Below are positions 1 to 52,557 of a stretch of 52,557 bases of DNA, in pieces (the first letter of the stretch is position 1; the number at the start of each line of letters is the position of its first letter). The DNA comes from Gemmatimonadota bacterium (GTDB lineage: Bacteria > Gemmatimonadota > Gemmatimonadetes > Longimicrobiales > Gaopeijiaceae), in NCBI GenBank assembly GCA_003248075.1, contig QJYK01000041.1, positions 1 to 52,557 of the forward strand, in the 5' to 3' direction. The notes beneath the pieces were generated by a model that saw only the letters and a list, made by a program, of their open reading frames with translations, had not been told where the DNA came from and searched no databases. The position numbers were made by a program, and so were the translations under genes.

Positions 1-187
1 CCGCGCCGACGAGGATCCCCGGCGCCGTGAACCCGAACGCCGGGCCGATTCCTCCCGAGGACTCAATCCGGACCCAGCCGAAAAGGACCAACATCGAGAC
101 GGGAAAGACCACCCAAAGCCAAAGAACGCGCCGGCTTCTTGCGAACTCGAGCAGGATCCTCGAGGCGATATGCCAGCTCAACGACAC
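1..187 (-). CDS. ABC-2 type transporter permease, N-terminal fragment (cut by window edge)
   Basis: The visible 62 residues start at a GTG (187) behind an AGGGA-type ribosome site. They read as a short amphipathic start with a basic stretch (EFARSRRVLW), then a hydrophobic helix (VVFPVSMLVLFGW) and a Gly/Pro-rich periplasmic loop. This is the usual opening of ABC-2 permeases, which form the membrane half of ABC exporters. The gene runs off the left edge, so neither its length nor a neighbouring ATPase can be seen. It is divergent from a tetR-family gene with a palindrome between them, the classic arrangement of a TetR-controlled exporter. The family call rests on one helix and the context, so it is moderate. 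Confidence 0.5.
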   Translation of the reverse strand, partial: MSLSWHIASRILLEFARSRRVLWLWVVFPVSMLVLFGWVRIESSGGIGPAFGFTAPGILVGA

Positions 188-218
188 CCCTTTATCCCTG
201 AGGGACCTCGCCGTAGCT

Positions 219-237
219 ATCTTTACAGTGTAAAGAT
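219..237. promoter_or_regulatory. Palindromic TetR-type operator between ABC permease and tetR
   Basis: The sequence ATCTTTACA-G-TGTAAAGAT is a perfect inverted repeat with 9-bp arms around one base. It is an AT-rich island between the divergent GTG at 187 and ATG at 273. Size and symmetry fit a TetR-family operator. Each arm contains TTTACA, which resembles a -35 hexamer on each strand, so binding could block both promoters. Binding itself is inferred. Confidence 0.7.
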
Positions 238-272
238 TGCGCCCGGCTTTTCCAAGGTCAAGATTGGGGTCC

Positions 273-816
273 ATGTCGCCGAGCCCGAGGACCTACCACC
301 ACGGAGATCTCCGGTCAGCCCTGGTGGAGTCCGCGCGTCGGATCCTCGAAGCCGAATCGGTGGAGGCGGTCGTTGCTTGGCGCCGTGGCCGCCGTCGGCT
401 TCGGGGAGCTCCAGGATGCGATGACCGCCGAGGCTGGGGGCAGCGCGGACGCTTTCGCGCGACTGAGAGCGGCCGGGACCGCGTACGTGGTCTTCGCCGT
501 GGAGCATCCCGAGCTCTTCCGCCTCATGTTCAGCGGCGGGTGGAGGGGATCGCCTGAGCGACCGGAGCTTCGGGAAGCCGAGACCCGTGCGTTCGACACG
601 CTCCGCGGAATGCTCGGTGGGGCCCTGCCGACGGGTCACGAGGGGTCGGATCTCGTGGTGGCGGCACGGGCCGCATGGGCGATGGTCCACGGGGCGGCGG
701 TTCTCCTCATCGACGGCGGGATCGACGTGTCGCCGGACCTTGGCACAAGGGAGGCGGCCGCCAGACTCGCTCACGAGCTGACAGGGGTGCTTGGGAGGGG
801 ACTGCGATCGTTTTGA
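273..816 (+). pseudogene. TetR/AcrR-family regulator broken by internal deletion plus frameshift
   Basis: Two pieces of one TetR protein lie in different frames. The first (273 to about 374) reads MSPSPRTYHHGDLRSALVES and on to RILEAESVEAVV, which is helix 1 and the start of helix 2 of the TetR DNA-binding domain. The second (about 370 to 816) resumes as SLLGAVAAVGFGELQDAM and continues through a complete TetR C-terminal ligand-binding domain ending GVLGRGLRSF. The roughly 25 residues that normally hold the helix-turn-helix (the 'LREVARRAGVS..YHHF' part) are missing at the junction near 370-376. As it stands no intact repressor can be made. Either the gene is truly decayed or the assembly collapsed a short stretch. 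Confidence 0.75.
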
Positions 817-969
817 GAACCTCCACCCCCCCGTCTTGCAGCTTCTCGATGTGCGTCCGCATTGTGGCCGGGCGCGAGCAGCGGGCGCTCGTTGGACAGC
901 GTCACGGCAGCCAGGCCGCACCCGCTCCAAGTGACTCGACCCCGGCCCGAGCGCCGAAAGAGGCATCCG

Positions 970-2460
970 ATGGACCGTCTGAGGTGTGCAGTTCTGGTGA
1001 TCGCGCTGATGCCGGGTGCCCTGTTCGCGCAGTCGAGGTCGGTGACTGGATTCATGGCCGCCGTGGAGGGTCCGCAGCCCGGCGCCCATCCGGACTCCAT
1101 CGGCGCGATGACGATCCAGCAGCTGATGGAGCATTTCGGCGTCCCGGGCGTGAGCGTCGCGGTGATCCACGACTTCGAGATCCACTGGGCCAAGGCGTAC
1201 GGGATCGCCGACGTGGAAACGGGCGCACCCGTCACGACCGAGACCCTCTTCGAGGCGGGCTCGATCAGCAAGCCTGTCGCTGCCATGGGGGTGCTCAAGG
1301 CGGTACAGGACGGGCTGTTCGGCCTCGACGACGACATCAACGACATCCTGACCTCGTGGAAGCTGCCCGTGGGAGATTTCACCCGGGAGCGCGCCGTGAC
1401 ACCTCGGACCCTGACGAGCCACACGTCCGGGACGGGGGACGGCTTCGGCTATCCAGGATACGACCCGAGCGGTCCGATTCCGACCCTGGTGCAGACCCTC
1501 GAGGGCCACGAGCTCTCCAACACCGGCCCGGTTTTCATGGAGCGGCCGCCGCTGACTTTCCAGGAGTACTCGGGAGGCGGGGTGTCCGTGATGCAGCAGG
1601 CCCTGATGGACGCACGGGGCCGCCCGTTCCCGGAGCTCATGAAGGAGCAGGTCCTCGACCCCATCGGGATGACGAACAGCACCTACATGCAGCCGCTACC
1701 GCCGGACTGGGACGCGCACGCGGCTCGCGCCCACGACGGGACGGGCCGGGCGATGGGTCCCAAGTGGCACGCCTACCCCGAGATGGCGGCCGCCGGCCTC
1801 TGGACCACCGCCAGCGACCTCGCGCGCTTCGCCATCGAGGTACAGAAGTCCGCGGTAGGTCGCTCGAACCGGGTGCTCACGCGGGCGATGATCCAGGAGA
1901 TGCTCAGCCCGGTGGGCGTCGGCCCGTTCGCCATCGGGTTCGTGATCGCTCAGCGAGGGCAGGGCTGGTACTTCATGCACGGTGGGTCCGACTGGGGCTT
2001 CAACGCCGACCTGCGCGCGCACAAGGTGAAGGGCTACGGCGCCGCGGTCATGACCAACGGTGACCGCGGAGGCGCCCTGGCCCAGGAGATCGCGCTCCGC
2101 ATCGAGCGCGCGTACGCATGGGACTCCCAGGCAGGACCGGTGCCCCGCGGCTATGTTGCGCTCCCTCCGGACGGAGGGCTCCGGCTGAGCGAGGAGCAGC
2201 TCCGGGTCTTCGCGGGCCGTTACGACTTCCCGGACCTCTTCACGGCCGACGTGGTGGTCGAGGACGGGCGGCTCGTGGCCGTCGTGGACGATGACCGCTT
2301 TCCCCTTACCGCCGACACGCCGACGAGCTTCGTCGTGGGCGGCGGCTTCGCGCGGATCGTTTTCGCGACCGAGGGGGACCGGGTCACGGCGCTCCAGGTC
2401 GAGATGAGTGGACGGGGCCGACCCGGACGGATCCTGAGAAGCGGACCCGGGGAAGGCTGA
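970..2460 (+). CDS. Exported serine hydrolase of the beta-lactamase / class C PBP fold
   Basis: This 496-residue protein starts at ATG 970 behind AAAGAGG and opens with a Sec signal peptide (residues 1-21, ending GALFAQ). The Ser-x-x-Lys catalytic motif is S98-I-S-K101. A YSGGG motif sits where class C enzymes carry YxN, and the HGG of FMHGGSDWGF takes the place of the KTG box. The last ~90 residues form a separate small beta domain (VFAGRYDFPD onward), common in this family. Members include esterases, D-aminopeptidases and PBP4-like proteins, so the substrate cannot be read from sequence. It probably acts in the periplasm. An upstream start would add a non-signal-like arginine-rich extension and is less likely. 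Confidence 0.85.
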   Translation: MDRLRCAVLVIALMPGALFAQSRSVTGFMAAVEGPQPGAHPDSIGAMTIQQLMEHFGVPGVSVAVIHDFEIHWAKAYGIADVETGAPVTTETLFEAGSISKPVAAMGVLKAVQDGLFGLDDDINDILTSWKLPVGDFTRERAVTPRTLTSHTSGTGDGFGYPGYDPSGPIPTLVQTLEGHELSNTGPVFMERPPLTFQEYSGGGVSVMQQALMDARGRPFPELMKEQVLDPIGMTNSTYMQPLPPDWDAHAARAHDGTGRAMGPKWHAYPEMAAAGLWTTASDLARFAIEVQKSAVGRSNRVLTRAMIQEMLSPVGVGPFAIGFVIAQRGQGWYFMHGGSDWGFNADLRAHKVKGYGAAVMTNGDRGGALAQEIALRIERAYAWDSQAGPVPRGYVALPPDGGLRLSEEQLRVFAGRYDFPDLFTADVVVEDGRLVAVVDDDRFPLTADTPTSFVVGGGFARIVFATEGDRVTALQVEMSGRGRPGRILRSGPGEG

Positions 2461-2743
2461 AGGATCCCGGTCCTCGCGCAGCCGTCCCGGCGACGGATGC
2501 CCGCGGAGGCTGTCGAGTCGACGTGGTGCCCTTTGGCGCTTCGTACGTGGCCCTTCTTCCGTCGGACGCGCGCGCGCTGGCAACCCGCCCCCCCGTCCGC
2601 TAGTGTCGTGGACGGCCGACAAGGGCGGCCCACGGTCCGCGTAAAGGGTCGAACCCACCCCTCTGCTCTTCTTGCCGGTCAGCGACCCTGACTTCCCGCC
2701 CGATCGACGCGGACGCCGGGCTCAAAGGAAGGAGGGGGTATCC

Positions 2744-4105
2744 ATGTCGCAGTCCGACCTGCCCGATCGCGCATCCCTGGATTACCTGAGGAAGCTGGCC
2801 AAGGACCGCCTCAAGAAGATGCGCGAGACCGATCCCGACGCGCGCCTTTCCGCCGCCCAGCGCGCCGTGGCCGCCGAGCACGGGTTCTCGAGCTGGCGAG
2901 CTCTGAAGGCGGAGGTGGATCGTCGCTCGTCGGAAGTCGCGGCTGCATTCCTGGCGGCGTGCGGCGCCGACGACCTCGAGGGTGTGCGGGCGCACCTGGA
3001 TCGAGACCCTCGACTCGCCACCGTGCGTTACGCTGGCACGACGGGCCTTCATGCGGCCGCCACACATCCCGAGATCCTGCGGCTCCTGCTGGAGCACGGG
3101 GCGGACCCCGACGAGCGCGATGAAGGGGACAACGCGCTTCCATTGCACTTCGCCGCCGGGTACGGGCCGCTCGAGTCGGTCCGGACTCTGCTCGACGCGG
3201 GGTCGGACGTACAAGGGGAGGGTGACGCCCATCTCCTGGACACGATCGGATGGGCCACGGTGTTCGCCCAAGCCCGTCTTGATGTCGTGGACCTTCTCGT
3301 GCAGCGCGGCGCGCGCCACCACGTGTTCTCGGCCATCGCCATGGGACGGCTCGACCTGTTGCGAGAGGTGGTCGGCACCGACCCCCGGGCGCTCGACCGG
3401 AAGCTCTCGCCCACGGAACAGGAGCAGACGGCCCTCCACTACGTGATCGCGCCGCCGGACGGGCTCGTGGGCGGCCTCTTCCGTACCGGGGAGCACTACG
3501 AAACGTTGCGCACGCTCATCGAGCTGGGTGCCGATCTCGAGGCCCGCGACGCGAAGGGACGCACTCCGCTGGCGGTGGCCATGCTCCGCGGAGATACGAA
3601 CGCGATGCGGCTTCTGCACGAGGCCGGTGCGAGCCCACCGCAGGACGGGGACACCGCGGTCGCCCTCGCGCATCCGTCGGCGCTTCGGGAATCGATGGGC
3701 AAGATTCGCCCGATGCTCGCCGTGGCAGACCTGGCGGCTACGATCGCCTGGTACGAGAGCGTCGGATTCCAGCTGACGGCCAGCCACGGGGAAGAGGGTG
3801 CGTTCGACTGGGCGCAGATGACCTTCGGCGAGGCCGAGCTCATGCTCGTGCCCTCCGGTCCATGGACGCCCAAGAGCCAGCCCGGGCTGTCGCTCTGGAT
3901 CAACACCGAGCGTCTGGACGAGCTCTACGCGGCGCTGAAGCACCAACAGATGCAGCGGGCGCGGGCACAGCTCGCCGGCGAGCGGCCGTCGGTTCCGGAA
4001 GTCACGTTCACTGCTGATCTGTACACGGCGTTCTACGGTCAGCGCGAGTTCGGAGTGCGGGATCCGAACGGTGTCGAGGTGATGTTCGCTCAACCCGTGG
4101 ATTGA
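2744..4105 (+). CDS. Ankyrin-repeat protein fused to a glyoxalase/VOC domain
   Basis: This 453-residue protein starts at ATG 2744 after GGAAGGAGGGGG. Residues 1-60 form a charged helical region (LDYLRKLAKDRLKKM..SSWRALKAEVD) often found ahead of bacterial ankyrin arrays. Residues ~65-325 hold ankyrin-type helical repeats, for example LHAAATHPEILRLLLEHGAD and RTPLAVAMLRGDTNAMRLL. Residues ~330-453 form a VOC fold (AVADLAATIAWYESVGFQLT to FGVRDPNGVEVMFAQP). The usual first-strand metal histidine is absent, so this may be a binding rather than a metal-dependent catalytic domain. There is no signal peptide or membrane helix, so it is probably cytosolic. The role is unknown; ankyrins suggest protein binding and VOC suggests a small ligand. 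Confidence 0.85.
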   Translation: MSQSDLPDRASLDYLRKLAKDRLKKMRETDPDARLSAAQRAVAAEHGFSSWRALKAEVDRRSSEVAAAFLAACGADDLEGVRAHLDRDPRLATVRYAGTTGLHAAATHPEILRLLLEHGADPDERDEGDNALPLHFAAGYGPLESVRTLLDAGSDVQGEGDAHLLDTIGWATVFAQARLDVVDLLVQRGARHHVFSAIAMGRLDLLREVVGTDPRALDRKLSPTEQEQTALHYVIAPPDGLVGGLFRTGEHYETLRTLIELGADLEARDAKGRTPLAVAMLRGDTNAMRLLHEAGASPPQDGDTAVALAHPSALRESMGKIRPMLAVADLAATIAWYESVGFQLTASHGEEGAFDWAQMTFGEAELMLVPSGPWTPKSQPGLSLWINTERLDELYAALKHQQMQRARAQLAGERPSVPEVTFTADLYTAFYGQREFGVRDPNGVEVMFAQPVD

Positions 4106-4274
4106 GTCCGATTCGTTGGTGACCGACGACCCGCGACACGGTCCGATGGGCCTGTCGGGGCGCGCTCGGCTTGCACGCCGTGATCCGGAGTCGGCATCGT
4201 GGGCACGCGGCATCGTGAGAGGGTGCGATCTTCAGCGAACGGCGATGATCGATTCGTTCGAGGCGGAGGAAAGT

Positions 4275-4703
4275 ATGGCGAAACCGAGCACCCTGGATCG
4301 ATACCTCGCGACGGCGCGCTCGACGCTGCAGAGGCTGGAGCCTGCGGAGGCCCATGCTGCGACCCTTCAGGGTGCGCTTCTCGTCGACATCCGACCGGAG
4401 TTCCAGCGTCGTCGTGACGGAGAGGTTCCCGGGGCGATCATCGTCGAGCGCAACCACCTCGAGTGGCGACTTCACCCGGATAGCCCCGCCCGCATTCCGG
4501 AAGCGGCCGGCGGGGACATTAGGTGGATCGTGCTCTGTGACGAAGGCTATGCCTCGTCCCTGGCGGCGGCCGCTCTGCAGGCGCTCGGATTGCATCGCGC
4601 CACCGACGTGATCGGCGGGCTTCAGGCGTGGCGGGACGCCGGCATGCCCGTCGGGGTACCGGGACGGGTGAGTGAGCCCCGTCCGGCTCCCGAGACTCGA
4701 TAG
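4275..4703 (+). CDS. Single-domain rhodanese-like protein
   Basis: The 142-residue protein starts at ATG 4275 behind GGAGGAAAG. The rhodanese fold is visible as LLVDIRPEFQRRRDGEVPGA (start of domain), then the active-site loop LCDEGYASSLAA with the catalytic Cys followed by E, G and S, and a closing VIGGLQAWRDAGMPV. Rhodaneses move a sulfane sulfur through a Cys persulfide. The CDEGYASS loop is the version seen in many actinobacterial and Gemmatimonadota stand-alone proteins. About 80 bp downstream follows a methyltransferase in the same direction, possibly cotranscribed. Confidence 0.88.
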   Translation: MAKPSTLDRYLATARSTLQRLEPAEAHAATLQGALLVDIRPEFQRRRDGEVPGAIIVERNHLEWRLHPDSPARIPEAAGGDIRWIVLCDEGYASSLAAAALQALGLHRATDVIGGLQAWRDAGMPVGVPGRVSEPRPAPETR

Positions 4704-4782
4704 AACCGGAAAGCGCTCGGCTCGGTGCGTCGCCGTCGGCGCACGCGAGGGCCGTGCGGAGCCGGACGGAGGGAGATGGAGC

Positions 4783-5412
4783 ATGGGACTGTACCGAAGG
4801 TATCTGCTCCCCCGGATCGTCCACCTCACCTGTAGCGCGAAGCCGAATATGCGGCAGCGTGGGAAGCTGGTGCCATTGGCGAAGGGTAGGGTGCTCGAGG
4901 TCGGAATCGGCTCGGGACTGAACCTACCCTTCTACGACGCGCGCAGGGTCACCGGGCTATGGGGCCTGGATCCGTCGCGAGAGTTGACGGCGATGGCCTC
5001 GGAGGCCGCCGAGGCGGCTCCGTTCGAGGTCGAGCTCGTTCTTGCCGGTGCGGAAGAGATCCCGCTCGACAGCAACAGCTTCGACACGGTCCTTCTCACC
5101 TACACCCTGTGCACGATTCCCGACGCCGAGCCCGCGCTGCGCGAGATGGCTCGTGTCCTGAAGCCGGATGGTGCCCTCCTCTTCTGTGAGCACGGGGCGG
5201 CACCGGATGCCGACGTGCGCCGCTGGCAGGACCGGCTCGACCCCGTGTGGCGGCGCCTGGGCGGGGGTTGCCATCTGAATCGGGACATCCCCGGCCTCAT
5301 CCGGCACGGCGGCTTCGAGATCACCGGGATGGAGACCATGTACCTTCCCGGCTGGCGTCCGGCCAGCTTCAACTACTGGGGCCGCGCTACCGCGTCTCCA
5401 GCGGGAGCCTGA
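4783..5412 (+). CDS. Class I SAM-dependent methyltransferase (METTL7/UbiE-like)
   Basis: The 209-residue protein starts at ATG 4783 after GGAGGGAGATGGAGC. Motif I is VLEVGIGSGLNLPFY, the acidic ribose-binding position is GLDPSRE, and motif IV/V reads FDTVLLTYTLCTIPDAEPALREMARVLKPDGALLFCEHG. The tail GGGCHLNRDIPGLIRHGGFEI is the signature of methyltransferases near the METTL7 group. The substrate is unknown. The stop is followed after one base by the TTG of a short-chain reductase, so the two are almost certainly translated from one message. Confidence 0.85.
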   Translation: MGLYRRYLLPRIVHLTCSAKPNMRQRGKLVPLAKGRVLEVGIGSGLNLPFYDARRVTGLWGLDPSRELTAMASEAAEAAPFEVELVLAGAEEIPLDSNSFDTVLLTYTLCTIPDAEPALREMARVLKPDGALLFCEHGAAPDADVRRWQDRLDPVWRRLGGGCHLNRDIPGLIRHGGFEITGMETMYLPGWRPASFNYWGRATASPAGA

Positions 5413-5413
5413 C

Positions 5414-6175
5414 TTGGGACGCGTCGCCATCGTCACGGGCACCAGCTCGGGGATCGGCCGAGCGGTCGGCGAGGAGCTGCTCCGGTCGGGGTGGCACGTC
5501 GTCGGCGTGTCGAGGCGCCCCAGCTCCATCGAGGCGAGCGGCTACCTCCACGTTGGGCACGACCTCGCTCGGCCGGCCGGTCTCGTCGAGCGGCTCGGGT
5601 CGGCGGTCGCTTCCCTGGTGGGCGACCAGCCCGTCTCGCGGGTGGCTTTGGTGAACAACGCGGCCGATCCAGCTCTGCTGGGGAAGGTCGCCGACCTGGA
5701 CCCTGCGTCACTGGCCCGGAGCTTCACGGTGAATGTCGCCGCGCCGGTGGGCCTCATGGGTTGGGTGGTGCGTTGGGCTCCCGTCGGAGCGCCACTCCGG
5801 ATCGTGAACGTCTCATCGGGGGCCGGCGTCAGACCTTATCCCGGTCTCGCGGCCTACGGGAGCGCCAAGGCCGCGCTGCGCATGGCAGGGATGGTGCTCG
5901 GATCGGAGGTGGACCTGGAAGGCGCATCGGTCGGACCCGCACGGGACGTCACCATCCTTTCCTACAGCCCGGGGCCCGTCGATACGCCGATGCAGGCGGA
6001 GGCGCGGTCGACGCCCGTCGAGACCTTCCCGCTGCTCGACACGTTCCTTCGTTGGTCGGAGGAGGGACAGCTCCAGTCACCGGCGGTCCCCGCATCCGAG
6101 ATCCGGAGCTACGTGGAGAGCGACGGCCACCCTCGGTTCATGGAGTGCCGGTCGGGCGAGATCGAGCGACCGTAG
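5414..6175 (+). CDS. Short-chain dehydrogenase/reductase, sepiapterin-reductase-like
   Basis: This 253-residue protein probably starts at TTG 5414, one base after the upstream methyltransferase, with GGGAG in the upstream coding end as ribosome site. The NADP-binding motif TGTSSGIG is at residues 9-16 and is followed by GVSRRPS, an arginine pair that favours NADP. The NNA motif (ALVNNAADP), the Ser in VNVSSGAG and the active pair YGSAK are all present. Extended substrate loops (YSPGPVDTPMQAEARS, VETFPLLDTFLRW) resemble sepiapterin/benzil reductases. The substrate is not known. Confidence 0.85.
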   Translation: MGRVAIVTGTSSGIGRAVGEELLRSGWHVVGVSRRPSSIEASGYLHVGHDLARPAGLVERLGSAVASLVGDQPVSRVALVNNAADPALLGKVADLDPASLARSFTVNVAAPVGLMGWVVRWAPVGAPLRIVNVSSGAGVRPYPGLAAYGSAKAALRMAGMVLGSEVDLEGASVGPARDVTILSYSPGPVDTPMQAEARSTPVETFPLLDTFLRWSEEGQLQSPAVPASEIRSYVESDGHPRFMECRSGEIERP

Positions 6176-6300
6176 CAAGCGATCAGCACCGCTCGGCTTG
6201 CGGCTCACGTCGCCGGCTCGGCATCATCCCGGCGCAAGTGAAGCCGACGCCGGCATGGATCCTGGGGTCGGCGGTCCGTGCCGTCGCTCACGGGGGGATC

Positions 6301-7830
6301 ATGGATCGACGAGAGTTCATGCGTGGTGTCGCTGGCGTCGGTGCGCTGGCCGCTCCGGTCGGCCCGTGGCCCCGACTCGAACGAAGTCAGATCCCGACCG
6401 AGATCGTCGACCTCAGCGCGTCACAGCTCTCGGCCGCGCTCCGCCAGGGGTTGGTCAGCTCGGTCGAGGTTATGCGGGCGTACCTGGACCACATTCATCG
6501 ATACAACCCCGTCTACAACGCGATCGTCAGCATGGCCAGCGACGACGACCTGATCGCGCAGGCGGAGCGAGCCGATCAGGCGCTGGCTCGGGGCGAATAC
6601 TGGGGTTGGATGCACGGGATGCCCCATGCCGTGAAGGACCTGGCCGACGCCCGGGGTTTTCCGACCAGCCAGGGCTCTCCCATCTACGCCGGCACGCTGC
6701 CGAGCGAGGACAGCTTCATGATCGGCCGCATTCGCGACCAGGGCGCGATCTTCATCGGAAAGACCAACGTGCCCGAATTCGGGATGGGATCCCAATCCTA
6801 CAACCCCGTCTTCGGGGCGACCGGGAGTGCCTGCGACCCCGCGCTGACGGCTGGCGGCAGCAGTGGCGGCGCCGCCTGCGGCCTCGGGACGCACATGCTC
6901 CCGGTCGCGGATGGCAGCGACCTGATGGGCTCGCTGCGAAATCCAGGCGCGTTCAACAACGTCATCGGGTTTCGCCCGAGCCAGGGCCGTGTCCCCGGTG
7001 GGGCCGCGGGCGACCTCTTCTACCAGCAGATGTCGACGGACGGCCCGATGGGGCGCAACGTCGAGGACACGATTCGGCTCCTGCACAGCATCGCTGGATT
7101 CGACCCGGCGCAGCCGCTGTCTTTGAGGGACGCGATCCCCCCCTTCGACGAGTTCGTCGCGCCGCGGTTGGCCGGCCTCAGGATCGGGTGGATGGGGAGC
7201 TACGAGGGCCGTCTCGAGATGGAGCCCGGGATCCTCGAGCTGTGTGAAGGCAACCTCCGTGCGCTCGCCGGTGCCGGGGCGATCGTGGAAGAGTGCATGC
7301 CTGAGTACGACATGGACCGGTTATGGCACACCTGGTTGTTGCTCCGCCACTGGACCCGTCATGGCGCGAGAGCGCTTTACGACGATCCGGACACCCGCAG
7401 GCTGTTGAAGCCGGAGGCGGTCTGGGAGATCGAAGGTTCCTTCGGAGCCTCGGCGGGAGACATCTACCAGGCGGGCGTGGCTCGCGCCGACTGGTTTCGA
7501 GCCCTCGGAGCCCTTTTCGAGCGATACGACGTCCTGGCCCTGCCGACCGCTCAGGTGTTTCCGTTTCCCAAGGAGATCCACTGGCCGGAGTCGATCAACG
7601 GCGTGAAGATGGACACGTACCATCGCTGGATGGAGGTCGTGATCGGAGGAACCCTCGCGGGCCTCCCCGTGGTCAACGTACCCGTCGGCTTCGACGAGCG
7701 TGGGCGTCCCATGGGGATGCAGCTCATGGGACCCTTCGGCGACGATCGGGGGGTGCTCGAGTTGGCGATGGCCTACGAGCGCATCACGGACCACCTGGAT
7801 CGCCGGCCCGCGCTCGTGGAGGCGAGGTAG
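6301..7830 (+). CDS. Tat-exported amidase (amidase-signature family)
   Basis: The 509-residue protein begins MDRREFMRGVAGVGALAAP, a twin-arginine export signal. The amidase signature follows, with the Ser-cisSer-Lys triad in place: K112 (HAVKDLAD), S187 in GGSSGG and nucleophile S211 in DLMGSLR. Family enzymes hydrolyse amides such as indole-acetamide, 6-aminohexanoate dimers or acylated amino acids; the sequence alone does not decide which. Export after folding suggests action in the periplasm. The start is ATG 6301 with a purine stretch (GGGGGG) 4-9 bases upstream. The gene is followed 52 bp later by a shortened alpha/beta hydrolase. Confidence 0.9.
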   Translation: MDRREFMRGVAGVGALAAPVGPWPRLERSQIPTEIVDLSASQLSAALRQGLVSSVEVMRAYLDHIHRYNPVYNAIVSMASDDDLIAQAERADQALARGEYWGWMHGMPHAVKDLADARGFPTSQGSPIYAGTLPSEDSFMIGRIRDQGAIFIGKTNVPEFGMGSQSYNPVFGATGSACDPALTAGGSSGGAACGLGTHMLPVADGSDLMGSLRNPGAFNNVIGFRPSQGRVPGGAAGDLFYQQMSTDGPMGRNVEDTIRLLHSIAGFDPAQPLSLRDAIPPFDEFVAPRLAGLRIGWMGSYEGRLEMEPGILELCEGNLRALAGAGAIVEECMPEYDMDRLWHTWLLLRHWTRHGARALYDDPDTRRLLKPEAVWEIEGSFGASAGDIYQAGVARADWFRALGALFERYDVLALPTAQVFPFPKEIHWPESINGVKMDTYHRWMEVVIGGTLAGLPVVNVPVGFDERGRPMGMQLMGPFGDDRGVLELAMAYERITDHLDRRPALVEAR

Positions 7831-7882
7831 ACCCATGACCCCTGAGCGGTGCGCCGCGCCCAGACGTATCGGAGCCTGAGAG

Positions 7883-8374
7883 ATGAATCGGCGATGGGCT
7901 CTTGCAGGGGTGTTGGCATCGGCGATGCCACCGTCCGCCCACGCACGGTCCCCGCGTGTGACGTCGATCGAGTTCCCGAGCGACGGCTTCACGGTGTACG
8001 GTCGGTTCTTCGCGACGGGGTCCGATCCGCTCGCCACCCTCATCCTCCTTCCCGGAAGCGACTTCGATCCCACCGACGTCCTGGATCTGGGCCGGTTGCT
8101 GTCCGACCGCGACGTGAATGTGATGACCTTCGCTGCGAGGGGCACGCACGGGAGCGACGGTCGATTCACCTTCACCAGTGCGGCGGACGACGTCGCCGCC
8201 GCGCTGAAGTGGCTCGCGGGGGGCGGCGGCGAGGCGTTCAACGTGGATCCCGAGCGCGTCGCGATCGGCGGCCACAGCCTGGGAGGCGGGATCGCGATGG
8301 CGTTCGCCGGGTCGTCGCGCGAGCAGATGGCCTCCGACATCCGGGACTGGCTTGCGCGGCGCCTTCCCCGGTAG
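7883..8374 (+). pseudogene. Alpha/beta hydrolase with internal deletion (exported)
   Basis: This 163-residue reading frame starts at ATG 7883 with a signal peptide (MNRRWALAGVLASAMPPSAHA). The first half of a serine hydrolase follows: an oxyanion region LILLPGSDFDPTD, a helix and strand, then the nucleophile elbow GGHSLGGGIAMAF. Immediately after AFAG the sequence jumps to REQMASDIRDWLARRLPR, which looks like the last helix of such hydrolases. The segments carrying the catalytic Asp and His are missing, and the protein is about half the usual 280-320 residues. The frame stays open, so a shortened protein could be made, but it should be inactive. It could also be an assembly collapse. Confidence 0.65.
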
Positions 8375-8401
8375 GCCCCGCTCAACATGCCAGGGGAAGG
8401 G

Positions 8402-9103
8402 ATGACCCAGGAACACCGAAGGTGGCGCGACCGGTGGGCGGAAGGCGCGACCATCGTCGTGAGCATTCTCCTGGCGCTGCTCGCTGACGCGGCGTGGGGA
8501 TATTGGATGGACCGAGTGGAGGAGCGCGAGCTGCTGACCGGCCTTCAGGCCGAGTTCGGGGAGGCGGCCGCGGAGATCTCCAACGACATCGACGCGCGTG
8601 AGGAGATCGTCCGACACACGGATCTCTTGTTGGCGGCCCGTGCGGGTGACGGGCCCCGCCCCCCGGTCGACTCGATCCCCGTGATTCTCGTCGACCTGCT
8701 GAACTGGCGGTTCTATACGCCCGTGCACGCGGTGCTCGACGACGCGGTGGTGTCAGGAAGGCTGGACCTGATCCGATCCCGTGTGATTCGCGAGAGCCTG
8801 ATGACCTACCTGCAGGCGCGGGATCGCATGCCGGTGTTCGATCAGCTGGAGCGCGACTTCGCGACCGCCCAGCTGGAGCCATATCTGGGCGCACGCGTGC
8901 CGTTGGACCGAATTACGGGTGAAGCCGGTGGCCTCACACCGGACTCGGCCGAGGCGGAGCGCTTCTTCAGGCTGCTCGACGAGGACGGCTTCGGCAGCCT
9001 TTTGCATATACGGCGGGACCGAACCGAGCAGGCGCTCGTCTACGCGCGTGCCGTCGCCAGGGCCATCGACGGTGCTCGGACGGCCCTCGCCGGCGCGAGC
9101 TGA
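8402..9103 (+). CDS. DUF6090-like single-pass membrane protein (copy 1)
   Basis: This 233-residue protein is started at ATG 8402, which has AGGGGAAGGG just upstream; an ATG 15 bases earlier lacks one. A short basic N-terminus leads into one hydrophobic helix (TIVVSILLALLADAAWGYW, about residues 16-34). A long charged helical region follows (MDRVEERELLTGLQAEFGEAAAE), then the family block FYTPVHAVLDDAVVSGRLDLIRS. The last block recurs in the copy at 10371 as FYSPTHAVLNEIIASGDLGLFRS, so the two are paralogues. The function is unknown. The likely topology is one membrane anchor with a helical domain on one side. There is no partner enzyme in the same operon apart from the GrpB gene that follows. 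Confidence 0.75.
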   Translation: MTQEHRRWRDRWAEGATIVVSILLALLADAAWGYWMDRVEERELLTGLQAEFGEAAAEISNDIDAREEIVRHTDLLLAARAGDGPRPPVDSIPVILVDLLNWRFYTPVHAVLDDAVVSGRLDLIRSRVIRESLMTYLQARDRMPVFDQLERDFATAQLEPYLGARVPLDRITGEAGGLTPDSAEAERFFRLLDEDGFGSLLHIRRDRTEQALVYARAVARAIDGARTALAGAS

Positions 9104-9127
9104 CTCGGCAACCGGGGTCGGGTCGAC

Positions 9128-9670
9128 GTGCCCAGCATCATCGTGGTCGACTATGATCCCTCGTGGCCCCGCGTGTTCGAGCGGCTGCGGGCGGAGATCT
9201 GGCCGGCTGTCTCGGAGGTCGCGAGCGCGGTCGAGCATGTCGGAAGCACCGCCGTCCCGGGTCTGGCGGCCAAGCCCGTCATCGACATCGACGTCGTCGT
9301 GCCAGCTCGCCGCCTGTCGGATGGCATCTCCAGGCTCGAGGCCTCGGGGTACCGACACCGCGGCACCCTGGGCATACCTCACCGAGAGGCGTTCCAGGAG
9401 CCGAGGCGCGCGGTCCGGCATCACCTCTACCTCTGTCCGGAAGACAGTCCGGCGCTCGCCAACCACCTCGCGGTGCGGGACTACCTCCGTGCGCATCCTG
9501 TGGAGGCCGCGGAGTATGGCGCGCTCAAGAGGCGGTTGGCTGCCCGGTTCGCCGACGACATGGGCGCGTACGTGGAGGGCAAGACCCCCTTCCTGCTGGG
9601 GGTGCTGAAGCAGGCCGGGTTCGGACGTGCGGCGCTGGAGGACATACAGAGGCTGAACCGCCGGCGGTAG
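9128..9670 (+). CDS. GrpB family protein (UPF0157, nucleotidyltransferase-like)
   Basis: The 180-residue protein starts at GTG 9128. Its hallmarks are VVDYDPSWPRVFERLR at the N-terminus, the invariant EHVGSTAVPGLAAKPVIDIDVVV block (the GS and DxD positions of the nucleotidyltransferase fold), and FRDYLRAHP-type and YGALKRRLA segments near the end. Length is normal for the family. GrpB proteins are predicted nucleotidyltransferases; some are linked to CoA-related steps, but the reaction is not settled for most. It lies between two DUF6090-like membrane proteins on the same strand. Confidence 0.9.
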   Translation: MPSIIVVDYDPSWPRVFERLRAEIWPAVSEVASAVEHVGSTAVPGLAAKPVIDIDVVVPARRLSDGISRLEASGYRHRGTLGIPHREAFQEPRRAVRHHLYLCPEDSPALANHLAVRDYLRAHPVEAAEYGALKRRLAARFADDMGAYVEGKTPFLLGVLKQAGFGRAALEDIQRLNRRR

Positions 9671-9795
9671 GGGAACGGAAGCCTGGCGGTCGCGTTCGAC
9701 ACCGTGGGATCCTCTTGCCGCCGCGGGGGTCGCCGCGGCAGTCTGCGGTCCGTGACGGCGGTAGGTCCCAATCGGGCACGAGAGGTGGGTGGCGA

Positions 9796-10316
9796 ATGCG
9801 AGACGATGCCAAGGTCCACGGCGCTCTCCGGGTCGGCGGGGAGCTCGTCGTCGCCGTCGTCGGCGTTCTCATCGCACTGTGGGTCGACAACGCCAATCAG
9901 ATGCGCAAGGACCGCGACCAAGAGCTCGCATACGTCAACGGAATCCTGGTAGACCTCGCCTCCGACAGCGCCGACCTCGTCGCACGCCAGCGCACGGCCG
10001 AGCGAGGGCTCGAGGTCGCCGACCGCCTGCTCGCATTGCGCCGAGACTCCACGGCGCGAGCTTCCGCGGACTCCCTGGCGGTGTGGCCGAGCGGATGGAT
10101 CCGGACGACTTCGAGGCCGTCACCCGCAGCGACGAGGTGGCGGACCTGCTGGACACCGGTCGCGCGATCGCGCTGCTTCGGTCCGACCCCGAGGTCGCGA
10201 ACGCGATCCTGATGGATCGGCATTGGTCCGCCCTGCGGCTCGCAGTCACCGGCTGCCGCCTCGACAGGAACAGGCGGCTCGCCGAGCTGCTGAGGGGACG
10301 AGTGGGTGAGAGCTAG
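9796..10316 (+). pseudogene. DUF6090-like membrane protein broken by a frameshift (copy 2)
   Basis: The gene starts at ATG 9796 behind GAGGTGGGTGG. The first part (9796 to about 10080) reads MRDDAKVHGALRVGGELVVA and on to GVLIALWVDNANQMRKDRDQ; this is the clearest match to DUF6090 in the window (GE..VVxGVLIALxVDNxNxxRKDR). Around 10070-10095 the frame changes. The continuation MDPDDFEAVTRSDEVADLLDTG, then LLRSDPEVANAILMDRHW, lies in another frame and ends at 10316. This second part corresponds to the block that reads VLNEIIASGDLGLFRS in the next copy. A single one- or two-base indel explains the break; it may be real decay or a sequencing error. Confidence 0.7.
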
Positions 10317-10370
10317 TGCGCGTCCGGGGCATGGTGCCGACATGTCGTGGGTTTCTTCGAGGAGTCCGCG

Positions 10371-11108
10371 GTGACCGAGAACGACGATTCACATGAGCGA
10401 CAGGGGTTGGATTGGCGCCGCCTGGGGGCGGAAGCGGCGGCCATCCTGGTGTCGATCCTGCTGGCCTTCGCCATCGACGCGGCGTGGGGCATGCACCTGG
10501 ACCGCCGAAGGGAATGGTCCTACCTGGAACGCCTGAGGGCCGAGTTCCTGGAGAACCGTGAGGACCTGGTCCAGGATCGGGCGGACCGTGAGCGCATCAT
10601 CGGTGAGTTCGCGTACATCCTCGGAGCGACCGCCGCACGGGACGAGGCGTCTCCACGGGAGATCGGCACCCGCCTGAGGAATCTCGGTGGAAACTTCCGA
10701 TTCTACTCGCCCACGCACGCCGTCCTGAATGAGATCATCGCGTCCGGTGATCTGGGACTGTTTCGATCGGGGGAACTGAGGGAGGCTCTCCTCCGTTACG
10801 ACGAAGAGCACGAGAGACTGAGGGGTGTCGAGACCGCAGAGCAGGAGATCCAGCGGAACGTCGTGGTACCCTACCTGGCGACCCACCTCGAAACGCTTCC
10901 CTGGCAGTCCGACGACGACCTGCGGCTGATTGGAGTACGCCCGGCTCCGACACAGGACCCGCGACGGTGGCTCAGTGACCCGGCGTTCCAGAACATGATC
11001 CTGCTCAGGTGGCAACGGGCCAGGACGGTCCAGAGCTACAGCGCGCCGGTTCTGACCCAGGTGGACAGGGTCCTGGCGGTCCTGGATTCGGTGCTCGCCA
11101 ACCCATAG
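10371..11108 (+). CDS. DUF6090-like single-pass membrane protein (copy 3)
   Basis: This 245-residue protein is best started at GTG 10371, with GGAG seven bases upstream. A hydrophilic start (MTENDDSHERQGLDWRRLG) precedes one membrane helix (AAAILVSILLAFAIDAAWGM) and a long charged coiled region (LDRRREWSYLERLRAEFLENRE). The block FRFYSPTHAVLNEIIASGDL aligns with copy 1. The C-terminal third is helical. Function is unknown. It is the third of three such genes within 2.7 kb and is followed by a hairpin that can end transcription. Confidence 0.75.
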   Translation: MTENDDSHERQGLDWRRLGAEAAAILVSILLAFAIDAAWGMHLDRRREWSYLERLRAEFLENREDLVQDRADRERIIGEFAYILGATAARDEASPREIGTRLRNLGGNFRFYSPTHAVLNEIIASGDLGLFRSGELREALLRYDEEHERLRGVETAEQEIQRNVVVPYLATHLETLPWQSDDDLRLIGVRPAPTQDPRRWLSDPAFQNMILLRWQRARTVQSYSAPVLTQVDRVLAVLDSVLANP

Positions 11109-11117
11109 ACCCCACGG

Positions 11118-11900
11118 TTAAGCAGTCCCGAGGGTCAACGCCCTCGGGTGCTTTCCGTCGATGTCGGTGAAGCCGTAGTCCCTCGCGAGGTCCGCGACCA
11201 CCACGACGCTCCCCGTTCGTCGCATCACGTTTGGATCCGCGGCGAGCGCCGCCACCGCCCTGCCGACGAATTCGGGGCTTTCCGAGTTGGAGAGATCGAG
11301 CGCGGCCGCCGAGAGGACCGCTTCGGTGCGAACCAGCCCCGGATACATCGATACGACGGCGACATGGTGCTCGGCCAGCTCGTGCGCCATGTCCGCGGCC
11401 ATCTTGTCCGTCGCAGCCTTCGCGACCCCGTAGATCACGTTTCCGAGATACTTCCGGGCCGCCCAATACGAGACGTGGACAACCAGGCCGCCTCCTCCCT
11501 CGATCATCATCGGGACCGCACGCCGGCTCGCCATGAACGCGCTGCGAACTCCGGCGTCCATCATGGCGGCCCAGCGCCATGTCGGCTGGAGCCAGAAGGG
11601 GTCCGCCCAGGTGAAACGACCGTCCTCGACCATTCGCTCGTACCCGCCCCATGCCGAGCTCACCAGCACGTCGAGCCGCCCAGCCTCGTCGCGCACCGAC
11701 TCGAAGGCGGCCTCGACCTGCGCGTCGTCGGTGTGGTCACAGGTCAGCCGATGGACGCCCGACGGCAGGTCGGCCTGAAGGACGCTCCTGCCCGTCGCGA
11801 AAACGCGATAGCCCGCCCGCGCCAGCTCTGCGGCGACTCCGCGCCCGACTCCCCGGCTCGCTCCGGTGACCATGGCAACACGACCGTGGGGCTCTGGCAT
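11118..11900 (-). CDS. Short-chain dehydrogenase/reductase (DHRS1-like)
   Basis: The 260-residue protein begins MPEPHGRVAMVTGASRGVGRG, with the nucleotide motif TGASRGVG at 12-19. The active-site Tyr and Lys are in YGVAKAATDKMAADMAHELA and the Ser is in VHVSYWAARK. The loop VSSAWGGYERMVEDGRFTWADPFW and the tail ARDYGFTDIDGKHP are typical of the DHRS1-like group. Substrate is unknown. The gene is convergent with the DUF6090-like gene to its left. A perfect hairpin lies within its last codons. Confidence 0.87.
   Translation of the reverse strand: MPEPHGRVAMVTGASRGVGRGVAAELARAGYRVFATGRSVLQADLPSGVHRLTCDHTDDAQVEAAFESVRDEAGRLDVLVSSAWGGYERMVEDGRFTWADPFWLQPTWRWAAMMDAGVRSAFMASRRAVPMMIEGGGGLVVHVSYWAARKYLGNVIYGVAKAATDKMAADMAHELAEHHVAVVSMYPGLVRTEAVLSAAALDLSNSESPEFVGRAVAALAADPNVMRRTGSVVVVADLARDYGFTDIDGKHPRALTLGTA
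11127..11148. terminator. Bidirectional hairpin between convergent genes
   Basis: CCCGAGGG-TCAACG-CCCTCGGG forms a perfect 8-bp stem with a 6-base loop. It starts 18 bp after the stop of the plus-strand DUF6090-like gene and overlaps the last codons of the minus-strand SDR. There is no long T-tract, as usual in GC-rich genomes. Position and symmetry suggest transcription termination in both directions. Confidence 0.55.
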
Positions 11901-12112
11901 CTCGGGCTCCGGGTGAGGTGGCGTCGGCAGAGGCCGAAGATATACCGAAGATCGTCATCTGGCCACAACCGACGACGGCGGGGACCCCGGGGCCGTCCGG
12001 TCGCCGGGTGCATGGCGACACCCCCCTCGCGGCCGCTGCGGGCCGCCGCCTTGCAGCCCACGCCGACCGCCCGGCATTGTCAGGCCGGAACCGCGATCGG
12101 AGCGACGATGCG

Positions 12113-12934
12113 ATGCGGCGAGAGCCCTATGTCCATGGTTATGGGGAGCGTGAGGCCCAGCGACTGCTGGACCAGGCTGACTCGGTCAGGGACCTCGTGC
12201 ATCACGACACCGCTTTTCCGCCGGACGCGCGCATTCTGGAGGTGGCCTGCGGAGTCGGTGCCCAGACCGTGTTTCTCGCCTCGCGACATCCCGACGCTCG
12301 AATTGTCTCCTTCGACAAGGAACACCGTTCCCTCAGCTTGGCCGCCCAGCGCGTACGAGCCGCCGGACTCCGGAACGTCGACGTCGTGCTCTGCGACCTC
12401 TTCGCCGCCCCCTTCGAGAGGGAGAGCTTTGATTGTGTCTTCGTCAGCTACCTGCTCGAGCATCTTCCCGATCCCGTCGCAGCGCTCCACAGTCTCGCTG
12501 GGCTCCTCCGGCCCGGCGGTGAAGTGCTGGTGGTTGAAGGGGATCATGGGTCCTGCCATTTCCATCCCAGCACTCCGGAGGCGGTCCGCGCCTGGAACTG
12601 CCTGATCAAGGTCCAGGCGGAGCTCGGTGGGGATTCGCTGATCGGGCGCGCCCTCTACCCACTGTTGTGCGCGGCCGGCTTCAAGGAGGTACAGGTCTCC
12701 CCGCGCATGGTATATGCCGACTCCAGCCGCCCGCGGGTCCAGCGCGAGTTCGTCTTGCAGACCATCGTGCCGATGGTGGAGGGGGTGCGAGAGCCAGCTC
12801 TACGGGAGGGCCTGATGTCCCCCGAGGCCTGGGATCGGGGAATCGCGGATCTGAAGGCGACGGGCTCGACCCCGGGGGGGACCTTCTGCTACACCTTCTT
12901 CAAGGCGTGGGCCCGCAAGGACCAGGGCGCGTGA
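12113..12934 (+). CDS. Class I SAM-dependent methyltransferase (UbiE-like)
   Basis: This 273-residue protein starts at ATG 12113 with GGAG about ten bases upstream. Motif I is ILEVACGVGAQTVFLA, followed by SFDKEHRSLSLAAQRV and the motif FDCVFVSYLLEHLPDPVAAL, then LLRPGGEVLVVEGDHGS. The C-terminal ~100 residues (YPLLCAAGFKEVQVSPRMVY onward, ending TFCYTFFKAWARK) are typical of small-molecule methyltransferases. Substrate is unknown. It is divergent from the SDR at 11118-11900, with a 212-bp gap in which I see no clear promoter. Confidence 0.83.
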   Translation: MRREPYVHGYGEREAQRLLDQADSVRDLVHHDTAFPPDARILEVACGVGAQTVFLASRHPDARIVSFDKEHRSLSLAAQRVRAAGLRNVDVVLCDLFAAPFERESFDCVFVSYLLEHLPDPVAALHSLAGLLRPGGEVLVVEGDHGSCHFHPSTPEAVRAWNCLIKVQAELGGDSLIGRALYPLLCAAGFKEVQVSPRMVYADSSRPRVQREFVLQTIVPMVEGVREPALREGLMSPEAWDRGIADLKATGSTPGGTFCYTFFKAWARKDQGA

Positions 12935-13214
12935 ACCCCGAGCGGCCACGATGGCTCGAGGAGCCGGCCGTGGGCCCTCGAATCGAGCGTTCGTCGGTCG
13001 CGACGCTCAGGAGGGCGGCACGCAGCTCTTGGCTGGTCGAGGGGAATCGGGACGCATACTATCCCGCGATCCGGGCCAGCGGGCCCGGGTCCACCGGTGC
13101 CGGAGGTCCCCGTGTCTGGTGACGCATCGTCGATCGTTCCCGTGCGACCCCAGTAGAGCCGTGCAGGTGTGGCACCGACGCGAGTGCCGGGCCCCTGTCG
13201 CCGCGCGGTCGCAC

Positions 13215-13679
13215 ATGGCCCTGGCGTGCTGCTGTCTGGTCGCGCTGCCGGTTTCGGCCCGTGGCCAGACGTCGTCCGACGAGGGAGCGATCCGACAGAC
13301 CCGGTCTGAGTCGAACGCCGCGATCGCACGGCACGACGTCGCTGGGATCCTCGCCAGTATGGAGCCCGACTTCCGGGCATCGACGTCGAACGGGGATTTC
13401 ATCGACGGTCGTGAGGCCATGGGAGCGGCGTTCACAGCGAGGTTCGCGGAGTTCCAGGACGCGACCTACGTGCGCACGGCCGAGTCGGTGGAAGTGAGCA
13501 CGTCAGGACCGTTCGCGGCCGAGGTGGGACACTGGGTGGGGAGCTGGACCACGTCCGACGGGCCCTTTCGGACGGGCGGACGCTACGTCGCCTATTGGCG
13601 GCGAGCCGGGGGTGTGTGGCTGATCCACGCCGAGCTCTACGTGCCGCTGTTTTGTGAGGGAGCCGGCTGTTCGAGTTGA
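13215..13679 (+). CDS. Exported NTF2-like (SnoaL/DUF4440-type) protein
   Basis: From ATG 13215 the protein has 154 residues with a signal peptide (MALACCCLVALPVSARGQ). The mature part shows the DUF4440-like pattern: AIRQTRSESNAAIARHDVAGILASMEPD, then FIDGREAMGAAF, GHWVGSW and a closing YVAYWRRAGGVWLIHAELYV. These cone-shaped folds bind small hydrophobic ligands; enzymatic members exist, but no catalytic set is evident. A GTG start at 13160 would give a longer, more basic signal n-region and cannot be excluded. The stop overlaps the upstream reading of the next exported NTF2-like gene, so the two are probably cotranscribed. Confidence 0.75.
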   Translation: MALACCCLVALPVSARGQTSSDEGAIRQTRSESNAAIARHDVAGILASMEPDFRASTSNGDFIDGREAMGAAFTARFAEFQDATYVRTAESVEVSTSGPFAAEVGHWVGSWTTSDGPFRTGGRYVAYWRRAGGVWLIHAELYVPLFCEGAGCSS

Positions 13680-13705
13680 CCGACGCCTTCTTCGAAGGGG
13701 AGACG

Positions 13706-14230
13706 ATGGAGGGAAGACGCCGAACGCCCAGGCCGGCGAGGGCTCTCGCGGGCGTCGCGTGCCTCCTGTCGCTCGCGTGCTCGGGCCCGCGAGCAGGGGC
13801 TCCACCGACCGCTGAGCGGTTCGACTCCGCGAGCGTCGCCGCGGAGGTGACGGCGGCCGTGTGGGCTTTCCATGCCGCCGATACGGCGAGGGATGCCGAG
13901 GCGGTGATCGGGCTGCTGTGGCCCGAGTACGAGATGCTCGTCGACGGACAGCGCACGACGTTCGATGAAGTCGCCGCCGGATCCCGAGCCTTCATGGCCG
14001 ATCTGGCGCGCTTCCATACGACATGGACGGACCTGCGGGTCCTCCCGCTCAGCGCCGAGCTCGCGGTATCGTCCTTCCTCTTCCGGGACTCGATCGTGTC
14101 TTCGGCCGGCGAGGTGATCCAGAGTCGGGGGCCGACCACCTTCGTGTGGCAGCGTCGGAACGGAGCGTGGCGCGTCCGTTTCGGCGATGCCGATCACTAC
14201 CCGATCCCCCAAGGCTCGGGCGTCCGCTGA
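13706..14230 (+). CDS. NTF2-like (DUF4440-type) lipoprotein
   Basis: This 174-residue protein starts at ATG 13706 after GAAGGGGAG. The N-terminus is basic (MEGRRRTPRPARA), then hydrophobic, ending in LLSLACSGP. The LAC-S fits a lipobox, so the Cys would be lipidated and the protein anchored to a membrane. The mature domain reads VWAFHAADTARDAEAVIGLLWPEYEMLVDG, then PTTFVWQRRNGAWRVRFGDADH, an NTF2-like fold. It shares only the fold with the upstream gene. Function is unknown. Confidence 0.75.
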   Translation: MEGRRRTPRPARALAGVACLLSLACSGPRAGAPPTAERFDSASVAAEVTAAVWAFHAADTARDAEAVIGLLWPEYEMLVDGQRTTFDEVAAGSRAFMADLARFHTTWTDLRVLPLSAELAVSSFLFRDSIVSSAGEVIQSRGPTTFVWQRRNGAWRVRFGDADHYPIPQGSGVR

Positions 14231-14255
14231 CCCACCCGTCCGGAGGTTATCCCAC

Positions 14256-14750
14256 ATGGCGACTGCAGAGGAACGACTCGCGGAGCTCGGCTACGTCCTT
14301 CCCGAACCGCTCAAGCTCCCGCCTGGAGTGACCCTACCGTTTCCATGGGTTCGCATCGTCGGCTCCCGCGCGATCATCTCCGGCCATGCGCCGACCGATG
14401 CCCTCGGCAACCTCGCGGAGCCCCTCGGCAAGGTCGGCGCCGAGGTGACCGAGGAGGAGGCGTACATCGCCGCCCGCCTGACCGGCCTGGCCATTCTCGG
14501 TAGCCTGAAGCGGGAGCTCGGAACGCTCGAGCGCATCGCCCGATGGACTCGGGTGTTCGGCATGGTCAACTCGGCTCCGGGCTTTCACCGCCAGCCGGCG
14601 GTCATCAATGGATTCACCGATCTCATCGTCAGCGTGTTCGGTGCCGAGCGGGGAGCGCATGCGCGGAGCGCGGTCGGACTGGCCGAGCTGCCGTTCCGCA
14701 TCCCCGTGGAGATCGAGGGGGAGGTCGAGCTCGCGGGCGGCGCCTCGTGA
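14256..14750 (+). CDS. RidA (YjgF/YER057c/UK114) family protein
   Basis: The 164-residue protein starts at ATG 14256 behind CGGAGG. It opens ERLAELGYVLPEP and carries the RidA core: VRIVGSRAIISGHAP, then AYIAARLTGLAILGSLKRELG, RWTRVFGMVNSAPGFHRQPAVINGFTDL and RSAVGLAELPFRIPVEIEGEVEL. The Arg-Ser-Ala-Val-Gly block lies where RidA proteins carry the Arg that binds the imine/enamine carboxylate. It belongs to the longer (~150 aa) subgroup, for which deaminase activity is not always shown. About 80 bp later a metallophosphoesterase follows. Confidence 0.88.
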   Translation: MATAEERLAELGYVLPEPLKLPPGVTLPFPWVRIVGSRAIISGHAPTDALGNLAEPLGKVGAEVTEEEAYIAARLTGLAILGSLKRELGTLERIARWTRVFGMVNSAPGFHRQPAVINGFTDLIVSVFGAERGAHARSAVGLAELPFRIPVEIEGEVELAGGAS

Positions 14751-14832
14751 GGGGCGCAGCAGGGGTTCGGCAGCGGAGATCAGGCGGCGGGGCGGCTCTG
14801 CCGCTTCGCTGGCGCCGTACCGGGACGGTGCC

Positions 14833-15648
14833 TTGCGGATCGCCCTGATCTCCGACGTTCACGGGAACCCCGTCGCGCTTGATGCCGTCCTCGAGGACTG
14901 CCGGTCCCAGGGTATCGAGGAGTACTGGTTTCTCGGTGACTACGCGGCGATTGGTCCCGAGCCGGTCGCCGCATTGGAGCGGATCGCGGGTTTGAAGCGC
15001 ACGCGGGTCATCCGGGGCAACACGGACGGTTACATCGTCACGGGAGAGGGGCCTCCTCCTTCTCTGGAGAAGGCGCGCGCCGATCCCGCCCTGATCCCCA
15101 CTTATGCCGCCATCGCCGCCTCCTTCGCCTGGACCCGGGCGTTCGTCACGGCCTCGGGGTGGTTCGAGTGGTTAGCGGCTCTGCCTCTGGACGTCAGGCT
15201 GACGACGCCGGGAGGGATGCGATTGCTTGCGGTCCACGCATCACCCGGTCGCGACGACGGTGAGGGCGTCCATCGCGGCCGTGGCAACCAGGACCTGGCT
15301 GAGCTGATCGAGGGCGCCGACGCCGACGTGATCTTCGTCGGTCACACGCACGAGCCCATGGTGCGTCGAGTGGGAGGGGTACACCTCGTCAACCTGGGCT
15401 CGGTCAGCAATCCGTGCACGGACGACCTTCGGGCCTGCTACGTGCAGCTCGAAATCGGCGATACCGGCGTCACATTTCAGCACCGCCCGGTGGAGTACGA
15501 CCGACAGGAGTTCGTGGCTCGGGTCCACGGCTCCGGGCACCCGGCCGCCGCATTCATCCTCAGCTACCTGAGGGGCGCACAGACTCGCAAGGAAGCGCAC
15601 CCCGACCACGTACCGCCTCACCTCGGGAAGTCCATCCGGATACCGTAG
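14833..15648 (+). CDS. Calcineurin-like metallophosphoesterase (YfcE/MJ0936 type)
   Basis: From TTG 14833 the protein has 271 residues and opens LRIALISDVHGNPVALDAVL. The metal-binding motifs are all visible: DVHGN, FLGDYAAIGPEP, RGNTDGY, an active-site VHASP, GHTHEPM and NLGSVSNP. This set defines the small binuclear-metal phosphodiesterases of the YfcE group. The open frame extends upstream without a signal-like or homologous sequence, so the TTG next to the first strand is favoured; GGACGGTG is just upstream. Substrate is unknown. A second, distinct member lies at 47375-48124. Confidence 0.85.
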   Translation: MRIALISDVHGNPVALDAVLEDCRSQGIEEYWFLGDYAAIGPEPVAALERIAGLKRTRVIRGNTDGYIVTGEGPPPSLEKARADPALIPTYAAIAASFAWTRAFVTASGWFEWLAALPLDVRLTTPGGMRLLAVHASPGRDDGEGVHRGRGNQDLAELIEGADADVIFVGHTHEPMVRRVGGVHLVNLGSVSNPCTDDLRACYVQLEIGDTGVTFQHRPVEYDRQEFVARVHGSGHPAAAFILSYLRGAQTRKEAHPDHVPPHLGKSIRIP

Positions 15649-15742
15649 CCCCTCAGCTACTGACCAGAGCTCCACCGAGTCGGGCCCGGTGTCGTGGCTG
15701 CGCACGTCCCTGCGCCGGACATCCCCTTGGGCGGACGCTCGA

Positions 15743-16204
15743 CTAGGGGCCGGCGTCTCCAGCGCGCTCGGGGTCGCGCCTCATCCGGAGCATCCGTCGT
15801 CCGGTGTCTGCGTGCCCGTACTCCGCGACGACGGTGAAGCCGCACCGCTCGTAGAAGGCCCTGGCCGCACTGTTTTCCTTGAACACCTCGAGCTCGAGGG
15901 CCCGGCCAGGGGCCATGGCCAGGTCCATGAGGGCGCGGCCAATGCCGCGGCGATGGCTCTGCGGCTCGACGAAGAGACCTCCCACCTCGTCGTCGATGAG
16001 GGAGATGAACCCCACGACCCGACTGCCGTGCTCGAAGACCCAGGTGGTCGCCATGGGAAGGTACAGATCGCGAACCCTATCGCGCTCCTCCACGAGGTAT
16101 AGGTCGGAGAGGAACGGATGGCCCGAACGTGATGCATCCTCCCAGATCTCGAGGACGCGATGCAGGTCACGCTGCGCGTAAGGTCTGATCTGTGTGTGGT
16201 CCAT
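15743..16204 (-). CDS. GNAT-family N-acetyltransferase
   Basis: The 153-residue protein starts at ATG 16204 with GAGAGG seven bases upstream; earlier in-frame starts only add an arginine-rich extension. GNAT features in order are IRPYAQRDLHRVLEIWEDA, VVGFISLIDDEVGGLFVEP, the acetyl-CoA pyrophosphate loop SHRRGIGRALMDLAM (R-x-x-G-x-G/A) and FKENSAARAFYERCGFTVV. The pattern resembles the PhnO/YjaB-like GNATs. Acceptor is unknown. It is divergent from the kinase gene. Confidence 0.87.
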   Translation of the reverse strand: MDHTQIRPYAQRDLHRVLEIWEDASRSGHPFLSDLYLVEERDRVRDLYLPMATTWVFEHGSRVVGFISLIDDEVGGLFVEPQSHRRGIGRALMDLAMAPGRALELEVFKENSAARAFYERCGFTVVAEYGHADTGRRMLRMRRDPERAGDAGP

Positions 16205-16410
16205 CCGCGGCCTCTCGCCGTCGAATCGCCGGACGCCGATCGGTTGCGTCCGCTCACCCATGGTATCACGGGGCACCGGCGCACGCGACGCACCGGTCGC
16301 GTCTCCGTCGGTCCCGACGGTCCGAGTCGTTGGCTACGTGGTCGGTCCAATCGGGCAGACCATCGGCGAATTGCTTGCCGCTCGTCCGCGCGCCGACACA
16401 TCGTTGTTGT

Positions 16411-18369
16411 ATGTCCAGTCATCTACCCCCCGAGGTTCTTGCTCTACAGGAAGCCCTGGCCGGTCGCTACTCTCTCGAACGGGAGCTTGGTCGCGGCGGC
16501 ATGGGAGTCGTGTATCTGGCCCGGGAAGTACGCCTGGATCGGCTGGTAGCGCTCAAAGTGCTACCCGTGGAGCTAGCGGCGAACGCCGAGCCCAGGGAGC
16601 GGTTCCTGAGCGAAGCCCGCACCGCGGCCCGGCTTTCGCACCCCCACATCGTTCCCATCTACGCCGTGCACGAGATCGAGCACTTCGTTCTCTTCGCGAT
16701 GGCATATGTGGCAGGGGAGACGCTCGGTACGCGGGTCCGCGACAAAGGTCCGCTGCCACCGCGCGACGCGGCTCGGATTCTTCGCGAGGTCGGGTGGGCC
16801 TTGGCCTATGCGCACGGGCAAGGTGTCGTGCATCGAGACGTGAAGCCGGACAACATTCTCCTGGAGGCCGGGAGCGGGCGCGCTCTGGTAGCCGACTTCG
16901 GGATTGCGCAGGTGAGCGCCAGATCCCGGTCGGCCGAGGTAGGGGCGATCCTCGGGACTGCCGAGTTCATGAGCCCTGAGCAAGCGAGGGGCGGGGTCGT
17001 GGACGAGCGGAGTGACCTCTACTCGCTGGGGGTGGTGGGGCACTACATGCTGTCGGGACGCGTCCCGTTCAGGGGGAGCTCGCCCGCGGAGACGCTCGCA
17101 CTTCATGTCACGGCGCAGCGCCCACCGATGGCAGCTGTGGTTCCCGGGTTGCCCGTCTCCCTCACGAGGGCGATCGATCGTTGTCTCGCCAAAGACCCGG
17201 CCGAGCGCTTCGCGAGCGGTGAGGAGCTCGCCAACGCGGTAGCGCAGGACCTGGAGCCCGGGCGGGACGTGCCGGTGCCGCTAAGGCTGTTCATGACCCA
17301 GAGCCGGGACTCGATGCCCGCGCTCGCGGCGTTTCAGATCCTCTCGCTCTTCGGCCTCGCGGTGGCGGTGGGCGGGCTCATGGACGGTGTGGAGCTCTTG
17401 TGGGTCGTCTTGACCGCCGCAGGCTCGCTCGCTCTTGCGTCGCTCCCGACCGCCGTGGTCGTGCGTCTGACCCGAAGGCTGATGCGATCGGGATACGATC
17501 ACGGCGATCTGGTGAGAGCCGTGCGGGATGAGGTCGGTCAGGCGCAGGCGGAGCTCATGTCCGTGTGTGGCTCCGAGCGAACCGCCCTCGACCGTTGGCT
17601 CAAGCGTCTCCTCGTCGGAGGGCTTGGATCCACCCTGGCGTCGTTCGCGTGGATCATGCTTGGTCCCTACCTGCCAGGACTGTCGCCGCTGGCTGGACTG
17701 ATCATGACCGGCTCCTCGATCGTCGCGGGCGCCGCCGGCGCGGCCGCTGCGGTTCGCCATCAGTTGGGCGGGCACGTGCCCGGGCGCTCATGGCTCCGGT
17801 TCTGGGAAAGCTGGATGGGCCGGGCGCTCTTCAGGGCGTCGGGCTTGCACCTCGAGCGGCTTCGGGCCGCGGCTCCCTACGGTCCCACGGAGGTCGCGAT
17901 CGGGAGCGCTGCGGACCGCCTGTTCGAATCCCTTCCCACCGAGCAGCGGCGCGCGTTCCGTGATCTGCCCGAGGTCGTGAAGCGCCTGGAAGCGGACGCC
18001 GCGCGGATGCGGGCCCGCGTCGAGGATCTCGATGCTCTCGCAGGCCAGGTCGAGGGCCACGGTGGGCGCTCGCGGGCGCTCGCGGGCGTCTCCAACCGGC
18101 GTGGTTCCCTGGAAGCGGCCCTGAGAAGCGCCCGCGAGGCCGCCGAAACGAGACTCGGTGAGGTCGTGGCGGCGCTCGAGATGATGCGTGTGGACCTGCT
18201 CCGGCTACACGCCGGCGCGGGAAGCGTCGAGAGCGTCACGATGGACCTGTCGGCGGCGAGGGATCTCTCGAGGGACGTCGCCCTCATGCTCGAAGCGCGG
18301 CGCGATGTGGAGCGGCTTCTCGGGCACGCACCGGCACTGGAGCTCGGCGCCACCCCGACCCCGGCGTAG
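16411..18369 (+). CDS. Serine/threonine protein kinase with C-terminal membrane domain
   Basis: This 652-residue protein contains a full PknB-type kinase at residues 20-285: Gly-rich loop GRGGMG (28-32), ATP Lys K49, catalytic HRDVKPDN with D143, DFG with D162, and SPE at 188-190. Unlike standard one-pass bacterial kinases, it then shows two pairs of hydrophobic helices (about 303-352 and 399-448) joined by a soluble loop. A helical, coiled-coil-like tail follows (about 520-640, with long runs of A, E, R and L). No sensor repeats are present. I see no ribosome site before ATG 16411, so the start or a leaderless message is uncertain. Kinases with this build are common in Gemmatimonadota; the target is unknown. 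Confidence 0.88.
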   Translation: MSSHLPPEVLALQEALAGRYSLERELGRGGMGVVYLAREVRLDRLVALKVLPVELAANAEPRERFLSEARTAARLSHPHIVPIYAVHEIEHFVLFAMAYVAGETLGTRVRDKGPLPPRDAARILREVGWALAYAHGQGVVHRDVKPDNILLEAGSGRALVADFGIAQVSARSRSAEVGAILGTAEFMSPEQARGGVVDERSDLYSLGVVGHYMLSGRVPFRGSSPAETLALHVTAQRPPMAAVVPGLPVSLTRAIDRCLAKDPAERFASGEELANAVAQDLEPGRDVPVPLRLFMTQSRDSMPALAAFQILSLFGLAVAVGGLMDGVELLWVVLTAAGSLALASLPTAVVVRLTRRLMRSGYDHGDLVRAVRDEVGQAQAELMSVCGSERTALDRWLKRLLVGGLGSTLASFAWIMLGPYLPGLSPLAGLIMTGSSIVAGAAGAAAAVRHQLGGHVPGRSWLRFWESWMGRALFRASGLHLERLRAAAPYGPTEVAIGSAADRLFESLPTEQRRAFRDLPEVVKRLEADAARMRARVEDLDALAGQVEGHGGRSRALAGVSNRRGSLEAALRSAREAAETRLGEVVAALEMMRVDLLRLHAGAGSVESVTMDLSAARDLSRDVALMLEARRDVERLLGHAPALELGATPTPA

Positions 18370-18532
18370 ACCGCGATCCACGGCTCTGGCACGGGCTGCC
18401 GCGGACCCTCTGAGCCCACAGCCTCACGGGCGCGTTTGCGACGCTGGAGCGTATACCGCACCGTCTCCTGCCGGGGGACGCGCGCGCGCTCGGAGCGGCC
18501 GCGGTCCGGACGGTTGCCTCGAGGAGGCCCAC

Positions 18533-18652
18533 ATGAATCCACCGGGGAGCGGCCTGTTCGTTGCCCCGAACGTTGTCGGCGGGACCGGCCTACCGGGGGT
18601 CGGTAGGTCGCCTTGGCATGGCCGGCGCGCAGCGGGGTTCCCGCCGGGCTGA
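18533..18652 (+). CDS. Possible 39-residue small ORF or broken gene start
   Basis: A strong ribosome site (GAGGAGGCCC) stands directly before ATG 18533. The frame reads MNPPGSGLFVAPNVVGGTGL and ends after RAAGFPPG at 18652. The peptide is rich in Gly and Pro and matches nothing I recognise. It could be a short leader, the leftover 5' end of a lost gene, or chance. The rest of the 352-bp gap between the kinase and the next gene holds nothing else except the hairpin described separately. Confidence 0.25.
   Translation: MNPPGSGLFVAPNVVGGTGLPGVGRSPWHGRRAAGFPPG
18589..18607. terminator. Hairpin in the kinase-membrane protein gap
   Basis: CCTACCG-GGGGT-CGGTAGG is a perfect 7-bp stem with a 5-base loop. 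It lies 220 bp after the kinase stop and 115 bp before the next gene. There is no T-tract. It could act as a terminator or a structured leader element; the assignment is tentative. Confidence 0.3.
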
Positions 18653-18721
18653 GGAGCCACTCGTGGCCGTGCGCTCAAGACTCGACTGCCAGCGAACAGC
18701 GGACTCCAGGAGGAAGGCGAC

Positions 18722-19369
18722 ATGGATCTGACCCGCATCGAGTCGACGGCGGGGATTCTCCTCGTCGTGGCCGGTCTCTGCATGGCCGTGGCAAGCCTGA
18801 CGTCCGTTGGCGAGGCCCAGAGTTGGAACGTCGCGGACGCGTTCGCGGCCGACAGCACCCGTGGCGTCCGGCGCGTGGGAATGATGCTGGGGTGTGTCGG
18901 CCTCGCCCTGCTCGTCGTCGGAACACCGATCCTGCTCGCGGCGATGCGGGGCACGCGTGGGTACGCGTGGATGGTGGCCGGATGGACCGGATTCGCCTTC
19001 GGCGCGATCCTGTTCGCGCTGGCTCTCGGGGTCACCGCCATCGTGATGCCGTCTCTCGGAGAGCTCGCCCGCTCCGGAGTCGTCTCCCCGCAGACGGTCG
19101 CGGATCGCCTGACCCGTCAGTCCCCGCTGGCGCTCGCGTTCCTGGGCGGAAATCTGATGTTCCTGTCCTGGGTCCCGATCGGCTTCGCCATCGCTCGTTC
19201 CGGCGTCTTTTCAGCTTGGCTCGGTTGGCTCGCAGCCGGGTCGGCGGTCGCCGCGTGGCTCAGTTTCCTCCATGTTCCGTTCTTTCAGCGGTGGGCCGGC
19301 CCCGTCTGGCCGCTGACCTTGGCGTTGATCGGGGTCTACATCATGGGACTGAGAGACGTCGGGGGCTGA
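18722..19369 (+). CDS. Unknown multi-pass membrane protein
   Basis: This 215-residue protein starts at ATG 18722 behind AGGAGGAAGG. At least five hydrophobic segments are visible: STAGILLVVAGLCMAVASL, MMLGCVGLALLVVGTPILLA, MVAGWTGFAFGAILFALALG, LAFLGGNLMFLSWVPIGFAI, and the pair WLGWLAAGSAVAAWLSFL and VWPLTLALIGVYIMGL. There is no catalytic motif. Build and size resemble the DUF4386-like protein at 30851, but I cannot align them convincingly. It lies upstream of an FAD monooxygenase on the same strand. Confidence 0.7.
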   Translation: MDLTRIESTAGILLVVAGLCMAVASLTSVGEAQSWNVADAFAADSTRGVRRVGMMLGCVGLALLVVGTPILLAAMRGTRGYAWMVAGWTGFAFGAILFALALGVTAIVMPSLGELARSGVVSPQTVADRLTRQSPLALAFLGGNLMFLSWVPIGFAIARSGVFSAWLGWLAAGSAVAAWLSFLHVPFFQRWAGPVWPLTLALIGVYIMGLRDVGG

Positions 19370-19441
19370 GGTCGACCGTGAACATCGCCGGATGGACATC
19401 CACCGGTCGTTTGTGCGGCGTCCGATGGTGAGGCGCCGGCC

Positions 19442-20710
19442 ATGAGGATCGGGATCGTAGGGGGCTCGATCGCGGGCTGTGCCGCCGCGGTACAGCTCGC
19501 TCGCGGCGGGCATGAGGTCATCGTTCTGGAACGTTCCCGAGGTGGGCTCACCGGGCGTGGGGCCGGCATAGGCACGCCGAACGACACGTTCGCTGCGATG
19601 GTCGCACGGGACCTCATCGGTAGGAACACCCCTCGGTGGGTGGCGTCCGAGCATCCCCTGGTAAGTCGACGGGATCGTGCGGACCGATATGGTCGGCCCG
19701 CGCTCACGCTGCCGTTGAACATGGCGCTGCTGAACTGGGGGGACCTCTGGCGGGAGCTGCGTGCGCGGGTGGCGGACTCCACCTACGTGGAAGGTCGGAG
19801 CGTCACGTCCGTCGAGACCCGTGGTTCCGAGGTTCGCCTCGCTGGCCACGACGACTGGAGCCAGTCCTTCGACCTGGCGATCTTCGCCGACGGCTACCAG
19901 TCGATGGGGCGGCGGAAGCTTTTTCCGGACCTCGAGGCATCGTACCGCGGTTACGTCCTCTGGCGCGGCGTGCTGGAGGAGTCTCGTCTCTCGGATACCG
20001 GACCCCTCGAAACCGCGCTCTATCGGATCCACTACAAGGGCCTGGCCGGGAACGCCGTCTTCTATTTCGTGCCGGGCGAAGGGGGCTCGACCGACCTCGG
20101 GAGCAGGTGGGTGAACTGGGCATGCTACGTGCCGGTCCCGCACACGGAGCTCTCCGCTTTTCTGGTGGATCGTGCGGGAAACAGCCACGAGCACTCGCTG
20201 CCTCCGGGTTCGATGCGGCCTGAAGAAGAGGCGCGTCTCAAGGCGCTGATGAGAGAGCACCTGCCGTCCTACTTCGCCGAGATCGTGCAGGCATCATCCG
20301 CCACTTTCGCCCAGCCCATCTACACCGTGGAGGTCCCGGAGAACGCCGTCGGTCGCATCGCCCTCATCGGCGATGCCGGTGCGGTGGCCCCGCCGTTCAC
20401 GGGGAGCGGGGTCTTCAAGGCGATGATGAACGCGGTGGAGCTGGCGGACGCGCTCGCAGGTTCGACCGAGGTGACAGCGGCCCTCCAAGGGTGGAGCCGC
20501 ACGCAGGCCGAGCGTGGGATGCGACTGGCCGCTCTGGGAAGGCAAATGGAGTCCGCCTTCGTGTGGGACGCTCCCGACTTCTCGACGTTGTCGGAGGTAG
20601 AGGCCAGGGCGTGGTGGACTGGTGCCATCACGTTCCCGCTGGAGTTCAGCTACCTCCACGGGGAGACGAATGGGCGGCGGCCCGAGCACGAAGACGAGTC
20701 CGGCGGTTAG
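19442..20710 (+). CDS. FAD-dependent monooxygenase (2,6-dihydroxypyridine 3-hydroxylase-like)
   Basis: The 422-residue protein opens with the FAD dinucleotide fold MRIGIVGGSIAGCAAAVQLA and a Glu/Arg pair (VLERSR). The second FAD contact (IALIGDAGAVAPPFTGSGVF) is the GD motif of aromatic hydroxylases. The middle domain, with GRGAGIGTP and LRARVADSTYVEGRSV, resembles the dihydroxypyridine hydroxylase/FAD-binding_3 group. Such enzymes hydroxylate aromatic or heteroaromatic rings with NAD(P)H and O2. The last 41 bases overlap the start of an alpha/beta hydrolase, suggesting a coupled hydroxylation/hydrolysis pair, though the substrate is not known. Confidence 0.85.
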   Translation: MRIGIVGGSIAGCAAAVQLARGGHEVIVLERSRGGLTGRGAGIGTPNDTFAAMVARDLIGRNTPRWVASEHPLVSRRDRADRYGRPALTLPLNMALLNWGDLWRELRARVADSTYVEGRSVTSVETRGSEVRLAGHDDWSQSFDLAIFADGYQSMGRRKLFPDLEASYRGYVLWRGVLEESRLSDTGPLETALYRIHYKGLAGNAVFYFVPGEGGSTDLGSRWVNWACYVPVPHTELSAFLVDRAGNSHEHSLPPGSMRPEEEARLKALMREHLPSYFAEIVQASSATFAQPIYTVEVPENAVGRIALIGDAGAVAPPFTGSGVFKAMMNAVELADALAGSTEVTAALQGWSRTQAERGMRLAALGRQMESAFVWDAPDFSTLSEVEARAWWTGAITFPLEFSYLHGETNGRRPEHEDESGG

Positions 20711-21467
20711 GCTCGTGGCGAATCCGGGGGTCGAGCCCGAGACCCTAAGGACCCACGGACCTCCGGGTGGCCGGGGTGTTCTCTGCATCGCCGGATTCGG
20801 CGACGACGGCACGATGTTCGCGCCCTTTCTGGCGACCCCCATCACCTCGAGCTACCGGATGGTCACGGTCGACCTTCCGGGCTTCGGCTCAGAGCCTCCG
20901 ACTCCCGGTCGCTTCGCTACGCTGAGCAACCTTGCGTCGTTCGTCGCCGCCGTGGCGGCCGCGCAGGAGGTCGAAGCCGTGCTGGCCCACTCCGCGGCCT
21001 CGATCGTGGCCGGGCTCGCGGCAAGCGATCCGCGTTCCGGGATCCGGACGATCCTCTCGCTCGAGGGGAACCTGACGAAGGCGGACGCCTACTTCTCCGG
21101 CGTCGCGGCGGGATTCGATACGCCGGCCTCCTTCCGCGAGGCGTTCCTCACGCGTCTCGACGAGGCCGCCGAGTCGGATCCCCTGATGGCCCGGTACCGC
21201 TCGAGAGTCGCCCGGGCGAACGCTCACGCGCTCTGGGTGCTGGGCAACGACGTGGCTGTATTCTCGGAGCGGCACCGGCCCGGCGATCTCCTGCTTCGAG
21301 TCGCCGAGGCCCACTACCTCTACAATCCCTCGAACTGTGCGGAGTCCAGCCTCGAGTGGCTCGAGCGGAGCGGCTTGCCGAGCACGAAGCTCCGCGGCGC
21401 TTCCCACTGGCCCACTCTCGACGCGCCGCGGCGGGTCGCTCGGGTGGTGGCCGAGGTCCTCGGCTGA
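20670..21467 (+). CDS. Alpha/beta hydrolase
   Basis: From ATG 20670, which has GGGGAGACGA just upstream, the protein has 265 residues and overlaps the monooxygenase end. The fold is seen in GVLCIAGFGDDGTMFAPFL (oxyanion strand), MVTVDLPGFGSEPP and the nucleophile elbow LAHSAASIVAG, where S108 sits in A-H-S-A-A rather than G-x-S-x-G. The strand LSLEGNLTKADAYFSG follows, and the catalytic His is in GASHWPTLDAP. The EGNLT.ADAY block marks a recognisable hydrolase subgroup. A GTG at 20715 is a possible alternative start. Likely cytosolic; substrate unknown. Confidence 0.8.
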   Translation: MGGGPSTKTSPAVRLVANPGVEPETLRTHGPPGGRGVLCIAGFGDDGTMFAPFLATPITSSYRMVTVDLPGFGSEPPTPGRFATLSNLASFVAAVAAAQEVEAVLAHSAASIVAGLAASDPRSGIRTILSLEGNLTKADAYFSGVAAGFDTPASFREAFLTRLDEAAESDPLMARYRSRVARANAHALWVLGNDVAVFSERHRPGDLLLRVAEAHYLYNPSNCAESSLEWLERSGLPSTKLRGASHWPTLDAPRRVARVVAEVLG

Positions 21468-21499
21468 GGGGACGGGGCGCCTGCGAGGGGGCCCACAGA

Positions 21500-21611
21500 C
21501 CACCACAGCGCCAGCGCCTATTTCACGCTGGTGCTCGAAGCGGGCGACTACCTGTGGGTGTCCGAGCAGCCGGCCACGGCACCCGTGTTCCGGGAGTTCA
21601 GCGTCCGATAG
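21500..21611 (+). pseudogene. C-terminal remnant of a secreted beta-sandwich protein
   Basis: An open stretch in one frame ends at TAG 21609-21611 and reads SASAYFTLVLEAGDYLWVSE, then QPATAPVFREFSVR. It looks like the last two strands of a small cupredoxin-like secreted protein, where endings of the type 'FTLEPGxYxLxC..VREFTV' are common. No start or upstream part exists in the 200-bp gap after the hydrolase. I read it as the tail of a deleted gene. The family match is a judgement from a short piece. Confidence 0.4.
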
Positions 21612-21665
21612 ACGCTCTCGAGCGAGCGGACGAGGGACGCCTGGGGAGCGAGGACACCGCGTGCC

Positions 21666-24365
21666 TCAGGTCGGGTCGCTCAGCGCCTGGGACGGACTCA
21701 CCCGGAGCGCTCGGAGGGTGGGCCCGGTGCACGCCACCATCCCGACCAGGGACATGACCATGGCGCCGACCAGGAGCGTGCTCAGCGCGCCGGCGTAGAG
21801 CGATCGCTCACCGCTGCTGAAGAACAAGGCGCTGAGCGGCATTCCGAGGAGGACGCCGGCTCCCAGCTGTCCGACGGCCCGTTTGGCCACGGCTCGAACC
21901 AGGTCGGGGCGCGACGCCCCGAGCGCGGCCCGAATTCCGATCTCCTGCGTCCGCTGGGTCACCGCGAAGGACATGATCGCGTAGATGCCCGACGCGGCCA
22001 GCGCCAGGAGGACGCCCACGAGCAGCCCCGCGCCGACGCTCGAAGCGAGGAGGACGTACCAGTCTCCCTCGTACACTGCGTCGAGGGCGCCGGTCACCGT
22101 CACGACCGCCTCAGGATCGACCTCACTGGCCATCGCCCTGAGGCGGGGCGCGAACGATGTGGGATCCTCGCCGACCTGGATCCCCAGGCGAACGGAGGCG
22201 AGCTCACCTGGCGCGAAGGGCTCGTAGACCCCCTGGTCGTTCCGGGCCGAGATCATGCGCATCCCCAGGTGGCCGACCACACCGACGATCTCCTTCCACG
22301 GCCCCGGCTCGCCGTCGCCCCACGACCTGAAGCGTATCCGTCTGCCGACGGCGCTTTGGCCTCCGAGCACCCGCTCGACGAACGTCGTGTTCACGATCAC
22401 CGCGCGCCGGTCGCCCTGGAGATCGCCCGCATCGAAACCGCGTCCCGCGAGCATCGGTTGCCCGAGAGACTCGAAGAAGCCGACGTCGACCCGCGCCGTG
22501 CGAACGGACACCGCGGGACGATTTCCGGGAGGATCGACTCCCTCGGCCTCGACGAGGCGAGAGCGGTGCTCCATGCGTGGGAGCGCGTCGGCCACCGCGA
22601 CGGTCCGCACTCCGGGCTCGGCCCGGAGGCGACGCACGATCTCACGTTGAGTCGCCGCCATGCGGGCCGCGCGTCCTTCGGCGTCGGGTCCGACATCGAC
22701 CTGGCCCCGCGGGAGGCTGAGGGTCGCGGCCAGATACTCTTCGGCGGGAATCCCCGCCGTGGACGGAGTAGACGCGACATTCCGCACGAGGTCGTACGCG
22801 GTGGCCGCGAAACCCACCGCCGTCACCGCCACCGCTACGTCGACGACGATGAGGATCCCCGAAAGGCCGCCGAAGCGTGATCCCGTTCGGCGGGCACGCG
22901 CGCGTTGGATCCTCGACTGGACGGACGCCCCCGTGAAGCGCAGCGCCGGGACGACTCCGGCGACCACGGCGCTCAGGGCCGCCAGACTCAGCCCCCGGAG
23001 CGCCATGCGACCGCCGATGCTCCAGTCGATCCAATAGGGGAGCGCCGCCGAGAGCCTGGAGGGAATCACCTTCCCGGTGACGTCCATCACCATCGCCATC
23101 AGGGCCAACCCGAGCCCCGAGGCCAGCACGGCCAGCACGAGGCACTCCGTGAAGACCTGTGCCACGATGCGCGCCCGGCTGGCGCCCAGCGCGGTCCGCA
23201 CGGCGAGCTCGCCGTCTCGGGTCGCGATGCGGGCGAAGACGAGCATGGCCACGTTCGCGCAGGCCACGAGGAGCACCACGATGGCGAGGCCCTGGAAGGC
23301 CAGGAATTCGGGCGTCGCTCGCAGTTCCCCGGACAGGCCCGGCAGCACGCCGTAGGCATGGGCCACGACCTGCGGCATCACGTCGGGATCCCTTCCAGGG
23401 AACGTCGAGCGCGCGGCGACCGAGGCGAATTCGGCCTGCGCGCTCGCCTCGGTCACGCCTTCTGCCAGCCGACCGAAGATCGTCACGGGAACCGCGCCCT
23501 CGGGCGCGTCCGACTCGGGCAGACGCAGCGGGGTCCAGACGCTCTGGCGCTCTGGAAACAAGAAACCCTCCGGCATCACCCCCGCCACCGTGTGTGGGAT
23601 GCCTCCCAGCCGGATCGAACGTCCGACCAGAGCCGGATCCCCGCCGTAGTGGGCCTGCCAAAGGTCGTAGCCGAGGACGACGACGTCCGCTCCACCGGGG
23701 ATCATGTCGGGTCGCTGAATCGGCCGGCCCAGGAGAGGGGGTACGCGCAGGATGTCGAACGTCGAAGCCGTCACGGCCGCCGCGCGTACCGACCTCCCGC
23801 CTTCGACATCGAGGTTGTACGCCGTTTCGAGGTAGGCCCCGAGCTCCTCGAAGGAGGAGAGCACGGGGCGCCATGTCGCGAGGTCGAAAGATGTGGTCGT
23901 CGCGGCCCGACCCCCTCGCGGGCTCCACAGCCGCAACGCGCGGACGCGGCCGCCTTCGGGGACCGGAAGGGGCGCAAGGAGGCCATCGACGACATGCGAG
24001 GGCGCGAGGCCCACGGGGATCCCCACCGCCAGGGCGAGCGTCGAAACCAGGGTCAGTCCCGGGTGCTTCCTCAGCATCCGTGCACCGAGCTTCACGTCGA
24101 GCCACGAAACGAGAAGGCTGCGGTGTGAACGCCTCCGCGAACGGAAAGGACGCCGTCCGGCCGGTTTGAGACGCTCGCGAAGACCCGACGCACCGAGGTC
24201 GAGAATCGTTCGGAACAGGAACGCAGCCAGGTGACGACGGCCCACGGCGCGGCGCTCGTCGCACGCGCGCTCGAAGGTCTCGCGCATGTCGTCACCGTGG
24301 CGCTCCCGGAAGTCGGCCGGGAAGAGCCTCAACAACATCGCGAACCAGCGGTCGGGGCCTGTCAC
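21666..24365 (-). CDS. ADOP-type ABC permease (MacB/FtsX duplicated permease)
   Basis: This 899-residue protein starts at ATG 24365 within the end of padR. Residues 1-75 form the ADOP-specific N-terminal domain (LLRLFPADFRERHGDDMRETFERACDERR). Next come a first helix (PGLTLVSTLALAVGIPVGLA), a large MacB-like periplasmic domain, an FtsX helix cluster (FQGLAIVVLLVACANVAMLVFARI, EFAVRTALGASRARIVAQVF), a second MacB-like domain, and a last FtsX cluster with TQRTQEIGIRAALGASRPDL. The duplicated MacB_PCD-FtsX plan and the PadR partner identify the 'acidobacterial duplicated orphan permease' family. No ATPase gene is adjacent, as usual for these orphans. The substrate is unknown. Confidence 0.92.
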   Translation of the reverse strand: MTGPDRWFAMLLRLFPADFRERHGDDMRETFERACDERRAVGRRHLAAFLFRTILDLGASGLRERLKPAGRRPFRSRRRSHRSLLVSWLDVKLGARMLRKHPGLTLVSTLALAVGIPVGLAPSHVVDGLLAPLPVPEGGRVRALRLWSPRGGRAATTTSFDLATWRPVLSSFEELGAYLETAYNLDVEGGRSVRAAAVTASTFDILRVPPLLGRPIQRPDMIPGGADVVVLGYDLWQAHYGGDPALVGRSIRLGGIPHTVAGVMPEGFLFPERQSVWTPLRLPESDAPEGAVPVTIFGRLAEGVTEASAQAEFASVAARSTFPGRDPDVMPQVVAHAYGVLPGLSGELRATPEFLAFQGLAIVVLLVACANVAMLVFARIATRDGELAVRTALGASRARIVAQVFTECLVLAVLASGLGLALMAMVMDVTGKVIPSRLSAALPYWIDWSIGGRMALRGLSLAALSAVVAGVVPALRFTGASVQSRIQRARARRTGSRFGGLSGILIVVDVAVAVTAVGFAATAYDLVRNVASTPSTAGIPAEEYLAATLSLPRGQVDVGPDAEGRAARMAATQREIVRRLRAEPGVRTVAVADALPRMEHRSRLVEAEGVDPPGNRPAVSVRTARVDVGFFESLGQPMLAGRGFDAGDLQGDRRAVIVNTTFVERVLGGQSAVGRRIRFRSWGDGEPGPWKEIVGVVGHLGMRMISARNDQGVYEPFAPGELASVRLGIQVGEDPTSFAPRLRAMASEVDPEAVVTVTGALDAVYEGDWYVLLASSVGAGLLVGVLLALAASGIYAIMSFAVTQRTQEIGIRAALGASRPDLVRAVAKRAVGQLGAGVLLGMPLSALFFSSGERSLYAGALSTLLVGAMVMSLVGMVACTGPTLRALRVSPSQALSDPT

Positions 24366-24724
24366 CGCGGCGGCTCCGGCAGGAGGCTCCGTGCCCGTGC
24401 CAGGTCGAGGGCGTCGCGCAGGCGCACCGTCTCCCTGCGAAGCGCCGCGCGCCCGTGCTCCGTGAGACGGAAGTATCTTCGAGGGCGGCCGGGGCTCCCG
24501 CCGGGCTCATGATCCGGCGCGGCGACCTCCTCGACCATCCCTCCCTGCATGAGGCGGTCGAGGACGCGGTACAGCGAACCGACCTCCGCCGTGACCTTGC
24601 CGCGGGAATCGTGCGCCACCGCTTTCATGATCGCGTAGCCGTGGAGATCCTCCTCCAGGAGCGCCATCAGGACGTGCCAGTCTCTGGCATTCATGGCCGT
24701 GAACTCATCACTCGACACGGGCAT
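24362..24724 (-). CDS. PadR-family transcriptional regulator of the ADOP gene
   Basis: The 120-residue protein has the PadR winged helix: WHVLMALLEEDLHGYAIMKAV, then GSLYRVLDRLMQGGMVEEV, GRPRRYFRLTEHGRAALRRE and a short helical C-terminus for dimerisation. I start it at ATG 24724 so that DEFTAMNARDWHVL aligns with other ADOP-associated PadRs; ATG 24694 and 24739 are alternatives with no better ribosome site. Its stop overlaps the permease start by 4 bp, so the pair is translationally coupled. A palindrome lies 22 bp upstream, consistent with autoregulation of the operon. Confidence 0.88.
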   Translation of the reverse strand: MPVSSDEFTAMNARDWHVLMALLEEDLHGYAIMKAVAHDSRGKVTAEVGSLYRVLDRLMQGGMVEEVAAPDHEPGGSPGRPRRYFRLTEHGRAALRRETVRLRDALDLARARSLLPEPPR

Positions 24725-24746
24725 CCCCAATATCAGCATATTGCTT

Positions 24747-24763
24747 ATATGTAGGATACATAT
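24747..24763. promoter_or_regulatory. PadR-type operator upstream of padR-ADOP
   Basis: ATATGTA-GGA-TACATAT is a perfect 7-bp inverted repeat with a 3-base spacer in a markedly AT-rich patch. It contains the ATGT...ACAT halves seen in PadR sites. An 8-bp direct repeat (ATATCAGC at 24730 and 24762) lies around it. Its position just ahead of padR suggests autorepression. Binding is inferred. Confidence 0.6.
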
Positions 24764-24905
24764 ATCAGCCCGCTGTCCAGATGGTCAAGAGCCATGGGGA
24801 CGCCCGCCGGGGCCGGCGCGCTGGATGGCACCGATGAACGCGTCCTGCTGCTCGCGTGGATCCGACCGGGCCGGAACCCAGGGTGCCGACCGGGGCCGGC
24901 CTGCG

Positions 24906-24919
24906 GCACCCGAGGGTGC
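24906..24919. terminator. Short hairpin downstream of the ABM-like gene
   Basis: GCACCC-GA-GGGTGC gives a 6-bp stem about 40 bp past the end of the minus-strand gene at 24959. A tandem GGTCCCAC repeat lies just before it on the minus strand. Possibly a terminator; there is no T-tract. Confidence 0.3.
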
Positions 24920-24958
24920 GGGGCCCCCCGCAGGTGGGACCCCGCCGTGGGACCTCCC

Positions 24959-25231
24959 TCAGCCGTCGCAGCGTGCGGCGATGGGCAACGCCTGCGGCTT
25001 GCTCGTGTGCCCGGCGTCCTTGAGCACCGCCGGGACTTCCGGATCGTTGACGAAGGACTGCCAGCCTGCCTCGTCCCAGTCGAAGATCGCCCACACGCGG
25101 TCCGGACGCTCCGGATCGCGGAAGACGAGCGATCCCTTCGATCCGTGTGCCTTTCTCTTCTCCGCGCCGGCGGCCGCAAAGACCTCCATGAACTGGTCGA
25201 AATCGGCCACGGTCGTTGTTGCGAGCAACAT
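24959..25231 (-). CDS. Small dimeric alpha/beta-barrel protein (ABM-like)
   Basis: This 90-residue protein starts at ATG 25231 behind a strong GGGAGGGAG. It reads as a ferredoxin-like fold: ATTTVADFDQFMEVFAAAGAEKRKAHG, then LVFRDPERPDRVWAIFDWDEAGWQSFV and a C-terminal helix. Such ~100-residue proteins belong to the antibiotic-biosynthesis-monooxygenase/EthD-like superfamily; most small members have no known enzyme activity. It lies 24 bp after the AmiC-like gene on the same strand, so the two form an operon. Confidence 0.65.
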   Translation of the reverse strand: MLLATTTVADFDQFMEVFAAAGAEKRKAHGSKGSLVFRDPERPDRVWAIFDWDEAGWQSFVNDPEVPAVLKDAGHTSKPQALPIAARCDG

Positions 25232-25255
25232 CTCTCCCTCCCTGTGTTGAGGTTC

Positions 25256-26386
25256 CTACGCCATCACCAGCGTGCGCTCCTGAGGATCGATGGCCCCCAG
25301 GCGCTTGACGATCCCGAATCGCCCGCCCTCGGCCCGCGCGATGTACATGTTCATGCGGACGTGATGCTGCCCGGGGACCATTTCCGCGGGGCCTCCCGGC
25401 CCGTGGGCCAGCTTTGCGTGGTCCAGAGCCCGGATGACCTGCTCCTGGTCGAGCGATCCCGCCTCCTCGACCGCCGCCGCCCAGAGCCTCAGCCCCCTGT
25501 ACAGACCCGAGCAGGCGCTTCCCGCCGTGAACTGCGCGTTCCCGGAATAGAGGGCGTCGTACTGCTCGAGGAGGCGCTTGCTGAACGGGTCACCCACGGC
25601 CTGGTAGTAGTCGAGGCAGCTGTAGAGGCCCTCGACGTGCTCGGCGGGGACCATGTTCAGGAAGTTCTCGTCGAAGTAGGTGCAGACGAGGCGCCCGCCC
25701 CGCGCCCGGAACCCCGAAGCGTGGAGCTGCTCCAGGAAGGGGCCGACCCCCGGCGGTACGACGGTGCAGAAGACGACGTCGGCCCCCGTGGATTCGATTC
25801 TCGCGATCGTCTCACCGTAGTCGGTGTGGTCGAGAGGGAAGTACTCCTCGCCGACGATCGAGCCGCCCTCGGCCGCCACGACCTCGCGGACCTTCCGGTT
25901 CATCACGTGCGGCCAGATGTAGTCCGCGGACGGCAGGTAGAACGTCCGGGCTCCGGTCTCCCGCATCAGCCATGGGATGAACGGATCCACCTGCTGGGCC
26001 GGCACCGGACCGGTGCAGAAGATGAGGGGGTCGGACTCCTCACCCTCGTACTGCTCCGGATAGATGTAGAGGGTCTTCCCTTCCACGACCGCGGGCTGCT
26101 TGATGGCCTGCCGGGTCGAGCTGTAGATGCCGCCGAAGATCACGTCGACCCCGTCCTTCTGGACCAGCTTGGCGGCCTTCGCGGCCGCGACCGCATCGGA
26201 CGTCGTCGTGTCCTCGAGGTACAGGTCCAGGCGGCGGCCCAGGAGGCCACCCTTGGCGTTGATGTCGGCGATGACCATCTTGGCGACGTTGGCGTTGGCG
26301 ACCCCGATGAACGACAGGGCGCCGGTCTGATCCGCGATGACCCCGACCTTGATCGCCTGGTCATCCGCGGTTTGCGGTGCGTTCAT
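25256..26386 (-). CDS. AmiC/UrtA-like periplasmic-binding-fold protein without signal peptide
   Basis: This 376-residue protein starts at ATG 26386 after GGGGGAAGAA. The type I periplasmic-binding fold begins at once: IKVGVIADQTGALSFIGVAN, then INAKGGLLGRRLDLYLEDTT, VQKDGVDVIFGGIYSSTRQA, YPEQYEGEESDPLIFCTGPVPAQQ and YIWPHVMNRKVREVV. These blocks match the urea/short-chain-amide binding proteins (UrtA, AmiC). There is no Sec signal or lipobox, so it should stay in the cytoplasm, as AmiC does, where AmiC senses amides and controls the regulator AmiR. It is divergent from an HD/LuxR regulator 75 bp away, which supports a sensor role; the ligand is unproven. Confidence 0.82.
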   Translation of the reverse strand: MNAPQTADDQAIKVGVIADQTGALSFIGVANANVAKMVIADINAKGGLLGRRLDLYLEDTTTSDAVAAAKAAKLVQKDGVDVIFGGIYSSTRQAIKQPAVVEGKTLYIYPEQYEGEESDPLIFCTGPVPAQQVDPFIPWLMRETGARTFYLPSADYIWPHVMNRKVREVVAAEGGSIVGEEYFPLDHTDYGETIARIESTGADVVFCTVVPPGVGPFLEQLHASGFRARGGRLVCTYFDENFLNMVPAEHVEGLYSCLDYYQAVGDPFSKRLLEQYDALYSGNAQFTAGSACSGLYRGLRLWAAAVEEAGSLDQEQVIRALDHAKLAHGPGGPAEMVPGQHHVRMNMYIARAEGGRFGIVKRLGAIDPQERTLVMA

Positions 26387-26461
26387 GTTCTTCCCCCGGG
26401 TTTGTAGACCGATCACCGGTTGCGACGTCGGCGATCGCAGTGTGTGAAGGAAGGCTAGGCG

Positions 26462-28054
26462 GTGGGAAAGGCGCATACATCGGGAGAACTCCCCATTTTG
26501 ACCTCCCCCCTTCGACTCGGTGAGCTCGTAGCCACGCTGGCCCTGGCGCAGGACAACGCCTTTGGCCAGCCCCTCGAGTCCCAGCTCCGGTCGTGCCTTC
26601 TCGCGACGTGGATGTGCCAGGCCGCCGGGTTCCCCGACGAGGTGCAGGAGACTGCGTACTGGGTGGCGTTGCTCCGATACATCGGGTGCACCGGCCACGC
26701 CCACGAGGTGGCAACGGTCTTCGGCGACGAGATCGCGATTCGAGCCCAGACGCTGGTGCACGATGCCGCGAATCCCGCCGAGGTCATGCGCGACGTGATG
26801 GCGTTCGCGACGGCCGGGCGACCGCCGGAAGAGGCGGACCAGATCGTGCAGCTGATCCAGCAGACTGCTCAGCAGTGGGCCGTGCACAACTTCGCGTCGG
26901 GTTGCGAAGTGGCCGACATGCTCGTGCATCGACTCCACTTCGGCCTGGGCGTCCGCGACGCGCTCCGGTTCACGTTCGAGCGCTGGAACGGGAACGGATA
27001 TCCTGCCCACGTCGGTGGGGAGGCGATCCCCCTGCCGATGCGGATCGTTCACGTGAGCCACGACATGGAGGCGATCGGGCGCCTCTTCTCTCCCGGGAAG
27101 GCGCTGGAAGCCGCTCGTGACCGTCGTGACCGAACCTACGATCCGGCACTGGCGGACCTATTCCTCGAGCACGGTGCCGGCTGGTTCGAGCGCCTCGACG
27201 CGACCGAGCCGTGGGACTCGGTGCTGGAGCTGGAACCCGAGCCGCATCGCACGCTCGAGGGATCGGAGCTCGACGAGGCCCTCGGTGTGGCCGCGGACTT
27301 CATCGACCTGAAGTCACCCTTCATGTCGGGACACAGTCGTCGCTGCGCGCAGCTCGTGGGGGACGCGGCCCGGCTGCTCGAGCTCGACGACCAGGCGCTG
27401 GCCATGCTCCGCAGGGCCGCCCTCCTGCACGACTTCGGGACGACCGGTGTGCCGAACTCGATCTGGGACAAACCCGGTTCGCTCACGAGGGCCGAGTTCG
27501 ACCGCGTCGAGCTGCACCCCATGCTGACCGAGCAGATGCTGAGGCGCTCTCCCGCCCTGTCTGCCCTGAACCCGGTCGCTTGTGCGCACCACGAGAAGAG
27601 CGACGGGTCCGGCTACCACAAGCGCCTCCGTGCCGACTCGGTGGATCCGTCCGCATGTGTCCTGGCCGCGGTGGAGATCTACGTTGGGATGACCACTGAT
27701 CGGGCGGACCGAGACGCCCTTTCCCCTGCACACGCGGCGGAGGAGCTTCGTCGCCTGGCTTCACGTGGCGTCACCGATCCGCGGGCGACCCGGGCCGTGC
27801 TGGTGGCTGCGGGGCACGGAGAGCCGAGAACACGCACGGTGAAGCGCGCGAAGCTCCCGGGTGGGCTGACGCGCCGAGAGGCTGACGTTCTCCGCCTCGC
27901 GGCGCGAGGCCTCACGACGCAGCAGATCGCGGATCGGCTCTACATCTCGACAAAGACCGCAGACCATCACATTCAGCACATCTATCGGAAGATCGGCGTA
28001 TCGACGCGAGCCGCGGCCGCGCTCTGGGCCACGCAGCACATGGCCGTCGCCTGA
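26462..28054 (+). CDS. HD-GYP-like phosphohydrolase domain fused to LuxR-type HTH
   Basis: This 530-residue protein starts at GTG 26462 behind GAAGGAAGG. Its N-terminal half is a degenerate HD-GYP-like region (RWNGNGYP at about 175-181, followed by RIVHVSHDMEAI). The second half is better conserved: GHSRRCAQLVG (H291), LLHDFG (H323-D324) and HHEKSDGSGY (376-385), where the P of GYP is H. Residues 465-525 form a LuxR/GerE DNA-binding domain (LTRREADVLRLAARGLTTQQ...STKTADHHIQHIYRKIGVS). It could sense or hydrolyse a phosphorylated nucleotide and control transcription. The likely partner is the divergent AmiC-like protein; this is inference. Confidence 0.85.
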   Translation: MGKAHTSGELPILTSPLRLGELVATLALAQDNAFGQPLESQLRSCLLATWMCQAAGFPDEVQETAYWVALLRYIGCTGHAHEVATVFGDEIAIRAQTLVHDAANPAEVMRDVMAFATAGRPPEEADQIVQLIQQTAQQWAVHNFASGCEVADMLVHRLHFGLGVRDALRFTFERWNGNGYPAHVGGEAIPLPMRIVHVSHDMEAIGRLFSPGKALEAARDRRDRTYDPALADLFLEHGAGWFERLDATEPWDSVLELEPEPHRTLEGSELDEALGVAADFIDLKSPFMSGHSRRCAQLVGDAARLLELDDQALAMLRRAALLHDFGTTGVPNSIWDKPGSLTRAEFDRVELHPMLTEQMLRRSPALSALNPVACAHHEKSDGSGYHKRLRADSVDPSACVLAAVEIYVGMTTDRADRDALSPAHAAEELRRLASRGVTDPRATRAVLVAAGHGEPRTRTVKRAKLPGGLTRREADVLRLAARGLTTQQIADRLYISTKTADHHIQHIYRKIGVSTRAAAALWATQHMAVA

Positions 28055-28388
28055 GATGGCCCGAGTACTCCAGAAAGCGCCCCTGCCCGATGGCTCCTCT
28101 GGCCCCCCTCGATCGCCGAGGTCCTGGTCGTCCCCTTCGCCGGACTGTTCCTGACGCTCCCGGACAGCCACGAGGCGTTCCCGTCGTACATTGATGCGGC
28201 GCTGTTCGGCGGCGTCATGATGGCGCGGTGATGACGGCCATTCAGGGGCTGGCAGAGTTCCGGATGCGCGCGCTTGCGGCCGCGGGGGTGAGCCGGCTTG
28301 CGGACGGTGCGCGCCGGCGGGGTGTGGAGGAGGATCTGATCCGCCTCTACTGCACCTGAGAGGGCTCAGGTCAGGCCGGGCCGCCGCC
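28055..28388. other. 334-bp gap holding a broken or very short membrane-like ORF
   Basis: No complete gene is evident. One plus-strand frame ending TGA 28229-28231 reads WLLWPPSIAEVLVVPFAGLF and on to LPDSHEAFPSYIDAALFGGV, like part of a membrane protein, but it lacks a start. A 42-codon frame (MTAIQGLAEFRMRALAAAGV...) begins at ATG 28231 and ends at 28359. Together they may be the remains of one gene. Otherwise I see nothing. Confidence 0.3.
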
Positions 28389-29375
28389 TCAGTTCCAGCG
28401 CAGGCCTCGCAGCTGCTCCACGTCCAGGTTCCCACCGCTGAGCACACAAACGACCTTCGAACCCGGCTGGGCGTCGACGAGGCGGTGCAGGAGCGCGCCC
28501 ACCGGAGCTGCGGCAGCACCCTCTACGACCAGCTTCGCGCGGGTCATCAGCCAAAGCAGCGCCTCGAAGATCTGCTCGTCGGGGAGCGTCACGACCTCCT
28601 CCACGAACCGGCTGACCACGGATGCCGTGTTGGCTCCGACGCGCTTCACGCGGAGACCGTCGATGATGGTGTCGACACGCTCGAGGATCACGAGCTCGCC
28701 CGACTCCACGCTCCGCTTCATCGCCGGCGCGCCAGAGGACTCCACACCGAACACGCGGATGTCGGGCTTGCGGCTCTTCAGCGACATCGCGTTCCCCGAG
28801 ATCAGCCCACCGCCCCCGATCGGGATGACCACCACCTCCGCGTCGGGCCAGTCATCGAGAACCTCGAGCCCGAGGGTTCCCTGGCCGGCGATGAGCCGCG
28901 GGTCGTCGAACGGGTGCACGTAGGTGTAGCCATGGGACTCGACGAGCTCGAGCGCCTTCTCGTTCGCCTCGTCCCAAATGGACCCATGCAGGATGACCTT
29001 TGCACCATAACCCTCCGTCGCAGCGATCTTGGACCTGGTGGCGTTCTCGGCCATGAGGACCGTGGCCTCGATCCCATACAGCTTGGCCGCGATCGCGACG
29101 CCCTGCGCGTGGTTGCCAGCGGATGAGCAGATGATGCCGCGCGCGCGCTCCTCTTCCGACAGGTGGGCGATGACGTTGAGGGGTCCTCGCACCTTGTAGG
29201 AGCCCCCTCGCTGGAAGATCTCCGCCTTCAACCGCACGTCGAACCCCGACGCCTCGCTCAGCGAGCGGGACGTGAGGAGCGGAGTGTGGTAGACGTGCGG
29301 GGCGACGTTGCGCCGGGCCGCCTCGAAGTCCTCAGCTCCGAGCGTCAGCCCGGGTATCTCTACGTGTCGGCCCAC
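28389..29375 (-). CDS. Threonine/serine dehydratase (catabolic type, no ACT domain)
   Basis: This 328-residue protein starts at GTG 29375 with AGGAG six bases upstream. It is a fold-type II PLP enzyme. The PLP lysine is K61 in GGSYKVRGPLN, SSAGNHAQGVA is the substrate/phosphate loop, and IPIGGGGLISG is the PLP phosphate cradle. CVLSGGNLD closes the domain. Threonine dehydratases deaminate L-threonine (or serine) to 2-oxobutanoate (or pyruvate) and ammonia. Absence of the C-terminal ACT domain indicates the non-isoleucine-regulated (TdcB-like) type or a serine racemase-like enzyme. It is divergent from an NTF2-like gene. Confidence 0.9.
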   Translation of the reverse strand: MGRHVEIPGLTLGAEDFEAARRNVAPHVYHTPLLTSRSLSEASGFDVRLKAEIFQRGGSYKVRGPLNVIAHLSEEERARGIICSSAGNHAQGVAIAAKLYGIEATVLMAENATRSKIAATEGYGAKVILHGSIWDEANEKALELVESHGYTYVHPFDDPRLIAGQGTLGLEVLDDWPDAEVVVIPIGGGGLISGNAMSLKSRKPDIRVFGVESSGAPAMKRSVESGELVILERVDTIIDGLRVKRVGANTASVVSRFVEEVVTLPDEQIFEALLWLMTRAKLVVEGAAAAPVGALLHRLVDAQPGSKVVCVLSGGNLDVEQLRGLRWN

Positions 29376-29601
29376 ACTGGTCTCCTGGGAGGCGGGGTTG
29401 CGTGCCGACGCGGGCGCCGGGACAGACGAACGGAAGCGTCGTCGGGTCGGCGGGCCGAGGTCGGGCCGCTCCAAAGTGCCGGCTCTGGCCGACCCGCGCG
29501 AGATGGGGACGTGCTCGCGGCGTGGTCCGGGTGGCCCGGCGCGTGTACTCTGTGGCGTCATGGATCGGATCCAAGTGCAGAACCGGGAACGAGGAGGGAA
29601 G

Positions 29602-30015
29602 GTGGCGGGCCACGCGGAACGGGAGAACGGGGAGCGGGTGCGGGCCTTCTTCGCGGCGATCACGAGCGGTGCGGGCGAAGGCGAGCTGGGCGCCTTCTAC
29701 GCGCCAGACGTGGTTCAGGAGGAGTTTCCGAACCGGTTCCTGCCCCAGGGCGCGACCCGCGGTCTCGAGGAGCTCCAGGCGGCGGCGGCCCGCGGGAAGA
29801 AGGCGATGGCGTCGCAACGATTCGAGATCCTCAACCTGATCGCCGAGGGCGACACGGTCGTCGTGGAGTCCTCGTGGGAGGGGACGCTGGCGGTGCCCAT
29901 CGGCGAGGCGACCCCGGCCGGCACGGTGATGAGAGCTCGGTTCGCCCAGGTGTTCGAGTTCCGTGACGGGCTGATCACGGGCCAACGCAACTACGACTGC
30001 TTCTATCCGTGGTGA
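29602..30015 (+). CDS. NTF2-like (SnoaL-type) cytosolic protein
   Basis: I start it at GTG 29602, which stands behind GAGGAGGGAAG; an ATG at 29560 would add 14 charged residues with no ribosome site. The 137-residue protein reads ERVRAFFAAITSGAGEGELG, then FYAPDVVQEEFPNRFLPQGA, VVVESSWEGTLAVPIGE and FAQVFEFRDGLITGQRNYDCF. This is the SnoaL-like polyketide-cyclase/NTF2 fold, with the conserved 'fxxGxIxxxxxYxcf' tail. No signal peptide. Function unknown. Confidence 0.82.
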   Translation: MAGHAERENGERVRAFFAAITSGAGEGELGAFYAPDVVQEEFPNRFLPQGATRGLEELQAAAARGKKAMASQRFEILNLIAEGDTVVVESSWEGTLAVPIGEATPAGTVMRARFAQVFEFRDGLITGQRNYDCFYPW

Positions 30016-30091
30016 GCGGGGTCCCCCGCCGGCCCTCGTGTTCGCCGGATCTCGCAAGCGGTCCGGGCCTCCTAGCGCCGTCCGGCCCGGC

Positions 30092-30835
30092 ATGACCCTG
30101 ATCGGGTCACGGCGTTCCACGCTCACGGCGATCGCTCCCCTTCGCGAGCGTTACCGGAGTGAGACGGGTTGTCAGATCGTGCGAGACTCGATTCTTCCGA
30201 GGGGGCTTGCCGACCCCTACCTGCTCGAGGTGGACCATAGCGTGGTAGGCTTCGCGGGGGTCTGGAACGAGCACTTCCCGGACCGGATCACCGAGCTGTT
30301 CATGCTTCCCGCGTACAGATTCCTCGCGCCGGCGCTCGTGCGCTCGTTGGTCGAAGTCAGCGGAGCGAAGGAGCTCGAGATTCAGACCAATATCCTCGAC
30401 GGACGCGAGATCCTGGACGCGTGCGCGACTCGCGTGTGGGTCGAGAACCTGCTTTTCGAACCCGGGCCCCCCACGACGCTCGATCGTCCCGACATTGTGT
30501 TCCGCCGCCGTCGCGAGGACGACGACGGGCCGGAGGGCGACTGGGTGGCCGAGAAGGACGCCCGCATCGTCGGCGGCGGGGGATGGCTGACCCACTACAA
30601 CCCCCCGTATGCCGACCTGTACCTCACCGTGATCGAGGAGGTCAGAGGCCGTGGTATCGGTGGCTACATGGTCCAGGAGCTACGACGCGCTTGTGGGCGA
30701 GCAGGGTACGTGCCGGCGGCCCGTTGTGACCCGGCCAACGAGGCCTCGCGCCGCGCTCTGCAGCGCGGAGGACTTCGACGGTGTGGGGAGATCCTGGCCG
30801 GAAGCCTGCGCGCGGCACCAGCCGCCGACTGCTGA
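30092..30835 (+). CDS. GNAT-family N-acetyltransferase with N-terminal extension
   Basis: The 247-residue frame opens at ATG 30092. Residues ~1-135 have a GNAT-like half (DPYLLEVDHSVVGFAGVWNE, then ELFMLPAYRFLAPALVRSL), and residues ~140-247 carry the clearer acetyl-CoA motif VIEEVRGRGIGGYMVQELRR, then CDPANEASRRALQRGGL. It may be a tandem GNAT. Acceptor unknown. The ribosome site is weak, so the start is less certain. Confidence 0.7.
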   Translation: MTLIGSRRSTLTAIAPLRERYRSETGCQIVRDSILPRGLADPYLLEVDHSVVGFAGVWNEHFPDRITELFMLPAYRFLAPALVRSLVEVSGAKELEIQTNILDGREILDACATRVWVENLLFEPGPPTTLDRPDIVFRRRREDDDGPEGDWVAEKDARIVGGGGWLTHYNPPYADLYLTVIEEVRGRGIGGYMVQELRRACGRAGYVPAARCDPANEASRRALQRGGLRRCGEILAGSLRAAPAADC

Positions 30836-30850
30836 CACGCGGGCCGGAGC

Positions 30851-31558
30851 ATGACTGGAAAGGTGAGCATCCGCGTCGGTGGGTGGTCCCTCATCCTCGG
30901 CGCCATCGCCTTCATGGCGGTCTTCGGGTACCTCGCCGCGCGCTTCGACTATCCCGGCATCCTCGATGGCCCGGCCGCGGCGGTCCTGCCGCGCCTGCTC
31001 GCCACCGGTCCGGCAGGCAGGGTCGTATGGACGCTCTACGCGTTTCTTCCGCTCATCTGGATTCCGGCGGGGGTCGGCGCCTACATGGCCCTGCGGAGAT
31101 CCCACCCCGGCGCAGTCATGGTCGCCGCACACTCGGCCGTCGTGGCGGCCATCGCGATGATGCTCGGCCTCATGCGCTGGCCCACGATCCACTGGCGTGT
31201 CGCCGAGCTCTACGCCACCGCCGATCCAGCGCAGCGGGAGGTGCTGGACGCGCTCTACGACGGCCTCAACACCTACCTCGGTAACTACATCGGAGAGTTT
31301 CTGGGGGAGATGGCGTTCAGCACGTACTTCATTCTGACGAGCTGGGCACTCCTGCGCGCCCGCGTCGTCCCGCGTGGCGTAGCGGTGCTCGGCCTGGTGA
31401 CAGGCTGTGCTGGCCTCGTCGGCATGTTCCGGAACGTGTTCGCCGGCGTCGCGACGGTCGCATCGGTCAACAACTATCTGTTGCCGGCCTGGATGATCGT
31501 CCTCGGCGTCGTCCTCGTTCGGCTTCCCGGCGGGACAGACACGAGGCCCGAAGCCTGA
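30851..31558 (+). CDS. DUF4386-like multi-pass membrane protein
   Basis: This 235-residue protein shows the usual six-helix pattern: ILGAIAFMAVFGYLAARF, VVWTLYAFLPLIWIPAGVGAY, HSAVVAAIAMMLGLMRWP, the loop YDGLNTYLGNYIGEFLGEM with FSTYFILTSWALLRARVVP, and GVAVLGLVTGCAGLVGMF and YLLPAWMIVLGVVLVRLP. The N-x-x-x-G-N-Y-I-GE-x-L-GE block between helices is a DUF4386 hallmark. It has no known enzymatic role. The gene starts 15 bp after the GNAT stop, so the two may be cotranscribed. Confidence 0.75.
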   Translation: MTGKVSIRVGGWSLILGAIAFMAVFGYLAARFDYPGILDGPAAAVLPRLLATGPAGRVVWTLYAFLPLIWIPAGVGAYMALRRSHPGAVMVAAHSAVVAAIAMMLGLMRWPTIHWRVAELYATADPAQREVLDALYDGLNTYLGNYIGEFLGEMAFSTYFILTSWALLRARVVPRGVAVLGLVTGCAGLVGMFRNVFAGVATVASVNNYLLPAWMIVLGVVLVRLPGGTDTRPEA

Positions 31559-31598
31559 GAGCCGCGGGCCGCCGAGGGTCGACCCCCCGCGCCGGCGA

Positions 31599-32432
31599 TC
31601 ATGGGCTCGAGTCCCCGGAGAACACCCCGTCCGAGGCCATGCGAAGGGCCTCGAACAGCTCCTCGGCGCTCGCGCCAAGGTGAAACGCGGCGACCGCCAC
31701 GGGCCTCATCAGTCCCACGAGCTCGCTCAGCCTGTCGGCCGCGCTCCTCGTGTCCGAACGGGGCGGAGCCGCAACACGGGTCCCCGCTGCCCCGGCGGTC
31801 AGCACGATGCCCTCGGCCTCGAGCTCCCGGTATGCACGCGCCACGGTGCCGGGGGCGAGCCCCAGGCGCTCGGCCAGGACGCGAATCGGCGAGAGTCGGT
31901 CGCCGGGCACGAGAACGCCGGACGCGACGGCGTCCCGAATACAGTGCGCGATCTGGTCGTAGTACGTGAGACCAGACGTGTCCGAGACCTGGATGTACTC
32001 CAGGGCATCCACCCGTTGGTCCGGGGCATGCGCCTCCGTTGCGAAGGCAGGCTCCAGGCCCGCGTCCCGGAACACCCTCGCCGAGCTTTCCGCTCCGAGC
32101 CGGGCGGTGCGGAGCCCGTCGACGAGGTCGCCGAGGACCACCGAGGCTCTCCCCTTTCCGGCGGCCGCTTCCATCGCGGCTTCCAGGACCCTCTTCGCCT
32201 CACCTGTGTAGCGGACCTGCCGGCCCTGGTCCGCCCGGGGCTCGGACACGGAGGCCAGCGTGGCGCGAAGGGTCGCGATGTCGACCTCACGAGGCAGCTC
32301 GTCCGGGAACGCCTTCGCGATTCCGAATACCAGGTGTTCCGGTCCGACGAGCTCGTGCCGGAGCTCGAGCGCGACATCCATGCCGGCGGCGAGGGCAGAC
32401 CGGACCTCTCGCTCGAATCGCATCGGCACCAT
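31599..32432 (-). CDS. GntR/YtrA-type regulator with N-terminal Clp-N domain
   Basis: This 277-residue protein starts at ATG 32432 behind GAGGAGG. Residues 5-130 form a double Clp N-terminal (Clp_N) repeat: FEREVRSALAAGMDVALELR, HELVGPEHLVFGIAKAFPDEL, YTGEAKRVLEAAMEAAAGKG and VVLGDLVDGLRTARLGAESS. Residues 156-222 form a GntR winged helix of the YtrA type (LTYYDQIAHCIRDAVASGVL, then PIRVLAERLGLAPGTVARAY). A ~55-residue helical tail typical of YtrA regulators follows. Clp_N domains normally bind adaptors or unfolded-protein cargo of ClpA/ClpC, so this regulator may read protein-quality signals or be handed to Clp; that is inference. It is divergent from a HAD hydrolase, with a palindrome between them. 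Confidence 0.85.
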   Translation of the reverse strand: MVPMRFEREVRSALAAGMDVALELRHELVGPEHLVFGIAKAFPDELPREVDIATLRATLASVSEPRADQGRQVRYTGEAKRVLEAAMEAAAGKGRASVVLGDLVDGLRTARLGAESSARVFRDAGLEPAFATEAHAPDQRVDALEYIQVSDTSGLTYYDQIAHCIRDAVASGVLVPGDRLSPIRVLAERLGLAPGTVARAYRELEAEGIVLTAGAAGTRVAAPPRSDTRSAADRLSELVGLMRPVAVAAFHLGASAEELFEALRMASDGVFSGDSSP

Positions 32433-32489
32433 GGCGGGCCTCCTCGTTTGTATCTTTGCAGGCGATGCATGCTATAACTGATTGTATTA

Positions 32490-32502
32490 GTACTGATAGT
32501 AC
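32490..32502. promoter_or_regulatory. Candidate YtrA/GntR operator between Clp-N/GntR and HAD genes
   Basis: GTACT-GAT-AGTAC is an inverted repeat with 5-bp arms and a 3-base spacer inside an AT-rich patch (about 32475-32505) of an otherwise GC-rich intergenic region of 149 bp. On the minus strand a TACAAT-like -10 lies just downstream. YtrA-type regulators bind short palindromes of this kind upstream of their own gene. Binding is not shown. Confidence 0.45.
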
Positions 32503-32581
32503 ATAAACCCCGAGGAAGCAAGACCGTCGGCGGCCGTCGGCGGTCGATCCCCCGAGTCCCGGGTGAGCCGAGAGGATGGCC

Positions 32582-33316
32582 ATGGCGCGAGGCCCGATCG
32601 AAGCGGTCACGATCGACTTCTACAACACCCTTGTCTTCCATCGCCAAGGCCAGGGCCGAGGCGCGGCGATCGTCGACTACCTGAAGGAGAACGGGCTCGA
32701 GCACGCACCGTGGGAGCACTCGGTGCTCTACGAAGTGTTCGAGGATCATGAGCGGCGTTATCCTGCGTCCGCGCCTCCGGAGGTGAAGTCCGCGTACCAT
32801 CGGCATCTCGCCGGGCGGCTCTTCGACCGATTGCGGGTCCGCGTCACGGCGACCGAGCTGAGCCGCCATGCTCCGGATCTCTGGCGGATCCTGGGTCCGT
32901 CCTGCTTCGGGGTGTTCGCCGACGCCTTCGAGACCCTGGGCGCGCTCAGAACGGCGGGTTACCCGATCGCGTTGGTCTCGAACTGGCAATCCGGGGTACG
33001 ACACTTCTGCGACGAGCTGGGACTGCTGCCCCTGGTCGACCATGTGCTCGGGTCCGCGGACGTCGGCTTTGCGAAGCCGGACCCGCGCATCTTCCACGCG
33101 GCCTCCGACCGGCTCGGGGTTCCCCCCGAAAGGGTGCTCCACATCGGCGACAGCTTTGCGGACGACTACGACGGCGCGAGGGCCGCGGGCTTCGTCCCGG
33201 TCCATCTCGTCCGGGAGCCGGGAGCAGCGACCGATGCCGCCAGGGTGGTGCGGCGTCTGAGCGAGGTGCCCGCGGTCGTCCAAGGGATCTCGGACGCATC
33301 CGGCGCGGCGGAGTAG
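32582..33316 (+). CDS. HAD-family hydrolase (haloacid-dehalogenase-like)
   Basis: From ATG 32582, with GAGAGG six to seven bases upstream (an ATG six bases earlier abuts it and is less likely), the protein has 244 residues. Motif I is D12-F-Y-N-T-L: the nucleophile Asp is present, but the +2 residue is Tyr, as in haloacid dehalogenases, not the acid Asp of phosphatases. Motif II is LVSNWQSG, motif III is FAKPDPRIF and motif IV is IGDSFADDYDGA. The cap lies between motifs I and II. It could be a dehalogenase-like enzyme or a HAD-IA hydrolase of unknown substrate. It is divergent from the Clp-N/GntR regulator. Confidence 0.85.
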   Translation: MARGPIEAVTIDFYNTLVFHRQGQGRGAAIVDYLKENGLEHAPWEHSVLYEVFEDHERRYPASAPPEVKSAYHRHLAGRLFDRLRVRVTATELSRHAPDLWRILGPSCFGVFADAFETLGALRTAGYPIALVSNWQSGVRHFCDELGLLPLVDHVLGSADVGFAKPDPRIFHAASDRLGVPPERVLHIGDSFADDYDGARAAGFVPVHLVREPGAATDAARVVRRLSEVPAVVQGISDASGAAE

Positions 33317-33455
33317 TCTTGCAACCACCGAGCGAGGACCCACATCGTGCGGGTGCTCGAAGGCTCGAGTTGCTCCTGGAGGAGCGGGAGAGGGACATGG
33401 CCAGTCCGGTGCGAGCCGTGTTGTTCGCCGTGCGAGCCTGCGCCGGCGTCGCCTC

Positions 33456-33992
33456 GTGAAGCGAGTGTCCATCGTGCGGCACGTGGCGGCCGTGCTGGTC
33501 CTGCCGTTGACGATGGCCCTGGTGGTTCCGTCGTGGATCGCCCACGCCGCATCTGTTTCCTTTACGACGCCCCGATCCCCTGCGGGCTGGGCCGCGTTCC
33601 TCGCGTCGCTGCCTCCGCTCGTCGGCGGCCTGGCGCTCTTCGTGACATGCCTCGCCCGGTTCTCGCGAGACGGACATGGAACGCTGGCGCCCTGGGACCC
33701 TCCAACGGCGCTCGTGGTGACTGGACCCTACGCGTACGTTCGCAACCCGATGATCTCCGGGGTCCTCCTCGTGCTCCTGGGAGAAGGTCTCTTGCTTCGC
33801 GCTCTGCCACTGTTGGAATGGGCGGGCGCGTTCTTCGCCATCAACGCCATCTATATCCCTTTGCTCGAGGAGCCCGGTCTGAGGCGACGGTTCGGGGCCG
33901 ACTACGAGGAGTACCGCGCCTCGGTGCCCCGCCTCATACCCAGGCTGCGCCCCTGGCGACGCCCGCCGCCGACTCGTGGGAGCGCGGGCTGA
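33456..33992 (+). CDS. Isoprenylcysteine carboxyl methyltransferase-like membrane protein
   Basis: The 178-residue protein starts at GTG 33456. It has three to four hydrophobic segments (HVAAVLVLPLTMALVVPSWI, AFLASLPPLVGGLALFVTCL, LEWAGAFFAINAIYIPLLEE). Between them is the family block GTLAPWDPPTALVVTGPYAYVRNPMISGVLL, which contains the GPY-x(3)-RNPM signature. The C-terminal EEPGLRRRFGADYEEYRASVPRLIP is the usual closing SAM-binding region. Bacterial members methylate unknown lipid or protein substrates in the membrane. Confidence 0.85.
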   Translation: MKRVSIVRHVAAVLVLPLTMALVVPSWIAHAASVSFTTPRSPAGWAAFLASLPPLVGGLALFVTCLARFSRDGHGTLAPWDPPTALVVTGPYAYVRNPMISGVLLVLLGEGLLLRALPLLEWAGAFFAINAIYIPLLEEPGLRRRFGADYEEYRASVPRLIPRLRPWRRPPPTRGSAG

Positions 33993-34160
33993 CGGGAGCG
34001 CCGCGTCGGGCGGCCGGTCGATGCGGCGTCGCTCGAAGACGTGCTCGATGAGCCATCCCGCCGTCCGTAGGCCGTCGCCCACGATCCACCGACGGACTTG
34101 CAGCGCTTCGGCGCACGTGCGCATGTTGGCCGCCCGACGGCGGTAGAAGCGAGGGAAGTC

Positions 34161-34700
34161 ATGAGCCGACGGAGCGAGGAGCGACGGAAGCGGGAGCGCC
34201 GTGTGCTGGGTTGGTCCCTCGGCGTCGCCGCGCTCGTCCACGTGGTGGTGTTCGCGGTCGCTCCGCCGATGCAGGTCGAGCCCATGGTCGGCACCGACGT
34301 GGAGCTCGACACCACCGGTGCGCCGGGTGGCGCGAATGCGATGGTCCGCGTCTTCTTCGGTCCCCCGACCGTGATCCTCGCGGAACGCGAGCGATGGACG
34401 GCGCCCTCCGAGCGCGTCCTGTCCGCAGAGCGCGAAGTCCGTCTCGAGGAGGCTTGCCTCACGCTGGCGGGCGACGGGCGCACACCGGTTGCAGGCCAGG
34501 TGGGATTGCGGATCCGAGCGTCCGGACGGGTGGACTTGCTGGGTCTCGAGGCGAGCAGCGGTGACCCCTGCGCGGACCGGATCCTGACCGAGGTGGCCGG
34601 CGATCTTTGGTATCATTGGCTACCGAACGAGCGCTTCGGGGCTCCCGTCCAGGTGATCCAGCCGGTGACGCTGATGGCCGCCTCGCTGGCGGGCTTCTGA
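34161..34700 (+). CDS. TonB-like single-pass membrane protein
   Basis: From ATG 34161, behind GAGGGAAG, the 179-residue protein has a highly basic start (MSRRSEERRKRERR), then one hydrophobic helix (VLGWSLGVAALVHVVVFAVAPP), then a periplasmic domain. The C-terminus (GQVGLRIRASGRVDLLGLEA, then NERFGAPVQVIQPVTLMA) resembles a TonB/energy-transducer C-terminal fold, but there is no Pro-rich spacer. Its stop is followed at once by the start of an exported MBL-fold hydrolase. Function is uncertain. Confidence 0.6.
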   Translation: MSRRSEERRKRERRVLGWSLGVAALVHVVVFAVAPPMQVEPMVGTDVELDTTGAPGGANAMVRVFFGPPTVILAERERWTAPSERVLSAEREVRLEEACLTLAGDGRTPVAGQVGLRIRASGRVDLLGLEASSGDPCADRILTEVAGDLWYHWLPNERFGAPVQVIQPVTLMAASLAGF

Positions 34701-35843
34701 ATGGGCGTGCAGATCCTCGAGGCCCCCGTGGGCGTGCTGTTGGGGCTCCTGGTCGTGCTCGCCCGGGCGCCGGCCGCGAGCGGACAGGAACCCGTGGTCG
34801 ACTTCACCTGGCTGTCGAACGCCGGTTGGCTCGTCGAGGCGGGAGAGACCACGCTCCTGCTCGACGGCGCCATCACTCGCCTGGACGGTCCAAGACCGGA
34901 CGGTACGAACGTCGCCACGCTTCTCTGGCCGCCGGCCGAGCCGGACAGCGGGTCGGTCCGGCGGGTCCATGACGCCCTGCGGCCCGCGCACGGCATCGAC
35001 GTCATCCTCGTCGGGCACGGTCACTCGGACCACTCGTTCGACACCGCCGTGTGGACGCGCCTCACGGGCGCGACGGTCATCGGCCCCCGCTCCGTCTGCT
35101 ATCAGACGTTCGCCCAGGGCCTCCCCGAGGCGGCATGCGACATCGTGGAAGGTGGCGAGGTGCGCGAGCTCGGCCCGCTCCTCCGGGTGCGGGTGGTCCG
35201 GTGGCATCATTCGGGCGCATCCGACGACCCCCTCGGTCGACTCGTGCAGACGCCGTTGGAGCTGCGAGAGGTTCCCACGCCGGACCCCGTGACGGGAGCG
35301 CTCCGGCCCAGTGGCGTCCAGGATTTTCCCAACGGCGGCGGCTCGCGCGCGTTCCTCTTCACCTACGGCGAGCCGGGTAGGGCGATCCGTTGGTTCGTGT
35401 CGGACACGGGCAATCCCGCGACGTTCGACACTCCGGCCGTGGGACGGGAAGGGTGGTTCTCGGAGCTCGGGATCCCGATGGACAACCTGCGCATCGTGAC
35501 CGAGGATGCGAGCACGCGCGAGCATCTGGAGGCCGCGCTGGCGGCCGAGGGCATCGACGGCGTGGCGCTGTGGATCGGCTACTGGCCGCCGCGCCACGTG
35601 GCCCAGGTCATCCCGATCCTCCGGCCCCGCGCGTTCATTCCCAACCACTGGCTCGGTCAGGTCTTCATCCTCGACGGACTCCCGCGTCCCCTCGAGAACC
35701 CGACCCTGTCGGAGGTCCTGGAGCGCGCCGGCGTGGAGCTCCTGGTGCAGCCCGAGTTCGGCGCGCGCTATCGCCTCGACGCGACCGGCGTTCGAGAGAT
35801 CCCGAGCGACGACCTCAGGGCTCGTCTGGGGATCGGGCGTTAG
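34701..35843 (+). CDS. Exported MBL-fold metallo-hydrolase
   Basis: The 380-residue protein starts at ATG 34701, one base after the previous stop, so translation is coupled. A signal peptide (EAPVGVLLGLLVVLARAPAASGQ) is followed by the beta-lactamase-like metal site VGHGHSDHSFD (H-x-H-x-D-H). Further metal histidines are in RWHHSGAS, with the late Asp in VSDTGNP and the final His in IPNHWLGQVF. The layout (FTWLSNAGWLVEAGETTLLLDGA at the start) is that of UlaG-like or lipid-type MBL hydrolases. It should act in the periplasm. Substrate unknown. Confidence 0.85.
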   Translation: MGVQILEAPVGVLLGLLVVLARAPAASGQEPVVDFTWLSNAGWLVEAGETTLLLDGAITRLDGPRPDGTNVATLLWPPAEPDSGSVRRVHDALRPAHGIDVILVGHGHSDHSFDTAVWTRLTGATVIGPRSVCYQTFAQGLPEAACDIVEGGEVRELGPLLRVRVVRWHHSGASDDPLGRLVQTPLELREVPTPDPVTGALRPSGVQDFPNGGGSRAFLFTYGEPGRAIRWFVSDTGNPATFDTPAVGREGWFSELGIPMDNLRIVTEDASTREHLEAALAAEGIDGVALWIGYWPPRHVAQVIPILRPRAFIPNHWLGQVFILDGLPRPLENPTLSEVLERAGVELLVQPEFGARYRLDATGVREIPSDDLRARLGIGR

Positions 35844-35988
35844 GAGCGCGCGGCCACGCTGGCTGCTCCGGTCGGACGCGTGCACCTTGAGGAATGAGCC
35901 CGGAACCCCCACCCCGGAAGGCTCGCGAGGACGTCCTCCCTCCCTGGCTCGCCGCCACGCCGCGCGGCGGCACTACGGGTGAGCGCTG

Positions 35989-36555
35989 ATGGACGTCCCG
36001 GTGCGCGCCCCACTCGTGCCGATCGGATACATGGCCAAGGCCGTCGTGGAGCGACCCCCGTGGCTGAAGGCCCCCGACGTCCTCGACGTGTGCAGTGTCT
36101 CGAACTGCATCTCCCCTCCGCCCGAGTCGTGGACGCAGCCGTCGACCGCAGGTCGACTCAACGCTTGGGGGCTGTTCGACGATCCGGACGCGGCGTGGAG
36201 CCTCGTGTCGTTTTCGGCGCCTCACACCTACGACCTGTTCGGCTACGAGCTCTTTCCGGCCCGTTACGTCGGCGGGAAGCCCGAGGGCCTTCGTGCCACC
36301 CCGTCCGGCGCGTTGCCGCCGCGGGCCGGGTTCGAGCCTCTGGGGTTCGATGTCGTGAGCCGGAGCCTCGGCGACTCGTTCGACTGCTCTCCATTGTCGT
36401 GCAATGGATGGGCCGACGAGGTCGGGGCGAACGAGCACTGTCTCGTCTCCGACCTCGAGGGCGCCCTCGGCTTGGCTGCCGTGGCCGAGTCCAGCGGCTG
36501 CGAGCCGGGCGACTATTACGTGGTCCGGGTCTGGCGACGCCGGCGGGAGCCCTGA
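35989..36555 (+). CDS. Unknown soluble protein with conserved cysteines
   Basis: This 188-residue frame opens at ATG 35989. It has no signal or membrane helix. The striking parts are VLDVCSVSNCISPPPESWTQ, then WGLFDDPDAAW and, late, FDCSPLSCNGWADEVGANEHC with C-x4-C-type pairs. Six cysteines could bind a metal or form an Fe-S site, but no known spacing fits. I do not recognise a family. Codon usage matches its neighbours and the reading frame is intact. Confidence 0.65.
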   Translation: MDVPVRAPLVPIGYMAKAVVERPPWLKAPDVLDVCSVSNCISPPPESWTQPSTAGRLNAWGLFDDPDAAWSLVSFSAPHTYDLFGYELFPARYVGGKPEGLRATPSGALPPRAGFEPLGFDVVSRSLGDSFDCSPLSCNGWADEVGANEHCLVSDLEGALGLAAVAESSGCEPGDYYVVRVWRRRREP

Positions 36556-36708
36556 GCGAGGGTGCGCCGGGACGCTGCCTCACGCCGCGCCAAGGAAGCT
36601 GCCGAGGGTGGCCGTCGTTCGGATGCGCTTGCCGGTCACGCCGTGCCCACGACAGATTCTCGCCCAGCGCGCACCGAATCGAGGGAACTCCCGTAACCTG
36701 GTGGCCAA

Positions 36709-37455
36709 GTGCCGGAAAACGACACCCAGCCGCGAAGGGCACGCCCCATAGTCGTGTCGACGGCGCGCGAGATCACAGTGGTGGTCGTGAGCATTCTCAT
36801 CGCGCTGTCCCTCGACGCCTGGTGGAGCGCTCGCGCCCGTCGGGGCCTCCTGGTCGAGCAGCTTCAGGTCGTGATCGAGGAGATGGTGGCCAGCCGGGAC
36901 GCCATCGGCACCTCCATCCGAGCGCACGAGACCCGAGCCCGGATGGCTCGTGACATCGAGCATCTGCTCGAGTCCGCCGATTCCACCGGAATGGTCGAGG
37001 TCTCGGATACGCTCGTGGGGGGCCTCCTGCCCCAGACCGGCATGGACGTGTCCACCGCCGCGCTCACCGCCTTCCTGGAGTCCGGGGGCCTCGTGCTGGT
37101 GCCCGGGTCGGACGTGCGACGGTCCTTGAGGGAGTGGTCGACGGAGATCGCGGAAGCTCTGGAGGAGGCGACCTTCCTACGTGATTCCCCCGCGGCCGAC
37201 CTCGCAGCACACCTGCGCGCGAACTACGACGTGTCCCGGGCCGAGCAGAACGGGCGCCGGTGGCTGCTGGGGCGGGCCGGCCTCGCCGAGCCTCCCTCGC
37301 CGGACGAGTACGGCACGGTGGTACTGCAGGACGAGCCCCGGCTGAAGAACTACCTGGCCGCGCGAGAAAGCTACGAGCTGGCCATGGTGCGGACCCTGAT
37401 CCCGCTGCATCTGGAGAGCTCCGAAGTCCTTGCGGCGCTGGCGCGCCTCAGGTAG
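36709..37455 (+). CDS. DUF6090-like single-pass membrane protein (copy 4)
   Basis: This 248-residue protein probably starts at GTG 36709; the ribosome site is weak. A Pro/Arg-rich start precedes the membrane helix TVVVVSILIALSLDAWWSAR, which shares the VxSILIALxxDAWW pattern with the other copies. A long charged helical domain follows (LLVEQLQVVIEEMVASRDAI, then EHLLESADSTGMVEVSDTLV). The central block STAALTAFLESGGLVLVPG replaces the VLNEIIASGDL block of copies 1 and 3. Function unknown. Confidence 0.75.
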   Translation: MPENDTQPRRARPIVVSTAREITVVVVSILIALSLDAWWSARARRGLLVEQLQVVIEEMVASRDAIGTSIRAHETRARMARDIEHLLESADSTGMVEVSDTLVGGLLPQTGMDVSTAALTAFLESGGLVLVPGSDVRRSLREWSTEIAEALEEATFLRDSPAADLAAHLRANYDVSRAEQNGRRWLLGRAGLAEPPSPDEYGTVVLQDEPRLKNYLAARESYELAMVRTLIPLHLESSEVLAALARLR

Positions 37456-37523
37456 GCGGCGGACGGCAAGCGGCCGACGAAACGCGGCGGGTCGACTACG
37501 GGCTGGAACGGTGGAGACCGAGC

Positions 37524-37937
37524 GTGAGGCTGATCGCAGAGCGTGATCCGGAGTCCATCAAGCGGTACGGGCACGTCAGGCGAGCTCGCTTCTGGAGCCG
37601 CGGGTGCGACGCCAGGCTGGAGGGGACTACGCGGCACTGCACCCGAGAACGGGGTCACAAGGGGCCGCACCTGGCCCACGGGATCTTCGGCAGGGTCCTT
37701 GCTGTGTGGGATGAGGTCCATGCGGTGCCGAGGCCCCACGCCAAGGTCCCCACGAGGGCCAGGCCCGCTCGGCGGGGGTCCGGACGCGGAGGGCCCATCG
37801 AAGCCTTGAAGGCCTTCGGAAGTCGTGTGGTCCGACGGCCTCACCAGTTCATGGAGGAGGCGTTCCTGCTCGTGCTCGTCCTCGCGATGGTGGGGTTCGT
37901 GATCGACTGGGCGCTGCGCATCCTGGGAGCGAGATGA
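37524..37937 (+). CDS. Tail-anchored miniprotein with C..GHxGPH motif
   Basis: This 137-residue protein starts at GTG 37524 with GGAG seven bases upstream. The N-terminal part carries CDARLEGTTRHCTRERGHKG followed by PH. That gives C-x10-C-x5-H-x3-H, a likely metal-binding knuckle of the C..GHxGPH type seen in small actinobacterial proteins. A basic linker follows, and the C-terminus is one hydrophobic helix (EEAFLLVLVLAMVGFVIDWALRIL), so it would be tail-anchored. Its stop overlaps the next ATG (ATGA, 37934-37937), coupling it to the alpha/beta hydrolase. Function unknown. Confidence 0.7.
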   Translation: MRLIAERDPESIKRYGHVRRARFWSRGCDARLEGTTRHCTRERGHKGPHLAHGIFGRVLAVWDEVHAVPRPHAKVPTRARPARRGSGRGGPIEALKAFGSRVVRRPHQFMEEAFLLVLVLAMVGFVIDWALRILGAR

Positions 37938-38839
37938 ACGATATCGAGCGCTTTCGTGCGGCTGAAGAGCGTCTCTGGGCGGAGACCGTCGGCGTTCGAC
38001 CTTTCGAGCGCATGGTCCCGCTTCCGGGCCTCGATATACAGGTGCGCGTGCTCGAGAGCGGCGGCGGTCCACCGCTGCTCTTCGTGCACGGGGGCCCGAA
38101 CGCGGCCTCGACATGGGCCCCGCTCGTCGCGCACCTTGCCGGCTTCCGGTGCATCCTGGTCGATCGACCGGGCTGCGGGCTCAGCGAGGCTCCGCGGAAG
38201 CGCGTCACGTCCGTGCGGGACTTCGCCTCCGGGCTCGTTGCGGCTCTTGTCGAGTCCCTCGACGTGACCCTCGAAGGCGTCGTGGCCAGCTCGTTCGGAA
38301 GCTACGCGGTCCTGGCACACGCCCTCACCGACCCGGATCACGGCATGCCCGCCGTGCATTTCGGGTGCCCCGCGCTGGTGCCGGGCTCGCGGTTGCCCAT
38401 CGCGTTCCTGCTGCGATCGCTGCCCGGTCTCGGGCGGGTACTCCTGCACCTCGAAGAGCCCACGATGGCGACTGCGCTCGAGACCTTTCGTCGCATCGGG
38501 CATGGTGCCTCGATCGACTCTGGCCGGGTCCCAGAGGTGGGGATCGAATGGTACGCGACGCTGATGGCCTGCACGAGGACGCGGCAGAACGACTTCGCCC
38601 TGTTCGGCCGCGCTCGACCCCGTGACCGCGTGACCGCGGGCGATCTGAAGCGCATCGCCGCGAGGACGTCGTTCTTCTGGGGGACGAATGACGTGTTCGG
38701 CGGCAGAACTGTGGCGGAGAGCGTGACGCGCCTGATTCCGGATGCGCGTCTCGAGTTGATCGAGGGAGCCGGGCATCTGCCCTGGATCGATGCGCCGAGC
38801 AGGGCCGGAAGGCACGTCAGGGCCTTCCTCGGCGGGTGA
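37934..38839 (+). CDS. Alpha/beta hydrolase
   Basis: The 301-residue protein begins within the stop of the tail-anchored miniprotein. The oxyanion motif is LFVHGGPNAAST, followed by CILVDRPGCGLSE and the nucleophile elbow GVVASSFGSYA. S120 sits in A-S-S-F-G, so the first Gly of G-x-S-x-G is Ala. The late strand has FFWGTNDVFGG (acid region, Asp) and the catalytic His is in GAGHLPWIDAP. It resembles haloalkane-dehalogenase/epoxide-hydrolase-like and esterase groups. Substrate unknown; cytosolic unless held by its coupled membrane partner. Confidence 0.85.
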   Translation: MNDIERFRAAEERLWAETVGVRPFERMVPLPGLDIQVRVLESGGGPPLLFVHGGPNAASTWAPLVAHLAGFRCILVDRPGCGLSEAPRKRVTSVRDFASGLVAALVESLDVTLEGVVASSFGSYAVLAHALTDPDHGMPAVHFGCPALVPGSRLPIAFLLRSLPGLGRVLLHLEEPTMATALETFRRIGHGASIDSGRVPEVGIEWYATLMACTRTRQNDFALFGRARPRDRVTAGDLKRIAARTSFFWGTNDVFGGRTVAESVTRLIPDARLELIEGAGHLPWIDAPSRAGRHVRAFLGG

Positions 38840-38905
38840 CTTGCGTCCCCGGATGCCCTGGCCACCTTGTGTCCAGGACGACCAACTCGGCAGGAGAGGT
38901 GAGCC

Positions 38906-39199
38906 ATGGCCAAGTACGTCACGCTGTACAACTTCACCGACAAGGGAATCAGGGAGATCAAGGATTCGCCTGCGCGCTTGAAAGCCGGGATCGAGGCCGG
39001 CCGCGCCGCCGGCATGAAGGTCCTTGGCGCGTATTACCTGATGGGGCCCTACGATCTGGTGGTCGTGTCCGAGGCCGACGACGAGAAGGCGGCGACGGCC
39101 TTCGGCCTCGGGACCGTCTCCATGGGCAACGTCAAGAGCATCACGATGCGCGCCTGGGACGCGCAGGAGTTCGAGGAGATCGTGTCTATGATGCCGTAG
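38906..39199 (+). CDS. GYD domain protein
   Basis: The 97-residue protein starts at ATG 38906 behind GGAGAGG. It shows the GYD pattern: YVTLYNFTDKGIREIKDSPA at the start, GAYYLMGPYDLVVVSEADDE in the middle, FGLGTVSMGNVKSITMRAW near the end. These ~95-residue ferredoxin-like proteins are widespread, dimeric and of unknown function. It follows the hydrolase by 66 bp on the same strand. Confidence 0.88.
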   Translation: MAKYVTLYNFTDKGIREIKDSPARLKAGIEAGRAAGMKVLGAYYLMGPYDLVVVSEADDEKAATAFGLGTVSMGNVKSITMRAWDAQEFEEIVSMMP

Positions 39200-39260
39200 G
39201 AAAGCCGCGGCGCCCCACCCTCATCATCTCGCCTCGGGGGCAACGCCTGCGGCGCCGTCG

Positions 39261-40124
39261 ATGAGTGACGCAACGCGGATTCTGGTTGCGGGCGCCGCGG
39301 GATCTTTGGGCCGACACGTGCTCCGCGAGCTTCTCCACAGGCGCCACGGGGCGCGTGCCCTGGTGCACCGACGGGATCTCCCCTCGTGGGTCGACGATCG
39401 GGTCGAGATCTGTCGTGGGGATGCCCTCGATGCGTCGGTAGCCCGTCGCGTGTGCGACCGGTGTGACGTGGTGTTCTCGTGCCTCGGCGCCAGCGTCTCC
39501 CCGGGGATGAGGGCGGGTCGCCGCTCCTACGACCGAATCGACTGGCCGGCGAACCGCAACCTCATCGAGGCGGCCGAGCAGGCTGGCGTGAGGCGCTTCG
39601 TCTATGTCAGCGTGGCCGGCCACGATGAGCTGGGGCACCTGCGCTACGTGGGGGCGCACGAAGACGTGGTACGAAGGCTCGAGGAATCCGGCCTCGAGCA
39701 TGCGGTCGTGCGACCTCCTGGGTTCTTTTCCGCGTTCAACGAGGTCTTCGACCTCGCGCGCAGGGGGTGGGCTCCGATCATCGGCGACGGAGCCGCGCGG
39801 ACCAATCCGATTCACGACGCCGACCTGGCCGTGATCTGTGTGGACGCGATCGAAGGCCAGGATCGGGAGTTGCTCGCAGGCGGGCCGGAGATCCTCACCC
39901 GTCGGAGGATCGCCGAGCTCGCCCTCGAGGCCCTGGGTCGATCCCCCAGGGTGAGGCAGATCCCCCCGGCGGTCGTGAGAGCGCTCGGCAGGGCCATGCG
40001 ACCCATGAACCCGAGGGTCGCGGACATCGTGGCGTTCTACGCGGCGGTGTCCGTCCGCGACCTCGTGGTACCCGCCAGGGGCGACAGAACCTTGTCCGAG
40101 CACTTCCGCGGGCTGGCCCGCTGA
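39261..40124 (+). CDS. NmrA-like NAD(P)-binding reductase (atypical SDR)
   Basis: The 287-residue protein has a nucleotide-binding start ILVAGAAGSLGRHVLRELLH and a second positive residue set (RALVHRR) that fits NADP. The domain continues with VVFSCLGASVSPGMRAG, RFVYVSVAGHDE and VVRPPGFFSAFNEVFDLA. There is no catalytic YxxxK, as usual for atypical SDR/NmrA-like proteins. The late GGPEILTRRRIAELALEAL segment matches that group. Likely role: quinone or flavin reductase-like or a sensor of NADP; unresolved. Confidence 0.85.
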   Translation: MSDATRILVAGAAGSLGRHVLRELLHRRHGARALVHRRDLPSWVDDRVEICRGDALDASVARRVCDRCDVVFSCLGASVSPGMRAGRRSYDRIDWPANRNLIEAAEQAGVRRFVYVSVAGHDELGHLRYVGAHEDVVRRLEESGLEHAVVRPPGFFSAFNEVFDLARRGWAPIIGDGAARTNPIHDADLAVICVDAIEGQDRELLAGGPEILTRRRIAELALEALGRSPRVRQIPPAVVRALGRAMRPMNPRVADIVAFYAAVSVRDLVVPARGDRTLSEHFRGLAR

Positions 40125-40215
40125 GGCGGCTGCACGGGAACAAAGAGGGCCCGTGACGGACTGGATGGATGACCGAAACGTCGTCTTCCGACTCCCACGA
40201 CGGAGCGATCCACGC

Positions 40216-41154
40216 GTGAACGCTGCGACCACGACCGACGCGACACATTCCATCGGGTCCACCCCGATTGTGCAGCTGAGGCGCCTCGTGCCCCCGGACC
40301 ACGCGCGCGTCCTGGTCAAGATGGAGAGCCAGAATCCGACGGGGAGCATGAAGGACCGCATGGCGCTGTCTGTGGTCGACGGAGCCATCGCCTCAGGCCG
40401 ACTTCCGCCCGGCGGGAGGCTCGTCGAGTACACGGGGGGGAGCACGGGCACGTCCCTGGCATTCGTCTGCGCGGCTCGCGGCATTCCGATGACGGTCGTG
40501 ACCTCGGACGCGTTCAGCAGAGAGAAGCGCGACCATATGCGTGCGCTGGGGGCCGAGGTGATCGAGATCCCGAGTGGCGACGGCAGGATCACAGCGGATC
40601 TCATCCGGAGCATGATGCGCCGGGCAGCCGAGGTGTGCGAAGCGCCGGGCACGTGCGCCGCCGACCAGTTCAACAACCTCGACGCACGGCGCGGCTACGC
40701 TTCCTTGGCCCAGGAGATCTGGGAGCAGTCGGGAGGGCGGGTCGACGCCTTCGTCCAGGCCGTGGGTACAGGCCATTGCCTCTCGGGGGTGGGCGCGGGT
40801 TTGCGCCGGCTGAATGGCCATGTCGAGCTCATCGCCGTGGAGCCGGCCGAGTCCCCCGTGCTTTCGGGCGGCGCCCCGGGCGCGCACCGCATCGAGGGCA
40901 CCGGGGCCGGCTTCGTTCCCCCGCTCTGGGACCCGGCTCTGGCGAACGAGATCGTCACGGTGTCCACCGAGGACGCCGAGGCCATGAGCCGGCGGCTGGC
41001 CCGCGAGGAAGGCCTCTTCGCCGGCACCTCGTCGGGGGCCAACGTGATCGCTGCTCTACGGGTCGCCGAGCGCCTCGGCCCGGACGGCACGGTGGTGACG
41101 CTGATCTGCGACTCGGGTCTGAAGTACCTGACCACGGACCTCTACGCCACCTGA
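40216..41154 (+). CDS. Cysteine synthase family PLP enzyme
   Basis: From GTG 40216 the protein has 312 residues, the usual size. GTG 40153 would add a 21-residue piece with no counterpart in the family. The start TTDATHSIGSTPIVQLRRL leads to the PLP lysine K46 in NPTGSMKDRMA. TGGSTGTSLAFVCAARG is the Asn-loop region; the typical 'EGNTGIAL' Asn position is Ser-Thr here. AVGTGHCLSGVGAGLR is the phosphate cradle. FAGTSSGANVIAA is the C-terminal block. It may be an O-acetylserine sulfhydrylase or a cystathionine-synthase-like enzyme; the altered loop makes the precise activity uncertain. Confidence 0.85.
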   Translation: MNAATTTDATHSIGSTPIVQLRRLVPPDHARVLVKMESQNPTGSMKDRMALSVVDGAIASGRLPPGGRLVEYTGGSTGTSLAFVCAARGIPMTVVTSDAFSREKRDHMRALGAEVIEIPSGDGRITADLIRSMMRRAAEVCEAPGTCAADQFNNLDARRGYASLAQEIWEQSGGRVDAFVQAVGTGHCLSGVGAGLRRLNGHVELIAVEPAESPVLSGGAPGAHRIEGTGAGFVPPLWDPALANEIVTVSTEDAEAMSRRLAREEGLFAGTSSGANVIAALRVAERLGPDGTVVTLICDSGLKYLTTDLYAT

Positions 41155-41167
41155 GGGCAAAGCCTTC

Positions 41168-41887
41168 CTACGACCCCAGGTACAGCTGCACGAAGAGGGC
41201 CGTGTCCATCAACGCATGGGCGAGGATCGGCACCCACAGGTTCCGCCCGACCCGCAGGTAGGCCACCCCAAGAGCGATGCCCATGAAGGACGTCTGAACG
41301 ACGCCCATGAAGCCCCAGGCATAGTGCGCGAGGCCGAAGACGACGCCCGCTGGCACGACCGAGGTCCACCATCTGGGCGTCCCGCCCCCCAGCTCGGCCA
41401 GGCGCCGGATCAGGAACCCTCGATAGACGACCTCCTCCCCGAACGACGACACCAGGTAGGCGCCGCACAGGGCGAGGACGAGCATGGGCAGATCGCCCTC
41501 CAGATAGCCGTATCCGGACAGGTCCGCCTCCACCGGCACGCCGACTATGGCGGCGGCCACCACGGAGCCCCCGACGAAGGCGACCACGGCGAAGAGGAGG
41601 GTAAGCAGCGCGCCCCCGAGGAGCCTGGAGATGCCCGAGACGGATCGGTCGATCCGGATCAGTCCCAGCGACGCGCCGCGGTCGCCCCGGATCCGAAGGC
41701 CGATCCAGACGAGGCTCAGCATCAGGACGTTCGCCGCCCACGCGACGAGTTGGGTCGCCACCGGCCCCTGGACCGCCGGCTGAATGATGACCACGGCCGC
41801 CAGCGGAATCCCGAGGACGAGGACGAGCTCGATGGCGCGGGCGAGAGGGGATCGCGCCACGAGCGCGCGGAGGTCAGGCCTCGTCAC
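41168..41887 (-). CDS. CPBP-family intramembrane metalloprotease
   Basis: Started at GTG 41887 (GGAGG five bases upstream, overlapping the nitrilase stop as GTGA), the protein has 239 residues and about seven membrane helices. The active-site motifs are FGEEVVYRGFLIRRLA (EExxxR), VFGLAHYAWGFMGV (second His) and ILAHALMDTALF (third His/Asp). CPBP (CAAX/Rce1) proteases cut within membranes and often serve in peptide maturation or immunity. Here it is translationally coupled to a nitrilase; that pairing is unusual and its meaning is unknown. Confidence 0.88.
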   Translation of the reverse strand: MTRPDLRALVARSPLARAIELVLVLGIPLAAVVIIQPAVQGPVATQLVAWAANVLMLSLVWIGLRIRGDRGASLGLIRIDRSVSGISRLLGGALLTLLFAVVAFVGGSVVAAAIVGVPVEADLSGYGYLEGDLPMLVLALCGAYLVSSFGEEVVYRGFLIRRLAELGGGTPRWWTSVVPAGVVFGLAHYAWGFMGVVQTSFMGIALGVAYLRVGRNLWVPILAHALMDTALFVQLYLGS

Positions 41888-42651
41888 CCAGGCCTCCGCC
41901 GCCACGGCAGCTCCACCACATGACCCCGCCAGCCGTCGTCCGTCTCGATGGCGACCACGACCCCGGGTCCGGTCCCGTCCAGCTGGGCCACGACCTCGCC
42001 CCTCTCGGACCAGACCGCGCTCCTGCCCCCCGAGTCGAGCTCCCCGGACGCGTCGCCGTAGTTCGAGAAGACGACGGCCATCCCGTGGCGCATCGCGTAT
42101 TCACGGAGCCGCGCGGTCTTCCGGTCGAGCTCCGCGGGTGTGATGAACGAGCTCACGAGGTAGGTCCGGCCGCCACCCTGGGCGGCTTCTTCCGGATGTG
42201 TGGCATGGTTGGCGTCTGCGCAGATGGCTACTGCCCCGGCGTGGCCGTCGAACCGCACCATCGGGCTTCGGTCGCCGGGCTGGATGACCTTTTCCTCCCC
42301 CTCGCCCGGGTGGCGCTTGGTGTACAGTCGCTGTGATCCGCCCGCCGACAGGACGAACGCCCCGATGTGGAGGGAAGACCCCAGTCGAACCGGCGCCCCG
42401 ACCACGAGGGTCACACCGTGTGCGGACGCGCAGCGGCGGAGCGGCGCGAGTCGAGGGTCCGATTCGGTGAACGCGAGCTCCGGGACCAGGTCCAGCTCGT
42501 ACCCCGTCAGCGACAGCTCCGGAAAGACGAGCACGCGGGCACCCTCTGCGGCGGCCAGCCGGACGAGGCGCTCATGATGCGCGACGTTGGCGGAGACGTC
42601 CCCGCGGGACGGGATCGTCTGCGCGGCAGCGAGGGCGCGAGCACGTCTCAT
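41884..42651 (-). CDS. Carbon-nitrogen hydrolase (nitrilase superfamily)
   Basis: The 255-residue protein starts at ATG 42651. The Glu-Lys-Cys triad is E45 (VFPELSLTGYE), K112 (YTKRHPGEGEE) and C144 (VAICADANH). The segment ARVLVFPELSLTGYELDLVP and the late VAQLDGTGPGVVVAIE fit branches of the superfamily acting on amides or carbamoyl groups. Size is normal. Substrate unknown. It is the first gene of a two-gene operon with the CPBP protease. A GATAAT-like -10 lies only about 12-17 bases upstream of the start, and no ribosome site is seen, so the message may be leaderless. Confidence 0.87.
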   Translation of the reverse strand: MRRARALAAAQTIPSRGDVSANVAHHERLVRLAAAEGARVLVFPELSLTGYELDLVPELAFTESDPRLAPLRRCASAHGVTLVVGAPVRLGSSLHIGAFVLSAGGSQRLYTKRHPGEGEEKVIQPGDRSPMVRFDGHAGAVAICADANHATHPEEAAQGGGRTYLVSSFITPAELDRKTARLREYAMRHGMAVVFSNYGDASGELDSGGRSAVWSERGEVVAQLDGTGPGVVVAIETDDGWRGHVVELPWRRRPG

Positions 42652-42782
42652 GCGGACAAGCTATTATCGCAGTGGGCCGCCGGCGATCCGGGTCCCTGGT
42701 CGCCGGCGCGATTTCCTTGGCGTCCGCGCGCCACCGACACCAGATTGCGAGGCATGCCGGTCTCCCCCCCAAAGGAGGCGCC

Positions 42783-43214
42783 ATGAAGCTGATCGACATC
42801 CTGGGACTCAAAGGCAGCGACGTCGTCACGATCCCGGAGGAACGCTCGGTTCTCGAGGCAGCCCGGTCCCTGGTTCAGCACAATATCGGGGCCCTGGTGG
42901 TGACCGATGGAGACCGTCCGAAGGGCATCATCACGGAGCGCGACATCCTGAGACTGACGGCGAGCGATCCCGAGGGGGTGGCCGATCACCCGGTCGGTCG
43001 GATCATGACACGCGACCTGGTCACGGCCGGTCCGGAGGACGACCTCCGAGAGGCGATGGGCGTCATGACCCGCAAACGGATTCGCCACCTGCCCGTGATC
43101 AGGGGCCCGCGGCTGGTAGGCATCGTCTCGATCGGGGACCTCATCAACGCCTGTCTCAGCGTCGCGGAGGACGAGAACCTGCACATGCGCCAATACATCC
43201 AGGGGGCCGGGTAG
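42783..43214 (+). CDS. CBS-domain pair protein
   Basis: The 143-residue protein starts at ATG 42783 behind AAAGGAGG. Two CBS motifs are visible: VVTIPEERSVLEAARSLVQH with NIGALVVTDGDRPKGIITERD, and DLVTAGPEDDLREAMGVMTR with RIRHLPVIRGPRLVGIVSIGD. The tail EDENLHMRQYIQGAG is characteristic of stand-alone CBS proteins. A Bateman pair binds adenosine nucleotides (AMP, ATP, SAM) or similar and acts as a sensor. No effector domain is fused; the partner is unknown. Confidence 0.9.
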   Translation: MKLIDILGLKGSDVVTIPEERSVLEAARSLVQHNIGALVVTDGDRPKGIITERDILRLTASDPEGVADHPVGRIMTRDLVTAGPEDDLREAMGVMTRKRIRHLPVIRGPRLVGIVSIGDLINACLSVAEDENLHMRQYIQGAG

Positions 43215-44065
43215 CACACGCGCGCAAGAGCGGGGCCGACGGGCGGATCGAAGCGTTCTACGACCGCTGGCCGGAGGAAGAGCGTCTCGGTCGCGGGGCA
43301 TTCCAGCTGGAGGCGCAGCACACCCGCGCCCTGATCACGCGGTTCGCACCCGCGCCGCCGGGCGTCGTGCTGGACGTCGGAGGTGCGGCGGGTGCCTATG
43401 CGTTCTGGCTCGCGGATTCCGGATACCGTGTGCACCTGCTGGATCTGGTCCCGCGCCTGGTGGCCGTGGCCAACGCCCACGGCGGCGCCTCGGGGCATGC
43501 CTTGGGTTCGGCGACGGTCGGGGACGCGCGGGCGCTCCCCTTCCCGAGTGAGTCGGCCGACGTGGTGCTCCTGCTCGGTCCGCTCTACCATCTGCAGGAC
43601 GCCTCCGACCGCCGGCAGGCCCTGGGTGAAGCTGCCCGCGTGCTCCGTGACGGCGGAGTGTTGTTCGCTGCATGCATCACACGTTGGGCTTCGCTCCTGG
43701 ATGGAATGACGCACGGCTACCTGTCGGATCCGACGTTCGCGGAGCTGGTCGAAGAAGACCTTCGCTCGGGGAGACACGACAACCCGACCATGCACCCCGC
43801 TTATTTCACGACCGCGTACTTCCATCGCCCTGAGGAGTTCGAGGCCGAGTTGCTGGCGACGGGCCTCGATCCCGTCGGGGTGTTCGGCTTGGAGGGTCCG
43901 GCCGGGCTGCTCCCGGACTTCGAGGAGCGGTGGTCCGACTCCCGGCGACGCGCGGAGCTCATTCGCGTGGCCCGAGAGCTCGAATCGGAGCCGTCGACGC
44001 TGGGGGTCAGCGCGCACCTCCTGGGGGTGTGTAAGAAGCGGGCGCCGGAGATCGACCTTGAGTGA
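43211..44065 (+). CDS. SAM-dependent methyltransferase without a clear start codon
   Basis: The protein reads IEAFYDRWPEEERLGRGAFQ, then motif I VVLDVGGAAGAYAFWLADSG, HLLDLVPRLVAVANAHG, ARALPFPSESADVVLLLGPL, YHLQDASDRRQALGEAARVL and the tail GVSAHLLGVCKKRAPEIDLE. It is a class I methyltransferase of the UbiE type. The homologous start should lie near 43211-43250, but the frame there has no ATG, GTG or TTG. The nearest start-like triplets are GTA (43211, overlapping the CBS stop as GTAG) and ATC (43247). A start-codon change or a small indel are possible causes. I give 43211 as the earliest plausible position. Confidence 0.7.
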   Translation, partial: VAHARKSGADGRIEAFYDRWPEEERLGRGAFQLEAQHTRALITRFAPAPPGVVLDVGGAAGAYAFWLADSGYRVHLLDLVPRLVAVANAHGGASGHALGSATVGDARALPFPSESADVVLLLGPLYHLQDASDRRQALGEAARVLRDGGVLFAACITRWASLLDGMTHGYLSDPTFAELVEEDLRSGRHDNPTMHPAYFTTAYFHRPEEFEAELLATGLDPVGVFGLEGPAGLLPDFEERWSDSRRRAELIRVARELESEPSTLGVSAHLLGVCKKRAPEIDLE

Positions 44066-44810
44066 GCGTCGCTCGCCGGGCATCCAGTGGCGAAGGCTCC
44101 TGGTCGAGAGTCTGGCGGTCGTGCTGTCGATCCTCCTCGCGTTCGCGATCGACGCTTGGTGGGACGGATACAAGGAGCGGCAGCGCGAGCGTGACCTCCT
44201 GGCTGGACTGCTGGACGACTTCGACGCGAGCCGTCCGGGCCTCGAGGCGCGAGTGGGCCTCGCGCGGCGGATGGCCGACGGCACCCGGCTCCTGATCGAG
44301 CTCGTGGACCGTCGCGAGGGCACGGAAGTAACGGTGCCCGATTCGCTCGTCCTGGCCGTCCTCGGTGGACCGACCTACGAGCCCGACACGAACACGCTCG
44401 ATGCGGCCGTGGGCTCCGGTGAGGTCGACCTGATCTCGAGCAAGGAGCTCCGCGCCGAGCTCGCCAGGTGGCGGCGCACGTTGACCGACACGGGCGAGGA
44501 CGAGCGGGAGGTGAGGCGGATCACCAACGAACAGCTGGTCCCCATCCTGGCCCGCTCTCTGAGCCTCAGGACATATATGGACCGGGTGCTGCCCTGGTCG
44601 GGGGGCGACCCCTATGGGGCCGGGCGCCTGATCGGTGGCGGCGGCGACGCGCCCCACGCCGAGAGGGCCACGCTCCGCACGTCGACGGAGCTGGTGGGCG
44701 CGCTGGCCATCCGCAGGTTCTACGTGGAGTTCGCCGCGGCGGACCTGGAGGATCTGCTTGCTTCGCTGGACCGGTCGGTCTCGTTGCTGGAGGGGGAGCT
44801 GGGACGGTAG
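44058..44810 (+). CDS. DUF6090-like single-pass membrane protein (copy 5)
   Basis: The 250-residue protein starts at TTG 44058, with GGAG seven bases upstream, and overlaps the methyltransferase stop by 8 bp. A basic start (MSERRSPGIQWRRLL) is followed by the membrane helix SLAVVLSILLAFAIDAWWDG and a long charged helix (YKERQRERDLLAGLLDDFDA). The block NTLDAAVGSGEVDLISSKEL corresponds to the 'VLNEIIASGDLGLFRS' block of copy 3. The arrangement with a methyltransferase and a downstream cytochrome c is specific to this copy. Function unknown. Confidence 0.75.
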   Translation: MSERRSPGIQWRRLLVESLAVVLSILLAFAIDAWWDGYKERQRERDLLAGLLDDFDASRPGLEARVGLARRMADGTRLLIELVDRREGTEVTVPDSLVLAVLGGPTYEPDTNTLDAAVGSGEVDLISSKELRAELARWRRTLTDTGEDEREVRRITNEQLVPILARSLSLRTYMDRVLPWSGGDPYGAGRLIGGGGDAPHAERATLRTSTELVGALAIRRFYVEFAAADLEDLLASLDRSVSLLEGELGR

Positions 44811-44854
44811 CCGGGCCGGGGCGCGAGCCTACCCAGCCCGAACTGGGGGATCCC

Positions 44855-45766
44855 ATGAAGAGCTTCGTGCGTTGGACCCTGCGGATCGCGGGGGTCGTGC
44901 TGTCGATGATGGCGCTCGCTGCCGGTGTGCTGTATGTCCGCGGCGGTTCGCGGGTGGGGAGGACCTACGATCCTCCCGTGCCGTCGGTCGCGGTACCCGG
45001 CGACTCCGCCACCGTCGCGCGGGGCCGACACCTCGCCGAGGCGGTCACCCTGTGCCAGGCGTGCCACGGGGAGGATCTCGGAGGAGGTGTGATCTTCGAT
45101 CAGCCGCTGATCGCCAGCGTCTATGCATCGAACCTCACGACAGGACGGGGTGGCGTGGGCGGTTCGTACCTGGACAAGGACTTCGCTCGTGCGATCCGAC
45201 ATGGGGTCGGTCGTGACGGGCGCGGGCTCCTGATCATGCACTCCGATGCCTACCAGCACCTGGGCGAGCGCGACCTCGGCGCCCTCATCGCGTACGTGAA
45301 GTCGGTACCGCCGGTCGACCGAGAGCACCCCACGACCCGCGCCGGCGCCCTGGGACGGGTGATGGTCGCGCTCGGCCTCTTCGACAGCGGGACGATGCCG
45401 CTGATCGCCGCCGAGGTGGTCGACCATGAGGCTCCGCTTCCGCGGGTCCCCGAGCCCGGAGTAACGGCCGAATACGGGGGGTATCTCGTTTCGATCGCGG
45501 CATGTCACATGTGCCACGGAAACGATCTGACCGGTGGCCCGCCGATCGAGGAGGGAGCTCCTCCCGGCCCCAGTCTCGTGCCCTACGGACTTCCCGACGG
45601 CTGGACAGACACGCAGTTCATCGAGACCGTGCGCGCCGGCGTGAATCCGGGCGGGCGCGCCCTCGACGGAGAGGTCATGCCGTGGAAGGTGTACGGCCGC
45701 ATGACCGACGAAGAGCTGAGGGCCGTTCGCCTCTACGTGGCGTCGGTCGTCGGTGGCAGCGTCTAG
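44855..45766 (+). CDS. Membrane-anchored dihaem cytochrome c
   Basis: The 303-residue protein starts at ATG 44855 behind TGGGGGA. The N-terminus (MKSFVRWTLRIAGVVLSMMA) is an uncleaved or signal-like helix, so the protein is likely anchored and periplasmic. Two haem sites are visible: C67-QA-C70-H71 and C217-HM-C220-H221, with possible axial Met in LLIMHSDAY (M128) and VMPWKVY (M275). Each half is a class I cytochrome c domain of the kind found with alcohol or thiosulfate dehydrogenases. It carries electrons in the periplasm; the donor enzyme is not in the window. Confidence 0.88.
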   Translation: MKSFVRWTLRIAGVVLSMMALAAGVLYVRGGSRVGRTYDPPVPSVAVPGDSATVARGRHLAEAVTLCQACHGEDLGGGVIFDQPLIASVYASNLTTGRGGVGGSYLDKDFARAIRHGVGRDGRGLLIMHSDAYQHLGERDLGALIAYVKSVPPVDREHPTTRAGALGRVMVALGLFDSGTMPLIAAEVVDHEAPLPRVPEPGVTAEYGGYLVSIAACHMCHGNDLTGGPPIEEGAPPGPSLVPYGLPDGWTDTQFIETVRAGVNPGGRALDGEVMPWKVYGRMTDEELRAVRLYVASVVGGSV

Positions 45767-45767
45767 C

Positions 45768-46508
45768 ATGGACGACGCGTTCCAGAACGTCTACGAGGAC
45801 GAGCGTAGGGCCCTGTCCTACGCGGGGCTTGAGTTTCCGGGCACCTACTGGCTGGCCTTCCGGGATCTGCCGGAGATCCTGCGCCGCCACGGGCGCGTTG
45901 GAAGCGCCCTCGACTTCGGCTGCGGCGCGGGACGTTCCACGCGCTTCCTGGGCTCCCTGGGGTTCCGGGTGCTGGGCGTCGACATCTCCCGGGCGATGCT
46001 GGCCAGGGCGCAGGAGCGGGATCCCCAGGGCGAATACCTGCTCGTAGCCGACGGGGACCTGAGCCCTCTGAAGGACCGACGCTTCGATCTGGTGTTCTCG
46101 GCGTTCACGTTCGACAACATCCCCGACCACGAGCGGAGGGTGCGGCTGTTCGGCGCGCTCGGAGACTTGTTGGCCGCCGAGGGACGCATGGTGAACCTCG
46201 TGTCGGCGCCGGAGATCTACGTGCACGAGTGGCTCTCGTTCTCGACCCGCGACTTCCCGGAGAACCGCGCTGCCGGCCCGGGAGACCGGGTGAGGATCGT
46301 AATGCTCGACGTCGAGGACCGTCGTCCGGTCGAGGATGTGCTCTGGACCGATGCCGACTACGACGCCACGTTCACCACCGCGGGGCTCACGCTCCTCGAG
46401 ACCCACCGGCCCCTCGGTCTGGAGTCGGATCCCTTCTCGTGGGTTTCCGAGCGCCGCGTTTCCCCGTGGATCGTCCACGTTCTCGGTAGGGGCGCCCACG
46501 GGGGATGA
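45768..46508 (+). CDS. SAM-dependent methyltransferase
   Basis: The 246-residue protein starts at ATG 45768, one base after the cytochrome stop. Motif I is ALDFGCGAGRSTRFLGSLG, followed by LGVDISRAMLARAQERD, DGDLSPLKDRRFDLVFSAFT and FDNIPDHERRVRLFGALGDL. The C-terminal part carries LLETHRPLGLESDPFSWVSE, typical of a small-molecule methyltransferase group. Substrate unknown. It forms a tight operon with the upstream cytochrome c and the downstream creatininase-like gene. Confidence 0.85.
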   Translation: MDDAFQNVYEDERRALSYAGLEFPGTYWLAFRDLPEILRRHGRVGSALDFGCGAGRSTRFLGSLGFRVLGVDISRAMLARAQERDPQGEYLLVADGDLSPLKDRRFDLVFSAFTFDNIPDHERRVRLFGALGDLLAAEGRMVNLVSAPEIYVHEWLSFSTRDFPENRAAGPGDRVRIVMLDVEDRRPVEDVLWTDADYDATFTTAGLTLLETHRPLGLESDPFSWVSERRVSPWIVHVLGRGAHGG

Positions 46509-46537
46509 AACGAAGGCAACGGACACCTGGAGGGAAC

Positions 46538-47368
46538 ATGCTCGGGCGTTGTTCTGGTACGGTCATCGTCGTGGGCCTCGTCGTGCCCGCGGTATCGTCG
46601 GCGCAGATGACCGGAACCGGCGTCGAGTTGTCGGAGCTCAGCTGGGTGCAGGCCGAGGCGGTTCTGACCGCGGAGACGGTCATCGTCATCCCGCTCGGCG
46701 CCGCGTCCAAAGAGCACGGGCCGCATCTGCGCCTGGACAACGACTTCCGTATGGCGGAATACCTGCGGCATCGGGTGCTCGCGGCGGCCGACGTCGTCAT
46801 GGCTCCGACGATACCCTACCACTACTATCCCGCGTTTCTGGAGTACCCCGGCTCGACGCACCTCACGCTCGAGACCGCGCGTGACGTGGTGGTCGACATC
46901 GTCCGCAGCCTGGCGGGCTACGGGCCGCGCCGGTTCTATGTGCTCAACACCGGGGTATCGACGATCCGCCCCCTCGAGGCGGCGGCGGCGGTTCTCGCCG
47001 AAAACGGGGTGCTCCTTCGCTTCACGAACATTCTCGAAGTCGCGGGCGAAGCCGAAGAGAAGGTGACGGAGCAGGTTCGAGGGACGCACGCGGACGAGAT
47101 CGAGACGTCCATGATGCTCTACATCGCCCCGGACCGCGTCGACATGTCCCTGGCGGTCCGCGAGGACAATCCCAGGGGGCAGGGGGGTCTGACCCGCGAT
47201 CCGAGTGGAGCCGGGACCTACTCACGATCGGGAGTCTGGGGTGACCCCACGTTGGCCAGCAGGGAGAAGGGGCGCGTCGTGGTCGAGGCGACCGTGAACG
47301 GGATCCTCCGTGACATCGAGAGCCTGCGCGAGGCCGACCTGCCGGGCGGCCCGGCACCGGAGCGCTGA
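46538..47368 (+). CDS. Exported creatininase-family protein
   Basis: The 276-residue protein starts at ATG 46538 with GGAGGGAA just upstream and has a signal peptide (MLGRCSGTVIVVGLVVPAVS). The family motif is IPLGAASKEHGPHLRLDNDF. H60 and D69 align with two known metal ligands of creatininase, but the first ligand, Glu, is Lys at position 58 and Glu is shifted to 59. Later blocks include YHYYPAFLEYPGSTHLTLET, RRFYVLNTGVS and THADEIETSMMLYIAPDRVD (a further Glu/His pair). It is likely a periplasmic amidohydrolase of unknown substrate. Confidence 0.82.
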   Translation: MLGRCSGTVIVVGLVVPAVSSAQMTGTGVELSELSWVQAEAVLTAETVIVIPLGAASKEHGPHLRLDNDFRMAEYLRHRVLAAADVVMAPTIPYHYYPAFLEYPGSTHLTLETARDVVVDIVRSLAGYGPRRFYVLNTGVSTIRPLEAAAAVLAENGVLLRFTNILEVAGEAEEKVTEQVRGTHADEIETSMMLYIAPDRVDMSLAVREDNPRGQGGLTRDPSGAGTYSRSGVWGDPTLASREKGRVVVEATVNGILRDIESLREADLPGGPAPER

Positions 47369-47374
47369 GGCGCC

Positions 47375-48124
47375 GTGCGGGTCGGGGCGCTGTACGACAT
47401 CCATGGGAATCTGCCGGCGCTGGAGGCGGTCCTGGCCGACCCTCGGTTCGCCGGCGTGGACACGGTGGTCGTGGGTGGGGACGTGCTGCCGGGACCGATG
47501 CCCGGAGAGGTGCTCGACCGCCTGAGCCAGCTACCCGTTCCGGTGCGTTACCTCTTCGGCAACGGTGAGCGTGACCTGCTCCGGTCCGTGGAGGGAGGAA
47601 GCCTCGACCACCTGCCCGAGGGGGTCCGTCCCGTCTTGCGATGGTGTGCCGAGCAGCTCACGCCGGATCGGAGACGAGAGATCGCGGACTGGACCGCGAC
47701 CGTGACGCTCGACGTCGCCGGGTTGGGCGAGGCGCTCTTCTGCCATGGGACGCCTCGCAGCGACAACGAGATCTTCACGCGCCTCACCCCAGAGGCGCGT
47801 CTGGTAGAAGCGTTCGCGGACGTGAGCGCCGACCTGGTCGTATGTGGGCACACCCACATGCAGTTCGACCGAACCGTCGGCCGGATCCGCGTCGTGAACG
47901 CCGGGAGCGTCGGGATGCCGTTCGGCGGGCCGGGTGCCTATTGGCTCCTCCTCGACGGCGGCGTCGATCTGCGGCGGACCGAGTACGACACCGCGGCAGC
48001 TGCCGCCCGCATCCGTGCCACGGCCTATCCGCAGGCGGACGGCTTCGCAGAGGGCAACGTTCTCCATCCGCCGGCCGAGCAACGCGTGCTCGAAACGCTC
48101 GAGCGCGCCGCCATCGGTGGCTAG
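47375..48124 (+). CDS. Calcineurin-like metallophosphoesterase (YfcE/MJ0936 type)
   Basis: The 249-residue protein starts at GTG 47375, six bases after the creatininase-like stop. Metal motifs are LYDIHGNLPAL, VVVGGDVLPGPMPG, YLFGNGERDL, LFCHGTPRSDNE, VCGHTHMQFDR and VNAGSVGMPFGG. It is a small phosphodiesterase of the YfcE group, distinct from the copy at 14833 (longer 'GPMPGEVLDRLSQLP' loop). Substrate unknown. Same operon direction as its neighbours. Confidence 0.87.
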   Translation: MRVGALYDIHGNLPALEAVLADPRFAGVDTVVVGGDVLPGPMPGEVLDRLSQLPVPVRYLFGNGERDLLRSVEGGSLDHLPEGVRPVLRWCAEQLTPDRRREIADWTATVTLDVAGLGEALFCHGTPRSDNEIFTRLTPEARLVEAFADVSADLVVCGHTHMQFDRTVGRIRVVNAGSVGMPFGGPGAYWLLLDGGVDLRRTEYDTAAAAARIRATAYPQADGFAEGNVLHPPAEQRVLETLERAAIGG

Positions 48125-48190
48125 CACCGGGAGTCGCGAGGCGCCTCGAGCCGCGACGCAGGACGACATAGAGATGCCGGAGGCGCTTCC

Positions 48191-49789
48191 ATGACTCCCG
48201 ACCATGCGGGCGGAGCGGTCCCATCGGCGGACACGGCCCTCCGGGCGGTCCGGAGCGCGCGCACGCTCCCGGGGTTGTTGAGCGCGCGCGCGCAGGCCAC
48301 TCCGGACGCCGAGGCGCTCCGGTTCGAAGGCCGGAGCGTGACCTACTCCGAGCTGGAGGCGGCGTCGCGTGCGATGGCGCAGCAGCTCCGGCAGCACGCC
48401 GTCGGCCCGGGCGACCGGGTCGCCGTTCTCGCACAGAACGGCCTCGACGCCCCGATCGCGTGGTTCGCCATCCTCGCGGCCCGGGCGGTCGCGGTGCCCG
48501 TGAACGTCACCTACGGCGCCCGGGACCTGGGCTACGTTCTCGGCCATTCGGGGTGCTCGGTCGTCCTCTCGGGGCCCGGACAGAGCGCTCTGGTGGACGC
48601 GACCCGCTCGTCGGCCCCCGGCGTCCGCCTCGCGCTCACCCTGGCCGACGGGGCGCTCCAGTCCGAGGTCACGGAGGTAAGCGGATCGCTTCTGTCGGAG
48701 GTGGAGGCCGATCCGGACGATCCAGTCACGATCCAGTACACGTCGGGCACGACCGGCTTCCCGAAGGGATGCGTTCTCCACCACGGCTACTGGCTGCGCC
48801 TGGCGCGGACCGTCCAGGGACTCGCTGGCCTGGGTCCGGACGACGTGCTCCTGACCGCTCAGCCACAATCGTACATGGACCCGACCTGGAACCTGGTGCT
48901 GGGCCTGTTGGTGGGGGCCCCGCTGGTCGTTCTCCCCCGCTTCTCGGCCTCGAGGTTCTGGTCCGAGGCGGCGGCGTGCGGCGCGACCTTCTTCTACTGC
49001 ATCGGTACCATGCCTCTCTACCTGCTCAAGCAGACCGCCCACCCCGGCCTGGACAGGGAGCATCGGGTTCGCCTCGTGTACTGCTCCGGCATCCCGCCGT
49101 CGTACCACCGGGAGATGGAGCGTCGCTGGGGGTGCCCTTGGCGAGAGACATACGGCAGCACCGAGCTGGGGATCGTGCTTGCGGCTACGCCGGACGACGA
49201 CGCCTCCGTGGGCTCGGGCAGCATGGGGCAGCCGGTCGAGGGCCGTGAGGTCTCGATCGCGCGCGAAGGCGGCCGACGGAACCAGCCGGACACGGGGGAG
49301 CTCCTCGTCCGGGGCCCGGACACCATGCTTCGCTATCACGATGACCCGGAGGCGACCCGGGCCTGGAGCGTCGACGGTTGGGCGCACACCGGTGACGTGG
49401 TACGCGTCACCGAGCGCGGTTTCTCCCTGGTCGGGCGTACCAAGGACATGATCCGAAGGGGAGGCGAGAACATATCGGCGGCCGAGGTCGAAGCGGTTCT
49501 CGTGGAGCATCCCGCGGTGCGGGCCGTGGCGTGCATTCCCGTCGACGACGACCTCCTCGGGGAAGAAGTGAAGGCGTACGTGCAGCCCTGCGTCGGGGCC
49601 TCGACGTCTGAGGCCGACCTCCATGCCTTCGTGGCCGAGCGACTCGCGCCGTTCAAGGTCCCTCGTTACATCGAGCTGGTCGACGCGCTCCCGCTGACCC
49701 AATCGGAGAAGGTCGCGAAGGCTGTTCTCAGGGCCTCCCGAGAGGACCATGTCGCGGGGGCGTGGGACGCCGCCAAGGGGGCGAGATGA
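48191..49789 (+). CDS. AMP-dependent acyl-CoA synthetase/ligase (CaiC-like)
   Basis: The 532-residue protein starts at ATG 48191 behind GGAGG. The P-loop is IQYTSGTTGFPKGCVLHHGY, the A5 motif is ETYGSTELGIV, the A7/A8 region is GWAHTGDVVRVTERGFSLVGRTKDMIRRGGENIS, and the catalytic Lys is in TQSEKVAKAVL at the C-terminal end. The closest general match is the crotonobetaine/carnitine-CoA ligase group, but the acid substrate cannot be read from sequence. A MaoC-like hydratase follows 70 bp downstream, which fits an acyl-CoA pathway. Confidence 0.87.
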   Translation: MTPDHAGGAVPSADTALRAVRSARTLPGLLSARAQATPDAEALRFEGRSVTYSELEAASRAMAQQLRQHAVGPGDRVAVLAQNGLDAPIAWFAILAARAVAVPVNVTYGARDLGYVLGHSGCSVVLSGPGQSALVDATRSSAPGVRLALTLADGALQSEVTEVSGSLLSEVEADPDDPVTIQYTSGTTGFPKGCVLHHGYWLRLARTVQGLAGLGPDDVLLTAQPQSYMDPTWNLVLGLLVGAPLVVLPRFSASRFWSEAAACGATFFYCIGTMPLYLLKQTAHPGLDREHRVRLVYCSGIPPSYHREMERRWGCPWRETYGSTELGIVLAATPDDDASVGSGSMGQPVEGREVSIAREGGRRNQPDTGELLVRGPDTMLRYHDDPEATRAWSVDGWAHTGDVVRVTERGFSLVGRTKDMIRRGGENISAAEVEAVLVEHPAVRAVACIPVDDDLLGEEVKAYVQPCVGASTSEADLHAFVAERLAPFKVPRYIELVDALPLTQSEKVAKAVLRASREDHVAGAWDAAKGAR

Positions 49790-49859
49790 TCCGGTCCGTC
49801 CCCCGGGTGCCCCCGCGTCGAACATCGATCATGGGAGAGGAATCGACCGGAGCTTCGCG

Positions 49860-50321
49860 ATGAGCCTACCGAGCGTGGAGACCATCCGACGGCGTCTCGG
49901 ATCCGTCCCGTTGGTGTCCGAGTGGGTCCTGGTCCGTCAGGAGGACATGGACGGGTTCGCCCGGGTCACGCACGACCACGATTGGATGCACACGGACCCC
50001 GCCCGAGCCCGTGCCGAGGGATTCGGCGGCACGATCGCCTTCGGCTTCTGGACGCTCTCACTTCTCTCGCGCTTCTTTCGGGATGCGCTCGGAACCGAGG
50101 TTCCGGCGGGCGCGAGCTACGGGCTCAACTACGGCCTGGACCGTGTCCGCTTGCTCGTGCCGGTACCCGTCGGGAGCAGGATCCGCGGTCACTTCACCGT
50201 GACCGACGTCCGGGAGAAGCAGCCGAGACGGTTCCTCGTGTCCCTGCACAGCGAGGTGGAGGCCGAGGGGCTCGACCGTCCGGCGATGGTCGCGGATTGG
50301 CTGATCCTCTTGGTCTTTTGA
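49860..50321 (+). CDS. MaoC-like hot-dog hydratase/dehydratase
   Basis: The 153-residue protein starts at ATG 49860 with GGAG about seven bases upstream. It shows the MaoC pattern: EWVLVRQEDMDGFARVTHDH, DWMHTDPARARAEGFGGTIA, FGFWTLSLLS and LNYGLDRVRLLVPVPVGSRI. The Asp/His pair (THDHDWMHTD) is where R-hydratases carry the active site. Such enzymes hydrate enoyl-CoA. It is likely cotranscribed with the acyl-CoA ligase upstream. Confidence 0.85.
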   Translation: MSLPSVETIRRRLGSVPLVSEWVLVRQEDMDGFARVTHDHDWMHTDPARARAEGFGGTIAFGFWTLSLLSRFFRDALGTEVPAGASYGLNYGLDRVRLLVPVPVGSRIRGHFTVTDVREKQPRRFLVSLHSEVEAEGLDRPAMVADWLILLVF

Positions 50322-50351
50322 GGCCTTAGCGCCTACAGGATTTGGCGGCGC

Positions 50352-52130
50352 TCAGTCAGAGCCCTCGACCACGATCGGGCGGCTCGCCACGACCGATTCG
50401 CGGCCCTGGAGATCGACCCTGAGGTGCAGCGTGTAATCTCCGGGATCCAGCTCGGGCAGCTCGAGGACGACGGCGCGGAAGGCGGACTGGACCGATTCGT
50501 CGCCGGGGTCGCCGAACGTGACCTCGACCGGTCGGTCGGGCTCGAGCACCCCCAGGAAGTCGCCCACACGCGCCAGGAAGCCGGGACGCCCACGCGTGAA
50601 TCCGAGCGTCACACGGGTCGGCTCGCGCACACGGAGCCCGTAGAGCTCCCAGACCACGGTGAAGCGCTCTCCCCGGCGGATCCGAACGCCCGGTCGCACG
50701 TCGGGGATCGCTTCCTCCAGGGTGGCCGGCAGGGACGCACCTTCGCGAAGGATCAGGAGGTCCGAAACCGCCACCAGTCCCGCGAGGAGGGGGACCTGCT
50801 TCACGCCCTGGCGGGCGCGCCACGCGCGCTTGCCTTCCGGGTCGAAGACCTCGAGGCTGCTGACGTAGCGGCCGGGGGCCGCTCGGAGCGTGAAGACCCC
50901 TGCGGGCTCGGTACCGTCGACCTGGGCGACCTCCCCCGTGTCCTCCGGAACCAGGAAGAGCGCGGCCTGGACCGGGCCGCGCACGTCGACGGCGCTCGGC
51001 CCCGGAGCCGAAGTCTCGGCGCTCGAGACGCCGACCGAAGGTCGATACGCCCCGACCACCAGCATGTCGTCGTCACGGCGGAAACGTCCGACCTGCGTCT
51101 CCAGGGAGGTGAAGTCCGGCGCGTACGGGGGCGCGTACCACGTGCGTGCCGCCCGAGGCGCGGTGATCCAGCTCTCAGGAGGGATGTCCGAGGGCGACTC
51201 GATGAAGTCCGGCGGGAAGAGATATCCGCGGCTCTTCGGATCATGGTGGCCCAGAACCCTGCGCGTGTCCTGAAGGCTGAAGCCTCCCCGCCGGCCCATG
51301 GTCGAGGCGGGATCGTGGGTGCGGCTCCAGCCGACGATGCGACCGTAGCGAATGAGCGTCTCCTCCACGTCGTCGTCCCACTCCATCCCCTGCGGGCTCT
51401 CGGCGCGCTCGCCGTTCTTCGCCTCGACCCTGCGGGCGAAGTGGTCGGTCAACCGGTCGTTCCCGTTCACCAGGAAGAGCGGGTCGGACAGCCGCCAGAA
51501 GAGCTCCCAGCGTCGGGCCCGCTCCGAGGGCTCGAGGCGACCGAAATCGCGCTCCTGGTCCCGGGAGAAGATGTAGCGCGGCGTCACCCACCGCTCCAGC
51601 TCGTCCGGGGGCATCTCCGCGAGCGCCTGACGGAACGCCGACTCGGCACCGACGAAGTCCCCCCGGACGTGGAGGACGTACCCCGCGAGCGCCAAGCACC
51701 ACCAGGTCTGGGTGAGCCCACAGCCGCGGGCCACCCGCTCCGCATCCCCCAGGCTTCCGTTCTCCACCAGATAGTGGACGAGCTGACCCATCACCCACGG
51801 ATCGCCCACTCGCTCGGCCGCGCTCGCCAGCACGCCGATGAGCTCTCGGCGCGCCACACCCGTTTCGGGGCGTTCCGGCGGAAAGCGCGCCTCGTCTTCG
51901 CCGCCGTACCAGATGCAGATCCGGCCGATCCGTTGATCGCAGCTTCCGCCGGAGCGCTCGCGCTCGACCGGGATGCGGCTCTGACGGAAGCGCTCGAAAT
52001 CGCTCTGGCGCTTGCGCGCCTGGTCGACGATCCGTGACGAGTCCGCTCGGGAGATGGACTGGGCCCGAGCCGCTGCTGGTGCCAGCAGAAGGAGAAGGGC
52101 CATGACGGTCCGGCCGTTTCGGTATCGCAC
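50352..52130 (-). CDS. Secreted protein with TPR-like and GWxTD-like region
   Basis: The 592-residue protein starts at GTG 52130 behind GAGAGGG and has a signal peptide (TVMALLLLLAPAAARAQ). Early residues contain a helical repeat region (ELIGVLASAAERVGDPWVMG, YLVENGSLGDAERVARGCGL, HVRGDFVGAESAFRQALAEM). The middle part (RRWELFWRLSDPLFLVNGND, then ETLIRYGRIVGWSRTH) resembles the GWxTD proteins abundant in Gemmatimonadota and relatives. The C-terminal ~230 residues are beta-rich, with strands such as YTLHLRVDLQGRESVVASRP. Function unknown; exported and probably surface or periplasmic. Confidence 0.75.
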   Translation of the reverse strand: MRYRNGRTVMALLLLLAPAAARAQSISRADSSRIVDQARKRQSDFERFRQSRIPVERERSGGSCDQRIGRICIWYGGEDEARFPPERPETGVARRELIGVLASAAERVGDPWVMGQLVHYLVENGSLGDAERVARGCGLTQTWWCLALAGYVLHVRGDFVGAESAFRQALAEMPPDELERWVTPRYIFSRDQERDFGRLEPSERARRWELFWRLSDPLFLVNGNDRLTDHFARRVEAKNGERAESPQGMEWDDDVEETLIRYGRIVGWSRTHDPASTMGRRGGFSLQDTRRVLGHHDPKSRGYLFPPDFIESPSDIPPESWITAPRAARTWYAPPYAPDFTSLETQVGRFRRDDDMLVVGAYRPSVGVSSAETSAPGPSAVDVRGPVQAALFLVPEDTGEVAQVDGTEPAGVFTLRAAPGRYVSSLEVFDPEGKRAWRARQGVKQVPLLAGLVAVSDLLILREGASLPATLEEAIPDVRPGVRIRRGERFTVVWELYGLRVREPTRVTLGFTRGRPGFLARVGDFLGVLEPDRPVEVTFGDPGDESVQSAFRAVVLELPELDPGDYTLHLRVDLQGRESVVASRPIVVEGSD

Positions 52131-52297
52131 GGAATCCCTCTCGTGGTCGACGGGTTGCGCGAAGACTTCCCTACACCGGCTCGGTGCGAGGTGGTCCCGC
52201 GACACCCCGGCTTGCGCTGCGCGTCGCCTGCCGACAGCCTGAGCGCGCGCCCCGCGCCGGCGGGGTGCCACCCAGACCCCGGGCGGGAGGCTTTGCC

Positions 52298-52557
52298 GTG
52301 ACGGAGCTGGCGACGTTCGAGGTGGTCGACCCTGCGGGGCCCGAGGCCCGCTGGTGCCTGGAGCGCTACTTCGAGGAGCTCGGCAGCCGCTTCGAGGCCG
52401 GATTCGACCCGGCACGCAGCATCGTCGTGGACCATTCCGAGCTGGTCCCCCCGCGAGGGGTCTTCCTCGTCATGCGCACGGGCACTCGTGCCGTCGGGTG
52501 CGGTGCCGTGAAGAAGACGAGCCCCGAGGTCGGGTACGTGAAACGCATGTGGGTCGA
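52298..52557 (+). CDS. GNAT-family acetyltransferase, N-terminal fragment (cut by window edge)
   Basis: From GTG 52298, behind GGGAGG, 86 residues are visible: CLERYFEELGSRFEAGFDPA, LVPPRGVFLVMRTGTRAVGC and GAVKKTSPEVGYVKRMWV. The sequence stops just before the R-x-x-G-x-G acetyl-CoA loop expected next. The 'G.GAVK....GYVKRMWV' block is typical of GNATs. It is divergent from the GWxTD-like gene. Confidence 0.7.
   Translation, partial: MTELATFEVVDPAGPEARWCLERYFEELGSRFEAGFDPARSIVVDHSELVPPRGVFLVMRTGTRAVGCGAVKKTSPEVGYVKRMWV

Follow-up and report, generated by a model that had tools for sequence, protein, structure and literature searches.

The window analysed here, a 52,557-nucleotide stretch of Gemmatimonadota DNA, carries on its minus strand a gene encoding a 277-residue protein in which a ClpC N-domain (Clp_N) is fused to a YtrA-type GntR regulator. 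The gene, defined from its open reading frame, domain searches and a structural model, shares an intergenic region with a divergent HAD-family hydrolase gene. A genome pattern search places a predicted operator in that region, next to a second, weaker candidate. The features are as follows:

31599 to 32432, minus strand: Clp_N-GntR fusion regulator gene (277 aa)
32025 to 32429, minus strand: Clp_N (ClpC N-domain) part, two repeats, residues about 2-136
31611 to 31998, minus strand: YtrA-type GntR part, residues about 145-274, with a winged helix (157-220) and C-terminal helices (231-251 and 256-267)
32483 to 32503, minus strand: predicted operator O1, TGTACTA-TCAGTAC-TAATACA (TGTATTAGTACTGATAGTACA on the plus strand)
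32449 to 32469, minus strand: possible weak operator O2, TGCATCG-CCTGCAA-AGATACA, with three mismatches, 34 bp from O1
32576 to 33316, plus strand: divergent HAD-family hydrolase gene, not a conserved partner

Fold and distribution of the fusion regulator

The original prediction of a YtrA-type GntR regulator bearing Clp_N repeats is borne out by sequence searches, the structural model and the relatives of the protein. Pfam recognizes GntR (PF00392) at residues 158-220 of the window copy (E=9.8e-12, 44.8 bits against a cut-off of 27), but the Clp_N match (PF02861) covers residues 20-40 only and falls under the cut-off (E=0.0073). Taken literally, the HMM check that had been proposed for Clp_N in residues 5-130 thus gives a borderline result for the window copy. 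The Clp_N assignment is nevertheless secure. The N-terminal domain (NTD) of Bacillus subtilis ClpC aligns with residues 5-126 in phmmer (E=1e-4), and among the 19 full-length sequences that we aligned (33-72% identical to the reference row) Pfam finds GntR in all and Clp_N in 18 (best E=3.2e-33), with two repeats in the relative whose domain match was displayed.

The AlphaFold model of the window protein, computed from a 20-row alignment, has a mean pLDDT of 86 and was used instead of a poorer model from a 4-row alignment (pLDDT of 69). In this model, the Clp_N fold appears intact, with residues 2-136 superposing onto ClpC NTD crystal structures with Z scores of 16-18, while residues 142-274 match the YtrA-type structures 4ham (Z of 15.3) and 6sbs (YtrA, Z of 14.9). 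The mutual orientation of the two halves is unreliable (pTM of 0.52, with low confidence at residues 132-139). The winged helix-turn-helix, above the Pfam cut-off, is followed by a short C-terminal part made of two helices, as in the YtrA subfamily, rather than by a FadR, HutC or MocR effector domain. The protein consists of the Clp_N and GntR parts only and has no AAA+ ATPase modules, and is therefore not a ClpC/Hsp100 chaperone.

Each half thus resembles a known protein family and departs from it. As in YtrA-subfamily regulators (4ham, 6sbs), a winged helix and a two-helix C-terminal part are combined with a likely dyad operator at the regulator's own promoter. Unlike in these proteins, there is an additional ClpC N-domain of ~140 residues at the N-terminus and no transporter operon alongside. 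The Clp_N half shares the fold and two-repeat layout of ClpC NTDs (2y1q, 5hbn, and ClpC1 with cyclomarin, rufomycin or ecumicin), and the identity between the Clp_N part of a relative and a ClpC NTD reaches 78% within the same genome. In contrast to ClpC NTDs, it stands apart from any AAA+ module, being attached to a DNA-binding protein instead, and it has often lost the pArg1 glutamate.

The fusion has a patchy distribution. Among the 395 genomes sampled from the phylum, 27 gave matches at E<=1e-15. The long fusion form is present in 20 of these, including the window's genome and one genome (G287) with a shortened, degenerate Clp_N part, and the remaining seven matches cover the GntR half only. 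A genome of the same genus (G323) has no match. When the genomes of 84,980 species were scanned and the best 80 of 318 matches considered, full-length relatives occurred only in records named Gemmatimonadetes, Gemmatimonadota, Gemmatimonadales or Longimicrobium-type, the other matches covering the GntR part only, although the scan patterns were derived from the GntR half and rare exceptions are possible. Spread on plasmids was considered and rejected, as every plasmid record falls short of 80% query coverage and the listed matches are mainly to the GntR half. The original prediction named no characterized example, and we likewise found no description of a Clp_N-GntR protein in the openly available literature, which leaves most subscription journals outside our coverage.

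Several related architectures were also seen. A Longimicrobiaceae copy of the fusion (L065, 4716-6227) is apparently frameshifted, by pseudogenization or assembly error. G312 has, directly upstream of its Clp_N-GntR gene and on the same strand, a separate ORF of 172 aa that encodes Clp_N only (L043, about 4405-4920 on the minus strand); its product might be a free decoy or resemble an adaptor. Another protein of ~230 aa (L173, G215:C76) combines Clp_N with what looks by eye like a TPR-like C-terminal part, and has no AAA+ module. The window itself encodes a different fusion at 26462-28054 on the plus strand, an HD_5 (HD-GYP-like) domain joined to a C-terminal LuxR-type GerE helix-turn-helix.

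Putative operators and the likely regulon

A palindromic dyad resembling TGTRYCA-N7-TGRYACA (7-N7-7) lies upstream of the regulator in every promoter examined, and a second dyad is found 29-40 bp away in nearly all relatives. In most of them, a -35 box (TTGACA) falls within the right half of the upstream dyad, and the second dyad coincides in part with the -10 region. For each promoter, hardly any resampled sequence matches the score of the best site (p<=0.007). YtrA regulators bind a palindromic operator at their own promoter, and the conserved dyads are candidates for such sites. In the window, the distance between O2 and O1 fits the family spacing, and a slightly wider pattern (TGTAYYA-N7-TRRTACA) has a single match in the entire 5.64-Mb genome, which is O1. 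The palindrome GTACT-GAT-AGTAC (GTACTGATAGTAC), previously proposed as a target of the regulator, is real and likely to belong to an operator, but it is only the inner part of this longer dyad. At its promoter, the window copy has a strong site, a weak site and no clear -35 element, and a search of its intergenic region revealed no consensus sigma-70 promoter.

The sites appear to be confined to the regulator itself. In the 19 genomes searched, the dyad has 18 exact matches (in 15 genomes), all in the regulator's own promoter, against three matches for a reversed control pattern across all 19, although so strict a pattern may overlook degenerate sites upstream of other genes. A wider regulon defined by the exact pattern was therefore rejected, there being no exact matches elsewhere in the searched genomes. 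The mcsB-clpC loci contain no dyad site with fewer than three mismatches, and neither there nor among the exact matches in the 19 genomes did we find a proteostasis gene with an operator. Only close relatives share gene families in the vicinity of the regulator. A transporter operon, the usual partner of YtrA regulators, was rejected as a target since none is conserved alongside. Because the dyads are at the regulators' own promoters, exact matches occur there only and no neighbour is conserved outside close relatives, we favour self-control. These sequence data strongly indicate that the regulator represses its own gene via the dyads, and a one-gene regulon, consisting of the regulator itself, would be the simplest reading.

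Likeness of the Clp_N half to resident ClpC

Functional positions of the ClpC N-domain were taken from published work (PMC12583610, PMC10030653), and their equivalents in the regulators were assigned via shared motifs, a mapping that is our own. In the alignment, the K85 equivalent is a Lys in 17 of the 19 regulators and an Arg in two, the F80 equivalent is always aromatic (16 Tyr, 3 Trp), and the E89 equivalent is retained in 13. Of the two pArg glutamates, the pArg2 one (E32) is retained in 16 regulators. The pArg1 one (E106 in B. subtilis ClpC), which is the more important pArg site for ClpC activation (PMC12583610), is retained in 11. The window copy has kept the groove motif Y-T-x-x-A-K-x-V-L-E (residues 75-84) and E32, and has lost E106 in its second repeat. 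This pattern leans towards groove binding, even if the same residues may be structural. The position equivalent to F2 of Mycobacterium tuberculosis ClpC1, critical for cyclomarin, is variable among the regulators, and cyclomarin itself may therefore not be the ligand.

How closely the Clp_N half resembles the ClpC of its own genome varies widely. In three regulators of family f4, the NTD is 69-78% identical to that of the same-genome ClpC, and the others range down to 23%, the window copy being very diverged at 28%. At variable positions, regulators resemble their own ClpC more than other ClpCs (p=2.5e-4), a signal that is driven by f4 and is insignificant within families f1-f3 (p=0.23). In phylogenetic trees, some f4 regulators join f4 ClpCs on a starred branch. 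This grouping hints that the NTD might have been captured repeatedly, while AU tests do not reject a single origin of all regulators (p=0.14, or 0.064 when the longest rows are removed), so that one regulator clade also fits. The function of the window copy may have drifted, considering its diverged Clp_N, weak O2 and lack of a TTGACA box.

A possible sensor and sponge for ClpC ligands

The best experimental precedent is ClpC2 of mycobacteria. This Clp_N protein is an autorepressor whose operators span the -35 and -10 elements of the promoter that drives it; cyclomarin A releases ClpC2, which then sequesters the compound, acting as a sponge (PMC10030653). Like ClpC2, the fusion regulator is a stand-alone partial ClpC homologue, with a ClpC-NTD-like domain and no ATPase, and in most relatives its putative operators cover the -35 and -10 of its own promoter. 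However, ClpC2 has its own N-terminal dimerization region, its C-terminal Clp_N is thought to contact DNA itself, and its operator is CGTCAAC-N5-GTTGACG, whereas the fusion has an N-terminal Clp_N, a separate C-terminal GntR winged helix and a different operator. Since domain order, DNA-binding module and operator all differ, the fusion is not a ClpC2 family member, but it may work in a similar way. Ligand binding has been demonstrated for ClpC2 alone, and the fusion is likened to it from sequence.

On this analogy, we propose, at about even confidence, that the fusion is a one-component autorepressor in which a copy of the ClpC docking domain serves as sensor, reporting and sequestering a ClpC ligand. 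The YtrA-type half, presumably as a dimer, would bind TGTRYCA-N7-TGRYACA (usually two copies, over -35 and -10) and repress its own gene. The Clp_N half would mimic the ClpC N-domain and bind a ligand otherwise occupying ClpC, which would weaken DNA binding and derepress the gene, and the accumulating protein would both report and sequester the ligand. The ClpC2 precedent favours a groove-binding ligand as input. Most likely, this would be a molecule that fits into the central hydrophobic groove, for instance a peptide natural product directed at ClpC.

The main rival, which we judge unlikely and which takes up the original idea of protein-quality signals or ClpC adaptors as input, is that the protein senses proteostasis: the Clp_N half would bind ClpC substrates that are unfolded or carry pArg tags, or else an adaptor of ClpC, and repression would report the ClpC-ClpP load. 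Of the 20 regulator-bearing genomes, 18 have a gene for an McsB-type arginine kinase, adjoining clpC where examined (the window's genome included), so pArg tagging probably exists in these organisms. This reading is also consistent with the frequent retention of E32 and with the mild heat induction of ClpC2 (PMC10030653). However, the pArg1 glutamate is often missing, as in the window copy, and the operator is found at no proteostasis gene. McsB itself is uninformative, and we rejected a specific link to the regulator, because McsB-type genes are near-universal (195 of 200 sampled phylum genomes) while the regulator occurs in ~5%, and one genome (G199) has the regulator with no McsB detected. 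Arginine-phosphate tagging is instead a probable trait of the phylum. Improbable in our view is a repressor controlled by degradation, with Clp_N as a docking tag that lets ClpC or an adaptor capture the repressor for destruction under stress. ClpC NTDs do bind adaptors and partners such as MecA and YjbA, which might form a bridge to ClpC, but Clp_N is a receptor for adaptors rather than a known substrate tag, and single-gene control would give such a switch little output.

It is similarly improbable that the protein is a local regulator of the divergent HAD gene with a vestigial Clp_N. The position of O1 between the two genes, 73 bp ahead of the start of the HAD gene, and the strong divergence of the window copy's Clp_N would fit, but the modelled Clp_N fold seems intact and the operator is retained at the regulator's promoter whatever the neighbour. 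Moreover, the HAD protein has no match in the neighbourhoods of the 19 relatives and its gene is present in only 2 of 58 genomes of the family. In G323, where no regulator was detected, a homologue 52% identical has a different upstream gene. The earlier suggestion that the HAD gene is a target thus fares poorly: it is probably not a conserved one, with local co-control possible in the window's genome.

Returning to the autorepressor with a ClpC-like sensor, a more tentative extension, to which we give somewhat less than even credence, is that of an integrated decoy. The docking domain of the resident ClpC would have been captured or refreshed more than once on a self-repressor, so that an agent attacking ClpC induces its own sponge, a strategy that would have evolved independently of ClpC2. 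ClpC N-domains are the targets of the natural antibiotics cyclomarin, rufomycin, ecumicin and lassomycin. The occurrence of McsB across the phylum (G000:C26, L153 and others) raises the possibility that arginine phosphorylation of proteins reaches far outside the Gram-positives. If our reading of the fusion is true, a Clp_N autorepressor would have been built independently in a second phylum, which would point to the sensing and sponging of ClpC-directed agents as a recurrent strategy, and these regulators would be ready-made transcriptional biosensors for new ClpC ligands.
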